A stretch of DNA of 64,000 bases from a bacterium (lineage in GTDB: Bacteria > UBP6 > UBA1177), in assembly GCA_017961325.1 (NCBI GenBank), contig JAGCXM010000011.1:1-64000 (forward strand). Direction: 5' to 3'. This document shows positions 1-64,000 of this stretch, piece by piece (within the stretch, counting starts at the first letter, position 1; every line of letters starts with the position of its first letter). The notes below the pieces were generated by a model. That model made no database searches. It worked only from the letters and a program-made list of their open reading frames with translations, and had not been told where the DNA came from. The translations under genes were made by a program, and so were the position numbers.

Positions 1-237
1 AAAACCGTCGCTGCCGTCAGCCTTTTTCACTTTGCACCAGTAAATCACATTGAGCGGCAGACCTTTCATAACCGTGCGGATGACTTCGTCACGCTGATTG
101 TCCTTGTAGACAAATTCGCGCTGATATTTCGGGCGGATATCAAGACGGCCGTCATATCCGACAACGCCTTCCTCCGCATCGTTGAAGTAACCTTCGCAAA
201 CTTCACCGACAGTAACTTTCAATTCCTTTATTTCCAA
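1..237 (-). CDS. DUF262 (GmrSD/ParB-like) protein, N-terminal fragment
   Basis: Only the first 79 codons are in the window; the gene runs off the left edge. The visible protein contains an IRPKYQREFVY-like stretch around residues 30-41, followed by DEVIRTVMKGLPLNVIYW. This is the hallmark of the DUF262 N-terminal domain, a ParB/sulfiredoxin-like fold found in GmrS-type restriction proteins that cleave modified DNA and in other defence proteins. The TTG start at 237 follows a GGGAGG ribosome site. An adenine methyltransferase with the same upstream sequence lies nearby on the same strand, so a joint modification/defence role is inferred. Whether a C-terminal HNH nuclease domain (GmrD type) follows cannot be seen. 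Confidence 0.75.
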   Translation of the reverse strand, partial: MEIKELKVTVGEVCEGYFNDAEEGVVGYDGRLDIRPKYQREFVYKDNQRDEVIRTVMKGLPLNVIYWCKVKKADGSDGF

Positions 238-264
238 AACAACCTCCCTGCCAAAAACCGCACG

Positions 265-293
265 AGTAAAGCATAAAAAGCGTGGTGTTTCAA
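265..293 (-). promoter_or_regulatory. Sigma70-like promoter of the DUF262 gene
   Basis: On the minus strand TTGAAA (288-293) is followed by a 17-bp spacer and TTTACT (265-270). The same layout (TTGAAA, 17 bp, TTTAAT) is conserved upstream of the methyltransferase gene in the second copy of the repeat. Conservation of both boxes and of the spacer length supports a real promoter. Confidence 0.55.
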
Positions 294-369
294 TAAAATC
301 AGGTAACAGACGCCGTTTTCGAAGATTATTCGCGTTAAATAAAATTTTAATTTTCAATATTTTTGCTTT
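267..369. repeat. Duplicated intergenic promoter segment, copy A
   Basis: About 103 bp that match 2479-2581 at roughly 80% or better. Shared blocks include TAAAGCATAAAAAG, GTTTCAATAAAATCAGG, CGAAGATTATTCGC and TTAAATAAAATTTT. Weaker similarity continues to about 425/2636, including ATAATGTTT versus ACAATGTTT. Copy A lies between the divergent DUF262 and dinD genes and begins about 30 bp upstream of the DUF262 start. Confidence 0.85.
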
Positions 370-446
370 CATCTTTGAAATTTTTCAATATAATGTTTTG
401 TTTTTATGCTTTTTTGCTAAAACAAATATTACTTGCAGGGGTAAAA

Positions 447-1274
447 ATGAAAAAGGAAGAAATTGAAAATCTTTTCAACAGCTATGAAGAGGCAGTCTGC
501 AAAATCGAGGAAACTGAGTGCTGGAGCGCGAGAGACCTGCAAAAACTGTTCGGATACAGCCTTTGGCAGAACTTCTGCAAAGTGATTGAAAAGGCCAAGG
601 AGGCTTGTCGGAACGTGGGTCAGCAAGTCTCAGACCATTTTATTGACGTCAATAAGATGGTCGTACTTGGTTCAGGTGCGGAAAGAGAAGTCGATGACAT
701 AATGCTCACACGCTATGCCTGTTATCTTGTGGCGCAGAACGGCGATCCGAGAAAACCGCAGATAGCCTTTGCGCAGACATATTTCGCGGTTCAGACCCGC
801 AGAGCAGAACTGATAGAACAGCGGCTGCTGGAAGTCGAGCGTGTCAGAGCCCGTGCAAAATTGCAGGAAACCGAGAAAAAACTTTCTGGAATACTTTATG
901 AACGCGGCGTGAACGAACAGACCTTCGCCATAATCCGTTCAAAAGGCGATCAGGCACTTTTCCGGCTCAGCACGAACATGATGAAACAGCGCATGGGCAT
1001 ACCGCAGGCGCGTCCGCTCGCCGATTTTCTGCCTACAATCAGCATAAAAGCCAAGGATTTCGCCGCCGAAATGACAAGCGTCAATGTGCAGACAAAGGAT
1101 CTGCAAGGTGAAAACGCAATCACAGAAGAACATGTCGAAAACAATGCAGCTGTCCGCAAAATGCTTATTGGCCGCGGCATCGTACCCGAAGATCTCCCGC
1201 CGTCAGAGGATGTGAAGAAAGTAGAACGCCGTCTGGCAAAAGAAGAAAAAAAGCTGCTGAAAAACAAGGAATAG
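447..1274 (+). CDS. dinD: DNA damage-inducible protein D (DinD)
   Basis: The 275-residue protein matches the DinD family. It has an N-terminal BRO/KilA-type domain ([20 protein letters not shown] at about 24-43), a central [28 protein letters not shown]-type core (about 80-107), and a C-terminal coiled-coil and lysine-rich tail. In E. coli DinD is SOS-induced and acts on RecA filaments; it is also frequent in phage and defence islands. The ATG at 447 follows GCAGGGG and was preferred to the upstream ATG at 363, which lies in AT-rich intergenic repeat DNA. A TATAAT at 389-394 is a plausible -10. No clear LexA box is visible. It sits between the divergent DUF262 gene and the convergent methyltransferase, whose stop is 2 bp away. 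Confidence 0.85.
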
Positions 1275-1276
1275 TT

Positions 1277-2449
1277 TTAATCTTTCCCCGCTTCCGGATG
1301 TTTGTTGCGGATAAGAACTCTGGCATATGCCTGAGTATATTTTTCTCCATCAACTTCGTAATATGTTTTATCCTTTGGCAATTCAGTTATTTTCAGAGCT
1401 GGACCATCGTTCAGTTTAGATACTAAAGATTTTTTTCCGTTTTTATCCACTTGTGTTTGTGTGCCATATATTTTTATGGCAGCATTAAACCAAGTTTTTG
1501 TGATTCCTACAATCTCAAACTGATCTGGACAGTATTTATCCAAAAAAGTTATCGGGACTCCCATAACACCTGCATAATCACAAGGGATATCGGCGGTGGA
1601 ATCGACATTTATCGCATCATAATTGTCATATTTCTGATTGAGTTCGGGTGAATATTTTTTGACCAGAATCATTTCCTCATGGCGTTGTTTAATATCCAAA
1701 TTGGTAAACCAACGAATGCCTTTTACTCGGATATATTTTCGTCCCGTTACCTCGTCTATACCGCATCCTGCAGCACTCAGCGGATAGTCATCTGGAACAT
1801 AAAAAGCTCTATCGCCTGAATGAACACTTGGTCCGATCCAGACTTTGTTGTTCATAATCAACGGAAAGAACTCCTTATAAGTAACCGCATTTATGTTGCC
1901 GATAATAATGAACTTTTTGTTGTGTTCCACAAGAGTAGCCACATATTCGCGGAAAAGCGAGAACGGCGGGTTTGTCACGACAATATCGGCTTCATCCATG
2001 AGTTTCAGGCATTCCGGAGAGCGGAAATCGCCGTCGCCTTCAAGTTCTGTGAGCGTATTTTCACCCGATTTGAAAAGTTCGGCCACATCAAGCATATCGA
2101 TGCTGCCATCCCCCGTTTTGTCATAAACAGTCGTCACAACCGCCTTGTAAGGCTTTTCCTTGTTTTCCTCTTTGTCGCTTAAAATATCGAAAAGCGAAAG
2201 CTGCTGGTTCGCAATAGGAGAGCCCGTGTAGCAGGTCGCAATCACCTTTTTCAAGCCTAAACGGTTGAAATTCAGCACGAAATACTTGAAAAAATTGCTT
2301 TCAAACGGATCGTCGCAGTTGCAAAGCACCGTTTTCCCCTGAAAATGCTGCCGGTAATGCCGCAGTTCCTTTTCAATATCTGTGAGCTGAGTGTAAAACT
2401 CATCTTTTTTCGCGCTTTTTGCACTGTTTAAATCACTGTTTCCGGCCAT
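1277..2449 (-). CDS. EcoRI-family adenine-specific DNA methyltransferase
   Basis: The 390-residue protein resembles the EcoRI methylase family (adenine-N6 methyltransferases). The NPPF catalytic motif (TNPPFSLFREYV) is at about 159-170. The N-terminal segment KKDEFYTQLTDIEKELRHY and the CDDPFESNFFKYF motif (about 45-57) are typical of this family and precede the cofactor-binding region. It is expected to methylate adenine in a specific duplex sequence using S-adenosylmethionine. No EcoRI-type endonuclease is next to it; the partner may be the DUF262 protein, or the enzyme may be an orphan or phage-like methylase. The ATG at 2449 follows CGGAGCTGAAA. It is convergent with dinD (2 bp apart), and its promoter lies in repeat copy B. 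Confidence 0.85.
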   Translation of the reverse strand: MAGNSDLNSAKSAKKDEFYTQLTDIEKELRHYRQHFQGKTVLCNCDDPFESNFFKYFVLNFNRLGLKKVIATCYTGSPIANQQLSLFDILSDKEENKEKPYKAVVTTVYDKTGDGSIDMLDVAELFKSGENTLTELEGDGDFRSPECLKLMDEADIVVTNPPFSLFREYVATLVEHNKKFIIIGNINAVTYKEFFPLIMNNKVWIGPSVHSGDRAFYVPDDYPLSAAGCGIDEVTGRKYIRVKGIRWFTNLDIKQRHEEMILVKKYSPELNQKYDNYDAINVDSTADIPCDYAGVMGVPITFLDKYCPDQFEIVGITKTWFNAAIKIYGTQTQVDKNGKKSLVSKLNDGPALKITELPKDKTYYEVDGEKYTQAYARVLIRNKHPEAGKD

Positions 2450-2476
2450 TTTCAGCTCCGTTCAAAAAATCAGCCG

Positions 2477-2505
2477 ATTAAAGCATAAAAAGAGACGTGT
2501 TTCAA
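2477..2505 (-). promoter_or_regulatory. Sigma70-like promoter of the methyltransferase gene
   Basis: On the minus strand TTGAAA (2500-2505), a 17-bp spacer and TTTAAT (2477-2482) lie about 30 bp upstream of the methyltransferase start. The boxes correspond base for base in position to those upstream of the DUF262 gene. Confidence 0.6.
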
Positions 2506-2581
2506 TAAAATCAGGGACCGACGCTGCTTTCGAAGATTATTCGCCTTAAATAAAATTTTCATTTTGAATATATTTTACTTT
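2479..2581. repeat. Duplicated intergenic promoter segment, copy B
   Basis: This is the second copy of the segment at 267-369, again directly upstream of a minus-strand gene. The two copies differ by scattered substitutions and a one-base length difference near 2520, so the duplication is not very recent. Confidence 0.85.
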
Positions 2582-2682
2582 TATTTCCGGGAAAATTTAT
2601 TACAATGTTTAAGTATTCGCTTTTTCACAAAAGAACTCTTTAAAATCATGCTTAAAAAAATAATGTGAGGGATTAAAAAGAG

Positions 2683-2740
2683 ACTGCCGCGGTCCCTGGC
2701 ACTGCAAAGCAGGAGAAAGGATACCGCGGCTCATGGCAGT
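2683..2740 (+). other. Imperfect inverted repeat, possible structured leader
   Basis: ACTGCC+GCGGT (2683-2693) pairs with ACCGC (2723-2727) and GGCAGT (2735-2740), with a 7-nt bulge on the 3' side. Inside is a small CTGC-AAA-GCAG hairpin (2702-2712). The element precedes the small ORF and the YhcG pseudogene, so it could be an operator or a structured 5' leader. Strand is assigned from the downstream genes. Confidence 0.35.
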
Positions 2741-2778
2741 AATAATAGAAGAAATTTTTTGAAAGTCAAGGATAGATT

Positions 2779-2883
2779 ATGGATAAATCAACATTCGAAA
2801 GCATAGAAGAATCAATTTCAGAGGAACGTCTTGCAGCGGAGGTCGAAAAAATAAATGAGCAAAACCATAACTATTTTGGATAA
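2779..2883 (+). CDS. Possible 34-residue ORF ahead of the YhcG pseudogene
   Basis: A short acidic ORF starts at the ATG at 2779 after AAGGAT and overlaps the first 29 bp of the YhcG reading frame. The peptide begins MDKSTFESIEESISEE and matches no family I recognise. It may be a leader or a remnant of a partner gene, or it may be non-coding. Support is only the start signal and the overlap. Confidence 0.3.
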   Translation: MDKSTFESIEESISEERLAAEVEKINEQNHNYFG

Positions 2884-4022
2884 GGAATATAAAAACTGGA
2901 TAAAGGAACTTTCTTCCCGTTACCGAAAAAGTCAGATTAAAGCGGCACTCAAGGTAAATGATGAAATGCTCCGATTTTACTACAGTTTGGGGAAAGACAT
3001 CGTAATCAAGAAAGCGGAAAGCAAATGGGGAAGCGGTTTTATGAAAAATTTAAGCATCGATTTAAAAACTCAGAACCCCGATGCGACCTGCTTCTCTCAG
3101 ACAAATCTTCTGTATATGAAGATTTTTTTCTGCTTTATCACTCGTATTTGGAAATTACTCCCCAAGTTGAGGAGCAATTAAAGAATCAGCCAATTACTCA
3201 GCAAGTTGCTGAGCAATTAGAGAATATAAAAATTACTCAACAAATCGTTGAGCGAATTGCCAAGGATATCTTCTCTGTTCCCTGGGGTCATCACATGCTG
3301 TTGATTGATAAATTCAAAGCTGAACCGAAAAAAGCTCTCTTTTTTGTTCACCGACAACACTCAACGGCTGGAGCCGAGACACGATGCTCAATTTTATTGG
3401 AACAGACCTTTATGAGCGTCAGGGAAAGGCTTTAACTAACTTTAAGGAAACACTTCCTGAAGAAACAAGCGAGTTGGCTCAGGAACTTACCAAAGATCCA
3501 TACAATTTTGCTTTTACTGGAATTACGACAAAACATAACGAACTAAAATTAAAGGATGCGCTGCTTGACAACATAACACACTTTCTTCTTGAACTTGGAA
3601 CAGGTTTTGCCTATGTCGGCAAAGAATATCGTTTGCAGATAGGTGAAAAAGAAAAATTCATAGATTTGTTATTCTATAATCTCAATCTGTCCTGTTATGT
3701 GGTGGTTGAAGTTAAAATCGGAGAATTTGATTTTACCGATGTGGGGCAGCTTGGCGGTTATGTGGTTTCCTGCAATCATATTCTACGAAAAGAAGGGCGC
3801 GACAATCCTACGATAGGGCTTTTAGTCTGCAAACAGAAAGATAATCTGGTCGCTCAATATTCTCTTGAGTCAAGCAGCCAGCCTTTGGGAATATCCGAAT
3901 TCGAACTTGCCAAAATCTACCCGGGAAAAGTTGAAGGTACAATACCGACAATTGAAGAGATTGAACAGGGATTGACTGACAAAACGGATTTTACTGTTCA
4001 GCGCTTACATGGGACAAAATAA
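2855..4022 (+). pseudogene. YhcG/DUF1016-family PDDEXK nuclease, two frameshifts
   Basis: Three frames together spell one DUF1016 (YhcG) protein. They give an N-terminal winged-helix-like part (SKWGSGFMKNLSIDL) and a middle part ending VPWGHHMLLIDKFK. The C-terminal PDDEXK nuclease part carries KEKFIDLLFYN and VVVEVKIGEFDF, in which the D and E-x-K residues of the nuclease site are intact. The frame breaks at about 3122-3129, inside a T7 run where one extra T restores LYMKIFFLLYH. It breaks again at about 3349-3355, where CGACAACAC needs one A to restore a QTLNGWSRD reading. Family members are about 340-380 residues, as here when joined. Such proteins often sit in restriction-modification loci. 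Two assembly errors are an alternative to true decay. Confidence 0.85.
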
Positions 4023-4025
4023 GTC

Positions 4026-4056
4026 TTGACAAATCAAGAAAAGTCTTTAGCATTAT
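4026..4056 (+). promoter_or_regulatory. Possible promoter of the candidate small RNA
   Basis: TTGACA (4026-4031) is followed after 19 bp by CATTAT (4051-4056). The spacer is longer than ideal, but the predicted start (about 4063-4066) falls just before the closing stem of the RNA candidate. It overlaps the end of the pseudogene region by only a few bases. Confidence 0.35.
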
Positions 4057-4063
4057 TGCGTTT

Positions 4064-4173
4064 TTGCACGAGACTGAGAATTGTCAATGCGGTGGCACCC
4101 TGCTGCTTAGTGCACAGCGTGGGGACTTAATCCGGGTGGTGTTCGGCTCTCGGACAGTCTCAAATCTTTTTTT
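4064..4173 (+). ncRNA. Candidate structured small RNA, about 105 nt
   Basis: GAGACTG (4070-4076) pairs perfectly with CAGTCTC (4155-4161), which is followed by AAATC and seven T residues (4167-4173), as in an intrinsic terminator. The enclosed sequence is more GC-rich than its surroundings. It can form further stems: CACCC with GGGTG, GCTG with CAGC, and GTTCG with CGGAC. A possible promoter lies directly upstream. It does not match the tmRNA, SRP RNA, RNase P, T-box or cobalamin motifs I know. No coding frame of useful length is present. Function unknown. Confidence 0.4.
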
Positions 4174-4228
4174 ATCAATATAAACAGGCACTCACTCAGA
4201 TATTTTCGGAAAATAAAAAAAATTCTAG

Positions 4229-4993
4229 CTACAGAAGATTTTCCAGAAAAACTTTGTTGAGACTATCCCAATTTGACGGATATTCCTCGTTTTTTGTCTG
4301 AAGAAGAGTTTCTATTTCGGCAACGTTTTTTTGAATAAAATCGTCAAGAGTTTTGATGCGTTCTCCTTCTGTTTTCTCCAAATTGTGCTTTTTTGCGTCG
4401 AGAAGCCGCATAAAATCGTCTTCAATTTCGCGAGGCATGGAATCATTGTAAAGTTTTGAAAAAAGTGTCGGCGGCGGACTTTTTTTCTCGAGAATCCAGC
4501 GGCATGCAAAGATCGGGCGCAGCGCATAAAGATATTTTTTGAGAATGACTTTATCTTCTTTGAAATATGCGCGAAGTTGGTTTTTCACTATCGAAAGGTA
4601 GTGGTAAAGCATCCGTTTTTCCGAAAAATATTCAGGCATTACGCTCTGCAAATGCTGCCACTGCTCTGTCAAGCGGTAAACCACCGGCGAATCAGCCCAT
4701 TCAAAAATCACCGGATTCGATTTGTACAAAAGCGTGAGCAGTTTTTTTATATCCCAGCCGTTGATGTCATAAATGTCGTTCAACTCATATTCGATAACAT
4801 CGCGGACGCTGTCCAGTCTCAGATAGTCACGGATGTCACGCACATAGACGAAACGCACGTCGTAATCGCTGTCCGGCGAGGCGAAACCCCACGCGCGGCT
4901 GCCGCCGCTTTCGCAGGCATAGATTATCTTCACATTGTGTTTCTGCTCGACTTCCGAAAGTTTCTCTTTGATTGTTTCTTCAATATTTGACAT
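4229..4993 (-). CDS. Predicted nucleotidyltransferase (YcgL/RlaP family)
   Basis: The 254-residue protein carries the DNA polymerase beta-like nucleotidyltransferase signature GSRAWGFASPDSDYDVRF at about 26-43. The GS motif and the DxD metal ligands are intact. The C-terminal part (YLSIVKNQ, LRPIFACRW) fits the PF10127 family. Relatives include RlaP proteins linked to RNA repair, but the substrate here is not known. The ATG at 4993 was chosen because it follows TTGGAG by 6-7 bp; a longer reading to 5020 would start without a ribosome site and abut msrA. It lies downstream of msrA on the same strand and is probably co-transcribed. Confidence 0.85.
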   Translation of the reverse strand: MSNIEETIKEKLSEVEQKHNVKIIYACESGGSRAWGFASPDSDYDVRFVYVRDIRDYLRLDSVRDVIEYELNDIYDINGWDIKKLLTLLYKSNPVIFEWADSPVVYRLTEQWQHLQSVMPEYFSEKRMLYHYLSIVKNQLRAYFKEDKVILKKYLYALRPIFACRWILEKKSPPPTLFSKLYNDSMPREIEDDFMRLLDAKKHNLEKTEGERIKTLDDFIQKNVAEIETLLQTKNEEYPSNWDSLNKVFLENLL

Positions 4994-5020
4994 TTTTTTC
5001 TCCAAGCCGCAACGTTCCAA

Positions 5021-5527
5021 TTATTTTTCCCTCATTGCAATGCAGAAAAGTTCAAGCGGTAAGTGGCAGTAACCGTTGGGGTTTTTGACAAGATACTTCT
5101 GGTGGTACTCTTCCGCCGGATAGAAATTTTCGAGAGGTTTGATTTCGACCGCGAACTTCTCAGCCTTTGAGCCGAGAGCAAGTTTTTCGCTATTGACTGC
5201 CGCTTCGATATCGGGAAGAAGCGATTCATCGGTGTAATAAATTCCTGTGCGGTACTGAATGCCGCAGTCACATCCCTGCTGATTGACTGAGAGCGGATCG
5301 ATAGCCCGGAAATAGTATCCGAGCAGCTTTTGTGTCGGTAGAACCGCTTCGTCGTATTCGATTTTTACCGTTTCGGCATGTCCGCTCCCCTCGCACACAT
5401 CGCGGTATGACGGATTTTCAGTTTTTCCGTTGGCATAACCCGTTTCTGTCGATTTGACACCCGAAAACTGGTCAAAAAAACGCTGCGTTCCCCAGAAACA
5501 GCCACCTGCAAGATAAATTGTCTTCAT
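5021..5527 (-). CDS. msrA: Peptide methionine sulfoxide reductase MsrA
   Basis: The 168-residue protein reduces methionine-S-sulfoxide in proteins, a cytoplasmic repair activity. The catalytic GCFWG motif is at residues 9-13. Other conserved elements are GYANG, PSYRDVCEGSGHAETVKIEYD and QYRTGIYY. Length is normal for a stand-alone MsrA. The ATG at 5527 follows ACGGAGGAAGCG; an ATG 33 bp further upstream lacks such a site. It precedes the nucleotidyltransferase with a 27-bp gap and is divergent from galE. Confidence 0.95.
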   Translation of the reverse strand: MKTIYLAGGCFWGTQRFFDQFSGVKSTETGYANGKTENPSYRDVCEGSGHAETVKIEYDEAVLPTQKLLGYYFRAIDPLSVNQQGCDCGIQYRTGIYYTDESLLPDIEAAVNSEKLALGSKAEKFAVEIKPLENFYPAEEYHQKYLVKNPNGYCHLPLELFCIAMREK

Positions 5528-5684
5528 CGCTTCCTCCGTTAAAACATTATTTTTTAGCATGTATCGGTCAGGATTACTATTTTTTGTCTTTTGTTTTTTT
5601 TCTATAATAAAAATCTGAAAACAGTTTGCGTTTAGGCTCTGTTTTGCTATAAATCCGCTGATTTAACTGTTTTTGGAGATAAAG

Positions 5685-6713
5685 ATGAAAATTTTGGTTA
5701 CGGGCGGAGCCGGCTACATCGGTTCGCACACTGCGGTGGAACTTATAAACGCAGGGCATGAAGTCGTTATCGTCGACAACTTCTCGAATTCCAAGCCCGA
5801 AGCAGTCAGACGCGTCGAAAAAATCACAAATGCAGAAATAAGACTTTACGAAGCCGATCTGCGCGACAGAACGGCGCTTGAACAAATTTTCGCGGACAAT
5901 CTCTTCGACTGCTGCATCCATTTTGCCGGAATGAAGGCTGTCGGAGAATCGGTCTCCAAACCGTGGGAATATTACGACAACAACATCGGCGGAACAATGG
6001 TTCTGCTTGACGTTATGAGGAAAAACGGCTGCAAAAACATTATTTTCAGCTCTTCCGCCACGGTTTACGGCAGTCCGGCTGAAATTCCGATCACAGAAAA
6101 CTGTCCGAAAGGAAAATGCACGAACCCTTACGGCCGGACGAAATCGATGCTCGAGGAAATTCTGACCGACCTTCACACGGCTGACGTCAAAAACGGAGAC
6201 AAAAACCCGTGGAATATCGTTCTGCTGCGTTATTTCAATCCTGTCGGAGCTCACAAATCGGGGCTTATCGGCGAAGATCCGAAAGGAATTCCCAACAATC
6301 TCATGCCTTTCATTACGCAGGTTGCCGCAGGAAAACTCGGGTTTCTCACGATTTTCGGGAACGATTACGACACTCACGACGGCACCGGAGTCAGAGACTA
6401 CATTCATGTCGTCGATCTCGCAAAAGGTCACCTTAAAGCGCTCTCAGCCATCGAAAAAAAATGCGGAGTCGTTATCTACAATCTGGGAACAGGCAGGGGT
6501 TACAGCGTTCTTGACATAGTCCGCGCCTTTGAAGAGGCCAACGGCCTTAAAATCCCCTATAAAATAGGACCTAGACGCCCCGGAGACATCGCTGTATGCT
6601 ATTCATCCCCGGAAAAAGCCGGAAAAGAACTCGGCTGGGCTGCAGAAAACGGCATAGTCGAAATGTGCCGCGACAGCTGGAACTGGCAGAAAAACAATCC
6701 CAACGGATATTAA
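5685..6713 (+). CDS. galE: UDP-glucose 4-epimerase GalE
   Basis: The 342-residue short-chain dehydrogenase-type enzyme interconverts UDP-glucose and UDP-galactose for surface polysaccharide synthesis or the Leloir pathway. The NAD-binding GGAGYIGSH is at 7-15. The catalytic Ser/Tyr elements SSSATVYG and NPYGRTK lie at about 120-150, followed by the substrate-binding [11 protein letters not shown]. The start at 5685 follows TTGGAG; a TTG four codons earlier overlaps that site. A TATAAT lies at 5603-5608. It appears monocistronic, convergent with the lamin-tail lipoprotein gene. Confidence 0.95.
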
Positions 6714-6762
6714 AAATCAGCAATAATTCACAAGAGTTGTCGATTAGCAATCAGCAAGCAGG

Positions 6763-8133
6763 CTATTTGCACTCCGCATAAACTCCAGGCGTTCCGTTTT
6801 CAACTTCTGACTGGCATTTTCTGCCGGCTGCATCGCTCGTAAACGAAAAGCCCTTCTCTGTTTTAAAGCTGCCTGGGTCGGCTTCGGTGACAAGAGTCCG
6901 CGCCCCGTCCGTATCGCACAAAATCTGGACAGATTCGTTTCCCGTAAGTCCGGCATCGGCAATCGTCGTGTCGTCAACGATAATCCAGAGAGCGTCTTTC
7001 GGCAGAACGTCCCCGAAAGCGGCTTCGTTTCCGGTTATCACGGCAACTCCGCCCGGCGGCAGAACAAGTTCCTCACCTTCGTTTTTAGCACTGAGCGGAT
7101 CGACTCCCTTCCCGTCGTTTTTGTCGTCAATAAAGCAGTTCGAAAGGTCGAAATCCATAGCGCTGTAGTTGTAAAGTTCGACGAATTCCCAGCTTTTCTG
7201 CGGCTCGAGTGAAGGGGTATGCATGATTTCGGAAATCATTACGTGAGGAGACGCTTCATCGGTCTTAAGGGTAAAAGTGCGTTCGATTTTTCCCGTTTTC
7301 GTCCAGATTTCGGCTTCAAATTCATAATTTTTTTCGGGTTCAAGCCCGTCGATAACGGCAGCGCACCCTTTACGGCAGATAAAATAGCTGTTTTCAAGAG
7401 AGAGCGCAATAACCGAATCACCTTTGACGTTGAGCGTGAAAGCCGTATCCGTCGAGACCGGTTCAAAAGTCACTTCCGATTCTTTCGGTGAATCTGCCGG
7501 CAGCTTAATTTCGATATTTTCCAGTTCATAATCCCTGCTTAGAGATTTTGCCTTTAAAATCCTGAATAAATTCAAAGGTTTATCAAAAGCAAAGACATGC
7601 CATTCGTCAATAGCCATCATATCTGCCGGTTTCGGTTCGACATCTTTTATTTTTATTTCGACCGGACTGTCGAACTTCACGGCAACTGCCGCACTTTTCG
7701 AATCGTCGGGAATGATTTCGGCGACTTCGGGCAGTTTTCTGCCGATTTCGTAGACAAATTCCTTCACTTCCTTGTTTTCAGTAAACATTTCGCCCGTCAT
7801 CAGGGGCTTGTTGTCCTCGGATTTCAGCGCCGAAGTGAGCGTCACGAACAGATTGTCTTCAGCCGGAAGAGGCGGCAGGATTTTCACAAAATTGCCTGAA
7901 GCCTCGACAGATTCAAGCGTTCCCGCATTTTCGGAAGAAACGGAAAAACCTTTCAGAGAGTTGGGATTCACAGGCATGTTGAATTTGAAAACCAGCGTTT
8001 CTTCGGGGTAATAGACTCTTTCTTCGGGATATTCGGTGCATATGAAAGGCTCGTAATCGTTTTTTTCAGGTTCGTCTATCCCGCAGGAAGCGCATAAAAG
8101 GAGCAAAGCAGCATGAAGAAATATTTTTTTCAT
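6763..8133 (-). CDS. Lamin-tail-domain lipoprotein
   Basis: A 456-residue exported lipoprotein with a signal sequence ending in LLCASC (lipobox Cys about 17). The N-terminal half has SbsA-type Ig-like features (EETLVFKFNMPVNPNSLKGF, KILPPLPAEDNLFVTL). The C-terminal half has a lamin-tail domain beginning MISEIMHTPS (about 300), with WEFVELYNYS and LPPGGVAVITG. Lamin-tail domains occur in secreted nucleases and surface proteins; no catalytic domain is visible here. The start at 8133 follows GAGGAAAACG and overlaps the end of the upstream gene by 4 bp, so the two are probably translationally coupled. Exact role unknown. Confidence 0.8.
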   Translation of the reverse strand: MKKIFLHAALLLLCASCGIDEPEKNDYEPFICTEYPEERVYYPEETLVFKFNMPVNPNSLKGFSVSSENAGTLESVEASGNFVKILPPLPAEDNLFVTLTSALKSEDNKPLMTGEMFTENKEVKEFVYEIGRKLPEVAEIIPDDSKSAAVAVKFDSPVEIKIKDVEPKPADMMAIDEWHVFAFDKPLNLFRILKAKSLSRDYELENIEIKLPADSPKESEVTFEPVSTDTAFTLNVKGDSVIALSLENSYFICRKGCAAVIDGLEPEKNYEFEAEIWTKTGKIERTFTLKTDEASPHVMISEIMHTPSLEPQKSWEFVELYNYSAMDFDLSNCFIDDKNDGKGVDPLSAKNEGEELVLPPGGVAVITGNEAAFGDVLPKDALWIIVDDTTIADAGLTGNESVQILCDTDGARTLVTEADPGSFKTEKGFSFTSDAAGRKCQSEVENGTPGVYAECK

Positions 8134-8810
8134 CGTTTTCCTCCGCATGAATAGAGGTCGAAACCGGCATAGGATTTAAGCCAGCCGTTGTTTTTCCTGT
8201 CGATGATTTTGAAAACAAGAAGCTGCTCCGGCGGAATTTTTATCCCGTTTTTTTCGACGGCGTTCATCATTGCAGAAAAATAATAAATTCCGCTCAGACG
8301 GTCTATCATTTCGATTCTCGCCATATAAAGCTTGTGCTCCTGCTCGCCGAACTTGATCGTGTCGGCATTGTAAAGCAGTTTTTTCAGATCGAAACTGATT
8401 TTCCCGCCCACTTCGTAAGAGTTCAGATCGCCGTAAGTCGTGTTGTTGTCGTCGGGACCGACCGTGATGTAGTCTTTCCCGACGGCGATGTTGTTTCTCT
8501 GGTAAAGATAAAGCTTTTCGTCACTTTTATACTTTCCCCAGAAGCTGATCTCCGGCAGAAGCCCGGCGACGCGCGTGTTTTTACGCGCCGAAACGACCGC
8601 TTTTTCAAGATCCGCGATATTTTTCAATGCCTTTTCCAGCATTTCGTCAAGCGTTATGCAGCTGTAATCGTTTTCCAGAGATTCGCTTGTAAAATCCTCC
8701 CCCCTTAAAAAAGCAGCGAGCTGTTCCAGCGGCGTCGGTTCGGCACAAAGTCTGAATGGAGAAAAATCAATCGTCACCGACAACAAAAGGATCACCGTAA
8801 TCAATTTCAA
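8130..8810 (-). CDS. Exported protein, TolC-like helical features, unknown function
   Basis: The 226-residue protein has a signal peptide (KLITVILLLSVTI, cleavage after LCA) if translation starts at the TTG at 8810. GGAG lies 6 bp upstream of that TTG. The mature part has helical segments (LDEMLEKALKNIADLEKAVVS) followed by VAGLLPEISFWGKY and KISFDLKKLLY. These recall outer-membrane efflux (TolC-like) repeats, but the protein is far too short for a full TolC. An in-frame ATG at 8912 would remove the signal peptide. The start lies inside the repeat-coding end of the preceding gene (44-bp overlap). It is coupled to the lamin-tail gene. Confidence 0.6.
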   Translation of the reverse strand: MKLITVILLLSVTIDFSPFRLCAEPTPLEQLAAFLRGEDFTSESLENDYSCITLDEMLEKALKNIADLEKAVVSARKNTRVAGLLPEISFWGKYKSDEKLYLYQRNNIAVGKDYITVGPDDNNTTYGDLNSYEVGGKISFDLKKLLYNADTIKFGEQEHKLYMARIEMIDRLSGIYYFSAMMNAVEKNGIKIPPEQLLVFKIIDRKNNGWLKSYAGFDLYSCGGKR

Positions 8811-9090
8811 ACGGATCTCCGTAGTCGACTTCAAAAGGATCGCCGTAATCAACCTGAAAAGGATCTGTAAAATCGCTGAAAAATTCCTCATCGGCATCGT
8901 CCTCCGCATCAAGCATGTAATTTATCTGATTCCGTATCTCCCCTATTTCATTGGCGGAAATCACCGCATTGCTGAATTCCGGAATAAAGAAAGCCTTCTT
9001 TCCGGAACTGTTTCCCGATTTGTTGAAATCGAACGCAAGATTGCAGAACCAGCCGTAGTGAAAAGTCCCGAATTCACGCGTTACGTGCAT
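8767..9090 (-). CDS. Small acidic protein with C-terminal DPFxVDYG repeats
   Basis: The 107-residue product starts at 9090 after GAGGCGGAA. It has no recognised domain. The C-terminus contains four tandem DPF[Q/E/V] units, three of them DPFxxDYG (about 80-104). They are encoded by near-identical 24-bp repeats, and the preceding stretch is very acidic (LDAEDDADEEFFSDF). The end overlaps the start of the next gene by 44 bp in another frame. It may be the first gene of a three-gene operon with the exported protein and the lamin-tail lipoprotein. Upstream, 9091-9327 is AT-rich with no gene. The overlap with a signal-peptide region makes the coding status less certain. Confidence 0.5.
   Translation of the reverse strand: MHVTREFGTFHYGWFCNLAFDFNKSGNSSGKKAFFIPEFSNAVISANEIGEIRNQINYMLDAEDDADEEFFSDFTDPFQVDYGDPFEVDYGDPFEIDYGDPFVVGDD
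8768..8870. repeat. 24-bp tandem repeats encoding DPFxVDYG
   Basis: Four consecutive units related to GATCC(T/G)TTTGAAGTCGACTACG, read on the minus strand. In one frame they encode acidic DPFxVDYG units. In the next frame the same DNA encodes the hydrophobic signal peptide of the downstream gene and carries its GGAG ribosome site. Confidence 0.8.
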
Positions 9091-9327
9091 TTCCGCCTCT
9101 AACATAATGTTAAAAGAAACAACAAGTTTTATTATTTCAATTGCCGCAAACAATTCACAAATTTAAAAACATAAACAAAAAAATTACTTTAACACAATAT
9201 TGCAAAACAGTTAAAAGTCAAGACAATTATCTAATTGAAATTAAAAATTAATTAAAAACAAGCGATCCGTATTACTGCAAACAAAAGAAGAAAATATTTA
9301 AATCAGAAATTGAATTTTCGCAACAAA

Positions 9328-11337
9328 CTACTGATTGCCGCCGACATAGTCGATGCCGGGAACAACGATTATGACGTCTCTCGTATCAAGGAATGCGCCG
9401 TCGCCCAAAACGCTGATCGTTGCAGTGAAAACCTTTGATTCGTAAGACTCGTTTTTATAGAAATCGTTTTCAAAAGTGATGTCGAAAGTAACTTCCTGAC
9501 CGGGTTTGACGTTCTGGAAACTTTCAGGAGATATTGATTTGACGAACTTTGAAGTGTCCTCTACTCCGAAATCGTTGGCAACATGTTTCGCCTTTGCGGC
9601 AATGTCAATCTGAATGTTGTTGGTAAGTGAAACGACGGCATCAACTATCGCCTGCGAAAACCCGGTTCCGTCGGCGTTAACAGTGAAATTGAAACGCGTT
9701 CCTGCCCCGTCGTTCGAGCCCGTTCCGTCTGAAATATAGTTGAAATCACTCGTCGAACTTCCCGAATCAAGACCGATGAACTTCGCATTTATCGCGTTCA
9801 TCTTCTCAATCGCCATATCACGGGTCGTTCTTGAACCGCTTTCCCAACCGCACCAGTCGTCATCAGTGAAACTTTCATCACTCGCCATTATGAATATCGG
9901 CAGAGACTCAGGTCTGAAGCAGGCACCGCCGATATTTCCGGGATAAGCTGAACAGTCAGGAGGATTTATGGTGACACTCTCCTTTGATGCTCCGACACAG
10001 GTGTGGAAAAAATCCAGATCTCCCGGTATTTTCACATTTTCATACTTATATTCACCGCTTGCAGCCGCCCAAAGTGCTAAATTGTGGTATTCCTCGCTGC
10101 CTCCGCTCTCAGATATTCCGTCAACCGCGCTTTTTACAGCATCGGCATCCATCGTTATCGGCTGAGCTAAAGAATAGGTCTTGCTTTCCAGTGTTCCGAA
10201 ATTGACAAGACCGAAAGCAGAATCGGAAATCTGGCTGCGGACTCCGTCGATAATGGTCGACTTTATTCCTTCTTTCAAATTGGCGTGTTCTTCTCCCATC
10301 GAACCGGAAAGGTCAACCAGGATAAGGACATCGACTTTCTGAATTTTCGTACTGAAATTAAGAGTCTTCGCGACCGGCTCTCCGTTATAAGGCAGCATGA
10401 CATAAAAAGCGTCTTCGGAAATCATACTCGCCGGATCGTTAGGATCACTGCCAAGGATAAATTCGCTGTTGTCGTCGAATCCGTCGCCGTCGCTGTCGGG
10501 AAGTTTCGGATCCGAACCGATTATAATTTCCACTTCATCGGAAAGACCGTCGCCGTCGCTGTCAAAATCGAGAAAATCGGGAGTTCCGTCGCCGTCGGTA
10601 TCGAGCGGAGGAAATATTCCCTGATTTTCGTCGGCATCGGGCATTCCGTCATTGTCACTGTCGTCGTCGAGAAAATTGGGGATTCCGTCCTTGTCAGCAT
10701 CGCCAAGTCCTTCATAAAAATCTGAAATCCCGTCGTTGTCGCTGTCGGTGTCCAGATAATCAGGCTCCCCGTCGTTGTCGCTGTCGATACACGGAAGAGA
10801 ATAACATTCGTCAGTATCAAAAATCCCGTCGTTGTCACTGTCGTCGTCCCGGTAATTCGGCACGCCGTCACCGTCAAAATCCTCCGTTCCCTCGACAGAA
10901 TCCGGGATTCCGTCGCCGTCGCTGTCATCGTCCCGGTAATTCGGGATTCCGTCTTCATCATCATCAATCGCTACGCCGTTTGGAGCTTCCCTTTTGTCCG
11001 GAATACCGTCGCCGTCGCTGTCATCATCGAGATAATTCGGAGTTCCGTCACCATCGGCATCACTGGTTCCTTCGACTCCGTTCGGAATACCGTCCCCGTC
11101 GTCATCCTGCTTGGACCATTCGGGATCCTGCTCCAAATCTTCACCGTTTTTGCCGTCAATATCGGAAGAATCGTCCGTCTTAGTCCCGTCAGGCAGGCCG
11201 ACATCTTCTTCGGAATTGTCCGGAGAATTACCGCCATGACCGCCGTTTCCGCCATGTTCGTCATAAGGACTATCCTTGCCGCCGCAACCTAAAATCAGAA
11301 CGACCAGCGCAATGGCAAATAAAATTTTTAATTTCAT
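9328..11337 (-). CDS. Lipoprotein with thrombospondin-3-like Asp repeats and a vWA domain
   Basis: A 669-residue lipoprotein with signal sequence and lipobox LILGC (Cys about 18). Residues about 75-310 hold many calcium-binding type DxDxDGxxD repeats of thrombospondin type 3 kind ([17 protein letters not shown]). A von Willebrand A domain follows from about 335, with an intact MIDAS start DLSGSMG (about 342) and later Cys residues in [11 protein letters not shown]-terminal beta domain ends [10 protein letters not shown]. It is likely exposed on the outer membrane and binds Ca2+ and a protein ligand. The gene below encodes a paralogue; the gap of 21 bp suggests an operon. The start follows AGGGGG. 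Confidence 0.85.
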
Positions 11338-11358
11338 ATCAACCCCCTTAAATAAATA

Positions 11359-12948
11359 TCACCAATGATTTTCGCCGCAATCCCTGCCGGGAACAATAAT
11401 TTTGATGTCGCGGCTGTCGAGAACGAGTCCTTCACCCGTAGCTTCAAGCGTTATATGAAAAACGTGCGGCTCACAGGCGGTATTTTCGTAAAAATTATTT
11501 TCAAAAGTTACGGTATCGAGAATCAGCTGGGTTCCGGCTTTCACGGTCTGTACGGCTGTCGGATAAAAAGATTTTACAAACTGTGCCGTGCCGGTAACAC
11601 CGTATTCATTGTCAACATGCTTCATCTCCGCTTTGACTTTCAACAGAATGTTTTCAGTCAGAAAATTCACCTGTTCCGCGATTTTGGCGGAAAAAGTATC
11701 ATCACCCTCTTCCACGAAAATGTTGAAACCGCTGTCTGAATCAGCAGCATCCTGCGATGCCGTGTTTTTAGCTACAGTTTTAAAACCATTGACCGGATTG
11801 CTTGTTTTATAGGAAACGCCGATAAATTTCGCATTTATTTCATTCATTTTTGCGGCAGCCTTAACTGCTGTTTTTTCCGGAGTATACGTGTTTCCGCTGA
11901 CACTTTCCCGCCATTCGTCATAGGAATCGCCGTTGTTTTTCTTTCGGAGAAAATTGTTGAAATTTTGAGAACTTGCCATTACGAAAACCGGCATGGCATT
12001 CTCTCTGAAACACGCTCCGCCTATGTTTCCAATTTGACCGCTGCAGTCAACAGGATTGATACTTATCGTTTTATATTTGGCATTGCAGACAGCATTGTTT
12101 TCGCAGAGAATCAGATATTCCTTGTCTTCTTCGCCTGAAGCCGCCTCCCAGAGAGCGAGACCGTGGTAAGTCCTTGTTCCGGAGGTTACCTTGGCAATTC
12201 CGTCAACCGCGTTTCTAACCGAATTCGTATCCGTCGTAACCGGCTGAACCAGGTTGTAAGCGGTTCCAGCCTCGACAACTCCCAACGTAACAAGCCCGAA
12301 TGCGGTATCCGGAAGTTTTGCGCGGATTCCGTCCATAATCGCCGTTTTGACATTCGCTTTCAAATTATCGTGTGCCGCAGACATTGATGAATAAAGGTCA
12401 ACCATAAGCAGGACATCAATTCTGGTTATTTTTGTGTCAAGTTTTATTGTTTTGTCAACCGGTGCGCCGCCAAAAGGCAGAATGACAGTCAAATCTGCTT
12501 CGCCGCTGTCAGTATCGACATCTGTATCAGCATCACTTGTTGAATCAGCCGTATCCGTGTCGTTATCTGTCGGATTTGTATCGTCATCATCAGAATCGCT
12601 CACTGAATCGCCGGAATCGTTAGTTGAATCATCATCATTGTCCGGCTGCGAATCACTTGAATCATCGACAGAATCAGCGTCATCACTTGTCGTTTCATCG
12701 GTATCAGACGAACTGTTGTTTGAATCGCTGTCATCTATTTTGTCATTTTCATCTTTCTCGTCGGATTTTACGGCATCCGAGTCGTTTCCTTCTTCGGAAG
12801 TTGTCGGATCAGGCAGGGAATTATCAATATTTTCAGAATCTTGCGACAAATTTTCATCAATTTCGCTTTCCGAAAGCGGATCGCTTCCACTGCAAGATGC
12901 AGCGACCAAAAACAGCGCAAAAAACAGAAATAAAAATCTTGTTCTCAA
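11359..12948 (-). CDS. vWA-domain lipoprotein with Asp/Ser-rich linker
   Basis: A 529-residue lipoprotein, paralogous over its last about 370 residues to the neighbouring vWA lipoprotein. The TTG start at 12948 is 5-6 bp after GGAGG; lipobox VAASC. Residues about 20-155 are a low-complexity Asp/Ser/Glu/Thr stalk instead of thrombospondin-like repeats. The vWA domain begins IDVLLMVDLYSSMS (about 183). The MIDAS motif DxSxS is altered to DxYxS, so metal-dependent ligand binding may be weakened or lost. Shared features are [11 protein letters not shown], the MKHVDNEYGVTGTAQFVKS segment and a terminal IKIIVPGRD. It is divergent from ttcA with a 79-bp gap. Confidence 0.85.
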   Translation of the reverse strand: MRTRFLFLFFALFLVAASCSGSDPLSESEIDENLSQDSENIDNSLPDPTTSEEGNDSDAVKSDEKDENDKIDDSDSNNSSSDTDETTSDDADSVDDSSDSQPDNDDDSTNDSGDSVSDSDDDDTNPTDNDTDTADSTSDADTDVDTDSGEADLTVILPFGGAPVDKTIKLDTKITRIDVLLMVDLYSSMSAAHDNLKANVKTAIMDGIRAKLPDTAFGLVTLGVVEAGTAYNLVQPVTTDTNSVRNAVDGIAKVTSGTRTYHGLALWEAASGEEDKEYLILCENNAVCNAKYKTISINPVDCSGQIGNIGGACFRENAMPVFVMASSQNFNNFLRKKNNGDSYDEWRESVSGNTYTPEKTAVKAAAKMNEINAKFIGVSYKTSNPVNGFKTVAKNTASQDAADSDSGFNIFVEEGDDTFSAKIAEQVNFLTENILLKVKAEMKHVDNEYGVTGTAQFVKSFYPTAVQTVKAGTQLILDTVTFENNFYENTACEPHVFHITLEATGEGLVLDSRDIKIIVPGRDCGENHW

Positions 12949-13027
12949 AATAACCTCCAACAAAAAAGCAGTAAATTATAGTCGAAAAAAATTTTTTGGC
13001 TATAATTCTCTGTTTTTTGGAGGTTTT

Positions 13028-13789
13028 ATGAGAGAAAACATTAAGGAAAGCAAACGTTTTCTGAGCATGCACAAGCTGCTTGAAACGGCAATTCACGATT
13101 ATCAGATGATAAATCCTGGCGATCACGTTCTGGTCGGTCTTTCCGGCGGCAAGGACAGTTCGATGCTGCTCAAACTTCTGGCGCGGAAAAAAATAAGCAC
13201 TACGAACGATTTCAGGATTTCAGCCGTTTTCGTGAAAATGGGCTTTAGGAATGACGATGAAATTTCAGGATATCTCCGCGATTTCAGCGCAGAAAACGGC
13301 GTCACGTATTTCGAAATCACTAAATCCCTCGAAAAAGTCATGGCTTCCGAAAAAAAGCAGGCCTGCTACCTCTGTTCAAGGACAAGGCGGCTCGCACTTT
13401 TCGATTTAGCCGACGAAATCAGTGCAAACGTAATAGCTTTCGGGCATCACCGCGACGACTTCGTCCAGACTTTCATGATGAACCTGCTTTTCAACGGCAC
13501 GCTTGAAGCCATGAAGCCCAACAACCCGTTTTTTAAGGGAAAATACCGCATAATACGTCCTATGCTCTACATCAAAGAGAGTTCTATCAGAGCCGAAATC
13601 GAGAACTCCGGCATCAGAGTTTTCGATTCGGGCTGTCCTTTCGGAAAAGTTTCGGAACGCGCCTACATCCGTTCGCTTCTTGAAGAGGTCTACAAGCACG
13701 ATAAAACGGCAAAAAACAATGTTTTCAAGGCGTTATACAATCAAAAGTTAGATTTTCTGCTGAAAGAGCCGTCTAAAGACGTTCTTTGA
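13028..13789 (+). CDS. ttcA: TtcA-type tRNA 2-thiocytidine synthetase
   Basis: A 253-residue PP-loop ATPase of the TtcA family. TtcA adds sulfur to C32 of certain tRNAs using ATP and a [4Fe-4S] cluster. The PP-loop SGGKDSS is at about 39-45. The paired cysteines CYLCSRTRR (about 115-123) and a third Cys in SGCPFG (about 203) match the cluster ligands of TtcA. GHHRDD (about 141) is also conserved. The ATG at 13028 follows TTGGAGGTTTT, and TATAAT at 13001-13006 is a likely -10. The reading frame stays open far upstream only because it is antisense to the Asp/Ser-rich stalk of the neighbouring lipoprotein. Confidence 0.88.
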   Translation: MRENIKESKRFLSMHKLLETAIHDYQMINPGDHVLVGLSGGKDSSMLLKLLARKKISTTNDFRISAVFVKMGFRNDDEISGYLRDFSAENGVTYFEITKSLEKVMASEKKQACYLCSRTRRLALFDLADEISANVIAFGHHRDDFVQTFMMNLLFNGTLEAMKPNNPFFKGKYRIIRPMLYIKESSIRAEIENSGIRVFDSGCPFGKVSERAYIRSLLEEVYKHDKTAKNNVFKALYNQKLDFLLKEPSKDVL

Positions 13790-13800
13790 ATTTTTCCTGA

Positions 13801-16707
13801 TTATTTCACGTTGAGTGAATAGATGCCTTCCCAGCCGGCTGCGATGTAAATTTTTCCGTCGATAAGCTGCGGAACTGCGTTGTAGGGATAGTAATCGTAG
13901 TAATAATCGTAGTAATCACCATAAGAATACGATCTTACGCTTGAAATGTCGTCATCGCCTGATTTTTCCTTGCCGTCGGGAGCGATGTATGTCCAGCCGT
14001 CATGTGTTGAAAGCAGCAAGCCGCCGTCCTGAACACTCATGGCAAAGTTCGCATTTTCAAACGATTTTTTGTAGGTTTCCTTGCCGTCGGAAGCCGAAAC
14101 GATGCGGATTTCGGTAACACCGCTTGATCTGTATGAACATTCATTCCAGTTTTCGCCAGTGAAGGTTTTTACGAAGAAAACCTTGTCGTTTTTGGGGTAA
14201 ACACTGTTCGAAACAGACTCGTAGGAATTCTGGTTGTAACCGTATGAATCGGTCAAAGTCTCTTTTGCAACGACTTTTGCAGCCGATTTGTCTTCGGTGA
14301 GCTTGAGGATGTAGAAACCGTAAGTGTTCGAGTTCGACCAGCAGTAGTAGTCGTCATTGCATTCATCGTCATAATCGTAAATTGCAGGTGTTTTGGTGTA
14401 GAAATACTTTGCATTTTCACTGATTCCGACAAGTTCGCCGGGAATGTTCACCCTTTTGCCTTCTTTCGGATTCTTCGGATCGCCTGCGTCGAACGGAAGG
14501 GCGTAGCAGAGATACTGGTCACCGTTTTCATTCGCCTTTTTGAGTTTGCAGCCGCTTGTCCAGAATGTGTTTTTGACTGCAAAAATGTTCTTTTCGCGGA
14601 TCAGCGACTCGTAATCGAAATCGAAATCCGTTATTTTTATTCCTTTTTCAGGATTGTTCATATCAAGGAATCTCATTTTTGATTTATATCCGCTATAATC
14701 GTCATACCATTCCGTATCTTCCGCAACGGAAGCGAGAACGTTGTTTTCGGAAGCGCTCTGGATCCATGAAAGATAGGTGTCTTCGCCCAGGAAGAAGTCG
14801 CCTGCTTCTTCAAATTTGCCCTTATCGTTGAATTTGACGACTTTGACGGCGGGTTCGGCGTCATTTTTTTCACTGTTGATGATTATGCGGTAAATATATG
14901 CAAAGCTGCCGTTCTTCGTCAGGTTGACATCGGAATACGCATTTCTCTCCAGTACTTTTGTCGTCCAGACCGTCTCGCCTGTGGTTTTGTCATACTGGTT
15001 AAAATTGTAGAAATTATCCAATCCGCAGAGTGCTTTTCCGCATTTTGCTATACTGTTGACGTAGGATGCGATGGTGAATTCCGACAAAACTTTCGGGTTG
15101 TCGCGGTCAGTTGCGTCCGCAAGAACGACATGATTTTCACCGATGCTGAAAATGAGATCCTGAATTGCGACACCGCGTCTTACGTAGCTGTCGGAAGCGA
15201 TGAATCCGCGGGTCTTCAAGCCTTTGTCAAGGTCGAAATCGATGAGGTAAAGTTTGTAGATATTTTCCCATGAATCATAGTTGTAATCGGTTACCGGAAG
15301 CAGAATGAGACCGAGTTCGTCAAAGATCTTGAACGCTTTCCAGTCGTAGTTTGCCTCGCTGTAGCTGTATCCTGAACCTATTTCAACTGTGTTGATCTCT
15401 TTCGGATCTTCGGGATCGTTGACATCGTACATGCTGACTTTGGTTTTTGAATCGTCGCGTCCGACCGCAAGGACCGTTGTTCCTCTTACTTCGATGAAAT
15501 CGGACCATCCGGGAACTTCAAGCTCGCCCAGCTGCTTGAGGTTTGCCGGATCGGAAATGTCGATTACATGAAGCGGATCCTGCTGGAAATAAGTGACGGC
15601 GTACATTCTGTCGCCTTCGAATTTCGTGCCGTAAAGCTGCTGGTCGGTCATGAATATGAGTTTGTCGAGTCTCTTGATGTTTTTCGGGTCGCTGACATCA
15701 AAAGTCTCTATCATGCTGTCGCCGTTGCCCCAGCTTGTGGATGAGCTTACGGCATAGAAAACGTCACCTTTTTCGTGCATTTTCCAGCGGTCGCTCATGA
15801 AACCGTCAGTCCTGAACTCAGCTTTTTTTACGATCTTTCCTTCAGGGTCGCTGATATCGAACATCGTTACAGGATAGCCTTTGTCATAGTCTTCGGTCCA
15901 GTAGTAGGCATCGGCTTCGGCAACGTATATCGATTTCTGCGAGACATAGAGCGTATATCCGTATCCCGGAACCGAAACTTTGTCGACCATTTTTATATTT
16001 TTCGGATCTTTGACGTTGACCGACATGATCGAGATCTGATCTGCTCCCGATTCGCCGCCGTCGCCGTCACAGCCGTACCAGTAGTATCTGTATTCAGTCG
16101 AAGCGACATAGATGACGTCTCCGACCTGTCTCGAATCGGTGATCCAGCCTTCGATCTCGAATTCGCCGATGAGCTTGAGGTCTGCGGGATCTTCGGTGTT
16201 TACTACCATGAGTTTGGAATAAGTCTTGTTGGAATAATAGATGTCCGCATATTCATAGCTTGAGTTCGTGTAGCTTACGAGAACGTAAGCACGTCCTTCC
16301 TGAAGATACATCTCACCGACATATCCCTGAAATCTGAGGTTTCCGAGGATCTTGAGGTGCTCGGGATCCTTTATATCGACCGCGATGAGTCCTTTGTACT
16401 GGTTTGCGAGCCAGAGAACATTTCCGTCGAATTTGTAGATATCCGATTCGACGATCTCGCGCTCTGCGCTTCCCTCACCGTCTTCGCTTGGAGCTGCTTC
16501 GGCATCGCCTGCGTCAGCATTGGCTTCATCGGCATAATCGCCGCCTTTGCCCGAATCATTTTCATAAGAATTCCCGACTGTTACGAATTCTTCCGTACCG
16601 TCGCCCCCATACTCCTGTCTGCTTTTTTTCTGACTTGAATTGTCGCACGAAGCGAAAAAACAGACTGACAGGACCAAAACTGTCAACAATCTAAAAACCT
16701 TACTCAT
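13801..16707 (-). CDS. Secreted beta-propeller lipoprotein (PF09826-like)
   Basis: A 968-residue lipoprotein with signal peptide and lipobox FFASC (Cys about 20). A short acidic linker is followed by a long repetitive beta-propeller with recurring 'xVxDISDPxxxKxLGxLxxxG' units (DPEHLKILGNLRF, DPADLKLIGEFEI, DPANLKQLGELEV). These match the COG4880/PF09826 beta-propeller family of secreted proteins. A Tyr-rich stretch near 940 precedes the C-terminal QLIDGKIYIAAGWEGIYSL. Its role is presumably in the envelope; the ligand is unknown. The start at 16707 follows CGGAGGTCAAG. It is convergent with ttcA with an 11-bp gap. Confidence 0.85.
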   Translation of the reverse strand: MSKVFRLLTVLVLSVCFFASCDNSSQKKSRQEYGGDGTEEFVTVGNSYENDSGKGGDYADEANADAGDAEAAPSEDGEGSAEREIVESDIYKFDGNVLWLANQYKGLIAVDIKDPEHLKILGNLRFQGYVGEMYLQEGRAYVLVSYTNSSYEYADIYYSNKTYSKLMVVNTEDPADLKLIGEFEIEGWITDSRQVGDVIYVASTEYRYYWYGCDGDGGESGADQISIMSVNVKDPKNIKMVDKVSVPGYGYTLYVSQKSIYVAEADAYYWTEDYDKGYPVTMFDISDPEGKIVKKAEFRTDGFMSDRWKMHEKGDVFYAVSSSTSWGNGDSMIETFDVSDPKNIKRLDKLIFMTDQQLYGTKFEGDRMYAVTYFQQDPLHVIDISDPANLKQLGELEVPGWSDFIEVRGTTVLAVGRDDSKTKVSMYDVNDPEDPKEINTVEIGSGYSYSEANYDWKAFKIFDELGLILLPVTDYNYDSWENIYKLYLIDFDLDKGLKTRGFIASDSYVRRGVAIQDLIFSIGENHVVLADATDRDNPKVLSEFTIASYVNSIAKCGKALCGLDNFYNFNQYDKTTGETVWTTKVLERNAYSDVNLTKNGSFAYIYRIIINSEKNDAEPAVKVVKFNDKGKFEEAGDFFLGEDTYLSWIQSASENNVLASVAEDTEWYDDYSGYKSKMRFLDMNNPEKGIKITDFDFDYESLIREKNIFAVKNTFWTSGCKLKKANENGDQYLCYALPFDAGDPKNPKEGKRVNIPGELVGISENAKYFYTKTPAIYDYDDECNDDYYCWSNSNTYGFYILKLTEDKSAAKVVAKETLTDSYGYNQNSYESVSNSVYPKNDKVFFVKTFTGENWNECSYRSSGVTEIRIVSASDGKETYKKSFENANFAMSVQDGGLLLSTHDGWTYIAPDGKEKSGDDDISSVRSYSYGDYYDYYYDYYPYNAVPQLIDGKIYIAAGWEGIYSLNVK

Positions 16708-17044
16708 CTTGACCTCCGTCAAAAAACGATAAAAAAACAAACAATTCCTTCAATTTTCAACAAAAAAAGCAAAAACACAATAGTTTAGTAACATGTTAGG
16801 CCGATTTTTCTGATAATTTTTTTAAAAAAAGTGATTTTTTTGTTTTTTCCGTCCTCGGGCGGCTTTTTCACACATGACGGTTGCATTTTTGACGGGTTTG
16901 CATGACCGGCAACCTCCTCTGAATCAGCAGAAAAGAAAAAATCCCTTGCAAAAACCATAGAATACAACTATATTGAAGCCGTCGGATAATCGTTGATATG
17001 TTATCCACGGGCAAAAATGATGAAAACGGGAGGAGAACAACAAA
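16708..17044. other. Divergent intergenic region
   Basis: 337 bp between the beta-propeller and ATPase genes. The left part is AT-rich, with a GC-rich patch near 16850-16865. The right part holds the ATPase promoter (16946-16974) and TTATCCACG at 17000-17008, one base from a DnaA box. No gene is supported. Confidence 0.5.
16946..16974 (+). promoter_or_regulatory. Sigma70-like promoter of the ATPase-TPR operon
   Basis: TTGCAA (16946-16951) and TATATT (16969-16974) are separated by 17 bp and lie about 70 bp upstream of the ATPase start. The leader would include TTATCCACG near 17000. Confidence 0.5.
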
Positions 17045-18412
17045 ATGGTAGAAAAAGCGACAAATGTTGCAGGAATGATAAATGCGTTCAGTCCACGGGA
17101 ATTATCAGGAGATGATTTAAATAGGTATTATTATGATAAAACGATGCCGGTTCGCACCGGAAGTCCCGTCAGATCTCCCATTAATGATATCTTTGAGGCC
17201 TGCCACGATCCATCGTTACATAATAAATTCCTGTTGCTGGGGCATAGAGGCTGCGGAAAAAGTACCGAATTAAACGTATTGTCGCGCCGTTTTCAAGAGA
17301 ATGGTTTTCCGGTGCACACAGTGCAATGCGCAAGAGAGTTGGATATGACCAGACCCTTGTATTCCGACCTGATGATTCTGATGGGTGATGCCTTAATAAA
17401 GATAGCAAAAGAAATCAACTGTGAAATTGACAAAAACCTATTGAATGACCTTGTTCATTACTGGGACAACATCGAGGAAATAAAGGATAAGATAGAAAAA
17501 TATGATCTTTCTGCCAGTGGAGGAGCAGGTGTGTCAGGTCTTTTGGAGAATATTTTAGGCCTGTTTTTAAACGTGAAAGGCAGTGTAAAACTAAGCGAGG
17601 GAGTTCGTAAAACCTACGAAAAACGGATTGATGACCGTATTGGGGAATGGATATCCATTCTGACACAAATTGCGGATTTGATTTCAGAAACAGCTGGCAA
17701 GCAACCTATCATTATTTTTGAAGAATTGGATAAACTGGCGGATATAGACGCTGAACAGGAGAAAAAGGATAAATCATGGGATCTGTTCTTCGAAAGACCG
17801 TCGGCATTAGCAAGTTTTAATTTTCCGGTTATTTTCACATTTCCCATAGCCTTGTCGTATGAACCGAGATTCCATGCGTTGCAAGGATATTTTCAGGAAG
17901 AGTTTTTTCCCATGATCAAGGTAACTTCTATCGAAAACAAAAAATTTGAAAATGGATATAAAGCTATCAGGACCATTATTGAGAAACGTGCCGATGAAAA
18001 CTTGTTTGATGAAAATGTGGAAGACTACATGATCGAAAAAACCGGAGGTGCCCTGCGGGATTTATTCGGTGCAATCCGGCAGAGCGCAACTTATGCCCGT
18101 CGGCGAGGAGCAAATTCAATCAGCATGGATGACGCTGTTTTAGCCCTCGAAGAAATTCAGTCCGAAATCACCAGAAGAATAGAAGAAAAAGATTATGTTT
18201 TTCTGAAAGATATATACAACGGTAACCGAAGAGGAATATCTGATAGAAAAGCCTTGCTTGGAATGCTTCTGGCAGGTGCTGTATTGGAATACAATGGCAC
18301 AAGATGGTGCAATCTTCATCCTCTGGTTGCCGATTATCTGGTGGATCTGGGTGTTGTAGAGAAAAGAGAAGAAAACAGTCAGGAACCGACAGTAGGTGAA
18401 ACCAATCAGTGA
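17045..18412 (+). CDS. P-loop ATPase, first gene of a two-gene ATPase-TPR operon
   Basis: A 455-residue cytoplasmic protein with a P-loop NTPase core. Walker A is GHRGCGKST (66-74). Walker B-like IIIFEELDKL (222-231) has Glu where Asp is usual at the first acidic position. A probable sensor region is FPVIFTFPIALSY (about 260-271). A C-terminal winged-helix-like part (DRKALLGMLLAGAVLEYNG, LHPLVADYLVDLGVV) resembles the regulatory end of Orc/STAND-type ATPases. It has no recognised effector domain. The ATG at 17045 follows GGGAGGAG by 9 bp. Its TGA overlaps the GTG start of the TPR gene, so the two products are probably made together. An NLR-like or defence role is inferred only from architecture. 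Confidence 0.75.
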   Translation: MVEKATNVAGMINAFSPRELSGDDLNRYYYDKTMPVRTGSPVRSPINDIFEACHDPSLHNKFLLLGHRGCGKSTELNVLSRRFQENGFPVHTVQCARELDMTRPLYSDLMILMGDALIKIAKEINCEIDKNLLNDLVHYWDNIEEIKDKIEKYDLSASGGAGVSGLLENILGLFLNVKGSVKLSEGVRKTYEKRIDDRIGEWISILTQIADLISETAGKQPIIIFEELDKLADIDAEQEKKDKSWDLFFERPSALASFNFPVIFTFPIALSYEPRFHALQGYFQEEFFPMIKVTSIENKKFENGYKAIRTIIEKRADENLFDENVEDYMIEKTGGALRDLFGAIRQSATYARRRGANSISMDDAVLALEEIQSEITRRIEEKDYVFLKDIYNGNRRGISDRKALLGMLLAGAVLEYNGTRWCNLHPLVADYLVDLGVVEKREENSQEPTVGETNQ

Positions 18413-20319
18413 AACATACAGATAACATCGCCTCTTATGAAGATTTAGGCTGGATCATAAGTCATTCAGACGAAGGTTTTTACGCACTCATCGCATCTTC
18501 GAAAATGCAGGAAAGCGTGGTTTCCCATTACCGGTCAGGTCCGGTTGCGGTGTATGATTACAAGGAGCATCCGGACGATTACAGGTTTCGGGATGTGGCG
18601 GTATTTCTGGAGGAGCATCCTCAGGCACGGACGGTTTTTCTGCTGAATATGCAAAACGCCCTCATGAAGCCTGAAGCGGTGCGGCGCCTGAATTTCAGCA
18701 GGGACATGCTGGCACGGACAAACAGGAATTTTATTTTCTGCATGACGGAAGAGACTTTCGATGAGCTGAACCGTCACGCCTTTGATTTTTTCTCGTTTCT
18801 CAAGCTCAAGCTGCGCTTTGAAGACGAGCTTGAAGAAACAGAGGAAAAACCTCAAACTTTCCAGATTCCGGCATTGCCGAAGGATCTCAGCGAGGGCGTA
18901 AACCCAGACGAGGGATACGACCCGGCATGGCCGCGCCAGCGGCAACTTACTTTTGCCATCGCCATGATGAATCAGGCAGAAGCCATGAATCTGAAAAACC
19001 GCTACGCCGATGCGCTACAATTCTTGGAAAAAGCGATCGAAATTCGGGAAGAATTCTTAGGTAAAAACCATCCTGAAACAGCTTCCGCGTATTTTGCCAA
19101 AGGGAAAACTCTCGAAAAAAAAGGAAAATATGCCGAAGCCCTGAATTTGGTTCAAAAAGCCGTAGATATTCGAGAAAATATCTTAGGAAAAGATAACCCC
19201 TATACAGTCGAAACTTATAACGCTATTGGTATTATATCCCGCGATTCAGGCAAATACGATGATGCACTGAAATGGTATCAGAAAGCTCTTGATATCCAAG
19301 AGCGTGTTCTGGGAACTGACCATCCCGATACAGCCGTGACATATAATAATATGGCCAATGCGTATTCTCGTTTGGGGCAATATGAAGAAGCACTAAAATG
19401 TTACCAGAAAGCCTTGGATATCAGAGAGCGTGTCTTAGGGACTGAACATCCTGATACAGCCGGAACATACAACAATATAGCCATTGTGTATTCAGATTTA
19501 GGGCAATATGAAGAAGCACTAAAATGGTGTCAAAAAGCTTTAGATGTCAATGAGCACATCCTTGGAACTGAACATTCTGATACAGCCGTGACATATAATA
19601 ATATGGCCAATGCGTATTCTCGTTTGGGGCAATATGAAGAAGCACTAAGATGGTATCATAAAGCCTTAAACATCAAGGAACAAGTCCTTGGAACTGAACA
19701 TCCCGATACAGCCACTACCTATAACAATATCGCCCTTGTATACTATCATTTAGGCAAATATGAGGACGCACTAAAATGGTATCATAAAGCCTTAAACATC
19801 AAGGAACGCGTCCTTGGAACTGAACATCCTGATACAGCCGTGACATATAATAATATGGCCAATGCGTATTCTCGTTTGGGGCAATATGAAGAAGCGCTAC
19901 AATGGCATTATAAAGCCTTAAACATCAAGGAACGCGTCTTTACTGAACATCCTGAGATAGCCACTACCTATAACAATATTGCGGTGGTATACTCTCATTT
20001 AGGCAAATACGAGGACGCACTAAAATGGTATCAAAAAGCACTAAATATCAGAGAGCGTGTTTTGGGAACTGAGCATCCTTATACAGCCACTACCTATAAC
20101 AATATCGCCCTTGTATACTATCATTTAGGCAAATATGAGGACGCACTAAAATTGTACAAAAAAGCCTTAGATATTTGTGAGCGTGTTTTAGGATTCGACC
20201 ATCCTGATACCTCAGCGATATATAACAATATCGCCAAAGTGTACGGTAAGTTGGGTCAACATGAAGAGGCACTGAAATACCGTCTGAAAGCCAAAAACAA
20301 TACGGCTTTGAAAAACTAA
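18409..20319 (+). CDS. Tetratricopeptide-repeat protein coupled to the ATPase
   Basis: A 636-residue protein starting at a GTG that overlaps the ATPase stop (GTGA). Residues 1-160 hold a domain with FLEEHPQARTVFLLNMQNAL and RLNFSRDMLARTNRNFIFCM. This resembles the segment that precedes TPR arrays in bacterial STAND/NLR-like proteins (the 'RDxLxR...FW' element). From about 180 on there are eleven 42-residue TPRs of the kinesin-light-chain type (TYNNIALVYYHLGKYEDAL...ERVLGTEHPDTA). Several repeats are nearly identical in DNA. The TPRs probably bind a peptide or protein trigger and pass it to the ATPase; this is inference. No effector or transmembrane segment is visible. Confidence 0.8.
   Translation: MKHTDNIASYEDLGWIISHSDEGFYALIASSKMQESVVSHYRSGPVAVYDYKEHPDDYRFRDVAVFLEEHPQARTVFLLNMQNALMKPEAVRRLNFSRDMLARTNRNFIFCMTEETFDELNRHAFDFFSFLKLKLRFEDELEETEEKPQTFQIPALPKDLSEGVNPDEGYDPAWPRQRQLTFAIAMMNQAEAMNLKNRYADALQFLEKAIEIREEFLGKNHPETASAYFAKGKTLEKKGKYAEALNLVQKAVDIRENILGKDNPYTVETYNAIGIISRDSGKYDDALKWYQKALDIQERVLGTDHPDTAVTYNNMANAYSRLGQYEEALKCYQKALDIRERVLGTEHPDTAGTYNNIAIVYSDLGQYEEALKWCQKALDVNEHILGTEHSDTAVTYNNMANAYSRLGQYEEALRWYHKALNIKEQVLGTEHPDTATTYNNIALVYYHLGKYEDALKWYHKALNIKERVLGTEHPDTAVTYNNMANAYSRLGQYEEALQWHYKALNIKERVFTEHPEIATTYNNIAVVYSHLGKYEDALKWYQKALNIRERVLGTEHPYTATTYNNIALVYYHLGKYEDALKLYKKALDICERVLGFDHPDTSAIYNNIAKVYGKLGQHEEALKYRLKAKNNTALKN
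19331..20083 (+). repeat. 252-bp higher-order tandem repeats in the TPR gene
   Basis: The block CAGCCGTGACATATAATAAT recurs at 19331, 19583 and 19835, exactly 252 bp (two TPR units, 84 codons) apart, with long stretches of near-identical DNA. One unit (about 19938) has lost a single codon. The pattern shows recent expansion by pairs of repeats. Confidence 0.9.
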
Positions 20320-20355
20320 ACCTCTATAATAAGAGCGCCAACTTTCTACAAGAAT

Positions 20356-20383
20356 TTGAAAAAAATCCGTTTTTAACTAAAAT
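20356..20383 (+). promoter_or_regulatory. Possible promoter of the CGDG lipoprotein gene
   Basis: TTGAAA (20356-20361) and TAAAAT (20378-20383) with a 16-bp spacer lie 28 bp upstream of the start codon. The A-run, CCG, CGG and T-run around it (20359-20397) could also form a weak terminator hairpin for the TPR operon. Confidence 0.4.
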
Positions 20384-20410
20384 TATGCGGTTTTTTTGCT
20401 GGAGGCTGAC

Positions 20411-21421
20411 ATGAAAAAGTTTTTTCTTTTCCTTGCTTGTTTAAGTCTGTTCATTCTGGCTTCGTGCGGCGACGGAAACGGCGGCGATCCCGAACAGATT
20501 TCCGATATCCCGGACGATTGGGATTATTCCAATGTCGTTGACGGCGACGAAACTCCCGATCAGGAGATTCCTTCAGACAATCCGGACACGAGTGAGAGCA
20601 ATGTTCCGGATCCAACAGATACCGGCGACACCCAGCAGGAAGATAACACTCCAGAAACTCCGGACGACAACGAAACTCCCCTGCCCCATGGCTGCGGCGA
20701 TGGAAAGGTTGACTACGACGAAAGATGCGATTCAACCGCTCCGATGACCTGCTCGAGTCTTAACTCCAACATGACCGGCGCAACAACATGCCTTACCGAC
20801 TGCAAAGCTTACGATATGGCGAAATGCGGCAAAAAAGTGTGGGGCGTCGTAAACATCAGCTTTAAAACAAATTATATTATGAATATTGCCAAACTCGGCG
20901 ATCCGAACTATTTCGCACAAAACGCCCTCCCCTACTCCGCTTTCAACGGGCTCTACGGCGAACCGACCCAGATGTTTCCGATATTCGGAGACGGTTCGGT
21001 ATCTTTTGCCGTCATCAGAAACTACACAAATTCAATCGGAATGACGCAGCCGCAGCTCATCATAAAACAGAATCCCGCTTCAGGCTATCCGCGTCACGAG
21101 CTTGAGTTTTCGCCAGGAGCCGTAAAGGCCGGCGGCGATTACAGCATAAACGCAGTTGACATTTTCGACCTCATCAACGGTCTGCTGAAAATCGTCCGTT
21201 ACAGACTCATTGAAAATCAGAACGGAACAGAATGCATCATGGGTATAGCTCAAACGGGAACGGTAAAAATCAATTCGGCTTCCGACAATCTGCAGGAAGG
21301 CGGAAGTGTTGAAATTGTTGCAAAAAACGTCGATTTCTACTATCCGACCGAAATTCCCGGACGCAACTACGAAGAAGATCCCCTTTCCGACGAAGTTCTC
21401 GGCTATCCGCTTTGCAAGTAA
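20411..21421 (+). CDS. Lipoprotein with CGDG-type Cys motif
   Basis: A 336-residue lipoprotein with signal peptide and lipobox LASC (Cys about 19). An acidic Pro/Thr/Asp-rich linker (20-95) is followed by a small Cys-rich module, HGCGDGKVDYDERCD ... CSSL ... CLTDCKAYDMAKCG. It is of the kind common in myxobacterial secreted proteins (DUF4215-like). A beta-rich domain of unknown function completes the protein (about 150-336). The ATG at 20411 follows TGGAGGCTGAC. It ends 8 bp before mnmE but has no functional link to it. Confidence 0.8.
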   Translation: MKKFFLFLACLSLFILASCGDGNGGDPEQISDIPDDWDYSNVVDGDETPDQEIPSDNPDTSESNVPDPTDTGDTQQEDNTPETPDDNETPLPHGCGDGKVDYDERCDSTAPMTCSSLNSNMTGATTCLTDCKAYDMAKCGKKVWGVVNISFKTNYIMNIAKLGDPNYFAQNALPYSAFNGLYGEPTQMFPIFGDGSVSFAVIRNYTNSIGMTQPQLIIKQNPASGYPRHELEFSPGAVKAGGDYSINAVDIFDLINGLLKIVRYRLIENQNGTECIMGIAQTGTVKINSASDNLQEGGSVEIVAKNVDFYYPTEIPGRNYEEDPLSDEVLGYPLCK

Positions 21422-21429
21422 TCTGAAAA

Positions 21430-22770
21430 ATGTATTTCGACAGAATAACCTCAACCATCTGCGCACTTGCCACGGCAAAAGGGAGCAGTATAGGAATAAT
21501 CAGAGTCAGCGGCACAAAAGCGTTTGAAATCGCCTCAAAACTGACCCGCAAAGATTCTTTCAGGCACAAAACAGCCGGTTTTGTCAAAATTTACGACGGC
21601 GAAAAAGTAGTTGAAAAGTGCCTCATCCTTACATTTCATGCACCTTTCAGCTTCACAGGCGAAGATGTTGCTGAATTTCACGTCCACGGGGCTGCGGAAA
21701 ATGCCTCCGAAATAGTGGAGCTTATCATCAAAAACGGTGCGAAACCCGCATTGAAAGGGGAGTTTTCGTTCAGAGCCGTTCTGAACTCAAAAATGAGTGT
21801 TGACGAAGCGATCGCCCTTAATACTGTCATAACTTCGGAAAACCCTTTTTCGACCGAGCTTTCACGCAAGGCGGCATTTGAAAAAAACCCGCTTGAAAAG
21901 CTCAAAAACCTCATTCCGGACTGGGAGTATTTTCACACTCTGGCCACTGCTGTCGTGGATTTCCCGGATCAGGTCTCGACCGACATCGATTTTGAAAAAT
22001 TAAAAAATCTCATAAACCGCTCAATCCTCGATATTTCCAGGGTTTCAGCCAATTCCATGGCACTTTCCAGGCTTCTTGACTATCAAATCGTCATTTTGGG
22101 CAAGCCTAACGTAGGAAAATCCTCACTGTTCAACATTCTGATAGGGCGCGAAAGGGCAATAGTTGCCGACATTCCGGGGACAACCCGCGATTATATCTCC
22201 GAAACCCTTTATGCAAAAGGGTTTCAGGCAACTTTAACAGACTCTGCAGGGCTCAGAATTGCCGATTCAGAAGTTGAAGCAAAGGGTATTGAAAAGAGCC
22301 GAAACCTGCTTGAGAAGGGGGATTTGCTGATTTTACTCTTTGACGGATCAGTTCCGCTTGACGATGAAGACCGTGAATTATTGCGCGAAACCCGCATGAA
22401 ATCTATCCTAATCGTCAAAAACAAGTGCGATTTTCCGCAATTTGAAAATCCGGAACTAAAAGATGCCATAGAAATCAGCTGCAAAGAGGGCAGGGGAATC
22501 GATATTCTGACTGACAGGATCTGCGAAAATATCGAAAGGAACATTCCCGACAAAAACGAAGCGGTTTTTTTCAGCGACTGGCAGAAAACCAAAGCGGAAG
22601 AGATTCTGGAAAAATTAGAGGAATTGAAACTTTACTTAAATTCAGAGCAAATCGAGATTATACTTTTCTTTATTTCGGAAATTTTCAACGGAATCAAAGA
22701 TCTTTCGGGCGATCTCACGAGCCACGACGTGTATGATAAGATTTTCGGCGGTTTCTGCCTGGGGAAATGA
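21430..22770 (+). CDS. mnmE: tRNA modification GTPase MnmE
   Basis: A 446-residue cytoplasmic GTPase that works with MnmG to modify U34 of tRNAs to the cmnm5/nm5 forms. It has an N-terminal tetrahydrofolate-binding domain (ICALATAKGSSIGIIRVSG, TGEDVAEFHVHG). The helical domain carries an inserted G domain with GKPNVGKSSLFN (about 225-236), IPGTTRD and NKCD. The C-terminal sequence ends FCLGK, containing the Cys of the family's C-x-G-K motif. Size is normal. It lies two genes from rsmG in the order mnmE-mnmG-rsmG, typical of the origin region. Confidence 0.95.
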   Translation: MYFDRITSTICALATAKGSSIGIIRVSGTKAFEIASKLTRKDSFRHKTAGFVKIYDGEKVVEKCLILTFHAPFSFTGEDVAEFHVHGAAENASEIVELIIKNGAKPALKGEFSFRAVLNSKMSVDEAIALNTVITSENPFSTELSRKAAFEKNPLEKLKNLIPDWEYFHTLATAVVDFPDQVSTDIDFEKLKNLINRSILDISRVSANSMALSRLLDYQIVILGKPNVGKSSLFNILIGRERAIVADIPGTTRDYISETLYAKGFQATLTDSAGLRIADSEVEAKGIEKSRNLLEKGDLLILLFDGSVPLDDEDRELLRETRMKSILIVKNKCDFPQFENPELKDAIEISCKEGRGIDILTDRICENIERNIPDKNEAVFFSDWQKTKAEEILEKLEELKLYLNSEQIEIILFFISEIFNGIKDLSGDLTSHDVYDKIFGGFCLGK

Positions 22771-22911
22771 TTTGAGAACAAGGCCTGATTTTCAAAATAA
22801 CGCCGCATTTGGCCCGTATTCGACGATTTTTTGCAAAGCGACTAACTTATCGCGCTTGAGCCAATTTTTGCGTCAGAAGTCAAAATTGGAAGCCGTTTTT
22901 TTGAGGTTCAA

Positions 22912-24777
22912 ATGAAAAATTTTGATGTCATAGTTATCGGCGGAGGTCATGCCGGAATCGAAGCGGCTTACGCTTCTGCAAGGACGAAAGCGAAAACTTT
23001 GCTCGTCACGATCTCGATCGACAAAATAGGGGAGATGTCGTGCAATCCGTCAATCGGCGGTCAGGCAAAAGGGCAGCTCGTCCGCGAAGTCGACATGCTC
23101 GGCGGCGCAATGGGAAGAGCGGCCGATTTTGCGGCGATCCAGTACCGCGTTTTAAACCGGAGAAAGGGACCGGCGGTTCAGGCTCTGCGTGCTCAGTGCG
23201 ACAAAAATTTATATAAAAATTTCATGCAGGCTTTCGTTTTCAAGGTTGAAAATCTCACCGTTTTTCAGGGCGAAATCGTTTCGCTCGAGCATAAGGATTC
23301 GGCTTTTACCGTGAAATCGAAAGACGGATTCGTCTTTTCGGCAAAGTCGGTCGTAATCACGAGCGGAACCTTCCTGAACGGAAAAATCCACATCGGCCGA
23401 GACATGTTTTCAAGCGGCAGGCTAGGGGAGCCGGCATCCGTTGAACTTTCCGATTTTCTCGTTGATTTAGGTCACAGAAAATTCCGCCTCAAAACAGGAA
23501 CACCAGTCAGAATAGTCGGAAAAACGATCGATTTTTCTAAGATGGAAATCCAGCCCGGTGAAACCGATTATACACCGTTTTCTGTGAGAACCGAAGGAAA
23601 GCTGATAAAACAGATTCCATGTTTTCTGACTCGTACCAGTGAAAAAACCAGGGAAGCGGTAATCACAAATCTTGACCTTTCGCCGATGTACGGAAGTGCT
23701 AAATCGATCGAAGGAATCGGCCCGAGATACTGCCCTTCGATCGAAGACAAATTCATGAAATTTCCCGAAAAGGAATCGCACCAGATCTTCATCGAACCAG
23801 AAGGGTGGGACTGCCGCGAATACTATCCGAACGGAATTTCGACATCTCTTCCCGTTTTCGTCCAGAAAGAGATGCTTGAATCGATTCCTGGGCTTGAAAA
23901 CGCAGAAATTTCGCGCCCGGCATATGCGATTGAATACGATGCCTACGATCCGACAGACCTTACGATGACCCTTGAAAGCAAATTCGTGAAAGGACTTTTC
24001 TTTGCAGGTCAGGTGAACGGAACGAGCGGATACGAAGAGGCTGCCGCACAGGGTCTGGTCGCCGGAGCAAATGCGGGATTTTCAGCGACTGAAAGCGGCA
24101 GAGAACTCATTCTCAACCGGTCGGATTCCTACACGGGAGTAATGATAAGCGACATCACTTCGAAAGGCGTTGACGAGCCTTACCGGATGTTCACTTCGCG
24201 CGCCGAATTCAGACTTTCGGTCCGCGACAACAACACCGCAGAAAGGCTTCTCGAAAAATCATCCGCTGCCGGACTCATTGATGAGAAAATTTACGAAATC
24301 GAAAAGGCAAAATGCGAAAGAGTTCAGGCTTTGGTCGAAGAGATAACCTCAACACCTGTTTACCCGACAGCAGAAATAAACAAAAAGCTGGAGGAAGCAG
24401 GGGAGGCACCGCTTTCAAAGGCGGGAAACCTTGCAAATTTACTGCGCAGACCCTGCTTCTCGCGCGCTATGGCAGAGGCTGTGACGGGATTTGTTTCACG
24501 TGAAACACCAGAGATCTGGGACAGGGCGGAAGTCGAAATAAAATATTCCTCGTTCATCGAAAGAGAAAAGGAGGAAATCAAAAAATTTGAAAATCTTGCA
24601 GCCATTGCGATTCCGGAGAATTTCGATTTCAGCAGCCTCAGCGGACTGACGAACGAAGTAAAGCAGAAACTTGCAAAACAGAGACCGGCGAACTTGGCTG
24701 AAGCTTCCATGATTCCCGGAATAACTCCGGCGGCAATTTCAATTTTGATAATGCATCTGAAAAAGAGCCATGAATAA
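22912..24777 (+). CDS. mnmG: tRNA uridine 5-carboxymethylaminomethyl enzyme MnmG (GidA)
   Basis: A 621-residue FAD enzyme, partner of MnmE in wobble-uridine modification. The FAD motif [12 protein letters not shown] is at about 9-20, followed by [20 protein letters not shown]. The conserved [11 protein letters not shown] with the catalytic Cys is near 270. The C-terminal helical MnmE-binding region is complete. It overlaps rsmG by 8 bp. A parS palindrome lies inside the coding sequence at 24492-24507. A 141-bp gap from mnmE suggests its own promoter. Confidence 0.96.
24492..24507. promoter_or_regulatory. parS centromere site 1
   Basis: Perfect TGTTTCACGTGAAACA palindrome, the consensus ParB (Spo0J) binding site, inside mnmG. 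It encodes VSRET there, as often seen for origin-proximal parS in this gene pair. Confidence 0.92.
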
Positions 24778-25408
24778 AGAGAAAAACGAAAATGTTTCAC
24801 GTGAAACATTGCAGCAGATTTTGTCAAAAAACCTTGAAAAATACGGTATTTACATCACAGAAAACCTTGCAAAAAGTGCATTCGGTTTCTGGGAAAAACT
24901 CGTTTTCTGGAACAAGACCCACAACCTGACGACTGTCACAGATTTTCACGAAGCTGCACTTCTGCATTTCGTCGATTCGCTCTTTCCGGCAAGTGAAAAA
25001 AACGTCTTTTCTGACGGTGCGAAAGTTCTCGATTTGGGAACGGGCGGGGGATTTCCGGGAATACCGCTCGCGCTTTATTTTCCGAAAGCGGACTTCAAGC
25101 TTCTGGACAAAAGCAGAAAGAAAATATCTTTCATAAACCTTACGGCGGCGGAACTCGGAATAGCAAACGCCGAGGGAATCAACAGAAACTTTTTCGATGT
25201 CACTGAAAAATTTGACGTCGTCGTTTCAAGAGCCGTCAGGATCGATGACGAGATCTTCGACCACTGCAGAAAGATCATCAGGCCGGGCGGTTATCTGGTC
25301 GTTTTCTATTCATCACTTCAGCAACCTTATAAAGATCCGACTCTCGAATACACAAAGTCTTATGATTTTGAAAGAGGGGAGAGGGTTATCGCTTTTTACA
25401 GGTTTTAG
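24770..25408 (+). CDS. rsmG: 16S rRNA (guanine-N7) methyltransferase RsmG
   Basis: A 212-residue class I methyltransferase that methylates G527 of 16S rRNA. The SAM motif [16 protein letters not shown] is at about 86-101, followed by [11 protein letters not shown]. The late VVSRAV motif and the C-terminal GGYLVVFYS are present. Its ATG overlaps the end of mnmG. A perfect parS site lies in its ninth to fourteenth codons. The last codons form the start of a 42-bp sequence that is repeated beyond ddh. Confidence 0.94.
24793..24808. promoter_or_regulatory. parS centromere site 2
   Basis: Perfect TGTTTCACGTGAAACA palindrome in the 5' end of rsmG, 301 bp from site 1. Confidence 0.92.
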
Positions 25409-25436
25409 CGTCCTTCACCCGGTATCTGCTGTCTGC
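25395..25436. repeat. 42-bp direct repeat left of ddh
   Basis: Matches 26532-26573 at 39 of 42 positions in the same orientation (TTTACAGGTTTTAGCGTCC ... CGGTATCTGCTGTCTGC). It covers the end of rsmG (the last 14 bp) and continues into intergenic DNA. Together the two copies bracket ddh. Confidence 0.9.
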
Positions 25437-25460
25437 CTAGACATATAAATCCCCCTAAAT

Positions 25461-25488
25461 TTGCCATTGTTCAGTTTTCCCATATAAT
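25461..25488 (+). promoter_or_regulatory. Sigma70-like promoter of ddh
   Basis: TTGCCA (25461-25466), a 16-bp spacer and TATAAT (25483-25488) lie 35 bp upstream of the ddh start. The module therefore carries its own promoter between the direct repeats. Confidence 0.6.
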
Positions 25489-25522
25489 TTTTCGTTTTTT
25501 ACGTTATTTTGGAGAATAGAAA

Positions 25523-26512
25523 ATGAAAATCGGTATTTTAGGTTACGGCAACCTTGGAAAAGGCGTGGAATGCGCCGTTAAAAACAATCCGGACACGGAA
25601 CTTGCATGTGTTTTCACACGCCGCAATCCTTCGGCTGTAAAAGTTTTGACACCGGGTGTTCCTGTTTACGATGCAAAGGACATCCTTGATCACAAAGATG
25701 AAATTGATGTTCTTGTTCTCTGCAGCGGCAGTGCAACCGACCTTCCAAAGCAGACGCCGGAATATGCAAAATACTTCAACGTAATCGACAGCTTTGACAC
25801 ACACGCAAGAATTCCTGAACACTTTGCAAATGTTGACAAGGCTGCAAAAAACTCTAAGCACATTGCTTTGATTTCCTGCGGCTGGGATCCGGGGATATTC
25901 AGTCTTCTGCGTATTTACGGCAACTGCATTCTGCCGGACGGACAGGACTACACCTTCTGGGGGCCAGGCGTTTCACAGGGTCACTCTGACGCTATCCGCC
26001 GCATTAAAGGCGTAAAGGATGCAAGACAGTATACAATTCCGGTGCAATCTGCTTTGGACGCTGTGCGCGCAGGCAAAAACCCTGAGCTTACAACACGCCA
26101 GAAGCACACACGCGAATGCTGGGTTGTTGCAGAAGATGGTGCCACGAAAGAAGATTTGGATCGCATTGAAAAAGAAATCAAAGAGATGCCCAACTATTTT
26201 GCCGGCTACGACACAACGGTGCACTTCGTCAGTGAAGAAGAGCTTAAAAAGAACCACGCAGGCATTCCGCACGGCGGCTTTGTGTTCCGTTCCGGCAAAA
26301 CCGGCTGGAATAAAGAATTTAACAACGTTATTGAGTACAGTCTTAATCTTGATTCTAACCCGGCCTTTACCGCAAGCGTCCTTGTTTCTTTTGCCCGCGC
26401 AATTTTCCGCATGAACAAAGAAGGTCAGACTGGCTGCAGGACTGTATTTGACGTAGCACCGGCTTATCTTTCTCCGTTGAGCGGCGAAGAAATCCGCGCA
26501 CATCTGCTTTAA
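25523..26512 (+). CDS. ddh: meso-diaminopimelate D-dehydrogenase
   Basis: A 329-residue NADPH enzyme that makes meso-diaminopimelate from tetrahydrodipicolinate in one step (lysine and peptidoglycan synthesis). The Rossmann motif GILGYGNLGKGVE is at about 3-15. SCGWDPGIFSLLR (about 118), GPGVSQGHSDAIRR and the substrate-loop PHGGFVFRSG are characteristic of Ddh. The ATG follows TTGGAGAATAGAAA. Its codon use (more GCA/GTT, fewer TTC-GAA-GTC strings) looks different from its neighbours by eye. It is flanked by 42-bp direct repeats, so horizontal acquisition is likely. Confidence 0.93.
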   Translation: MKIGILGYGNLGKGVECAVKNNPDTELACVFTRRNPSAVKVLTPGVPVYDAKDILDHKDEIDVLVLCSGSATDLPKQTPEYAKYFNVIDSFDTHARIPEHFANVDKAAKNSKHIALISCGWDPGIFSLLRIYGNCILPDGQDYTFWGPGVSQGHSDAIRRIKGVKDARQYTIPVQSALDAVRAGKNPELTTRQKHTRECWVVAEDGATKEDLDRIEKEIKEMPNYFAGYDTTVHFVSEEELKKNHAGIPHGGFVFRSGKTGWNKEFNNVIEYSLNLDSNPAFTASVLVSFARAIFRMNKEGQTGCRTVFDVAPAYLSPLSGEEIRAHLL

Positions 26513-26531
26513 TTTCAGGAAGATTTGAAAA

Positions 26532-26573
26532 TTTACAGGTTTTAGCGTCCGTTAACCGGTATCTGCTGTCTGC
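26532..26573. repeat. 42-bp direct repeat right of ddh
   Basis: Second copy of 25395-25436. On the minus strand it encodes the last residues (RQQIPVNGR) of the truncated DUF4143 protein, while the left copy carries the end of rsmG. Confidence 0.9.
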
Positions 26574-27085
26574 TGGAGAGTGTCAATACTGCGTAAAGCG
26601 GAAGATTGATAATGTTTTTGTTTTCATGATAGGGGAGAACTGAAATTTTTACCGCAGTTTCCGGCTCGAAAGTTCGGCAGAAAAGAGTGGAACTTCTGGA
26701 ACGCAGATTTTCTCCCGATTTCACTTCGATAGGGATCACTTTCCCTTGACTCTGGATGATGAAATCGACTTCCGATGTGCTCCGCTCGTTTGTCCAGTAG
26801 CCGATATAGTCAAAATTCAAAGTAGTAAGTTCCTGCATGATATACTGCTCTGTCAGCGCACCTTTAAATTCAGTCATTATGCGGTTTCCGTCAATCAGAG
26901 TCGAGGCGTCTAGTGCGGAAGCGGCTCCGAGCAGTCCGACATCGACCATGAAAAGTTTGAAAGTCTGCATATTCTGGTATGTTTTGAGCGGGATCCTCGG
27001 TGCGCTAACCCTACGGGAACGCAGTATTAGCCCGCAGTTGCAAAGCCACATTATCGCAAGTTCGAAATCTTTCGCGCACGCAATA
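26542..27085 (-). pseudogene. C-terminal remnant of a DUF4143 AAA ATPase
   Basis: About 180 codons match only the DUF4143 C-terminal half of bacterial AAA-14 type ATPases: ACAKDFELAIMWL, IPLKTYQNMQTFKLFMVDVGLLG, TEFKGALTEQYIMQEL and VDFIIQSQGKVIPIEVKSGENL. The last of these carries the PD-(D/E)xK-like end. The N-terminal AAA ATPase half with Walker A is missing. The homologous part begins right at the mutS stop, so the gene was cut there. An in-frame ATG at 27141 lies inside mutS and is unlikely to be used. The tail end lies in the repeat that flanks ddh. Confidence 0.8.
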
Positions 27086-27088
27086 GTG

Positions 27089-29686
27089 TCATTCGTTCTC
27101 CTCATCATTTTCTTTAATAATATCAAGAAGTTGAAAAACAATATTCATGGCTTCGCGCGGATTTATCTTTTCCGGATCGGTTCTTCTCAGAAGTTTTTCG
27201 ATTTCACGGAGATATTCGGGAACGGCGGTTTTATTCTGCTCGTAATTCATCGCAAAAATATCGCTCTGCAGTGCAGAACCGCTTTCAAAACGCATCTTCC
27301 GGTCAAAATTTTCCATGTTTTTCAGGATTTTTTCGGCGTTTCTGATTACTTCCTTAGGCATATTCGTGAGTTTTGCGACTTCGACGCCGAAACTTCTGCT
27401 GCTGCCGCCGCGCTCCATCTGATAAAGAAATTTGATCCTGCCGCCGTATTCCTTGACCGTCATGTGGAAGTTCGCCACGGCATCGAAATCGTCGGCAAGT
27501 TCGGTCAGAATGTGGTAGTGAGTCGCGAAAAGGGTCGTAGCGCCTATTTTCTTCACGATGTATTCGGCGATGGCACGCGCCAGGCTGATTCCGTCGTAAG
27601 TTCCGGTTCCGCGGCCGATTTCGTCAAGGATTATAAGCGATTTTTCCGTTGCCGAGTTCAGAATCGATGCGGCTTCCTTCATTTCGACAAGGAAAGTCGA
27701 CTCTCCCTTCGAAAGGTTGTCGCTCGCTCCGACCCTCGTGAAAATCGCGTCAACGACACCGATTTTCGCACTTTTCGCCGGAACGAAACTTCCCGTCTGC
27801 GCAAGAAGAACCACAAGCGCTGTCATTCGCATCAAAGTCGATTTGCCGCCCATATTCGGCCCTGTAATCAGACAGAAACGGCTGTTTCCCGAGCCTATCG
27901 AAACAGTTGCAGGGACGTAATTACCGTCTTTCAGAGCCGCTTCCACGACCGGATGCCGGCCGTCGACGATTTCGATTTCATCTTTGTCCGAAACTTCGGG
28001 GCGGCAGTAGTTCCTCTCTACCGCAAGTTTCGCGAAACCGCTGAACAGATCAAGCCATGCTATGAATTTTGCGACGGAAAGTATATCGTTTTTGAAAGAG
28101 GCGATTTCATTTACCGTTCCTTCGAGAATCTGCAGTTCGAGAGCGGTCAGACGTTCCTTCGCCGAAGAGATTTTCTCCTCAAGCCCCTTCAGTTCGGCGG
28201 TAAAGTAGCGTTCGGCTCCGACAGTCGTCTGCTTTCTGATGAAATAGTCGGGAACCTGCTTTTCAAAACGTTTCGGAATTTCGAAAAAATATCCGAAAAC
28301 TTTGGTAAAACCGACTTTCAGCGAAGGGATTCCCGTTTTTTCGCGCTCCTTCGTCTCCAGAGCGATGAGATGGGTTTTTGAATTGTTTATGAGATCTGAA
28401 AGTCCGGCGACTTCCTGCGAAAAATCGGGATTTACAAAACCGCCGTCACGGTAAAGCGCAGGAGAATCGTCGAAAAACCTGAGCTGCCACGACTCAATCA
28501 GCTCCTGCGAAAGTTTAAGTCCGCTTTCGCCCGCGAAAAACGGCAGAATTCCGGGCATCGACATGATGTAAGCGCGGAGTTTCACCGCAAAAAGAAGCGA
28601 TGAAGCGAATGCGGCTATGTCGCGCGGTCCGCCGCGCCTGACTAAAATTCTGCTTAAAAAACGCTCGAAATCCCTGATTTTTCCGAGACTTCTCCGTATT
28701 TCGCCAAGCAGGACGGGATCTTCGGACAAAGAGGCGACGCACCTCTGCCGAATCATTATTTTTTCGGGATTTTTCAGCGGATTTTTGATTACTTCCGAAA
28801 TCAGACGCTTTCCCATCGGAGTCTGCGTTCTGTCTATCGCCCAAAGGAGCGAACCGGCCTTTTCGCCGCCGATAAGCGTTTTTTCAAGCTCAAGGTTGGA
28901 AACGGTGTTGTAGTCAAGCGATGCCGTGTCGCAGCTTTTCCACCCGACCGGCATTCTGAGCGGCGGGAAATTGCCGAAATAAAGCGAATCAAGATAAAAA
29001 AGAAGCTGCTTCATCGACGACATGACGATTTCGTCAAACCCGCATCCGTCAAGGGTTTCAAGGTATTCCGCAGCGGTTGCGGTAGGAACCCAGTCATCGA
29101 ATTTTTCACGGTTTATCACTTCGCCGCGGACAAAAGAGGAGTTTTCCGAAACGACGATTTCACGCGGGACCACGGAATTTACGATATCACCCGACGAAAC
29201 ATCGTCCGAAACGGTGTAGAAAACGTTGCCGCAGCTCACGTCGACCCAGCAGAAAGCCGCCTCTTTCCGTTTGAAAAAAACCGACATGAGCCAGTTGTTC
29301 CTGCCTTCGGAAAGAGCGTTTTCCTCGACAACCGTTCCGGGAGTGAGAATCCGCACGACATTGCGGTCAAAAGTACGTTTGGAATTGTCAAAGGATTCGT
29401 TCTGCTCGCAGACGGCGACCTTTTTTCCTGCTTCAAGAAGTTTTCCGATGTAGAAATCGGCTGCATGCCACGGAACTCCGGCAAGCGGAATTTCGGCATC
29501 CTTGTGGCGGCAGGTCAGAGTTATTCCCAGAATTTCAGAAGCCTCGACGGCGTCTTCAAAAAACATTTCGTAAAAATCGCCCATCCTGAAAAAAAGAATT
29601 GCGTCGGGATACTGCCTTTTTGTTTCCAGATACTGGCGCATCGCCGGCGTTTCCATCGCCTTTTCCATTGCCGTTTTCGCTGACAT
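27089..29686 (-). CDS. mutS: DNA mismatch repair protein MutS
   Basis: An 865-residue mismatch sensor ATPase. The mismatch-binding F-x-E motif is in FFRMGDFYEMFFEDA (about 30-44). The connector, lever and clamp regions are present. The ATPase domain has GPNMGGKSTLMR (about 615) and ILDEIGRGTGTYDG. The C-terminal helix-turn-helix dimer end is near 850. Start at 29686 after GGGGGAGTTGCG; the longer reading to 29716 starts at a weak codon. It is divergent from the PP2C gene. Confidence 0.97.
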   Translation of the reverse strand: MSAKTAMEKAMETPAMRQYLETKRQYPDAILFFRMGDFYEMFFEDAVEASEILGITLTCRHKDAEIPLAGVPWHAADFYIGKLLEAGKKVAVCEQNESFDNSKRTFDRNVVRILTPGTVVEENALSEGRNNWLMSVFFKRKEAAFCWVDVSCGNVFYTVSDDVSSGDIVNSVVPREIVVSENSSFVRGEVINREKFDDWVPTATAAEYLETLDGCGFDEIVMSSMKQLLFYLDSLYFGNFPPLRMPVGWKSCDTASLDYNTVSNLELEKTLIGGEKAGSLLWAIDRTQTPMGKRLISEVIKNPLKNPEKIMIRQRCVASLSEDPVLLGEIRRSLGKIRDFERFLSRILVRRGGPRDIAAFASSLLFAVKLRAYIMSMPGILPFFAGESGLKLSQELIESWQLRFFDDSPALYRDGGFVNPDFSQEVAGLSDLINNSKTHLIALETKEREKTGIPSLKVGFTKVFGYFFEIPKRFEKQVPDYFIRKQTTVGAERYFTAELKGLEEKISSAKERLTALELQILEGTVNEIASFKNDILSVAKFIAWLDLFSGFAKLAVERNYCRPEVSDKDEIEIVDGRHPVVEAALKDGNYVPATVSIGSGNSRFCLITGPNMGGKSTLMRMTALVVLLAQTGSFVPAKSAKIGVVDAIFTRVGASDNLSKGESTFLVEMKEAASILNSATEKSLIILDEIGRGTGTYDGISLARAIAEYIVKKIGATTLFATHYHILTELADDFDAVANFHMTVKEYGGRIKFLYQMERGGSSRSFGVEVAKLTNMPKEVIRNAEKILKNMENFDRKMRFESGSALQSDIFAMNYEQNKTAVPEYLREIEKLLRRTDPEKINPREAMNIVFQLLDIIKENDEENE

Positions 29687-29736
29687 CGCAACTCCCCCAA
29701 AAATCAACCGCGGCAAAATAATATAAACCCCTTAAT

Positions 29737-29764
29737 TTGACAATCTTTTTTCAAACAATATCAT
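29737..29764 (+). promoter_or_regulatory. Sigma70-like promoter of the PP2C-Slt operon
   Basis: TTGACA (29737-29742), a 16-bp spacer and TATCAT (29759-29764) end 28 bp before the PP2C start. This is the closest match to consensus in the region. Confidence 0.6.
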
Positions 29765-29792
29765 TAAAAGCATTTGTTTTCATGGAGGCCGC

Positions 29793-31037
29793 ATGAAATT
29801 TCTTTCATTAAGTGTCACAGACAAGGGTTTAAAGAGAAAAAACAACGAAGATTCACTTCTCGAAATGCCTGAAATCGGGCTTTTTGCAATCGCCGACGGA
29901 ATGGGCGGCGAACTTTGCGGAGAAATCGCATCTGCTATTGCAGTTGAAAGCCTCCGCAGTTTCGTTACGGAAAACAGAGCCGTAATAGACGCCTTCCAGA
30001 TGAACGCAAGCCCCGAAAACAGGACGCAGGTTCTTGACATGCTTGCAGATTCCCTGCGCAATGCCAATTCAAAGGTTTTCAAGGAGGCTGAAAAACGCGG
30101 GATCAACGGCAAAATGGGAACGACCCTCACCGTTCTCCTGCTCCTTGACAGCACAGGGTTCATGGTTCACACCGGAGATTCACGGCTTTACATGATCAGA
30201 GCGTCGGAAATCACGCAGCTTTCGACGGATCACACCCTCGTCAATGACTATAAGCATCAGTTCGGCGACTACATGTTTGATGAAAAATTCAACGGAATTC
30301 TGACAAAGGCGGTGGGAATACAGGAGTATGTCGAACCGGAAAAACTGACATTCGCCGTTCTTCCGGAAGACAAATACATTCTCTGCTCCGACGGGCTTTA
30401 CAACGGACTTGCAGAGGATATTTCACCGATAAAAGAGTCTTTCAGCGGAACTTTTGAAGATGCCGTGAAGGAAAAGGAACGGATGAAGGAGGCAATGCGC
30501 ACTCTCACCGGCATTGTCTACGAAAACGGTGCACCCGACAACATATCGATGATTCTCGTTTCTGCGTTCAGCACCGACGAAGAAGAGGTCACTGAAACGC
30601 GCGAATTTGTCAAAAAATTCGATAAAATCAGGGACATAGCACTTTTCAAAGAACTCGATTACCGCGAACTTCTCACCGTCATGGCGCAGGTTGAAATCCG
30701 CACCTATAACAGATACGACGTCATCTCGAAAATGTCTGAATCAGACAGGGAGCTTTTCATCATTCTCGACGGCAAGGTTTCCGCATTGAAGGGGGCGAAA
30801 CTGCTCAAAACCTTCCGCAGCGGCGACCATATCGGCGACGTTGCATTTTTAAGCGGAGAAATCCCTTCATACAATCTGTTTCTGGACAAAACCTCATCTT
30901 TTCTCGTCATCAAAAAACCGGCCTTCGATAAAATCGTTGCCGAAGAACCGATAATCGGAGTAAAACTTCTCACCCAACTCGCCACGGTTCTTGCGAAACA
31001 GACCAATCTTGCGGCAGGACTCATCAAAGAGCAATGA
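29793..31037 (+). CDS. PP2C-type Ser/Thr phosphatase fused to a cNMP-like domain
   Basis: A 414-residue protein. Residues 1-250 are a PP2C phosphatase, with metal-binding motifs FAIADGMGG (about 31-39), HTGDSRLYMI, LCSDGLYNGL and APDNISMILV all intact. Residues about 275-400 form a cyclic-nucleotide-binding-like domain (RYDVISKMSESDRELFIILDGKV, SGDHIGDVAFLSG). The phosphate-binding cassette lacks the usual Arg-Ser/Ala after the Gly-Glu (it reads SGEIPSYN), so cNMP binding is doubtful. It would dephosphorylate Ser/Thr-phosphorylated proteins under control of the C-terminal domain. It overlaps the lytic transglycosylase gene by 4 bp. Confidence 0.88.
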   Translation: MKFLSLSVTDKGLKRKNNEDSLLEMPEIGLFAIADGMGGELCGEIASAIAVESLRSFVTENRAVIDAFQMNASPENRTQVLDMLADSLRNANSKVFKEAEKRGINGKMGTTLTVLLLLDSTGFMVHTGDSRLYMIRASEITQLSTDHTLVNDYKHQFGDYMFDEKFNGILTKAVGIQEYVEPEKLTFAVLPEDKYILCSDGLYNGLAEDISPIKESFSGTFEDAVKEKERMKEAMRTLTGIVYENGAPDNISMILVSAFSTDEEEVTETREFVKKFDKIRDIALFKELDYRELLTVMAQVEIRTYNRYDVISKMSESDRELFIILDGKVSALKGAKLLKTFRSGDHIGDVAFLSGEIPSYNLFLDKTSSFLVIKKPAFDKIVAEEPIIGVKLLTQLATVLAKQTNLAAGLIKEQ

Positions 31038-33151
31038 TTTTCTCCCCCGTTTTCGTTTTCCAGCTTTTTTTCTCTGCTTTCGCCTTTGATTTCGCAGGAA
31101 GCGGAATCGAAAAGCATATTGAGCAGAAAATTCTGTATTTTCAGCAGTTTACCGATGAAGAAAAAGAGGATTTCTGTAAAAATGGAGACAAGTTTTCGTG
31201 CAGGATACTCTTTCTTGAGGCTTTGAAATCGAAAGATGCCGGCAGAGATCCCGAAATCTATCTCGAACCGATGAGCGACCGTGAGAAAAGTGCCGGGCTA
31301 TATCTTTATGCAAGCGAAAAATGGGAAGAGATTTCTCTTGAAAAATTAAAGAGTTATATCGCCGTTTTGCCTGAAAGCTCTGCAAAAAGCCTTTATTCGA
31401 TATATCTCAAAAAACTCTACCTTTCGGGCAGGACGAAGCATTTTATGGAAGATTACGTACAGACTGCGAATCCGACTCTGACGCAGTATTACGTCACTGA
31501 ACTCTTGAAACAGGATCCCGAAAAGGGACTTGCCTATCTGCGGACCATGAATGTCGCTTTTTCCGAATCATTTTACGACACTTTGTCACAAATCGTCGAG
31601 CAGCATTCAAAAAAACTGAGCAGAAAGGCGCAGAGCGAGTTCAAAATCTGGAGTCTGGAATACAACTTCCGAAAAGTGCGCTACAAACAGGTGATCAAGA
31701 TGTCTTCGGGGTGGTTTCCGAACAAAAATTACTCCAAGGTTTACGACTGGCGGGCGCATCTATACCGCGCGATGTCCTACACGAAGCGGCGCGAACACAC
31801 TCAGGCGGAGGCAATTTACACGAAACTCGAGCAGTATCTTTCAAATGAAGAGCTGACTGACGGCGATGTCTACAAATTTTACAGCGAATACGCCTATTCA
31901 GAAGCGGCTCTGGGCAAGACACAGAAGGCCAACAAACTTTATCTTGCGGCTTACGAGCGTTTCCGCAACAATGAAGAGGCTGCCGGCGGATTTCTGTATC
32001 TGGCAGCCGACATGGCGCGTCTGGCCGGGCTTTTTGACGATGCCGAAAAGTATTACGGCGAATTCATCCAGAATTTTCCGCATGCCGGAAAAATCGAACT
32101 CGCAAGGTTCCTAAACTTCTGGATAGACTACAAACAAGGAAAGTTCACCGAGGCACAGAAGCTGCTTTCTTCAATAATTTCAGCAACTAACGAGATGAGC
32201 TACGACCACCAGCGGGCATCATACTGGTTTGCGAGAGTCGCAGAAAAACTAGGAGAAAATGAAGTCGCACAGGATCTGTTCTGCACACTTGCGACAAAAA
32301 TTCCTGCATCTTTCTACGGTTCACTCGCCGCCGCAAGAGTAAAAAACAATCAGATCGAATGCCCCGAAATAAAAGAAAACGCCGATGAAAAAACGAAATT
32401 CCACGACGACGAAATGCTTCCCGAAACGGAATGGATCGTCGCAACGATGGTTTCCGGCGACCAGAATCTGGTTGCAAAAACCCTCAGGAACAATTCAGGT
32501 ATCATCGACAGCGACGGGCGCGAAATCGACAGACTTATCGCGAGTTATGCGGCAAAAACCGTAAATAATCACACACTTGCAGCAACTCTTCTCAAATCGA
32601 TAAGCAACTTTTCCGCCACTTCAAAAGAATATTTCAAACTGCGCTACACCGTCGCCTTTGAAGAGGAGATTCTTGCCCACTGCGATTTTTACGATGTTTC
32701 ACCGATATTCGTCTTTTCGATAGCGAGACAGGAAAGCCTGTTCGATACGGCAGCGATTTCAAGCAGTTACGCAATCGGACTTCTGCAGCTTCTGCCGGCC
32801 ACGGCCCAGACTCTGGCAACGCACGAAAACTACGGCAAAATAGAACCGAGAGATCTGGAAAAACCCCTCACGAACATCAGATTCGGAGTCAAGTTTCTTG
32901 CCGATCTGGTGAAAAAATTCAACGGTTCGATCCCGCTTGCGGCAGCTTCCTACAACGCCGGACCGAACAGAACCATGAAGTGGATAGCCAACGATCCCGG
33001 CAGGGAACTCGATGAGTTTATTGAAGATATTCCGATTTTCCAAACCAGGAACTACGTCAAGAAGGTTATGACGAACTACGCCGTCTACCATTACATTTTT
33101 TACGGAAAAGTCTACGACGGCATGAATTTCAAGCTTCCCGAAAGCCGCTGA
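31034..33151 (+). CDS. slt: Soluble-type lytic murein transglycosylase (Slt70-like)
   Basis: A 705-residue periplasmic enzyme that cleaves peptidoglycan with 1,6-anhydro-muropeptide formation. It has an N-terminal signal peptide (FSPVFVFQLFFSAFAFDFA), a long helical superhelix-type region (about 40-530), and an SLT domain (about 550-670). The catalytic Glu is in FSIARQESLFD (about 567), followed by SYAIGLLQLLPATA and LAAASYNAGPNR. The start overlaps the PP2C stop (ATGA), so the phosphatase and wall enzyme are translated together. The TGA is the first part of an intergenic repeat. Confidence 0.92.
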   Translation: MIFSPVFVFQLFFSAFAFDFAGSGIEKHIEQKILYFQQFTDEEKEDFCKNGDKFSCRILFLEALKSKDAGRDPEIYLEPMSDREKSAGLYLYASEKWEEISLEKLKSYIAVLPESSAKSLYSIYLKKLYLSGRTKHFMEDYVQTANPTLTQYYVTELLKQDPEKGLAYLRTMNVAFSESFYDTLSQIVEQHSKKLSRKAQSEFKIWSLEYNFRKVRYKQVIKMSSGWFPNKNYSKVYDWRAHLYRAMSYTKRREHTQAEAIYTKLEQYLSNEELTDGDVYKFYSEYAYSEAALGKTQKANKLYLAAYERFRNNEEAAGGFLYLAADMARLAGLFDDAEKYYGEFIQNFPHAGKIELARFLNFWIDYKQGKFTEAQKLLSSIISATNEMSYDHQRASYWFARVAEKLGENEVAQDLFCTLATKIPASFYGSLAAARVKNNQIECPEIKENADEKTKFHDDEMLPETEWIVATMVSGDQNLVAKTLRNNSGIIDSDGREIDRLIASYAAKTVNNHTLAATLLKSISNFSATSKEYFKLRYTVAFEEEILAHCDFYDVSPIFVFSIARQESLFDTAAISSSYAIGLLQLLPATAQTLATHENYGKIEPRDLEKPLTNIRFGVKFLADLVKKFNGSIPLAAASYNAGPNRTMKWIANDPGRELDEFIEDIPIFQTRNYVKKVMTNYAVYHYIFYGKVYDGMNFKLPESR

Positions 33152-33234
33152 AAACCGGCGCAAACGTGAAAATCTGCGTTTTTGAACCTGCTTTTTCGTG
33201 CAAAATCTGCATAGTTTAACTTGCTTTTTCGTGA
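33149..33234. repeat. Intergenic repeat left of the DUF4143/DUF1566 module
   Basis: Contains the 44-bp sequence 33157-33200, identical to 36858-36901. It also contains the 21-bp TGAAAACCGGCGCAAACGTGA that recurs at 36819-36839. Within it, two 33-bp units (33169-33201 and 33202-33234, AAAATCTGC...TTGCTTTTTCGTG) form an imperfect tandem. Confidence 0.9.
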
Positions 33235-33283
33235 TTTTTAATTATTATGATGCTGATTTTATTAGCTTCTTGCGAGGTTGGTT

Positions 33284-34621
33284 GTGAAAAGAAAAATTTA
33301 TCAGAAAATGCTTGAGTGGAAAACAAAGTCTGGCGGTTCTTCGGCTCTCCTTATTGACGGGGCACGGCGTGTAGGAAAAAGTTATATCGCAAGTCTGTTT
33401 GCAAAACAGGAGTATAGAAGCCATATCATTATAGATTTCGGCAATGTGTCGCCTGAAATAACTGCTCTTTTTGAAAATGAAAGTTCGAATCTCGACTTTT
33501 TTTTAGCAAAACTTTCATCTTTTTATTCTACAAAACTTTATGAAAGGGACTCTCTGATTGTTTTTGATGAAGTCCAGCAGTTCCCGATGGCAAGACAGCT
33601 TGTGAAATATTTAGTCGCGGACGGGCGTTATGACTATATGGAAACAGGTTCGCTGATCAGGCTGAAAAAGAACACCGAAAACATCATAATTCCTTCGGAA
33701 GAAGAGCATATCGAGATGTTTCCGCTTGATTTTGAGGAATTTCTCTGGGCCATGGGTGATGAGGCTACACTTCCTTTAATCCGGCAGTGTTTTGAAGAAA
33801 AGAAAGCGTTAGGAGAAGCACTTCATAGAAAAATAATGAATGATTTCAGACAGTATGTCCTTGTAGGAGGAATGCCGCAATCAGTCCTTGCCTATCTCAA
33901 AGAAAAGGATTTTGCCGCAGCTGACGAAGCAAAAAGAAGGATTTTACGCCTTTACCGCGACGACATTTCCAAATTTGCGGCAGGTTACGAGGAAAAAGTT
34001 TACGCAGTTTTTGACGAAATTCCCGGACAGCTCTCAAAAAAGGAAAAAAAATACACTTTTTCCGCAATCGACAAAAATGCCCGTTTCAGAAGTTATGAGG
34101 ATTCTTTCATCTGGCTGAACGAGGCTATGGTTACAAATTCCTGCTACAATTCGACGGATCCCAACATCGGGCTTGCCCTGACCTCGGAACACTCGACGCA
34201 GAAATGCTATATGGCAGACACAGGACTTCTTGTAACGCTGACTTTCATGGATAAATCCTATACCGCAAACGAGCTCTACAAGGCGGTTCTCTTCGATAAA
34301 ATCGATATTAACGAAGGGATGATCATGGAAAACATCGTAGCGCAGATGCTTCGCACAAACGGCCATAAACTCTATTTTTACTCTCGCTGCGACAACCTTC
34401 ATCGGGAAAATCACATAGAAATCGACTTCCTTATCGCAAACGGCAAAAAGATCTCTCCGATAGAAGTTAAATCAGCTTCTTACCGTTCCCACGCATCACT
34501 TGACAAATTTTTGAGAAAATTTTCTGCAAAAGCCGGTACACCATACATTCTTTACCCGAAAGATGTCGCCGAAAAAGACGGAATACTGCATCTTCCGCTT
34601 TACATGGCGATGTGCCTGTAA
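33284..34621 (+). CDS. DUF4143-type AAA ATPase
   Basis: A 445-residue protein of the common AAA_14/DUF4143 family. The P-loop GARRVGKSY (about 27-35) has IVFDEVQQFP as Walker B (about 88-97) and ETGSLI as the sensor region. The C-terminal DUF4143 half has VDFLI-like IEIDFLIANGKKISPIEVKSA, a nuclease-fold-like end. The function of these abundant ATPases is not established. The GTG at 33284 was preferred over the TTG at 33278 because of its spacing from GCGAGG. It lies in a module between 44-bp repeats and is not related closely to the truncated DUF4143 gene at 26.5 kb. Confidence 0.88.
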   Translation: MKRKIYQKMLEWKTKSGGSSALLIDGARRVGKSYIASLFAKQEYRSHIIIDFGNVSPEITALFENESSNLDFFLAKLSSFYSTKLYERDSLIVFDEVQQFPMARQLVKYLVADGRYDYMETGSLIRLKKNTENIIIPSEEEHIEMFPLDFEEFLWAMGDEATLPLIRQCFEEKKALGEALHRKIMNDFRQYVLVGGMPQSVLAYLKEKDFAAADEAKRRILRLYRDDISKFAAGYEEKVYAVFDEIPGQLSKKEKKYTFSAIDKNARFRSYEDSFIWLNEAMVTNSCYNSTDPNIGLALTSEHSTQKCYMADTGLLVTLTFMDKSYTANELYKAVLFDKIDINEGMIMENIVAQMLRTNGHKLYFYSRCDNLHRENHIEIDFLIANGKKISPIEVKSASYRSHASLDKFLRKFSAKAGTPYILYPKDVAEKDGILHLPLYMAMCL

Positions 34622-34726
34622 AAAAGTCGGTTAAATTTCTGCTAGATAGTTGCAAACATCTCTTTCTTTTAATTCTAACATCAATATAATGTTTCCGCTT
34701 TTGTTTAATTTTCGTGAGGTCTCGTC

Positions 34727-36790
34727 ATGAAAACTCTTTTTTCAATTCTATTGATTTTCCTTCTTATTTCATGCGGCGGCGGTTCAAAAACGCCTCTTGA
34801 CGATGATGTAGCGGCTGTTTTGCCGGACGGCGATGAGGATGTTATGGATGATGAGGAATTTGTCGATGACGAAGACGACGATGACGAGCCTGACACAAAA
34901 CCGGACAAGGATTCAGACAAACCTGAAAACAATGAGGATGTTGGACTGGAGTCAAATCCATGCGAAGGCGAGCCTTGCAAAGGTGTTGAAAATTCGACGG
35001 GAAAATGTCTTGCGTCAGGAAAAGGTTATACCTGCGAGTGCAAAAGCAGCTATGTCTGGTTCAGCAGCGAGCAGAAATGCCTTCCCGTTACGAACTTTTA
35101 CGGCACCGTCTGCACCGGTCAGACGAAATGTTACGACATGGAAAAAGAGATTCAGTGTCCGAAAGAGGGTGAAACTTTCTACGGGCAGGATGCGCAGTAT
35201 GCAAAACTCGGCACCTGTATGTCCCGAAATTTCACAGTTCAGAACTATGGCGAAGGTAAAGCTGATGTTGTTTTTGATAGTGCTTCGGGACTTGAATGGC
35301 AGCGCAAAGTAGCGCCGTGGCATCCTGTAAATTTTATGGCAGCGCACTATTGCAATGTGGCGAATTTCGGCGGGCATTGTGACTGGCGGCTGCCCACGGT
35401 TGATGAACTGGTTTCAATAGTCGATATTGAAAAATATGATCCTGCGATAGATGAAAACTACTTTCCTGATACTCCTTCAACGCTTTTTTATTCCAATGAA
35501 TACGGCCATTACACACAGTCTCCATATTCTTTTTACGGATACGGAGTTGATTTTGAAATGGGAAACGAAACCAAGTATGATTCTAATTATGTAGATTCGG
35601 GAGCTTTCAGATGTGTCAGAAATGAGTTCGAAACAGTTGATATTTACGCAGACTGTAATTCGAAATACCTCTTCTCCGACATAGTCGCAAGTGTTTTTGC
35701 CGACCTTGTTTTTCAAAAATCGCCTGTAGCTGACAAAGCATGGCTGGAAGCGCTTGAATACTGCGAAAATCTGAATTTTGCCGGAATTTCTGAGTGGAGA
35801 CTTCCGAACAAAAACGAAATAAAACTTTTGCAAGGCTTTGCTTCGAATGATGCATGGACTTCAACTTCATCTAACTTAAACCCGATTTACGCATGGGTAT
35901 TTCCGGGAAATGAAACGCAGACAAAAACTAAGCCCGGAAAAGCCTACTGTGTTGCCGCCAACCCGTGTGAAAAGGGGAAAGAAATCTGGAACGGACAAAA
36001 ATGTACGGCTTTTTCGGACCTGAACCTGAATAAAGACGGCTGTAACTGTATGGACGGCTATGTCAGGGACGGTCTGCAGTGCGTGAAAGCGGAGTGCGAA
36101 GATGACTGCAAAACTATGGAGCATTCCACAGGCGTTTGCATCGGATACTCTAAAAACATAACCCACTGCCAGTGCGAAAAAGGTTATTTTTATAATTACG
36201 ACCACAAATGCGTAAATCCGTGTGACGAGGAACCGTGTAAAAACGTAAAGGCTTCTGACGGAAGCTGTACTGCAACGGATTATAACACGTTCGAATGCGG
36301 CTGTATTGAAGGATATTACTATACCAAATCATCCTGTTATGCACATAACTCCTGTTATGATGCTTTTTATTCTCAGTGCAGGGATGCCAGAAACAAACTC
36401 ATGTGGTCTTTTCCGCCAAGTACATACGGGGTAGAAGAGGGATTCGAAGCAGCCAAACAGTATTGCGCAGAACTTTGCGAAGGCGGTTATACTGATTGGA
36501 GATTCCCGACAATAGACGATTTCAGAACTATGTCAAAATGTGCAAATACCGGAATTAATGGAAAGTGCAAAGTGAGCGAAAAAAGCGGATGTCTTTCCGA
36601 AAGCTGCATGACGGACTGTGCATGTTCTGAAAACGAGACCTCTACAGGAGAATTTTTCTACTGGTCATCTTCTCTTGTTTCAGATATGCAGGATAGTGCT
36701 TTTGTTTTAGATGGAATGGACTCATCCATTAAGATTAAAAATATAAAAACAGATATCGGAAGTTTCCGCTGTATCAGGAACCTTGAATAA
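34727..36790 (+). CDS. DUF1566 lipoprotein with EGF-like Cys modules
   Basis: A 687-residue lipoprotein with signal peptide and lipobox LLISC (Cys about 16). An acidic stalk (DDEEFVDDEDDDDEPD) is followed by an EGF-like Cys module (NPCEGEPCKGVEN ... CECKSSYVW). There are three DUF1566 (Lcl, FGE-like) domains. Each has a LEWQRK/LVFQK/LMWSF start and a DWRLPTVDEL, EWRLPNKNEI or DWRFPTIDDF core. Two end in FRCVRN or FRCIRN. More EGF-like modules lie between the second and third domains. Likely outer-membrane anchored with ligand binding. A TATAAT lies at 34685-34690. Confidence 0.88.
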   Translation: MKTLFSILLIFLLISCGGGSKTPLDDDVAAVLPDGDEDVMDDEEFVDDEDDDDEPDTKPDKDSDKPENNEDVGLESNPCEGEPCKGVENSTGKCLASGKGYTCECKSSYVWFSSEQKCLPVTNFYGTVCTGQTKCYDMEKEIQCPKEGETFYGQDAQYAKLGTCMSRNFTVQNYGEGKADVVFDSASGLEWQRKVAPWHPVNFMAAHYCNVANFGGHCDWRLPTVDELVSIVDIEKYDPAIDENYFPDTPSTLFYSNEYGHYTQSPYSFYGYGVDFEMGNETKYDSNYVDSGAFRCVRNEFETVDIYADCNSKYLFSDIVASVFADLVFQKSPVADKAWLEALEYCENLNFAGISEWRLPNKNEIKLLQGFASNDAWTSTSSNLNPIYAWVFPGNETQTKTKPGKAYCVAANPCEKGKEIWNGQKCTAFSDLNLNKDGCNCMDGYVRDGLQCVKAECEDDCKTMEHSTGVCIGYSKNITHCQCEKGYFYNYDHKCVNPCDEEPCKNVKASDGSCTATDYNTFECGCIEGYYYTKSSCYAHNSCYDAFYSQCRDARNKLMWSFPPSTYGVEEGFEAAKQYCAELCEGGYTDWRFPTIDDFRTMSKCANTGINGKCKVSEKSGCLSESCMTDCACSENETSTGEFFYWSSSLVSDMQDSAFVLDGMDSSIKIKNIKTDIGSFRCIRNLE

Positions 36791-36818
36791 AACTACTAAA
36801 ATTCAGCAATATCTCTTT

Positions 36819-36901
36819 TGAAAACCGGCGCAAACGTGAGGAATGACCTTGGAACATGGCGCAAACGTGAAAATCTGCGTTTTTGAACCTGCTTTTTCGT
36901 G
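36819..36901. repeat. Intergenic repeat right of the DUF4143/DUF1566 module
   Basis: Holds GGCGCAAACGTGA twice, then the rest of the 44-bp sequence shared exactly with 33157-33200. Same orientation as the left copy, 3.7 kb away. Confidence 0.9.
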
Positions 36902-36989
36902 AAACTTGCCGTCTCCGGCACAAAAAATTCTTGATTTCGCTGTCCCAGATTGCATAATCAGATGTTTTGCGAATCTTTGAAGGTGTGTT

Positions 36990-37709
36990 TTGGCGGAAAA
37001 TTTCAAAAATCTTCTCGTTTTCGATGCCTCGACGGCAAACGTTTTCTTCGGCGGGATTTCAGGCAGCAGTTTGATTTTCAAGGCTGAAAATTTTGAAAAG
37101 TCGAAACTTGGCAGATTTCTGCCCGAAATTTTTGCAGAAACGGTTTCTCCGCTTGAAATTTCGGCTGATACGCGCGTCATTATCGGCAACGGTCCCGGAG
37201 CTTTCACCGGCATAAAAACAGGAACGGCTTTCTTTTTGGCTTACATTTATTCACGCGGAGTGACCGAAGTCGAAACCGTCAGCTCGTTTTCGTTCGTTTC
37301 GGCTCTAGCCGATTTTGATTCGAACGACTTCAGGATCGTTCTGATTCCGTTCAACAAAGGTGAATACTTTGCAGCGGTAATGAATCGGGAAAACAGGATT
37401 CTGAAAAGCGATATTTTCATAAAGCCGCCCTATGAAAACATTCCCGGATTTTTCAGCGGTTTTGCAGGAAAGACCGTTGATATCGTTTCAGCACTGCGAT
37501 GCGGGGACGAAATTCTTCCCGAGTTGAAAAAAGTCTTTAATATCAATAAGTTGCAGTTCGAAGGTTTTAAATTCGATCCGAAAAAATTCGAGACTCTGAC
37601 CGATACGAAAGTCGTCGGCATTACAAAAGAACCGTATATCATAAACCATGTCGTTATGCCGGCCAACCTTGACAGAAACAGCAGTTTTTATGTTGCTGGT
37701 GAGCTTTAG
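36990..37709 (+). CDS. tsaB: tRNA t6A biosynthesis protein TsaB
   Basis: A 239-residue ASKHA-fold protein required with TsaD and TsaE for threonylcarbamoyl-adenosine at A37 of tRNAs. It has an LLVFDASTANVFFG start and the family motif GNGPGAFTGIKTG (about 67-79), followed by the helical ETVSSFSFVSAL. The TTG at 36990 follows AAGGTGTG and is the only suitable start. It is co-directional with, and 9 bp from, the small DUF465-like gene. The proteolytic pseudo-active region is typical of TsaB, which has a structural role. Confidence 0.88.
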   Translation: MAENFKNLLVFDASTANVFFGGISGSSLIFKAENFEKSKLGRFLPEIFAETVSPLEISADTRVIIGNGPGAFTGIKTGTAFFLAYIYSRGVTEVETVSSFSFVSALADFDSNDFRIVLIPFNKGEYFAAVMNRENRILKSDIFIKPPYENIPGFFSGFAGKTVDIVSALRCGDEILPELKKVFNINKLQFEGFKFDPKKFETLTDTKVVGITKEPYIINHVVMPANLDRNSSFYVAGEL

Positions 37710-37718
37710 GAGGGGAAA

Positions 37719-37934
37719 ATGGAACAGGAAAATTTTTCAAAAGAGCAGATTCTTAAAAAACTGAGCCAGCTTAAAGAAGAACATTCAAAACTGAACAAAT
37801 TTTCGGGCGAGATTTCTTCAAAAAAGGTCTGGACGCCGCAGGACGAAGCGGAACTCAATCTGGTCCGCAAGAAAAAACTCCGTACCAAGGATCTGATCGC
37901 CTACTTTGAAAATCTTCTGAAAAACTGCGAATAG
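37719..37934 (+). CDS. Small DUF465 (YdcH)-like protein
   Basis: A 71-residue mostly helical, charged protein. The pattern LKKLSQLKEEHSKLN ... DEAELNLVRKKKLRTKDLI fits the DUF465/YdcH family of small proteins, whose function is unknown. It starts after GGAGGGGAAA, 9 bp downstream of tsaB, and ends at the stop of the convergent Clp gene with no gap. Confidence 0.7.
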   Translation: MEQENFSKEQILKKLSQLKEEHSKLNKFSGEISSKKVWTPQDEAELNLVRKKKLRTKDLIAYFENLLKNCE

Positions 37935-40220
37935 TTACCTTTTTCCCGAAAAAACCATTTTATTTTCCGCAACGGAACAGACAAAATCTGCGTTCGTTTC
38001 CGAATTTTTGTAAAATTCTTCAAGAAACGCACCTTCAAAGAACTTGCCGACAGCCCTTTTGACGGCTCTCGCACCCATTAGCCTGTCGCGGGCGGTAAGC
38101 CTCGAACAGATGAAGGCTGCTGCTGCGTTCTTGTCTTCAAAAATGACTTTTCCGCTGACGAATTCCGCCGTTTTTTTCACGGCTTCATCAAGATATATTG
38201 AAGCAAGCTGCAGAAATTCATCGTCGGAAAAAGGTTTGAAAAGGATTATTTCGTCAATGCGGTTTGTAAGTTCCGGAGAGAGAAAGCCTTCGATTTTATT
38301 AACGATTTCAGCCTCTTTTCCGCCATTTGCCGATTCGCCGAAGCCGATTCTCCCGGCGGAAAAAAGCTCAGCTCCCAGATTCGTGGTCATGATGATTATC
38401 GATTCGCTCATGTCAGCGGTCCAGCCGCGCGTGTCGGAAACCCTTCCCTCTTCCAGAATCTGAAGAAGCAGCGTCAGAACTTTCGGATTCGCCTTTTCGA
38501 TTTCGTCAAGCAGAAGAAGCTGGTAAGGCTCACGGCGGAATGCTTCGGTAAGTTTGCCACCTTCCTCGTAACCCGAATATCCGGGAGGAGCGCCGATGAG
38601 TTTCGAAACGGAATGGGCTTCCTGAAATTCGCTCATGTCTAAAACGACCATTCTTTCTTCGCTTCCGAAGAAAAACGATGCAAGTTTTTTGGCGGTTTCG
38701 GTCTTTCCTGTTCCGGTCGGTCCGGCAAAAATCATCGAAGCAAGCGGTTTGAAAGGAGGTTTGTTAGTGAATTTTCTTGCAAAAAGGCGCGTTATCCTCT
38801 CTTTGGCTCCTTTCTGCCCGATTATCGAGCGGTCAAGCACTTTCGGAAGCGCGTTGACGATTTTCGCGGTGTCAATGAGAAGGTTTTCCGGCGGAATTCC
38901 CGTTTTATTCGAAACGAAATAAATCAAATCATCCGAATCTGCCGTCTGCTTCTGCTCGCGTTTTAGAATGCTTCCCAGAGTATCGAGCATCGAAAGCACC
39001 TTGTCGGGCTGGCTTTTGCCCGAAATGTAGCGGTTGCTCAGAGTTATCGCGTTTTTTATGAAAGTTTCGTCCCCGAAAGAGACGCCGTGGTAGTTTTCAA
39101 GTGTTTTCGCGGCGTTAACAACTATAGAAAAAAGATCGTCGCCCTTGGGTTCCTCGACTTTTACGATTGAAAAACGGCGTTCCATAGCGGGGTCCTTAGC
39201 GATGAATCTGTTGAATTCTTCTGTCGTCGTCGCTCCGATAAGGGGGAATCCGCCGCGCGACAGAGCAGGCTTCAGCATGTTTGCTATCGAATCGTTGCCG
39301 GAAGAGAAGAGCAGGTGAATCTCGTCAATGAAAACAATTATGCTTTCACGATTTTTTTCAACGAAATCAAGCAGTTCTGAAATCCGCTTTTCCAGAGAAC
39401 CACGGTATTCCGTACCGCCGACAAGCGACGAAACGTTGAGTTCCCAGATTTCGATTCCAGGAAGCAGACCGTTCTTCTGCCGGAGCGCCACGGCTTCGAC
39501 TATCGCCGTTTTTCCGCTGCCGGCGGGGCCGATAATCATCGGATTGTTGCTGTTTTTCCGTCCTAAAATGTCGATTATCGCTTCAATTTCACGGCTTCTT
39601 CCGAAAACGGGATCAATTTTTCCTTCCAGTGCCGCTTTCGTAAGATTTCTGCCGAAAAGGGAGATCGCCGAAATGTCGGAACCGCTTTTTTCACCCGCTT
39701 CAATCTGATTTTCCTTTCTGACATCAGTCGTCGCGAAAGAAACGCGGGTCGACTCCCGTTTCATCTCTTCGGCACGGTTCAAAGCCTTCTTTGTCGGCTC
39801 GTTGATGTGTGACAAAGCGGCCAGACGCAGATTCGTGACAACACCCAACTTATCAAAAATCCTGTATGCTACGGTGTTTCTCAAATTGGTCATCGCTGCT
39901 AAAAAATGGGTCGGATTTACCGGCTGCGCACTGTTCAGGCACCATTTTTTTGCGTTCTGTTCAAGCATCTTGACGGTGTCGGGAGCTTCCGAGACGACGC
40001 TGTCCGAAAGTTTGGCGTTTTTCACCATCGAATTGTATGTTTTCGCCACATCCTTATACGAAATATTGAGCGTCTCAAAGATTGTCGCAGCCTCGCACGG
40101 AGCTGAAAAGTAGGCAAGAAGAAAGTGAAGGGTCGTAAGCGGACTTTTCATCCTTTCGGCATAGTCCAGAGCCTCGCCGTAAAGGGAAACTAACGAATCG
40201 TCCTGCTGAATTTCCGACAA
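37935..40220 (-). CDS. clpA: ClpA/ClpC-type AAA+ unfoldase
   Basis: A 761-residue two-ring AAA+ protein that unfolds substrates for ClpP. The N-terminal Clp_N domain (residues 1-145) is divergent. The first AAA has GPAGSGKTAIVEAVA (about 218-232) and IVFIDEIHLLF. The second has GPTGTGKTETAKKLA (about 497) and LLLLDEIEKANPKVL. A GRIGFGES segment (about 624) resembles the IGF/IGL ClpP-binding loop. There is no ClpB-type M domain, which fits ClpA or ClpC without its short middle insert. The TTG start follows GGAGATCATT. No clpS is next to it. It lies just downstream of the FrzS-like gene on the same strand (36-bp gap). Confidence 0.85.
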   Translation of the reverse strand: MSEIQQDDSLVSLYGEALDYAERMKSPLTTLHFLLAYFSAPCEAATIFETLNISYKDVAKTYNSMVKNAKLSDSVVSEAPDTVKMLEQNAKKWCLNSAQPVNPTHFLAAMTNLRNTVAYRIFDKLGVVTNLRLAALSHINEPTKKALNRAEEMKRESTRVSFATTDVRKENQIEAGEKSGSDISAISLFGRNLTKAALEGKIDPVFGRSREIEAIIDILGRKNSNNPMIIGPAGSGKTAIVEAVALRQKNGLLPGIEIWELNVSSLVGGTEYRGSLEKRISELLDFVEKNRESIIVFIDEIHLLFSSGNDSIANMLKPALSRGGFPLIGATTTEEFNRFIAKDPAMERRFSIVKVEEPKGDDLFSIVVNAAKTLENYHGVSFGDETFIKNAITLSNRYISGKSQPDKVLSMLDTLGSILKREQKQTADSDDLIYFVSNKTGIPPENLLIDTAKIVNALPKVLDRSIIGQKGAKERITRLFARKFTNKPPFKPLASMIFAGPTGTGKTETAKKLASFFFGSEERMVVLDMSEFQEAHSVSKLIGAPPGYSGYEEGGKLTEAFRREPYQLLLLDEIEKANPKVLTLLLQILEEGRVSDTRGWTADMSESIIIMTTNLGAELFSAGRIGFGESANGGKEAEIVNKIEGFLSPELTNRIDEIILFKPFSDDEFLQLASIYLDEAVKKTAEFVSGKVIFEDKNAAAAFICSRLTARDRLMGARAVKRAVGKFFEGAFLEEFYKNSETNADFVCSVAENKMVFSGKR

Positions 40221-40256
40221 AATGATCTCCCGAACGTCAAAAACGGCGAAAAAAAG

Positions 40257-41813
40257 CTATTTTTTCTCGAAATCACCGGCCAGATGCTTGATCTGCTCTT
40301 TTAAAGCGTCGAATTTCGCCGCTTCTTTTTTCATCGAGTCGATCTCTTTTTCAAGAGCCTCTATTTTTGAAGATTTTTCCGCATTTTCAGCTTCGGTTTT
40401 CTGCAGCTTGTCAATCTGCGTACCAAGCTCTCTTATCTGATCGATTTTTTCGTTGTTTGTCGCTTTCAAGCCCTCGTTTTCCTTGATGAGCTCGTCATTC
40501 TGGTCGGTGATTTCCCCAGCTTTTGCAACAGCTTCTTTAAGTTCATCGATTTTGCCTTTCTGAATCAGAAACGCTTTTTCAAGTTCTTCATTTTCTCTGC
40601 GGATTTTCTCGAACTCGTCAGCAATTATCGTAAGATTCGAAATCATATCCTTGAGTTCCGACGCCTCAGCCTCTGCTTCCTGAAAGAGCTTTTCCTTTTC
40701 TTCAAGCTTGTTTTCGTAATCGTTCTTTAGGGCATCTTTTTCGGCAGCTGAAGATTTTTTCAATTCTTCCAAAGACTTATCTGTCTCTTCCTTTTCGGAT
40801 TCAGCTTTTTTCAGATTATCTTCAGCCTTTTTAACGCGCTCTTTCATCTCTTTGTTGTAGACCGAAAGAACATCGTTCTGATCCTTGAGGTCGTTTATCT
40901 TTTTCTTCAATTCGTCGACATCGCTCTGACTGAAAGAGTTTTTGAGCGACTTTTCGTCTTCGGTGAGTTTTGCTTCAAGAGTCTCGATTTTCTTAATTTT
41001 TTCGGCGGCATCATCCGAAAGTTTTTTGTTTTCTGCTTCAACTTTTGCTTTTTCGGAAGCAAGAGTTCCGTTTTCAGTCTTTACGGTGTCAAGCTGTTTT
41101 TTGAGCTCGTCTATTTCTTTTCTGAGTTCATCCCTTTCTTTTGCAGCTTTGCCGAAAACTTTCAGTTTTTCTTCAAGTTCGCTGTTTTTTTCTTCAAGAT
41201 TTTTGATTCTAAGCCCTTTCTGGACAATGGCCTCTTTCAATTCGCCCGTTTCGTCCTCGATTTTTGCCGCATTAGCGAGGTTGTCCTCAAGTTTTTCGTT
41301 TTTCGCCGTCAGTTTGCGGATCAAATCGCTTTTCTCTGCAATTTCCTTATTCAAAGAATCAATTTTTTCATTCTCTTCGGTGATTTTGCCTTTCAAAGCG
41401 GCAAGTTCCTGTGCATTTTCTTCCGCTGTGAGAGCGTCAAGGAACGGATAAACCGCATTCAGCGAAGCGAGAAGCGTTTCATCGTCAGCTGGAATTCTGA
41501 GGTAATAATCGGCATGATAGTCAAAGTTGCTGTGTCGGGCGAAAGCCGTTTCATCGGAATTGCTCGAAATGAGAAGAATCGGACGCATTGCATATTTACT
41601 CAAACTTCTTATTTTTTTGCAGAGCATAAAACCTTGCATGTCGGGATTTTCAGCCCTGACAATAAAAGCATTAATCTGAGTTTCATTCAGAATATCCATA
41701 ACTTTACTTTCTGAAGCAGCGGTAAACACAGAAAATCCGAACTGCTCGAAAAGTGCCGTAAGTTTTTCCGCATTCGCCTTGTCAGCTTCATAAACAAGAA
41801 GGTTTTTGCTCAT
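40257..41813 (-). CDS. FrzS-like pseudo-receiver with long coiled coil
   Basis: A 518-residue protein. Residues 1-120 form a response-regulator receiver fold. The phospho-acceptor Asp appears replaced: the segment reads AFIVRAENPDMQGF, with Arg where Asp should precede xxxP. Residues about 128-515 are an almost unbroken heptad coiled coil (LKGKITEENEKIDSLNKEI and many similar). This layout resembles FrzS of Myxococcus, a polarity/motility protein with a non-phosphorylatable receiver. The C-terminus ends LAGDFEKK. Start after GAGGATGTATT. It is probably in one operon with the small upstream gene and clpA. Confidence 0.75.
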   Translation of the reverse strand: MSKNLLVYEADKANAEKLTALFEQFGFSVFTAASESKVMDILNETQINAFIVRAENPDMQGFMLCKKIRSLSKYAMRPILLISSNSDETAFARHSNFDYHADYYLRIPADDETLLASLNAVYPFLDALTAEENAQELAALKGKITEENEKIDSLNKEIAEKSDLIRKLTAKNEKLEDNLANAAKIEDETGELKEAIVQKGLRIKNLEEKNSELEEKLKVFGKAAKERDELRKEIDELKKQLDTVKTENGTLASEKAKVEAENKKLSDDAAEKIKKIETLEAKLTEDEKSLKNSFSQSDVDELKKKINDLKDQNDVLSVYNKEMKERVKKAEDNLKKAESEKEETDKSLEELKKSSAAEKDALKNDYENKLEEKEKLFQEAEAEASELKDMISNLTIIADEFEKIRRENEELEKAFLIQKGKIDELKEAVAKAGEITDQNDELIKENEGLKATNNEKIDQIRELGTQIDKLQKTEAENAEKSSKIEALEKEIDSMKKEAAKFDALKEQIKHLAGDFEKK

Positions 41814-41827
41814 AATACATCCTCTGA

Positions 41828-42283
41828 CTATTTGTTTCTAAAAGTTGCCAACTTCTTTTCTATCGCGAAAACCGACCCGACTCCGTTCTCTTTCAGAACT
41901 TTCCAGAACGACGGGCCGCCCAGTTTGATAAGTTTCGGATAACCGTGAAAGGTGAGCTTCAAAAAATTTGAATAAACAATCAGTTCCACCTTCCCGCGTC
42001 CCTTACCTGCAAGTAGTTTTGCAGAAAAAGTCAAATAATCTTCAACGCTTATCGAAGAAACACTTTCCGAAAAAAGCTCAAGAAAAATGTCTTCGGGCAT
42101 ATTTATTTCAAAATCGGGTTTAACGTTTTCTGTTGGATTTTCAAAGGAAATTCCGGATGTTTCACGTGAAACATTCACCCTGTCTCCACCTACGGCAAGT
42201 CTGAAAACGGCCCCTTTTGAAAGAGAATCGAGAACCGTCATCGCCGCTTTGTTCCGCCTAATTGAATTTTCCAAAGAAATCAT
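41828..42283 (-). CDS. Conserved-looking small protein, possibly SCP2-like
   Basis: A 151-residue protein of unknown function. The middle has LSKGAVFRLAVGGDRVNVSRE followed by PDFEINMPEDIFLELF, a pattern that recalls SCP2-type lipid-binding domains. This is a weak resemblance only. A parS site (42158-42173) is inside it, encoding NVSRET. Start chosen at 42283 after GGAGTGG; an ATG at 42322 has no ribosome site. It precedes the FrzS-like gene by 14 bp. Confidence 0.6.
   Translation of the reverse strand: MISLENSIRRNKAAMTVLDSLSKGAVFRLAVGGDRVNVSRETSGISFENPTENVKPDFEINMPEDIFLELFSESVSSISVEDYLTFSAKLLAGKGRGKVELIVYSNFLKLTFHGYPKLIKLGGPSFWKVLKENGVGSVFAIEKKLATFRNK
42158..42173. promoter_or_regulatory. 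parS centromere site 3
   Basis: Perfect TGTTTCACGTGAAACA palindrome inside the small SCP2-like gene, about 6 kb from dnaA. Confidence 0.92.
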
Positions 42284-42418
42284 AACATTAACCACTCCGC
42301 GCAAAGCGGCTCCATTTATCATAACATTATATTTTTTGCAAGATTTTGACGTAACGGCTTTCGTTTTCGGAAAAATGTGCTATAAAATGCTGTTTTTTTG
42401 TCATTTTGAGAGGATAGA

Positions 42419-43612
42419 ATGTCTATAGTTTCTTCAATCGAAGCTCCGAAAACAAACCTTAACAAAGTAACTTTCGACGACGGGAAAGTACTCTATCTCA
42501 TAGGCACGGCGCACGTTTCAGGCGATTCCGTCAAGTTCGTCGAAGAGTGCATAAACGAATTTGAACCCGACACCGTCGCAGTCGAACTCGACAAAAACAG
42601 AATGGATGTGCTCAAAAACCGCAAAAAATACGAGGAAACAGATATCATTGACATTTTCAGGAAGAAAAAAGTGCTGTTTTTTACTGTGCAGCTCATAATG
42701 TCGGGATATCAGAAAAAAATCGCCGAAAAGACCGGCTCGGCTCCGGGATCGGAGTTCAAAAAGGCAATCGAACTTGCCGAAGAGAAGGATTTGAAGCTCG
42801 TAAATGCAGACCGCGACATTTCAGTGACGCTTAGACGGACAATCAATGCGATGACTTTCAAAGAAAAAGTGAAATTCTTCACCGGAATGCTTTTCGGAGA
42901 CGACAAGGACGTTGACGAAAAGGCGATCGAAGAGCTGAAAAAAGGGGATATGCTGATGCAGATAATAGGCGAAATGCAGGATGAATTCCCTTCGCTCAAA
43001 AGGACGATTCTCGATGAAAGAGACCGCTATCTTGCGGCGAATATCGCACAGAATCTTGGTGAAAAAACCGTTGCCGTCGTCGGTGCGGCGCATGTTCCCG
43101 GCATTCTCCGCCGTCTGCAGGATGAAAAACCTGAAGAAGATCAGCTCGAAGATATAAATTTCGTTCCGAAAGGTTCGAAAGTTACGAAAATTGTTCCGTG
43201 GATAATTCCGATTCTCATCATCGGAATGTTCGTTTACGGATTTTTCAACGGAAACACTCCGGACACGCTTTCCGCGGCGATCTGGTGGGTTGTTATAAAC
43301 GGAACGCTTTCAGCTTTGGGCTGCGCGCTTGCTCTGGGACATCCGCTCACGATCCTGACCGGATTTGTCGCCGCTCCGATAACAAGCCTCAATCCTACGA
43401 TCGGAGCCGGAATAGTCACAGGTTTCGCTCAGCTTTACCTTGTCAGACCGCGTGTCATCGATCTCGAAAACATTTCGCAGGATACGACGCATTTAAAAGG
43501 GTGGTGGCGGAACAAACTCTCCAGAACGCTTCTGGTTTCACTTTTCTCATCCATCGGAAGCGCCATCGGAACTTTTGTTGCGCTGCCTTTTTTAATGAAA
43601 CTGCTTATTTGA
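42419..43612 (+). CDS. TraB/PrgY-family membrane protein
   Basis: A 397-residue protein. The soluble N-terminal TraB domain (about 1-245) has the GTAHVS motif (29-34), VAVELDKNRMDVL, LVNADRDISVTLRR and GAAHVPGI (about 222). It ends in a membrane part with three or four hydrophobic segments (VPWIIPILIIGMFVYGFF, AAIWWVVINGTLSALGCALALG, LLVSLFSSIGSAIG). The family includes enterococcal PrgY/TraB, which block pheromone activity, and is proposed to be metalloprotease-like. No pheromone system is visible here. It starts after GAGAGGATAGA and precedes the glycosyltransferase by 11 bp. Confidence 0.88.
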   Translation: MSIVSSIEAPKTNLNKVTFDDGKVLYLIGTAHVSGDSVKFVEECINEFEPDTVAVELDKNRMDVLKNRKKYEETDIIDIFRKKKVLFFTVQLIMSGYQKKIAEKTGSAPGSEFKKAIELAEEKDLKLVNADRDISVTLRRTINAMTFKEKVKFFTGMLFGDDKDVDEKAIEELKKGDMLMQIIGEMQDEFPSLKRTILDERDRYLAANIAQNLGEKTVAVVGAAHVPGILRRLQDEKPEEDQLEDINFVPKGSKVTKIVPWIIPILIIGMFVYGFFNGNTPDTLSAAIWWVVINGTLSALGCALALGHPLTILTGFVAAPITSLNPTIGAGIVTGFAQLYLVRPRVIDLENISQDTTHLKGWWRNKLSRTLLVSLFSSIGSAIGTFVALPFLMKLLI

Positions 43613-43623
43613 AGGAGTGAAAA

Positions 43624-45879
43624 TTGATAAAGTTTATAAAAAACAAAATCGGTAATGATTTAAACACTTTTTCCGACGTAAGAAACGGTTCTCTCAACAA
43701 TCTGGACAAATTTCTGATACTTTTCACCGTCATTCTGTGCGCACTGCTCTACATCCCGATGCTCGGCAACTTCCTGATGATTGATCCCTGGGAAAATCAC
43801 TATTCGCATGTTGCGTGGGAGACACTTGAAAAAAATTCATTCGCAAAGCTGTGGTTTCAGAACTCGAACAAATTCTGGTCCAAGCCGCCGCTTCTTTTCT
43901 GGATGCTGATGCCGTTTTACAAGTTCAACATTTCCGAATTTTCCGGCAGATTTCCGATAGCCGTTTTTTCAATACTTGCCCTTGCCGGATTCTATATTCT
44001 TCTGACCCGTCTGATTTCGCGAAAATCAGCAGTAATTTCGACGTTTGTTCTGATGCTTTCACCGCAGTATTTCATGCTTTCGCGTCAGATCATGGTCGAT
44101 CTTCCCTTTGTCGCGCTCAATACGATTGCGATGCTCTGCATGGCGGTTTACTACTTCGGAAATATCGGTGAAGACGAAAAAGTATTCAAAAAAATCTCAA
44201 GAAAGGACCTTTACTTATGGCTCTTTTACTTTTTTGAAGGATGGGCTTTCCTTGCAAAAGGTCTGCTCTCAATAGTCATTCCCGGGGTATCTCTTTTCAT
44301 TTTTATGATATTTACGAGAAATTTCGGTTATTTTTTCTCATGGAAACACCTTAAAAAACATTTAATCGGTATGGTCGTATACCTTGCCGTAGTCATGCCG
44401 TGGTTTGGATATATGTGTGCAAGTGAAGGAAAAAGTTTCTTTGACACTTTCATTATCTATCACCACTTCAAAAGAACGGCCGGCGAAATTCACAAGCCGA
44501 ACGATCTTTACACGCTTTACATAAGAATTTTAGGCTATGCCCTTTTCCCGTGGAGTGCATTTCTGCCAGCAGCGCTTTACAATTTTCTGACAAGAAAAGA
44601 TGAAGATTCGGAAAAAACGAAAAAGCTTTTCTTTTTCAGTTCATTTATCGGACCTTTTCTTTTTTTCTCGTTTTCATCGACTAAATTTTACCACTATATT
44701 GCACCTGTAGTTCCGTTTCTTGCAATATTTTTAGGTATCTATATTGAAAAACTCTGGAGTATGCGCTGGACTCTGGCTTCAAAGCTCGAAGCTTTGGTAT
44801 CAATATTTCTGGTTGCTGCAATCGGTCGCGACATAGGTGACAAACACACGCTGTTTCTTCATCTCGTAACTTTCTACAACACGAGAAAAGTTCCCACCGG
44901 ATCATCATGGGAAATAACAGTAATTTCTGTTTTCACAATTTTTTGCATAGTAATTTTATCAATGATTCTTAATAATTACATGCAAAAGAAGGGTTTTTAC
45001 ATTCTTTTTGCGCTCAGTGCCGGATTCATGACCTACTATTTCGCCGACCAGCTGCCGGAGATTTCGAAATACTACTCGCTGAAACCTCACGTGGAAGCCT
45101 ATCTGAAGGACAGTCCGACAAGAGAGCCTATCGCCGACTACTACAAATGGCTGAGAAAATCGGCAGGTTTCTGGCTTAAAAACAACATAACGTTTTTACA
45201 GACCGACAAAGAGAAAAATGTTCTTAAATTTTTCAAGAAACCGGGAAATCAATATGTTATTATGCGCGAAAACGACCAGAAACGATTTGATGCGCTTATG
45301 AAAAGAGTAAATAAAAAGGGAGTAGTCATATACAAAGGCGGAAAAAACATCCTTATGAAAGTTGCAGGACAGGGTGAAAAACAGGATTTTTCAGGCGCAA
45401 AAAATTACATCGTAGGAAAACTTCCCGACAACATTATAAAATCAAATATTCTGTTTGACAACGTAATAAAATTCGAAGGATTTTCTGTAGATAACGGAAA
45501 AATTACTGAAAAGGACGGAAAATACTTCGCAAAAGAAGGTTCAGAAATAAATGTCCAGCTTTATTTCAGATCAGTGTCGGACAAAATAAACAGAGATTAC
45601 GACGTTTTCCTACACAACGAAGGAAACAAAAAGGACAAAAGAACAAAAGGTGACGGAAACATGGCTAACGGAACTTATCCGACTAATTTCTGGAAAAAAG
45701 GTGAAATCATCAGACATCCGTTAAAAATAAAAATACCTAAGGATTCAAAAAATGATTTCTATGTTTCATACTTCGGAATATATCAGGAAGAGTACAGGGC
45801 AAACATAACAAACAAAGACGAAGTGAAAAATGACGGTGACAACAGAGCCGAACTTTTAAGAATCTACCTTGACAGATAA
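43624..45879 (+). CDS. GT39/ArnT-type membrane glycosyltransferase
   Basis: A 751-residue integral membrane protein with about ten to twelve hydrophobic segments in the first 470 residues. The first extracytoplasmic loop contains MIDPWENHYSHVAWE (about 52-66), with the acidic catalytic position of PMT_2/ArnT enzymes. Next come NKFWSKPPLLFWM and GRFPIAVFS. The C-terminal about 280 residues are soluble, with a beta-rich end. It would transfer a sugar from a polyprenyl carrier to a lipid or protein. The TTG start follows AAGGAGTGAAAA. The end overlaps recF tail-to-tail by 16 bp. Confidence 0.85.
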   Translation: MIKFIKNKIGNDLNTFSDVRNGSLNNLDKFLILFTVILCALLYIPMLGNFLMIDPWENHYSHVAWETLEKNSFAKLWFQNSNKFWSKPPLLFWMLMPFYKFNISEFSGRFPIAVFSILALAGFYILLTRLISRKSAVISTFVLMLSPQYFMLSRQIMVDLPFVALNTIAMLCMAVYYFGNIGEDEKVFKKISRKDLYLWLFYFFEGWAFLAKGLLSIVIPGVSLFIFMIFTRNFGYFFSWKHLKKHLIGMVVYLAVVMPWFGYMCASEGKSFFDTFIIYHHFKRTAGEIHKPNDLYTLYIRILGYALFPWSAFLPAALYNFLTRKDEDSEKTKKLFFFSSFIGPFLFFSFSSTKFYHYIAPVVPFLAIFLGIYIEKLWSMRWTLASKLEALVSIFLVAAIGRDIGDKHTLFLHLVTFYNTRKVPTGSSWEITVISVFTIFCIVILSMILNNYMQKKGFYILFALSAGFMTYYFADQLPEISKYYSLKPHVEAYLKDSPTREPIADYYKWLRKSAGFWLKNNITFLQTDKEKNVLKFFKKPGNQYVIMRENDQKRFDALMKRVNKKGVVIYKGGKNILMKVAGQGEKQDFSGAKNYIVGKLPDNIIKSNILFDNVIKFEGFSVDNGKITEKDGKYFAKEGSEINVQLYFRSVSDKINRDYDVFLHNEGNKKDKRTKGDGNMANGTYPTNFWKKGEIIRHPLKIKIPKDSKNDFYVSYFGIYQEEYRANITNKDEVKNDGDNRAELLRIYLDR

Positions 45880-46892
45880 AAAATTTTCATATTATTGAAA
45901 TTATTAATATTTTCTATTGAACTTGTCATAAGAACCTGATTTTTTAAAGCCTCTATCTCATTAAAAAGTCTCTTTTTCATTTCATCATCTACAAAAACAA
46001 ATATATCGTCAGCCAAAAAAACGGGATATTCATTTTTTCCGGCATGAATGCTCAGTTCGGCAAGTTTTATCAGAAAGGAACCTATGTAAGTTTCACCCAT
46101 GGAAATATTGTTTTTTGCATTTCCTATTTCGGTAGTTATGTTTATTACGTCAAGATGCGGACCGTAAAGAGAAAAACCTTTTTCAAGCTCTTTTTCAAGT
46201 TTCATTTCAAGCTTCTCGGCACAATTTTCATCAATGCTGCAGGAAAAAAATATCTTCATTTTAGAAAAAAGTCTTTCCGAAAGAGATCCAATAAATTTAT
46301 TTACGGTTTCACACGAGGCGTTTCTTTTTTTTCTTATTCTGTTGATAAGCGGAACGGCAGCACTGTTCAAATATTTAACAACTTCTGTGTTTCCGTTCTT
46401 TAGTGCTGTATTTTTGTTTTTTACAAAACGCAGATATTCGCTCATATCGTCAAAATAAGCTTTGTCCTCAATGAAACATATTCTGTCTATAAAATCGCGT
46501 CTGAATTTTGGACTTCCGCTTATTATAAGCATGTCGTCAGGTGAATGTATAACAGGGTAAACCATATTAAGCAGACTTTTTCTTGAAGATACAGTGCCGT
46601 CTATAAGAATTTTCTTGTTTCCGCTTCTGTCATAACCAACCGAAACTGTTCTCGAATAACCTTCAAAATCATTAAAATCCGACCTAATGTAGAAATTCTG
46701 GCTGTTTTTTGAAATGCAGTCTTTTATATCGTTCGTTTTAAACGATTTTCCGCTTGAAAGAATAGAACAGGCCTCCAAAACGGATGTTTTTCCAGAACCA
46801 GTTCTCCCTTTTATCAAGAGCTTTTGGGGTAAATACAATGAAAAATCGGATAGAGATCTGAAATTTGAAATAAAAACTGAATTTATTTTCAT
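45864..46892 (-). CDS. recF: DNA replication and repair protein RecF (divergent)
   Basis: A 342-residue SMC-like ATPase for loading RecA at gaps. Walker A GRTGSGKTSVLEA lies at about 29-41, followed by the family segment SPDDMLIISGSPKFRRDFIDR (about 117-137). The ABC signature is degenerate (ISMGETYIG), as is Walker B (FLADDIFVFVDDE instead of LLDDVxSELD). Its identity is supported by position directly behind dnaN (5-bp gap). ATP hydrolysis may be altered. Confidence 0.88.
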   Translation of the reverse strand: MKINSVFISNFRSLSDFSLYLPQKLLIKGRTGSGKTSVLEACSILSSGKSFKTNDIKDCISKNSQNFYIRSDFNDFEGYSRTVSVGYDRSGNKKILIDGTVSSRKSLLNMVYPVIHSPDDMLIISGSPKFRRDFIDRICFIEDKAYFDDMSEYLRFVKNKNTALKNGNTEVVKYLNSAAVPLINRIRKKRNASCETVNKFIGSLSERLFSKMKIFFSCSIDENCAEKLEMKLEKELEKGFSLYGPHLDVINITTEIGNAKNNISMGETYIGSFLIKLAELSIHAGKNEYPVFLADDIFVFVDDEMKKRLFNEIEALKNQVLMTSSIENINNFNNMKIFYLSR

Positions 46893-46897
46893 AAATG

Positions 46898-48061
46898 TCA
46901 GATTCTAAGCGGCATTACCATATGAACATAAAACAAGTCGTCATTCTCTTCCTTTATAATCATAGGAGGCATGCTTCTTCTTTCACTCGGATCTTCAATT
47001 ATAATCTTAACGTTAGAATCATCGATTATGTTGATCACGTCAAGGAAGTATCTTGCGTTGACGGCAATATTCTTTTCAGATGAAAAACCTTGTTCTACAA
47101 CTATCTCGTCATTCGAACTTCCGCCAGTCTTCGTGTTTGCGCTCATAGAAAGAACTGAACCCTTAAAGGAATATACAGAAGCCCAAATTTTTTCGTCAGA
47201 ACTCAAAACAATCGTTCTTTTGATGGCTTCAATGAGTTCGTTCCTATTAACAACAGCATACTCTTTTTCATTTATGCTTTCATAAGTTCCTATTATAGGA
47301 CGGTGATTCGGAAATTCATTTTTTATAAGCCTCGAAATAAAGAAGACATTTTCATTTTTTACAAAAAGCTTGTCATCGTCTATAGCCATTTCAGCTTCAT
47401 CCGAATCGGCAAAAATTTTGTTCATTTCGGTATAGTTCTTTCCGGGAATTACTATGCCTTTTTCAATTTCTTCAAAATCCATATCAAAATTTTTAAGGCT
47501 TAAAACGGAAAGTCTGTGAATATCGGTCGTTACTAATTCGATATGGTCAGATCCGTTTTCATCCTTGGTTTTAGTAATCAAAACGCCTGAATAAGTCTTA
47601 TTCAAATAATAATCAGCCATTGAAAACTGAACTTTTCTGAAAGCAGATATTATTCTGCATATTTTCACTTTCCTGAATTCCTTTTCAGTCTGCGGAATAG
47701 CCGGAAAATCAGAAGCATCCGGGCATGGAACGTTATATTCAGACTTTCCGGATTTTACATTAAGAACATTGTTTGTCTCATCATAAACGAAAACAACGTT
47801 TTCACCTCTTACGAGACGGCATATGTTAAGTATATAAGATGCCGGAACGGCTATTTTCCCTTCAGATGAAACAGGTTCCAGAAGGTGCGTTTTTGCAACT
47901 ACAGTAGTTTCAAGATTGGTAGCATTAAGAAAACATTCGGAATCTTTGAATTTAAAAAGAATGTGAGTGATAATAATCATGGCATGCTTCTTCTCAATGG
48001 AAGAACTGCAGTAGTCGATAGCTTTGAGAAGTTCGTCTCTTTTAAAAGTTAAATTAATCAT
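46898..48061 (-). CDS. dnaN: DNA polymerase III beta sliding clamp DnaN
   Basis: A 387-residue clamp. The three clamp domains can be followed (TFKRDELLKAIDYCSSSIEKK, TDIHRLSVLSL, VNARYFLDVINI). The protein ends VMPLRI, matching the MPxRL tail that forms part of the peptide-binding pocket. Start at 48061 follows TGGAGAATCTG; an ATG four codons earlier overlaps that site. It lies between dnaA and recF on the same strand. The sequence is more divergent than most housekeeping genes here. Confidence 0.95.
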   Translation of the reverse strand: MINLTFKRDELLKAIDYCSSSIEKKHAMIIITHILFKFKDSECFLNATNLETTVVAKTHLLEPVSSEGKIAVPASYILNICRLVRGENVVFVYDETNNVLNVKSGKSEYNVPCPDASDFPAIPQTEKEFRKVKICRIISAFRKVQFSMADYYLNKTYSGVLITKTKDENGSDHIELVTTDIHRLSVLSLKNFDMDFEEIEKGIVIPGKNYTEMNKIFADSDEAEMAIDDDKLFVKNENVFFISRLIKNEFPNHRPIIGTYESINEKEYAVVNRNELIEAIKRTIVLSSDEKIWASVYSFKGSVLSMSANTKTGGSSNDEIVVEQGFSSEKNIAVNARYFLDVINIIDDSNVKIIIEDPSERRSMPPMIIKEENDDLFYVHMVMPLRI

Positions 48062-48108
48062 CAGATTCTCCATATAATAAAAAACTAATTATAATAACTC
48101 TGCTATAA

Positions 48109-48284
48109 TGTTGAAAAGTTTGGATTTGTCAATAAAAACAGGATAATAAATGATGTTTTTTGTGTTGAAAAACATGCTGGTTTCTTGTTGTTTTCTTATC
48201 TTTGAAATTTTCAACATTGAAATTTTCAACATTTGTTACAAATTGCTGTTGTTACTTTCTATTTCGTGTTCTATTTTTTCAACA
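48109..48284. other. Candidate origin-linked cluster of TTTTCAACA boxes
   Basis: Five exact copies of the 9-mer TTTTCAACA occur within 176 bp, at 48109-48117 and 48163-48171 (reverse) and at 48208-48216, 48223-48231 and 48276-48284 (forward). A one-mismatch copy lies at 48318-48326. They lie in the AT-rich dnaA-dnaN gap and the last codons of dnaA. The box differs from the TTTTCCACA form of the DnaA box at one position. This is a plausible oriC or dnaA autoregulation site; no TTATCCACA is seen here. Confidence 0.55.
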
Positions 48285-49591
48285 AGTTTCTTTATGTTGG
48301 TGTCTTCATAGATGAGTTTTTCAACGTTGTCTATTGAATTTTTTACTGTTGAATGATCTCTTCCTCCGAAACTTTCACCTATTTCTTCCAGAGTTTTGGA
48401 AGTGTATTTTCTTGAAATATACATTGCTATCTGTCTTGACATTGAAATCTGTTTAGTTCTTTTTTTGGAAGTTATTTCGGAAGGTTTTATGAAAGTATTT
48501 CCGGCAACTATTTTTATTATATCGTCTATTCCGGCTGTTTTGTCCTTTTTTATGAAGCTTTTGAGTATGTTTTTTGCAAAATCCCTGTCAATTATTTCTT
48601 TTCCTATGAAACAGAAAGATATTTTAAGTGTTTTTAGTGCGCCTTCTATTTCCCTTATGTTATTCCTTATATTGGAAGCTATCAGATCCACTGCTTCATC
48701 GCTTATTTTTATGCCGTAAAGTTCAGATTTTTTCTTTATTATTGCGACTCTGGTTTCATATTCAGGAGGTTTTATATCAAGTGATACACCCATTGAAAAT
48801 CTTGTTTTAAGTCTGTCGTCTATATCTTTTATTTCAGATATATATTTGTCTGAAGTTATTACTATCTGTTTGTTTTTATTATAGAAAGTATTGAAAATGT
48901 AGAAAAATTCATCCTGGGTTCCGGTTTTTCCGGATAAGAACTGTATATCGTCTATAAGAAGAACATCTTTTTTTATTATATTCTCCCTGAATTCGGGAAC
49001 TGTCTTGTTCTCAATCGATTTTACGTATTCGTTCATAAGCTGGTTTGCAGTAGAATAATAAACGCTCTTTTTTCTGTTTTCCCTGATATAGTTTCCTATT
49101 GCCTTGACTATATGAGTTTTTCCAAGACCTGAATCACCGTAAACAAAAAAAGGATTGTAATCTGATCCCGGATTTTTGGCTATTGTCTTGGCAGCATTAT
49201 AAACTGTTATGTTTGAAGGTCCTGAGACGAAGTTATCAAAGGTATAACCTCTGAAATTGTCTTCAAAACTTATGTTTTTTTCTGTTTTTTCAGCGGGTTT
49301 TTCTTTTTTTTCATCTTCTTCAAAAGTTATGTTTGTCTGAATTTTTTCATCATCATCATCCTGTTTTATGATGATTTTTACTTTGGTATTTTGTTCAAAC
49401 AAAGTCTGTGCTATACTTGTTATTTTATTTAAGTATTTGTTTTTATTTAAAAAATCATAAGCTATACTGCTTCTGCAGCATAGAACTATCTCATCTCTTG
49501 ATTCCTGCATAGGATATAACGGACTTATGAAAGTTTTTATCAAATTTTCATTTTCCGTCTTTTTAAGCTCTTCCAATATTTTTTTCCACAT
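48236..49591 (-). CDS. dnaA: Chromosomal replication initiator DnaA
   Basis: A 451-residue AAA+ initiator. N-terminal domain I (MWKKILEELKK), an acidic linker (about 75-115), and the AAA domain with NPFFVYGDSGLGKTH (about 146-160), VLLIDDIQFLSGK and DDRLKTRF (box VII Arg finger). The C-terminal DNA-binding domain has the signature GGRDHSTVKNSIDNVEK (about 412-428). The ATG follows AGAGGACTGA. It heads dnaA-dnaN-recF and is divergent from the HEAT-like gene. Confidence 0.97.
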   Translation of the reverse strand: MWKKILEELKKTENENLIKTFISPLYPMQESRDEIVLCCRSSIAYDFLNKNKYLNKITSIAQTLFEQNTKVKIIIKQDDDDEKIQTNITFEEDEKKEKPAEKTEKNISFEDNFRGYTFDNFVSGPSNITVYNAAKTIAKNPGSDYNPFFVYGDSGLGKTHIVKAIGNYIRENRKKSVYYSTANQLMNEYVKSIENKTVPEFRENIIKKDVLLIDDIQFLSGKTGTQDEFFYIFNTFYNKNKQIVITSDKYISEIKDIDDRLKTRFSMGVSLDIKPPEYETRVAIIKKKSELYGIKISDEAVDLIASNIRNNIREIEGALKTLKISFCFIGKEIIDRDFAKNILKSFIKKDKTAGIDDIIKIVAGNTFIKPSEITSKKRTKQISMSRQIAMYISRKYTSKTLEEIGESFGGRDHSTVKNSIDNVEKLIYEDTNIKKLVEKIEHEIESNNSNL

Positions 49592-49778
49592 TCAGTCCTC
49601 TAAGTTCTGACAAAAACTTTTTCTATTTTCCCGAAGATTCGTTACTTTTCAAGAAAAAAAATTTTTTTTTGATAACAAAATTCAAATGTCAGTTTTTTCA
49701 GCGGGTTGACAAAATTCATCTTTTTGTTGAATAAATAGTAAAAACAATTAAAATGGTGCGATTTTTTAGGAGGTCTTC
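49592..49778. other. Divergent dnaA upstream region
   Basis: 187 bp of very AT-rich DNA with a run of about nine T residues near 49668-49677 and GCGGGTTGACA at 49701-49711. TTGACA (49706-49711) may serve the HEAT-like gene. No DnaA-box cluster is visible. It is an alternative site for part of the origin. Confidence 0.35.
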
Positions 49779-51677
49779 ATGCTGTATATAGGCAAAAAAC
49801 TCGAACTTACAGAGTATTTTAAATCAATTCCGCTGGATCAGAAAAAGCAGCTTTACAGAGGAATTCGTTCGATAATTGCGATGCTTGTAAAAGTTTCCAA
49901 GATGACGGAAATTTATTCGGTAAGGGATAAAATCTTTTCAGAATTCACTGAAACGATGAAGCAGAATATAGATGTTATCCACAATCTTCTTCCGTTTGCA
50001 TCGCTGACCACCAAAAAAGTCGGTTTTTACTATCAGGAAAGGAAAATAAAGCTATTCGATGAAGGTGAAAGAAAATTCAGAAACATATTTTTAAGTAATG
50101 AGATCAGAGAGCTGTATTTTGTAAAAGGTGTAACGCCTGAAGAAATAGTCAACTTTTTTGCAGTAATTCAGGAGACCTTGAATTATACTTTGCTTGATTA
50201 CGACTTCAATACGAGACTTTGGGATTACGGCATAACGCACATAGGAACTATTTCCGATCCCGACATGGGCGATCCTGAACCGTGGGAGGAAAGCTGGTTT
50301 AAAAACGATGTAGAGCCTGTTACTTATGAAAAACTTTTTTCAATGAAGCCTCAAAGCGTGGATGAGCAATCTGATTTTTTAAATGAATTCAATATGATGC
50401 CTGTTGTTGACATGGAAAAGTTCAACAAGTGGAAAGAGAGCTGCGGCAAGGAGATGGTCGTAAGCAAATATCTTGAAAAAGCAGTAAAAATAGTTCTTTC
50501 CTCTTCAAACCACGAAACAAACAAAAATATTGTCGGAAAGATATGCGAATATGCCGTAAAGAATATACAGAACGCCGATTTCATTTCCGGTGTCACTTAT
50601 ATTAATAATTTGATTTTATTGGAAAAAAACCTTAAAGAAAAGGATGAGGTCATCTACACCAAAGTAAAAGAGGTTCTCGACAGAATCAAGTCTGAAGATT
50701 TTCTAGACACGATTTTTGAATTCGGCGCGGTCATGGACAGTTCGCAGCTTAAAAGTTTCAGCGAACTTATAATTTTTGCCAGTGAACTCAATTTTGAAAC
50801 GGTTTTCATTAAACTTTGCGATCTTGAAAGTAAAGAAACGCGGCTTTACTGCCTCGAAGGTCTGGCTAAAAATCTTAAAGACAATGAAATGATTCAGAGA
50901 TTTATCGACAATCCGGACTGGCACATAGTGAGGAATTTCCTTTACATTCTCCGGTTTGTCTACAATCCTGAGTTTCTGCCGCAGGTCAGATCGGTAATGA
51001 ACCACGAAGTCAAACAGATAAGAATCGAGGCGGCGCATGTTCTGAGTATTTATGATGCGGACGAAAACATTGAATACTGGGAAAAGGCGGTTTTCTGCCC
51101 TGATGAAGAAGTAAGAATTCTGGCGGTCGAAAACCTTGTGAAAGTCAAGGATCAGAGAGTGAAATTTATTTTCAACGAAATTTTCAAACCTTCAAACCGC
51201 TCGAAATTCAACCTTACCGATTATGAGCGTTATATGGACCGTATTCTGGCTTCCGGAAGAAACGAATTTTTTGACCTTCCCGGTTCAATGATTTTTTCCG
51301 AAAATCGTGAATTGAGAATTATTGCATTGAAATCACTGAATAAATTAAGTAATCCGTCGATGGTTCTGATGCAGATTAAAAGAAGGCTGAGCAGTAAAGA
51401 ATTTTTGTCGCTTGACAAAGAGGAAATAGATCTCCTGCTCGGTTTGATGAAAGGTGAAATGGTTATGCCTATGCTCGAACATCTTGAGTATCTCTTTACG
51501 CTTCACGGAAATATATTCAATAAAAGCAAATACTTACCATTAAAAAAGCAGGTTTTCGGCTTTGTTATGCAGGGAGCGGCGAAAAATACCGCCATGCGCA
51601 GCTGGATAGAGAAGGGAAAGGCGAAGGGTGACAGCGAAACCCGTTCGATTCTTGAGGGAGAGGTTAGTCATGGATGA
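49779..51677 (+). CDS. HEAT-repeat-like protein of unknown function
   Basis: A 632-residue soluble helical protein. The N-terminal part has a pattern (KIKLFDEGERKFRNIFLSN, IRELYFVKGVTPEEIVNFF) also found in the next gene. The second half has HEAT/armadillo-like units (VRNFLYILRFVYNPEFLPQVRSVM, IRIEAAHVLSIYDADENI, VRILAVENLVKVKDQRVK). No enzyme motif is visible. It starts after TAGGAGGTCTTC and overlaps the next gene by 8 bp. Similar pairs with HD-type proteins occur in deltaproteobacterial genomes (recollection, not checked). Confidence 0.7.
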   Translation: MLYIGKKLELTEYFKSIPLDQKKQLYRGIRSIIAMLVKVSKMTEIYSVRDKIFSEFTETMKQNIDVIHNLLPFASLTTKKVGFYYQERKIKLFDEGERKFRNIFLSNEIRELYFVKGVTPEEIVNFFAVIQETLNYTLLDYDFNTRLWDYGITHIGTISDPDMGDPEPWEESWFKNDVEPVTYEKLFSMKPQSVDEQSDFLNEFNMMPVVDMEKFNKWKESCGKEMVVSKYLEKAVKIVLSSSNHETNKNIVGKICEYAVKNIQNADFISGVTYINNLILLEKNLKEKDEVIYTKVKEVLDRIKSEDFLDTIFEFGAVMDSSQLKSFSELIIFASELNFETVFIKLCDLESKETRLYCLEGLAKNLKDNEMIQRFIDNPDWHIVRNFLYILRFVYNPEFLPQVRSVMNHEVKQIRIEAAHVLSIYDADENIEYWEKAVFCPDEEVRILAVENLVKVKDQRVKFIFNEIFKPSNRSKFNLTDYERYMDRILASGRNEFFDLPGSMIFSENRELRIIALKSLNKLSNPSMVLMQIKRRLSSKEFLSLDKEEIDLLLGLMKGEMVMPMLEHLEYLFTLHGNIFNKSKYLPLKKQVFGFVMQGAAKNTAMRSWIEKGKAKGDSETRSILEGEVSHG

Positions 51678-53088
51678 AAGAAGAAACAGACCTGAATACG
51701 ACAGTTCGCCTAAAAAATGGCGTTACAATTTCTCGAAGTCGCTTTTCACCTTCTGGAAAAATGTCAAGATGTACGGTGATAAAAATGATAGAATCACTGA
51801 GGAAATAACGTTTTTCAAGCAGGTTCTGGAATTTTTCTTCGCTGAAAAGGACGAAGTTTCGATACTTTTTGACGGAATAGACATAAAAATAGACAAAGTC
51901 AGGATCAGAGGTCAGAGACAGGACGACAAGTATTTTGAAGATATCTACGATCTTTTCCTTTCGCTCTGCATGTCGGGAATAACTTTCAGAAAAGGTGTCA
52001 CCGACGAAGAAATTCTCACTCTTCTTGCCGTTATCGGCAAATATCCTATAGGAAGAGAGCCGAAAGTTGCCGCTTACGAGCGGGTAAAAGGTGATCTTCC
52101 GCCGCTTCAGCACATAGAAATCTATCCTTACGACCCCGAAGAATCGGGAAATCTGCCGATTTATACTCCGGAGCAGTCGGTTCGCGGAATATACTGTTCT
52201 CTGGCTGAAGGTTATAAGGATTACTGCAAAATGGTAGATGCCGCGGAAAGTATTCCGCTTCGAATGATCGAGCGCAGGGTTCAGGATCTGATAAGCATAG
52301 TTTCAAACGCCAAAAAAATAGAAACTATTGAATTTATTATGTTTTTAGCATCGATTCCTTCAAGTTACGGTTCAAGTGAAAACGCTTTTGCCGTTGCATG
52401 TGTCTTCTGGTCGGTTCTGATTGCAAAAAAACTCAAAGTTGACCTGCAGACTACGAAAAGAATTGCTATTTCGGCATATCTTCAATATTTTTCGGCAGAT
52501 AAAGAGAAAGGCTACACCGCGCTTTCGAGAATGGACGATTTCAACTACGACCGGATTGAATCGGCTCTCAATGTTTCAAGCAGGATCACCGATTTTTCGG
52601 AAAAGGCGCTTCAGCTTGACGTTTCGGCTTCGTCGGGAACGCTTTCCGGAGAAATTCTCAAAGTTGTTTCGTATTTTTCGGCAGTTACACGAAAATGGCC
52701 TGAAAAATCACAGTTCTGCAAGTGTCCGCTTATGACGCGCCCGCAGGCACTCCGTTCGATAATCAGAAACAGTGCGAATGATGCTTTTAAAAAGGAAATA
52801 GTCGAGGCTTTCATTTCAATAACGGGTATTTATCCGATAGGCAGCATTTTAAAACTTTCCGACGGAAACATCTGCGTTGTCGTCAAAAGGTTCAAAAATT
52901 TCTTTGACCAGTCCAATGTTCTGGTTCTTGACAAAGAGCTTTCAGTTAAAGAACGGCAAACTGTAAATGCCGAAAATCTTTTGGATATTCCCGATGCAGC
53001 AGGAATAGTCCTTCCGGAAAGGACCACCGTTGAAATCCTCAGCACATTCCTTGACGAAAGAAAAATGCTGGATGATCAGTCAGAGTAG
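51670..53088 (+). CDS. HD-GYP-like (degenerate) protein, partner of the HEAT-like protein
   Basis: A 472-residue protein. The N-terminal region (about 45-120: VSILFDGIDIKIDKVRIRGQ, SGITFRKGVTDEEILTLLAVI) parallels that of the upstream gene. The middle (LASIPSSYG, AFAVACVFWSVLIAKKLKV) and the C-terminus (ITGIYPIGSILKLSDGNICVVV) fit HD-GYP-type phosphodiesterase relatives; the last segment corresponds to the post-HD region. The HD and GYP catalytic residues are not visible, so it is probably inactive as a c-di-GMP phosphodiesterase. The ATG overlaps the upstream stop. Confidence 0.6.
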   Translation: MDERRNRPEYDSSPKKWRYNFSKSLFTFWKNVKMYGDKNDRITEEITFFKQVLEFFFAEKDEVSILFDGIDIKIDKVRIRGQRQDDKYFEDIYDLFLSLCMSGITFRKGVTDEEILTLLAVIGKYPIGREPKVAAYERVKGDLPPLQHIEIYPYDPEESGNLPIYTPEQSVRGIYCSLAEGYKDYCKMVDAAESIPLRMIERRVQDLISIVSNAKKIETIEFIMFLASIPSSYGSSENAFAVACVFWSVLIAKKLKVDLQTTKRIAISAYLQYFSADKEKGYTALSRMDDFNYDRIESALNVSSRITDFSEKALQLDVSASSGTLSGEILKVVSYFSAVTRKWPEKSQFCKCPLMTRPQALRSIIRNSANDAFKKEIVEAFISITGIYPIGSILKLSDGNICVVVKRFKNFFDQSNVLVLDKELSVKERQTVNAENLLDIPDAAGIVLPERTTVEILSTFLDERKMLDDQSE

Positions 53089-53091
53089 AAC

Positions 53092-54291
53092 ATGACCACA
53101 CAAATCCGAAAATTAACGGTCACGCTTGAAAAGGGTCGCGAAAGACTGGCAAAAAATCATAATCCCTGGGTTTATTCAAAAGCTGTAAAACATCTTTCCG
53201 ATGGAGTTTCGGACGGAGACACTGTAGCCGTTCTCGATTTTGCCGGGAATTTTGTCGCGTGGGGTCATTACAACGGCAAATCGGGAATCGCGCTGCGCCT
53301 TCTGGAATGGGACGAGGCGAAATTTCCAAATGAAAACTGGATTCGGGAAAAAGTTGAAGCTGCTGTTGCTCTCAGAAAAAGGATAATTCCCGAAAATACG
53401 GAAATTTTCAGGCTGATTTTCTCGGAATCGGACATGCTTCCGGGAATCGTCTGCGATGTTTTTGAAAATGTCGGGGTTCTGCAGATTTCGACTCCAGCAT
53501 TCGAGAGAATTAAAACGCAGCTTGCTGAAATAATTGCGGAAGCCGCAGAACTTGAAGCAGTTTACGAAAAAAGCGACGGTGACGGCAGAAAAATCGAGGG
53601 CTTACCAGAAAAATCAGGATTTCTTTACGGAAAACACACACTTACAAAAATTGTTTCACGTGAAACAAACCTTTTTTTCGAAGCCGATCTTGAAGGTCAG
53701 AAAACCGGTTTTTATGCCGACCAGCGTGACAACCGCCGTTTTTTCGGAGAAGCCGCTGAGGGTGAAGTTCTCGATATCTGTGCATTTTCAGGCGCGTTTT
53801 CGGTCCATGCTCTTAAAAACGGTGCGGAACACGCGACCTTACTCGATATTTCTAAAGAATCGGAAGCCTTGATCCGCCGGAATATGGAACTCAATTCGAT
53901 TGATCCGGCACGCTACACTTTCATAAAAGGTGATGTTTTCGAGCTTCTGCGAAAGTTTGCGGCAGACGGGAAAAAGTTTGATTCGGTTGTGCTTGATCCA
54001 CCGAAGCTCGTTCCCTCGAACAAATACCTTGAAAAAGGGCTAAGAGCCTATAAAGACTTGAATTTCAACGCACTTAAACTTGTTAGGAAGGGCGGAATTT
54101 TCGCAACCTTTTCCTGTTCCGGCGCAGTTACTCTCGCCGATTTCAGAAATGCGGTCGCCTTTGCGGCGCATGATGCCGGACTTGAACTTAAAATTCTGCG
54201 CCAGCTTCATCAGGCTCCGGATCATCCGATCCGCGTAAGCGCTCCTGAAACCGAATATTTGAAAGGACTGTTGCTTCAAGTCGGGGAATAA
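53092..54291 (+). CDS. rlmI: rRNA (cytosine-C5) methyltransferase RlmI-like
   Basis: A 399-residue SAM enzyme. The N-terminal PUA-type domain (LAKNHNPWVYSKAV, GDTVAVLD) is followed by a central domain with GQKTGFYADQRDNR (about 203-216). The Rossmann methyltransferase part has VLDICAFSGAFSVHAL, LDPPKLVPS (about 303) and a late FSCSG with the catalytic Cys. It matches the RlmI/RlmK family that methylates 23S rRNA. It lies 3 bp after the HD-like gene and 4 bp before truA, so one transcript is likely. A parS site lies within it. Confidence 0.9.
   Translation: MTTQIRKLTVTLEKGRERLAKNHNPWVYSKAVKHLSDGVSDGDTVAVLDFAGNFVAWGHYNGKSGIALRLLEWDEAKFPNENWIREKVEAAVALRKRIIPENTEIFRLIFSESDMLPGIVCDVFENVGVLQISTPAFERIKTQLAEIIAEAAELEAVYEKSDGDGRKIEGLPEKSGFLYGKHTLTKIVSRETNLFFEADLEGQKTGFYADQRDNRRFFGEAAEGEVLDICAFSGAFSVHALKNGAEHATLLDISKESEALIRRNMELNSIDPARYTFIKGDVFELLRKFAADGKKFDSVVLDPPKLVPSNKYLEKGLRAYKDLNFNALKLVRKGGIFATFSCSGAVTLADFRNAVAFAAHDAGLELKILRQLHQAPDHPIRVSAPETEYLKGLLLQVGE
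53652..53667. promoter_or_regulatory. parS centromere site 4
   Basis: Perfect TGTTTCACGTGAAACA palindrome within rlmI, about 4 kb from dnaA on the other side of the origin region. It encodes IVSRET in frame. Confidence 0.92.
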
Positions 54292-54295
54292 TCAG

Positions 54296-55084
54296 ATGTA
54301 TGTTCTGACTCTTGCTTTTTGCGGCAAAAACTATCACGGGTGGCAGTCGCAGGAAAACGCGATAACCGTTCAGCGCGTTCTGAAAGACGTCGTTTCGGAG
54401 ATTTTCAAAGCAGAAACACCTTTTCCGTCCGGCTGCAGCAGGACGGACGCGGGTGTCCACGCCCTTGAATTTATCGCGACAGTGCCGGAACTCCGCAATA
54501 TTCCGCCCGAAAATTTTCAGAAAGGACTCAATTCGTTTCTGCCGGGCGATATCCGCGTGACAAAAGTCGAAAAGATTGAAGGAAACCACGACGGGCGCGA
54601 GTTTGTTGCCGGAAAACACTACCGCTACATGATCTGCACCAAACCGACCGCTTCCCCTTTCGCGGCGGATTATTCATGGCACAGCGGTTATCCGCTTGAT
54701 GTCGCAAAAATGCAAGAGGCGATAAAGCATTTTGCCGGAATCCACGATTTTGCGTCGTTTATGGCGGCGGGAAGCGATGTCAAAACGACTGTCCGCACGA
54801 TCCACAAGGCTAAAATCACCGAGTTCGACGGTTATTTGGCGCTGGATTTTTCAGGCGACGGCTTTCTGAAGCACCAGATCCGCATAATGGCGGGAACTTT
54901 GGCGAGTGTCGGGCGCGGCAGAATCGAACCTTACGAAATTCCAGCCTTGATCGAGGCGAAAAACCGCAATCTCGTGCCGCATACTTTGCCTGGGAACGGG
55001 CTTTTTCTCTATAAGCTTTTCAGAACGCCGGAAGAGCTGCTTTCATACGAATTTCCCAATAATTTCGAAGGAGTCGTGTGGTAG
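54296..55084 (+). CDS. truA: tRNA pseudouridine synthase TruA
   Basis: A 262-residue enzyme converting U38-40 of tRNA anticodon arms to pseudouridine. It shows LAFCGKNYHGWQSQ (about 6-19), the catalytic Asp in CSRTDAGVHALEF (about 43-55), the HDFASFMAAG motif and FLKHQIRIMAGTL. Length is normal. It starts 4 bp after rlmI, sharing the GGGGAATAATC region as ribosome site. Confidence 0.95.
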   Translation: MYVLTLAFCGKNYHGWQSQENAITVQRVLKDVVSEIFKAETPFPSGCSRTDAGVHALEFIATVPELRNIPPENFQKGLNSFLPGDIRVTKVEKIEGNHDGREFVAGKHYRYMICTKPTASPFAADYSWHSGYPLDVAKMQEAIKHFAGIHDFASFMAAGSDVKTTVRTIHKAKITEFDGYLALDFSGDGFLKHQIRIMAGTLASVGRGRIEPYEIPALIEAKNRNLVPHTLPGNGLFLYKLFRTPEELLSYEFPNNFEGVVW

Positions 55085-55161
55085 GCCTGTGTGAGATTGC
55101 GGCAAACCTTTCCTTTTTTCCGGTTTTTATTAAAATTTTGCGGTTTTTATGGAGGTTCAAT

Positions 55162-56457
55162 ATGAAAAAATTTTTCCTTTGCCTGACCGTTTTTGCGGCA
55201 TTTCTTTTTGTTTTTACTGCCTGCGGAGGCTCTAAAAACGACGATAAAAGCGAAAAGCCCGATTCAAGTGAAGCTGTAACCGACGAGGATTCAATGGATA
55301 CGACGCCTTCCGATGCCGAACCCTCTGACTCGGATTCAACGGATTCGGCGGACTCGGCAAAAGATCCGGACGATGCGTCTGAAGATTCCGACACAGACGA
55401 TGACGGCTTCGATCCGGGTGAAAGCAATAACGATAATGAAGAACCTCTGATTTCGACTTTCTGCAAGGACGACGGAGTCAAAGGAGAACTGACCACATGT
55501 GTCGACGACGCCGTGTGCGAAGTTGAAGAGTGTCCAGGCGGAAACTCCTGCAAAGATGAAACGGAATGCGGTGAATGTCGGAATTATGAGGAAGAATGCC
55601 GTGACGGTGATTCCGGATGGGGAGTCTATCAGTGTCGGGCTGGCAAATGGACATTCCAGAAAACTTGCGATCAGACTGTCGCCTGTACAAACGGAAATGA
55701 CGGCAGAGGCCTGCTTAAAACATGCGTCGGCGACGAGTGCGAAACCGTCACATGCCCCGGTTCCTGCAACAGACAGGGAACAGCATGCGGCGAATCGGGC
55801 TGCATCGATTATACCATGGAATGCCGCGACGATATGCTTTTGGATAGTAACGGCGGCGGTGCCATAGCGCAGTGCCAGTTCGGAAAATGGCAGATCATGA
55901 GCACTTGCACTGACGGTGCATCCTGTAACAAGGAAACCGGTAATTGCGGCGAATGCAAAAACGGCAACACGAAATGCGAAAATCATGAAATCAGTGGAAT
56001 TATGAACAAAAGCTGCAATTATCAAGGGGAATGCGAAACGGATTCAAACGGCAATTTGAAGTATTACTCCGCAACGATCGGTGTCCAGCTCCTGTGTTAC
56101 GACGGCAGATGGAGCGATTACAACGATCTGACGAGATCCAGCTACTGTCCTCCGGTCAACCATACCTTCCAGAAATATGATGGTTATACAGGCTATCAAG
56201 ATTGGTCAACCGATATGACGAAGGTGCATAGAAACGGTTCAGCCAATTACGATTATTATCACTATTCATCGTGTCACAATACAGGTTTAGTCAGCGAGTG
56301 CGGCACATGCCACAATGACTTTATTGCATGTAATGATGTAGATGAAGGCAAGCCGTTCGGACGTATAATAAAATGTGATAACGGAGTGCTGACATACGGT
56401 AACTATTGCGGCAATAAAACCCAAATATGTAAAGATCAGTATCAATGTCCAAAATAG
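55162..56457 (+). CDS. Cys-rich lipoprotein with acidic stalk
   Basis: A 431-residue lipoprotein with signal peptide and lipobox FTAC (Cys about 21). An Asp/Ser-rich linker (25-95) is followed by repeating small Cys modules (CGECRNYEEECRDG, QCRAGKWTFQKTC, QCQFGKWQIMSTC, CGECKNGNTKCEN). The C-terminal Tyr-rich part has more Cys (SCHNTGLVSECGTCHNDF). Two modules are close duplicates. Probably on the outer membrane; function unknown. The ATG follows TGGAGGTTCAAT. Confidence 0.82.
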   Translation: MKKFFLCLTVFAAFLFVFTACGGSKNDDKSEKPDSSEAVTDEDSMDTTPSDAEPSDSDSTDSADSAKDPDDASEDSDTDDDGFDPGESNNDNEEPLISTFCKDDGVKGELTTCVDDAVCEVEECPGGNSCKDETECGECRNYEEECRDGDSGWGVYQCRAGKWTFQKTCDQTVACTNGNDGRGLLKTCVGDECETVTCPGSCNRQGTACGESGCIDYTMECRDDMLLDSNGGGAIAQCQFGKWQIMSTCTDGASCNKETGNCGECKNGNTKCENHEISGIMNKSCNYQGECETDSNGNLKYYSATIGVQLLCYDGRWSDYNDLTRSSYCPPVNHTFQKYDGYTGYQDWSTDMTKVHRNGSANYDYYHYSSCHNTGLVSECGTCHNDFIACNDVDEGKPFGRIIKCDNGVLTYGNYCGNKTQICKDQYQCPK

Positions 56458-56529
56458 CAGATTTGCGGGGGATTTTGTTCGTTTTTTATTAAATAAAATC
56501 ACACTTTTTCAAAAAAAATCACTTTTTAT

Positions 56530-56557
56530 TTGACTTTTTGCCGCAAATATGTATTAT
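56530..56557 (+). promoter_or_regulatory. Promoter of tRNA-Asn
   Basis: TTGACT (56530-56535), a 16-bp spacer and TATTAT (56552-56557). A GC-rich stretch GCCGCCCG follows directly, as in discriminators of stable-RNA promoters. The tRNA begins about 40 bp downstream. Confidence 0.6.
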
Positions 56558-56599
56558 GCCGCCCGTTCGAGTTCGTTACATTCGATTCTTTTTTGAGGT

Positions 56600-56675
56600 T
56601 CCTCGTTAGCTCAGTCGGTAGAGCGGGTGGCTGTTAACCACTAGGTCGGCGGTTCAAGTCCGTCACGAGGAGCCA
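56600..56675 (+). tRNA. tRNA-Asn (GTT)
   Basis: A 76-nt cloverleaf with encoded CCA. The acceptor stem TCCTCGT pairs with ACGAGGA, the D-loop has AGCTCAGTCGG, the anticodon loop is CTGTTAA with GTT, and the T-arm contains GGTTCAAGTCC. Discriminator G. A T-run follows, a likely terminator. Confidence 0.95.
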
Positions 56676-56725
56676 TTTTTTTTGCCTTTTTTCTAAGGAT
56701 TTTTGCTGAAAATAAACTTTTTGAA

Positions 56726-57676
56726 TTACTTTTTGGCTTTTGCAGGAGTTTTTGTCTTCTGTTTTGCAGGAGTCTTTGCCGGAGCCGCTTTTTTAGGCAT
56801 CTTTGAGTTTATGAGCTTTTCGAGTTCCTTGACTTCATCGGGAAAAGCCGGCTGCGGGAATTTCTGCTTCATGCTTTCGAAAATCGCATTCGCGACTTCC
56901 ACTTTTCCGATGTGGAAGAGCGAAAAGGCGATGTGAAGATAGCTGCGCTCGATTTTCGGGCATCCGGGATAGGTTTTTTCAATCGGCTGCAGAGTTTCAA
57001 TCGCTTTGTTGTAGCTTTTTTCCATGTAATAGGTTTCGCCGATCCAGAATGCGGCATCGCATTTTCTCGTTTCGGGCCACTTGTCGGCAAAAGTTTCCCA
57101 TGCCTTTCTTGCAATCGCGGGGTCACAGTTTCCGCTTTTCGTATATTCGACAAGCTGGTTGTAGCTTTTTTCAGAGTTTTCGGGAAGTCTGATGATTCCT
57201 TCTTTCGTCACAGTGAATTTGTCAACCGGTTTCAGGCCTTCGATCTGTGCGTTGATTTCTTCCTTCAGCTTGGCGAGTTCAGTCTCGTTTTCGGCGATTT
57301 TCTTCTCGACGGAGGCAAGCTGATCGGCAATGATAGTGCTTTTCTGAGCCGTAAGATCGACTGAATCGATTCGGTTGTTGAGCTCTTTGATTGTTTCACG
57401 CAACTCTTCAAGATTATTGAAAGAAAGGTCGATTTTGTTTTTCTGCATCTGCTTTTCAGCCTGCTGTGATTTTTCGATTTCGTCAAGACGCGCGTAGAGT
57501 TTTGCGATTTCATCCTGAACTGATTTCGCAACGTTTTCTTCAAGAATCTTCATTTTTGCTGTCGTTTCGGCACGAAGTTCAGATTTTGCCATATCGATGT
57601 CGTTTTTCATCGCGATGCACGAATTAAGAAAACAGAAAACAGCCAAAAAAAGCGGAAACAAAATGAATTTTTTCAT
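56726..57676 (-). CDS. CpoB/YbgF-like coiled-coil TPR lipoprotein
   Basis: A 316-residue protein with signal sequence and lipobox FLNSC (Cys about 20), a coiled coil (about 30-155), then TPR-like repeats (about 180-285: ARKAWETFADKWPETRKCDAAFWIGETYYMEKSYNKAIETL). It ends in a Lys/Ala/Pro-rich tail (KKAAPAKTPAKQKTKTPAK). The layout resembles CpoB/YbgF of the Tol-Pal system, here as a lipoprotein. No tol/pal genes are next to it. The start at 57676 follows GGAGGTAATA. Confidence 0.75.
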   Translation of the reverse strand: MKKFILFPLFLAVFCFLNSCIAMKNDIDMAKSELRAETTAKMKILEENVAKSVQDEIAKLYARLDEIEKSQQAEKQMQKNKIDLSFNNLEELRETIKELNNRIDSVDLTAQKSTIIADQLASVEKKIAENETELAKLKEEINAQIEGLKPVDKFTVTKEGIIRLPENSEKSYNQLVEYTKSGNCDPAIARKAWETFADKWPETRKCDAAFWIGETYYMEKSYNKAIETLQPIEKTYPGCPKIERSYLHIAFSLFHIGKVEVANAIFESMKQKFPQPAFPDEVKELEKLINSKMPKKAAPAKTPAKQKTKTPAKAKK

Positions 57677-57996
57677 TATTACCTCCATAAATTCAGATCT
57701 CACCTTTTCGACCTCACCCAACCCTCTCTAATGTGGCGAGGGAATAAAAAGGAAGGCCAAAAACCGCGCGATTATACAGATTTTTTAGTGAAAAAACAGA
57801 GGCTGAACGAAAATAAGAGATCAAATCGTTTTTAATACACTTTCAGGCGATGTTTCGCAGCAAAAACCTTGGACATCAGCAGATATAAAAAGATTTCCAG
57901 TCAGCAACATTTAAATCTTTATGTTGGGGAAAGAACAGAAAAATAATCCTGGAGCCGATTTTCAGAAGTTTTTCAGCCCTTTTTAAAACGAAGAAC
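57677..57996. other. Intergenic region between nrdR and the CpoB-like gene
   Basis: 320 bp without a gene. The left part holds the hairpin repeat at 57711-57742. The rest is AT-rich, with AAAGATTT (57896-57903) and AAATCTTT (57920-57927) forming a possible weak hairpin. Confidence 0.5.
57711..57742. repeat. Dispersed hairpin repeat, copy 1
   Basis: ACCTCACCC followed by CCCTC-TCTAATGTGGC-GAGGG. The same arrangement, with loop TCCACTGTGGC, lies upstream of guaA. Both are 20-35 bp upstream of a start codon. Confidence 0.6.
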
Positions 57997-58455
57997 TCAT
58001 TTGTTTTCTTCGCGGACTTCGTTCACTTTGGCGATAAAGTCTTCAGGATCAACGAACTCTTTGTAGACCGATGCGAAACGGATAAAGGCGACTTTGTCGA
58101 CCTCTTTCAATACGTTCATGACGATATCGCCGATGACGCTCGTTTCGACCTCTTTCTTTTCGTAGGACTGAAGCTCTTTTTCTATTTTGTCGATCATCTG
58201 GTCAATAGTTTCAGCCGAAACGGGGCGTTTCTGGCATGAAATCATAAGCCCTTTTTTGATTTTGTTGCGGTCGTAAGGTTCTCTTTCGCCGTTTTTCTTT
58301 TTTACGACGGGCATGATCTCCTCGATCCGTTCGTAAGTCGTGAATCTGCCGCCGCACTCTTCGCATTCGCGCCTTCTTCTGATCTCACAGTCGTCTTTGG
58401 TGGAGCGTGAATCGATAACTTTATCTTTAATTGAACCGCAGTATGGACATTTCAT
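57997..58455 (-). CDS. nrdR: Transcriptional repressor NrdR
   Basis: A 152-residue regulator of ribonucleotide reductase genes. The zinc ribbon MKCPYCG ... RRRECEECGGRFTTYER occupies 1-43, followed by an ATP-cone (VKKKNGEREPYDRNKIKKGL). The family's VAFIRFASVYKEF is present. It lies 27 bp downstream of glyA in the common glyA-nrdR order. No nrd genes are in the window. Confidence 0.96.
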   Translation of the reverse strand: MKCPYCGSIKDKVIDSRSTKDDCEIRRRRECEECGGRFTTYERIEEIMPVVKKKNGEREPYDRNKIKKGLMISCQKRPVSAETIDQMIDKIEKELQSYEKKEVETSVIGDIVMNVLKEVDKVAFIRFASVYKEFVDPEDFIAKVNEVREENK

Positions 58456-58482
58456 TGGACAACTCTGAAAAATCAGTAAAAA

Positions 58483-59775
58483 CTATCTGTTGATGAGCGG
58501 ATATTTCTTGCAGATCGCAACGACTTCATTGTGTACTTCTTCGATGATTTTGTCGTCGATGATGCTGTCGTCTATTCCGATCTTCGGGTTGTATTCGTTG
58601 CTTTTGATGTTCATGATGACTTTGTCCATAAGTCTTGCAACGTTGCGGACATCGTCTTCATTGAGGCCTCTCGTCGTAAGGAAAGGAGTTCCTACGCGGA
58701 TACCGCTCGTGATGAAAGGCGACTGGTCGTCGAACGGAACCATGTTCTTGTTGACGGTGATGTGCGCCTTGTCGAGAGCCTTCTCAACGATCTTGCCGGT
58801 TTTGCCTTTGTTTCTGAGGTCGATGAGCATAAGGTGGTTGTCGGTACCGCCCGAAACAAGGTTGTAACCCATTTTGTTGAATTCGTCAGCCATTGCAGCT
58901 GCGTTTTTTACGACCTGAGTCATGTAAACTTTGAAGCTCGGGTCAAGTGCTTCTTTGAAGCAGACGGCCTTTGCAGCGATGACATGCATGAGCGGGCCGC
59001 CCTGCATTCCCGGGAAAACAGCTGAGTTGAGGTCTTTTTCGTATTCTTTCTTTGCAAGAACGAGACCGCTTCTCGGACCTCTGAGTGTTTTGTGGGTCGT
59101 CGAAGTTACGAAATCGCAGTAAGGAACCGGGCTCGGATGAAGTCCGGCAGCTACGAGGCCGGCAATGTGAGCCATGTCAACCCACATGATCGCGCCGACT
59201 TTATCGCAGATCTCACGGATCCTTTTGAAGTCGATGATTCTCGGATAAGCCGATGCGCCTGCAAGGATCATTCTCGGCTTGTTTTCGACGGCAAGTCTTT
59301 CCATTTCGTCGTAGTCGATTCTGCCGGTTTCCTTTGCAACGCCGTAGGGAACGATGTTGTAAAGTTTGCCGGAGAAGTTTACCGGGCTGCCGTGAGTGAG
59401 GTGGCCGCCGTGGTTGAGGTTCATAGCGAGAACAGTGTCACCCGGTTTGCATACCGTGAAGTAAACGCTCATATTTGCCTGGGAACCGCTGTGGGGCTGA
59501 ACGTTAGCGCATTCAGCACCGAAAAGCTGGCAGGCTCTTTCTTTTGCAAGTTTTTCGACCTGGTCGACTACTTCGCAGCCGCCGTAGTATCTCTTTTTCG
59601 GATAACCTTCGGCATATTTGTTGGTAAGCAGCGAGCCCTGAGCCTCCATGACCGCATTGCTCGTAAAGTTTTCACTGGCGATGAGTTCAAGACCGCCTTC
59701 CTGTCTCTCAGCCTCTTTTTCGATGATTGCTGCAACTTCCGGGTCAACGCTCGGGATGTACTTCAGATTCAACAT
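58483..59775 (-). CDS. glyA: Serine hydroxymethyltransferase GlyA
   Basis: A 430-residue PLP enzyme interconverting serine and glycine with tetrahydrofolate. The PLP lysine is in [14 protein letters not shown] (about 222-235); [25 protein letters not shown] and [19 protein letters not shown] are conserved. Start at 59775 after TGGAGGATAAA. Length is normal. It is followed by nrdR on the same strand. Confidence 0.97.
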
Positions 59776-59879
59776 TTTATCCTCCAAAAAAAGTTAAAAA
59801 ACCAAAAAACCGGAAGAGTTTAATAATAATAAATTATTTTGCAAATTTGCGTGAAAAACTGAGGCGGGAAATTAAGAAC

Positions 59880-59966
59880 TGGTGCCGAGAACAGGACTTG
59901 AACCTGCACGGAGTTGCCCCCACTAGAACCTGAATCTAGCGTGTCTGCCAATTCCACCATCCCGGC
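59880..59966 (-). tRNA. tRNA-Leu (CAG)
   Basis: An 87-nt type II tRNA on the minus strand with encoded CCA. The acceptor stem GCCGGGA pairs with TCTCGGC, the anticodon stem CTAGA/TCTAG encloses the loop TTCAGGT with CAG, and a variable arm of GGGGGCAACTCC type and a T-arm GGTTCAAGTCC follow. Confidence 0.95.
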
Positions 59967-60094
59967 ACGAAAAGCGCAGTAATTATACTCAGATTTATTG
60001 CCAGTCAAGAAAATATAGCTGATTCTGCGTTTAAAAACAACGGATTTTCAAAGTGAAAAATTTGCGTTTCGAAAGATTTGTCTAATAATTTTAC

Positions 60095-61051
60095 TTATTT
60101 GACCAAATTTTCAGGCGCTTTTCCGTTCAGAACCGCACAGCAGTCGTCAATCACCATTCTCGCCATTTCTGAACGCGTCTCTTCGGCAGCGCTTCCGATG
60201 TGAGGCAGAAGAACGGCATTTTCAAGCGTCATAAGTTTTTCGTTGATTTTCGGTTCGAATTCATAGACATCGAATCCTGCCGCATAAATTTCTCTTTTCC
60301 CGAGTGCGTCAGCCAGAGCCGCTTCGTCAATGAGCTGACCGCGAGCGGTGTTTATGATTATTGCGCCTTTCTTCATGGTTCTAAGTTCGTCAGCGCCTAT
60401 CATGTGGTGAAGTTCGGGAACATAGGGCAGATGAAGCGAAAGGAAATCGCATTCTTTCAAAAGTTCTGCAAATTCGCAGTATTTCGCACCGAGTTCCTTT
60501 TCAGCTTCTTCGTTTCTGCGTCTGCTCCAGTAAATTATGTCAAGACCGAACGCCTTCGCCCTTTTTGCGGTTGCAAAACCGATTCTTCCCATGCCGAGAA
60601 TGCCGAATTTTTTGCCGTCGAGCGATACTCCGTTGAAAAGTTCGGGCGCCCAGCCTTTGAATTTTCCTTCGCGGGCGTATTTTTCAGCCTCGACTGCGCG
60701 TCTTGAAGCCATCAGAAGCAGAAGAATCGCGATGTCGGCAGTAGAGTCGGTAAGAACTCCCGGCGTATTCGTGACTTTTATCCCGTGTTCACGGCAGTAA
60801 GCCAAATCAATATTGTTGAACCCGACTGCATAGTTTGAAACGACTTTCAGATTAGGCATTTTTGCAAGCAGTTCGGCATTGATTTTGTCGGAAAGCATTG
60901 AAATCAGACCGTCCGGCGAGATTTTTGCCAAAGTTTCAGCAAGGTTTTTATGTTCCTCTTCGTTCAGAACGACCGTTTCGAAATTCCTGCCGGCAATCAG
61001 TTCTTCATATCTTTTGCCGGGAAGTTTGCAGGTTATGACGATTTTTTTCAT
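60095..61051 (-). CDS. D-2-hydroxyacid dehydrogenase (glyoxylate/hydroxypyruvate reductase-like)
   Basis: A 318-residue NAD(P) enzyme. The nucleotide motif GILGMGRIGFATAKRA is at about 150-165. VSNYAVGFNNIDL and TPGVLTDSTADIA precede it. The catalytic Arg is in NTARGQLID, the Glu in the FDVYEFEP region, and the His in LLPHIGSA (about 285). The closest families are glyoxylate reductase and hydroxypyruvate reductase; the substrate cannot be fixed from sequence alone. It starts after GGGAGGAGAAA. Confidence 0.88.
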   Translation of the reverse strand: MKKIVITCKLPGKRYEELIAGRNFETVVLNEEEHKNLAETLAKISPDGLISMLSDKINAELLAKMPNLKVVSNYAVGFNNIDLAYCREHGIKVTNTPGVLTDSTADIAILLLLMASRRAVEAEKYAREGKFKGWAPELFNGVSLDGKKFGILGMGRIGFATAKRAKAFGLDIIYWSRRRNEEAEKELGAKYCEFAELLKECDFLSLHLPYVPELHHMIGADELRTMKKGAIIINTARGQLIDEAALADALGKREIYAAGFDVYEFEPKINEKLMTLENAVLLPHIGSAAEETRSEMARMVIDDCCAVLNGKAPENLVK

Positions 61052-61201
61052 TTTCTCCTCCCAAAAAAGTCTGCAAAAAACAAAAACGGGAAATTATAGG
61101 GAAAACAGCAGAAAAATAAATGTTATCTCATATTGACATTATGCCGATTCAAGTTAATTTGTCTGCTCGGCAGAGTGTTGGACGGGGGTAAAACTAAATA
61201 T

Positions 61202-61633
61202 ATGGAAATTGCTCTTCAGGAAGCAAAAAACGGCATAAATGCCGGTCACGGCGGTCCTTTCGGAGGCGTTATCGTAAACAACGGCGAGATCGTCGGACGC
61301 GGTCACAACGAAGTGATAAAGCGCAACGACCCTACATGTCACGGTGAAGTCATGGCGATACGCGACGCATGCAGGAATCTGGAATCATTCGACCTTTCAG
61401 ACTGTGAACTTTACACTACGGCGGAACCGTGCCCCATGTGTTTCGGTGCAATTCTCTGGGCGAACATCAGAAAAGTCTACTACGGCTGCACCATCGCCGA
61501 TACCGACAAACTCGGTTTTCGGGATGAAGTTTTCTCGACATCCTCTTTCGACATAAAAACCGAGATGGACAGAAAGGAATGCCTTGATCTTTTTGAGGAA
61601 TACCGTTCCATGGACAACAAAAAGGGTTATTGA
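61202..61633 (+). CDS. Guanine deaminase-like cytidine-deaminase-fold enzyme
   Basis: A 143-residue zinc hydrolase. It has GGPFGGVIV (about 18-26). The zinc/active-site motif is HGEVMAI (about 47-53), with Gly where most have Ala (HAE). The second zinc motif is TAEPCPMCFGAI (about 77-88), followed by YYGCTIADTDKLGFRDEVF. The pattern fits bacterial guanine deaminase (GuaD) better than TadA. It is convergent with guaA, which also handles guanine nucleotides. The ATG at 61202 is used, but an upstream TTG at 61178 is possible because LDGGKTKY continues the frame. Confidence 0.78.
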   Translation: MEIALQEAKNGINAGHGGPFGGVIVNNGEIVGRGHNEVIKRNDPTCHGEVMAIRDACRNLESFDLSDCELYTTAEPCPMCFGAILWANIRKVYYGCTIADTDKLGFRDEVFSTSSFDIKTEMDRKECLDLFEEYRSMDNKKGY

Positions 61634-61697
61634 AGAAAAATTTCAGGTTTTTAATCCGTATGATTGTTAATGTTTGATTTTCTAGTCGGATTTTTTC

Positions 61698-63230
61698 CTA
61701 TTCCCACTCGATCGTAGCCGGCGGCTTCGAGCTGATGTCCATGACGACGCGGTTTATTCTCTTGACTTCGTTTATGATGCGCGAACTTACTTTTTTAAGG
61801 AATTTCGGGTCAAATTCGAACCAGTCGGCCGTCATGAAGTCGTCCGTTTTAACTGCGCGGAGAGCGACGACATATTCATAAGTCCTGCAGTCGCCCATGA
61901 CTCCCACTGTTTTAACCGGAAGCAGCACGACGAATGCCTGCGAAATTTCGTCGTAAAGCCCGGCGTTTCTTATCTCTTCGATGAAAATGTGATCGGCTTC
62001 CTTGAGTATGTCGCACTTTTCGCCCGTGACTTCGCCTAAGATCCTGACTGCAAGACCGGGGCCGGGGAAGGGGTGGCGCTTGATGAGTTTTTCGGGAAGG
62101 CCGAGTTTAAACCCGAGTTCGCGGACTTCGTCCTTGAAAAGGTCTCTGAGCGGTTCCACAAGTTTCAGCTTCATGTTTTCTGGGAGACCGCCGACATTGT
62201 GGTGGCTTTTTATCGTGGTGGAAGCACCTTTTTTGTTGACGGAACTTTCGATTACATCGGGATAAATCGTGCCCTGCGCCAGGAAATCGGCATCGTTGAT
62301 TTTGTTTGCTTCCCGCTCGAAAACTTCGATGAATGTGTTTCCGATGATTTTTCTTTTCTTTTCAGGCTCGGTGACGCCTGCCAGTCTGGTAAGAAACTCT
62401 TCTCTTGCATCAACTACGATGAGGTTGAGCATGTCCTTGAAGTTTGCTTCGACCTCTTCACGTTCGTTTTTGCGCAGAAGACCGTTGTCAACGAAAATCG
62501 CGGTGAGGTTTTTGCCTATCGCCTTTGCCAGAAGCGCCGCGGTTACGGACGAATCTACTCCGCCAGAAAGACCGAGAACGACTTTTTTATTCTGGATCGT
62601 GTTTTTGAGGTTTTCGGTCGCGATTTTTATGTAGTTGTCCATTTTCCACTCGGCTTTCGCGCCGCACACTTCGAAGAGGAAGTTGGAAAGCATTTTTCTT
62701 CCTTCGAGCGAGTGGTTTACCTCTGGATGGAACTGGACTGCATAGATTTTTTTCTCGTCGTTTCCTATCGCGGCGAAAGGGATCGTGTCGGTTTTTGCAA
62801 TCGGATAAAATCCCTGCGGAATCTCCGAAACATAGTCGCTGTGGCTCATCCATACCTGCGTTTTGGGCGAAATTCCCTTGAAAAAAGGAGAGTGCGGAGC
62901 GAGGTTTTCGATGTAAGCCCTGCCGTATTCGCGGCTTTTTCCGCTGCTGAGCTTTCCGCCGAGACGCGAGGATGTGAGCTGCATTCCGTAGCAGATGCCG
63001 AGAATCGGGATCCCGAGTTCGAAAATTTTCGGATCGACATCGGGTGCACCTTCATCGTTTACAGATGACGGACCGCCGGAAAAGATTATCCCTTTCGGTG
63101 CAAAATTCTTAATGAAATCAAGCGAAACGTCGAACGGTTTGAGCTCGCAGTAGACATTCATCTCTCTGATTCTTCTCGCGATGAGCTGGTTATACTGTGA
63201 ACCGAAATCCAAAATAAGAATCTTATCCAT
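61698..63230 (-). CDS. guaA: GMP synthase (glutamine-hydrolysing)
   Basis: A 510-residue enzyme converting XMP to GMP. The class I glutaminase domain has the nucleophile Cys in GICYGMQLT (about 79-87) and FHPEV (about 167). The ATP pyrophosphatase domain has LSGGVDSSVTAAL (about 221), followed by the GMPS C-terminal dimer domain ending PATIEWE. The start follows GGAGGTTTTC. Length is normal. Confidence 0.97.
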   Translation of the reverse strand: MDKILILDFGSQYNQLIARRIREMNVYCELKPFDVSLDFIKNFAPKGIIFSGGPSSVNDEGAPDVDPKIFELGIPILGICYGMQLTSSRLGGKLSSGKSREYGRAYIENLAPHSPFFKGISPKTQVWMSHSDYVSEIPQGFYPIAKTDTIPFAAIGNDEKKIYAVQFHPEVNHSLEGRKMLSNFLFEVCGAKAEWKMDNYIKIATENLKNTIQNKKVVLGLSGGVDSSVTAALLAKAIGKNLTAIFVDNGLLRKNEREEVEANFKDMLNLIVVDAREEFLTRLAGVTEPEKKRKIIGNTFIEVFEREANKINDADFLAQGTIYPDVIESSVNKKGASTTIKSHHNVGGLPENMKLKLVEPLRDLFKDEVRELGFKLGLPEKLIKRHPFPGPGLAVRILGEVTGEKCDILKEADHIFIEEIRNAGLYDEISQAFVVLLPVKTVGVMGDCRTYEYVVALRAVKTDDFMTADWFEFDPKFLKKVSSRIINEVKRINRVVMDISSKPPATIEWE

Positions 63231-63245
63231 GAAAACCTCCGTAAA

Positions 63246-63285
63246 ACCTCACCCCTTTTGTTCCCCTCTCCACTGTGGCGAGGGG
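63246..63285. repeat. Dispersed hairpin repeat, copy 2
   Basis: ACCTCACCCC followed by CCCCTC-TCCACTGTGGC-GAGGGG upstream of guaA. It resembles copy 1 at 57711-57742 in order, spacing and orientation relative to the downstream gene. Confidence 0.6.
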
Positions 63286-63422
63286 GCAAAGATAAGGTTA
63301 AAATCCGCGCTTTCTTAGCATAAATGCGCAGGAAAACAAAGTTTTTTATGAATGCTGAAACATCTTGACGATTATCCTCCCTTGTGTTAAAAAACCGCAG
63401 TTTTCGGCTCATGGAGAAACAG

Positions 63423-64000
63423 ATGACAGTTAAGCCCGAAATAACGGAACTTATTGAAAAACTTGCGGAAAAAATAGACCTTGCAGATGAAGAACTTTTC
63501 GTTTTGATCGAGAGCGACGAAGCAACGAAACCTCTCGGAGCTGCAGCGGATAAAGTTCGCAGAAAAATCTATGGTGACGCCGTTTACATCCGCGGACTCA
63601 TCGAGATGACGAACTACTGCAGAAATGACTGTTTCTACTGCGGAATCAGGCGCAGCAACACAAGCGCGACGAGATACAGGCTCACCGAAGACGAAATCAT
63701 GGAGTGCTGCCGCGAAGGTTATGCTCTCGGCTTCAGGACTTTTGTGCTTCAGGGCGGCGAAGACCTCTATTTCAACGACGAAAGAATGTGCGCAATCGTT
63801 GCAGAGATCAGGAAAAACTATCCCGATGTCGCGATAACCCTTTCTCTCGGTGAAAAATCGCGCGAAAGCTATCAGAAACTTTTCGATGCAGGGGCGAACC
63901 GCTATCTTTTGCGCCACGAAACTGCCGACAACGATCATTACCGCAAGATCCATCCGGCGGAACTTTCGCCCGAAAACCGCAAAAAATGCCTTTTCGACCT
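63423..64000 (+). CDS. hydE: [FeFe]-hydrogenase maturase HydE, N-terminal part
   Basis: The first 192 codons of a radical-SAM protein that runs off the right edge. The cluster motif is CRNDCFYCG (about 64-72), preceded by VYIRGLIEMTNY. GFRTFVLQGGEDLYF and ITLSLGEKSRESYQKLFDAGANRYLLRHET are typical of HydE, which is needed to assemble the H-cluster of [FeFe] hydrogenases. The ATG at 63423 follows GGAGAAACAG by 6 bp; the in-frame ATG at 63411 lacks such a site. PylB or another biotin-synthase relative is less likely. This implies anaerobic hydrogen metabolism. Confidence 0.85.
   Translation, partial: MTVKPEITELIEKLAEKIDLADEELFVLIESDEATKPLGAAADKVRRKIYGDAVYIRGLIEMTNYCRNDCFYCGIRRSNTSATRYRLTEDEIMECCREGYALGFRTFVLQGGEDLYFNDERMCAIVAEIRKNYPDVAITLSLGEKSRESYQKLFDAGANRYLLRHETADNDHYRKIHPAELSPENRKKCLFD

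Follow-up and report, generated by a model that had tools for sequence, protein, structure and literature searches.

The window analysed here, a stretch of 64,000 nucleotides of a bacterial contig, raises the question of where replication begins in a lineage whose dnaA gene is followed by repeats of a nonamer that is almost, but not exactly, a DnaA box. The repeated element, TTTTCAACA, is an ordinary DnaA box in which the C at position 6 has become A, one base away from the known box as the sequence-only reading had stated. That reading had also held that an origin is expected here and that this DnaA accepts a variant box, which conservation and the contig skew minimum make the best-supported account. 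We consider it highly likely that the dnaA-dnaN spacer is the chromosomal oriC and that its DnaA uses a box with A at position 6 (A6, TTWTNAACA; the ordinary form is C6, TTWTNCACA). Placement of the origin in the spacer, for which position, conservation and low duplex stability were observed, is very probable; use of the A6 box by DnaA, for which the base preference was observed and binding would follow, is probable. The features concerned are these, by position in the window:

45864..46892, minus strand: recF-like gene (Pfam SMC_N 1e-10, AAA_15, AAA_23), so named from its position and domains; it completes the order dnaA-dnaN-recF
46898..48073, minus strand: dnaN (Pfam DNA_pol3_beta N, central and C domains)
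48062..48235, no strand: dnaA-dnaN spacer, proposed oriC, with four exact boxes and low duplex stability
48105..48132, minus strand: promoter-like TTGACA-16-CATTAT before dnaN; TTGACA columns 0.94 identical in 11 genus members
48109..48117, minus strand: dnaN-proximal exact box, mean column identity 0.93, overlapping the spacer of the conserved TTGACA promoter-like site
48163..48171, minus strand: core box 3, exact, in opposite orientation and pointing to dnaN; identity averaging 0.97 across 11 genus members
48208..48216, plus strand: core box 2, exact, 15 bp from box 1; mean identity 0.96
48223..48231, plus strand: core box 1, exact (TGTTGAAAA on the dnaA strand), 4 bp past the dnaA stop; column identity averaging 0.92 across 11 genus members, position common to 18 of 20 order members
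48236..49591, minus strand: dnaA, 451 aa (Pfam Bac_DnaA 1.2e-58, Bac_DnaA_C 2.5e-25, DnaA_N 1.5e-6; PDB match to DnaA chain 8btg_A, 3.5e-86)
48276..48284, plus strand: fifth exact copy of TTTTCAACA, in dnaA codons (LVEK), not kept as a box in relatives
48318..48326, plus strand: one-mismatch copy, TTTTCAACG, in dnaA codons (NVEKL)

The true start of dnaN is probably the inner ATG at 48061 (MINLTF) rather than the first possible start at 48073, since relatives begin MIKLTF or MIELTF after GGAG and the GGAG ribosome site occurs here too. With this start the spacer measures 174 bp, and those of family relatives measure 172–176 bp. It adjoins an intact dnaA, whose product has both the AAA+ domain and the C-terminal DnaA helix-turn-helix.

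The five exact copies of TTTTCAACA, in both orientations within 176 bp, and the one-mismatch copy were all confirmed, but their description as lying between dnaN and dnaA holds for four of the five: the copy at 48276, like the mismatch copy at 48318, is inside dnaA. At 48276 even the closest relative (L002) lacks the box, having cttatagaaaaa there, and the copies at 48276 and 48318 are probably incidental. The window holds eight copies of TTTTCAACA against 2.45 expected, a number reached in none of 100 shuffles, and the whole genome (2.35 Mb) holds 159, about one per 15 kb. No other of the 69,142 distinct 9-mers (strands merged) in the 162,571-bp contig reaches five copies within 200 bp. The spacer contains no canonical TTWTNCACA box and no site within one mismatch of TTATCCACA, so origin finders at default settings may miss such origins. 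Two ordinary boxes nearby were not counted as origin boxes: TTTTCCACA at 49582 forms the first dnaA codons (MWKK), and TTATCCACA at 49975 lies inside the next gene (at 49779).

Conservation in relatives, proposed at the outset as a check on the boxes, was examined in 28 genomes of the phylum. DnaA was found in 23, namely 20 of the 25 genomes of the window's order (families f1–f3, its own genome included) and three of family f4; the five order genomes in which it was not found are excluded from every count except the search for the tandem-pair pattern. Those relatives that have names come from rumen or gut metagenomes: RGIG10122 from yak rumen, a red deer record, and RUG12558, which carries the label Spirochaetales. 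The pair of boxes keeps a fixed place in 18 of the 20 order members, starting 4–5 and 18–19 bp past the dnaA stop. TGTT opens the first box in 17 of these 18 (L011 has TGTC) and the second in 16, the remaining two, L003 and L005, having TGTG, that is, the canonical TTTTCCACA. The position of core box 2 is thus occupied across relatives by TTTTCAACA, by TTTTCCACA in these two, or by TTTTAAACA (L002 and L008), and DnaA boxes would be expected to alternate in this way between TTTTCAACA and TTTTCCACA at one position within a genus.

The opposed third box is conserved genus-wide. In the 11 genus members the three core boxes have a mean column identity of 0.949, compared with 0.804 for spacer columns belonging neither to a box nor to the TTGACA site, and 276 of 20,000 random block triples reached the core-box value. 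Least constant is the box at 48109, where most relatives have CTTTAAACA, beside the promoter-like site. The exact tandem pair occurs once each in nine of the 28 phylum genomes, at the dnaA 3′ end in seven of the nine; the other two lie on contigs C30 of G016 and C103 of G002.

Two order members, L019 and L020, lack the TGTT pair at +4/+19. L020 has a single TGTTGATAA near the dnaA stop, and L019 (contig C43 of genome G005) has TGTCGAAAA, TGTCGATTT and TGTCGATAA in box positions 8–42 bp past the stop. These L019 boxes are of TGTCGA type (TTTTCGACA and kin), with G at position 6, and the recognition helix of its DnaA reads RNHSTIIC. G005 is assigned to the window's genus, yet its DnaA is only 49% identical. 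The three f4 loci (L031, L032 and L034) have neither C6 nor A6 boxes behind dnaA, and the dnaA-dnaN spacer is very short in L031 (9 bp) and L032 (43 bp), so either the origin box or its place must differ in that family.

The preference at position 6 was measured by counting TTWTNxACA over the last 30 bp of dnaA and the 270 bp behind it, with dinucleotide shuffles giving the expectation. The 20 order loci contain 41 A6 boxes (4.7 expected), 2 C6 (1.4), 11 with G (2.0) and 4 with T (2.3), the G counts coming mostly from TTATTGACA of the dnaN promoter and the L019 boxes. For comparison, 190 loci were used from 262 genomes of other phyla, a few genomes twice; two loci with less than 200 bp behind dnaA were dropped from this count, and the family count takes one locus each. 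The resulting 167 families contain 178 C6 boxes (6.6 expected), 95 A6 (15.8), 8 with G (6.4) and 19 with T (12.6). At least two A6 boxes together with no C6 were found at 14 of 20 order loci versus nine of the 167 other families. In bacteria at large A6 is a genuine minority box, while most boxes in this order are of that form. The enrichment of A6 behind dnaA in other phyla indicates that it is a real minor DnaA box elsewhere.

The sequence-only reading described the DnaA C-terminal signature as near canonical, which is only partly true of the residues that contact bases. In the available part of PMC7561715 these are given, after Fujikawa 2003, as R399, P423, D433, H434, T435 and H439; the window DnaA keeps three of the six (R399, D433 and H434) and has E423, S435 and N439 at the others, and P423, T435 and H439 are missing from all 20 order DnaAs. 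Many other DnaAs also vary at contact positions, so these changes are no argument against its identity as DnaA. Several genomes (G016, G021, G045 and G119) gave four to six matches each to the DnaA C-terminal domain, indicating extra proteins with a DnaA-like helix-turn-helix.

A first residue survey covered 119 other loci, mostly best-scoring Pfam matches, with L033 and L035–L052 dropped (fragments, weak matches, contig stretches and named duplicates), and residue 439 was H, Y or F in all of them. When lower-scoring genomes were added to offset the sample's bias toward canonical domains, bringing it to 190 loci, 17 had another residue there; these families keep C6 (18 against 1.0 expected; A6, 6 against 1.8), and residue 439 was rejected as a sufficient determinant of A6. 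Residue 423 was likewise rejected, showing no association (permutation 0.53). In other families a residue other than T at 435 went with a rise of 0.18 in the A6 share (permutation 0.016, uncorrected for relatedness or for the three positions tested), and we keep position 435 as a weak lead for A6 use. Ten other families with all three changes still favour C6 (15 versus 6 A6), so the protein changes by themselves do not explain A6. Changes at 423, 435 and 439 are neither rare nor sufficient, and the survey contradicts the simplest residue candidates; the claim of altered specificity accordingly comes from the boxes, not the protein.

Properties of the DNA itself also bear on the origin. By nearest-neighbour energies, no 200 bp of the 162-kb contig are less stable than those starting at 48038, which take in the spacer; this places easily unwound AT-rich DNA next to the boxes; with windows of 60 and 100 bp the same location ranks second and fifth least stable among separated windows. 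A skew minimum elsewhere had been named as evidence against an origin here. The cumulative GC-skew minimum over the contig, one of 48 in the assembly, is at 49,632, at the dnaA start and 1.4 kb from the spacer. The skew is shallow and its support for the origin modest. Relative G021 is roughly consistent: in the 200 kb examined its minimum (−1296) is at 298,230, 19 kb away from dnaA, and a dip almost as deep (−1274) occurs at 317,970 by dnaA. In relative G007 the GC skew shows nothing clear. DnaA-trios were not convincing in the genus, where [CT]TA runs comprise only one or two triplets; the trio score exceeded shuffles for A6 boxes (53.5 versus 7.4), but likewise for the other three box classes. 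Runs of three or four triplets were found only in L011, L014, L015 and L018, whose spacers have DnaA-trio-like TTATTATTA runs 30–60 bp ahead of dnaN; those of L011 and L015 follow an A6 box at a distance of about 10 bp.

Other explanations of the cluster fare differently. In favour of chance in AT-rich DNA and codons, the copies at 48276 and 48318, two of the six, fall in dnaA codons and are not conserved as boxes. Against it stand the shuffle counts, the contig-wide uniqueness of the 9-mer, its fixed position, the placement of the tandem pair and the core-box identity; with position-specific conservation found, a chance cluster is exceedingly improbable. The boxes might instead bind DnaA mainly to regulate transcription of dnaN (and dnaA), with the origin elsewhere, a role that the overlap of the 48109 box with the promoter-like site before dnaN would suit. 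We think this unlikely, as the tandem pair sits about 75–100 bp upstream of the TTGACA site, directly behind the dnaA stop, the dnaA-dnaN region holds both the contig's skew minimum and its least stable 200 bp, and the contig has no other five-copy cluster. That another DNA-binding protein recognises TTTTCAACA while DnaA uses other sites appears very unlikely: the lineage DnaA does differ at three of six contact positions and the spacer does lack a canonical box, but the aligned site is the canonical TTTTCCACA in L003 and L005, A6 is enriched behind dnaA across phyla with ordinary DnaA, and no repeated 9-mer on the contig competes with it.

A further account leaves the origin reading intact and overlaps with it, namely that DnaA is unchanged, reads position 6 loosely, and the C has drifted to A in AT-rich DNA. 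The frequency of A6 in other families (95 boxes in 167), the direction of the change toward A/T and the retention of C6 in families that share the contact changes all agree with drift. However, C6 in the order is not above chance, against the marked excess in other families; any deviation from TTATNCACA lowers DnaA affinity, as stated in the part of PMC5043019 available to us; and three f3 members with loci of 44–52% G+C still have TGTT at both box positions, so AT drift alone is unlikely. We regard this account as possible but rather doubtful.

On the preferred reading, that of an oriC whose DnaA uses the A6 box, the spacer at 48062–48235 would be the chromosome origin, and the C-terminal helix-turn-helix of DnaA would bind the three conserved TTTTCAACA boxes, the tandem pair behind dnaA and the opposed box facing dnaN. 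DnaA may then assemble from the pair and the opposed box toward dnaN, with the fourth box (48109) adjoining the AT-rich stretch before that gene, and by analogy with known origins would open this least stable DNA for helicase loading, strand opening in such a stretch being described for characterised origins in the accessible part of PMC8287927. Because A6 has replaced C6 throughout the order, its DnaA would at the least have to accept A at position 6 and probably favours it. We suggest, tentatively and at somewhat less than even confidence, an order-wide joint shift in which DnaA lost P423, T435 and H439 and came to prefer A over C; in the divergent member G005 the recognition helix would have altered further, and G-type boxes such as TTTTCGACA would be in use. 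The known range of DnaA recognition is broadened by an order in which position 6 is almost always A, and a close C6/A6/G6 series makes the DnaA-box code testable; if the joint shift is true, it offers a natural series for reading how that code shifts.

The box is not new as such, since all five copies of TTTTCAACA fall within the mollicute consensus TT(A/T)TC(C/A)ACA printed in section 3.1 of PMC3322544; if that consensus is allowed, a cluster of at least three DnaA boxes is present here. In the parts of the respective articles available to us, putative A6 boxes TTATTAACA are given for M. hominis (PMC2751442), one predicted box TTATCAACA for a Cyanothece chromosome (PMC4674748), and high-affinity 9-mers with C at position 6 in every case (PMC4285127, Table 1). 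An order-wide A6 box was not found in the literature searched for DnaA with TTTTCAACA, TTTTNAACA, TTATNAACA, TTWTNAACA and similar.

Measured against the dnaA-dnaN origins of B. subtilis and C. difficile (oriC2) as presented in the accessible part of PMC7561715, the locus shares the gene order dnaA-dnaN-recF and a spacer box cluster followed by the least stable DNA before dnaN, but differs in that its spacer has no TTWTNCACA, the genus has no clear DnaA-trio, and upstream of dnaA no second cluster of boxes was seen. With the mollicute box (PMC3322544; PMC2751442 for M. hominis) it shares A at position 6; the consensus printed there allows A6 and C6, whereas here A6 is near-exclusive, at fixed positions, and in an order of another phylum. 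The Epsilonproteobacteria, with box core TTCAC, resemble this order in that box preference shifted across the lineage and DnaA residue 435 is S or A, according to the part of PMC5043019 available to us, but there position 5 changed and the C at position 6 stayed, whereas here it is that C that changed.
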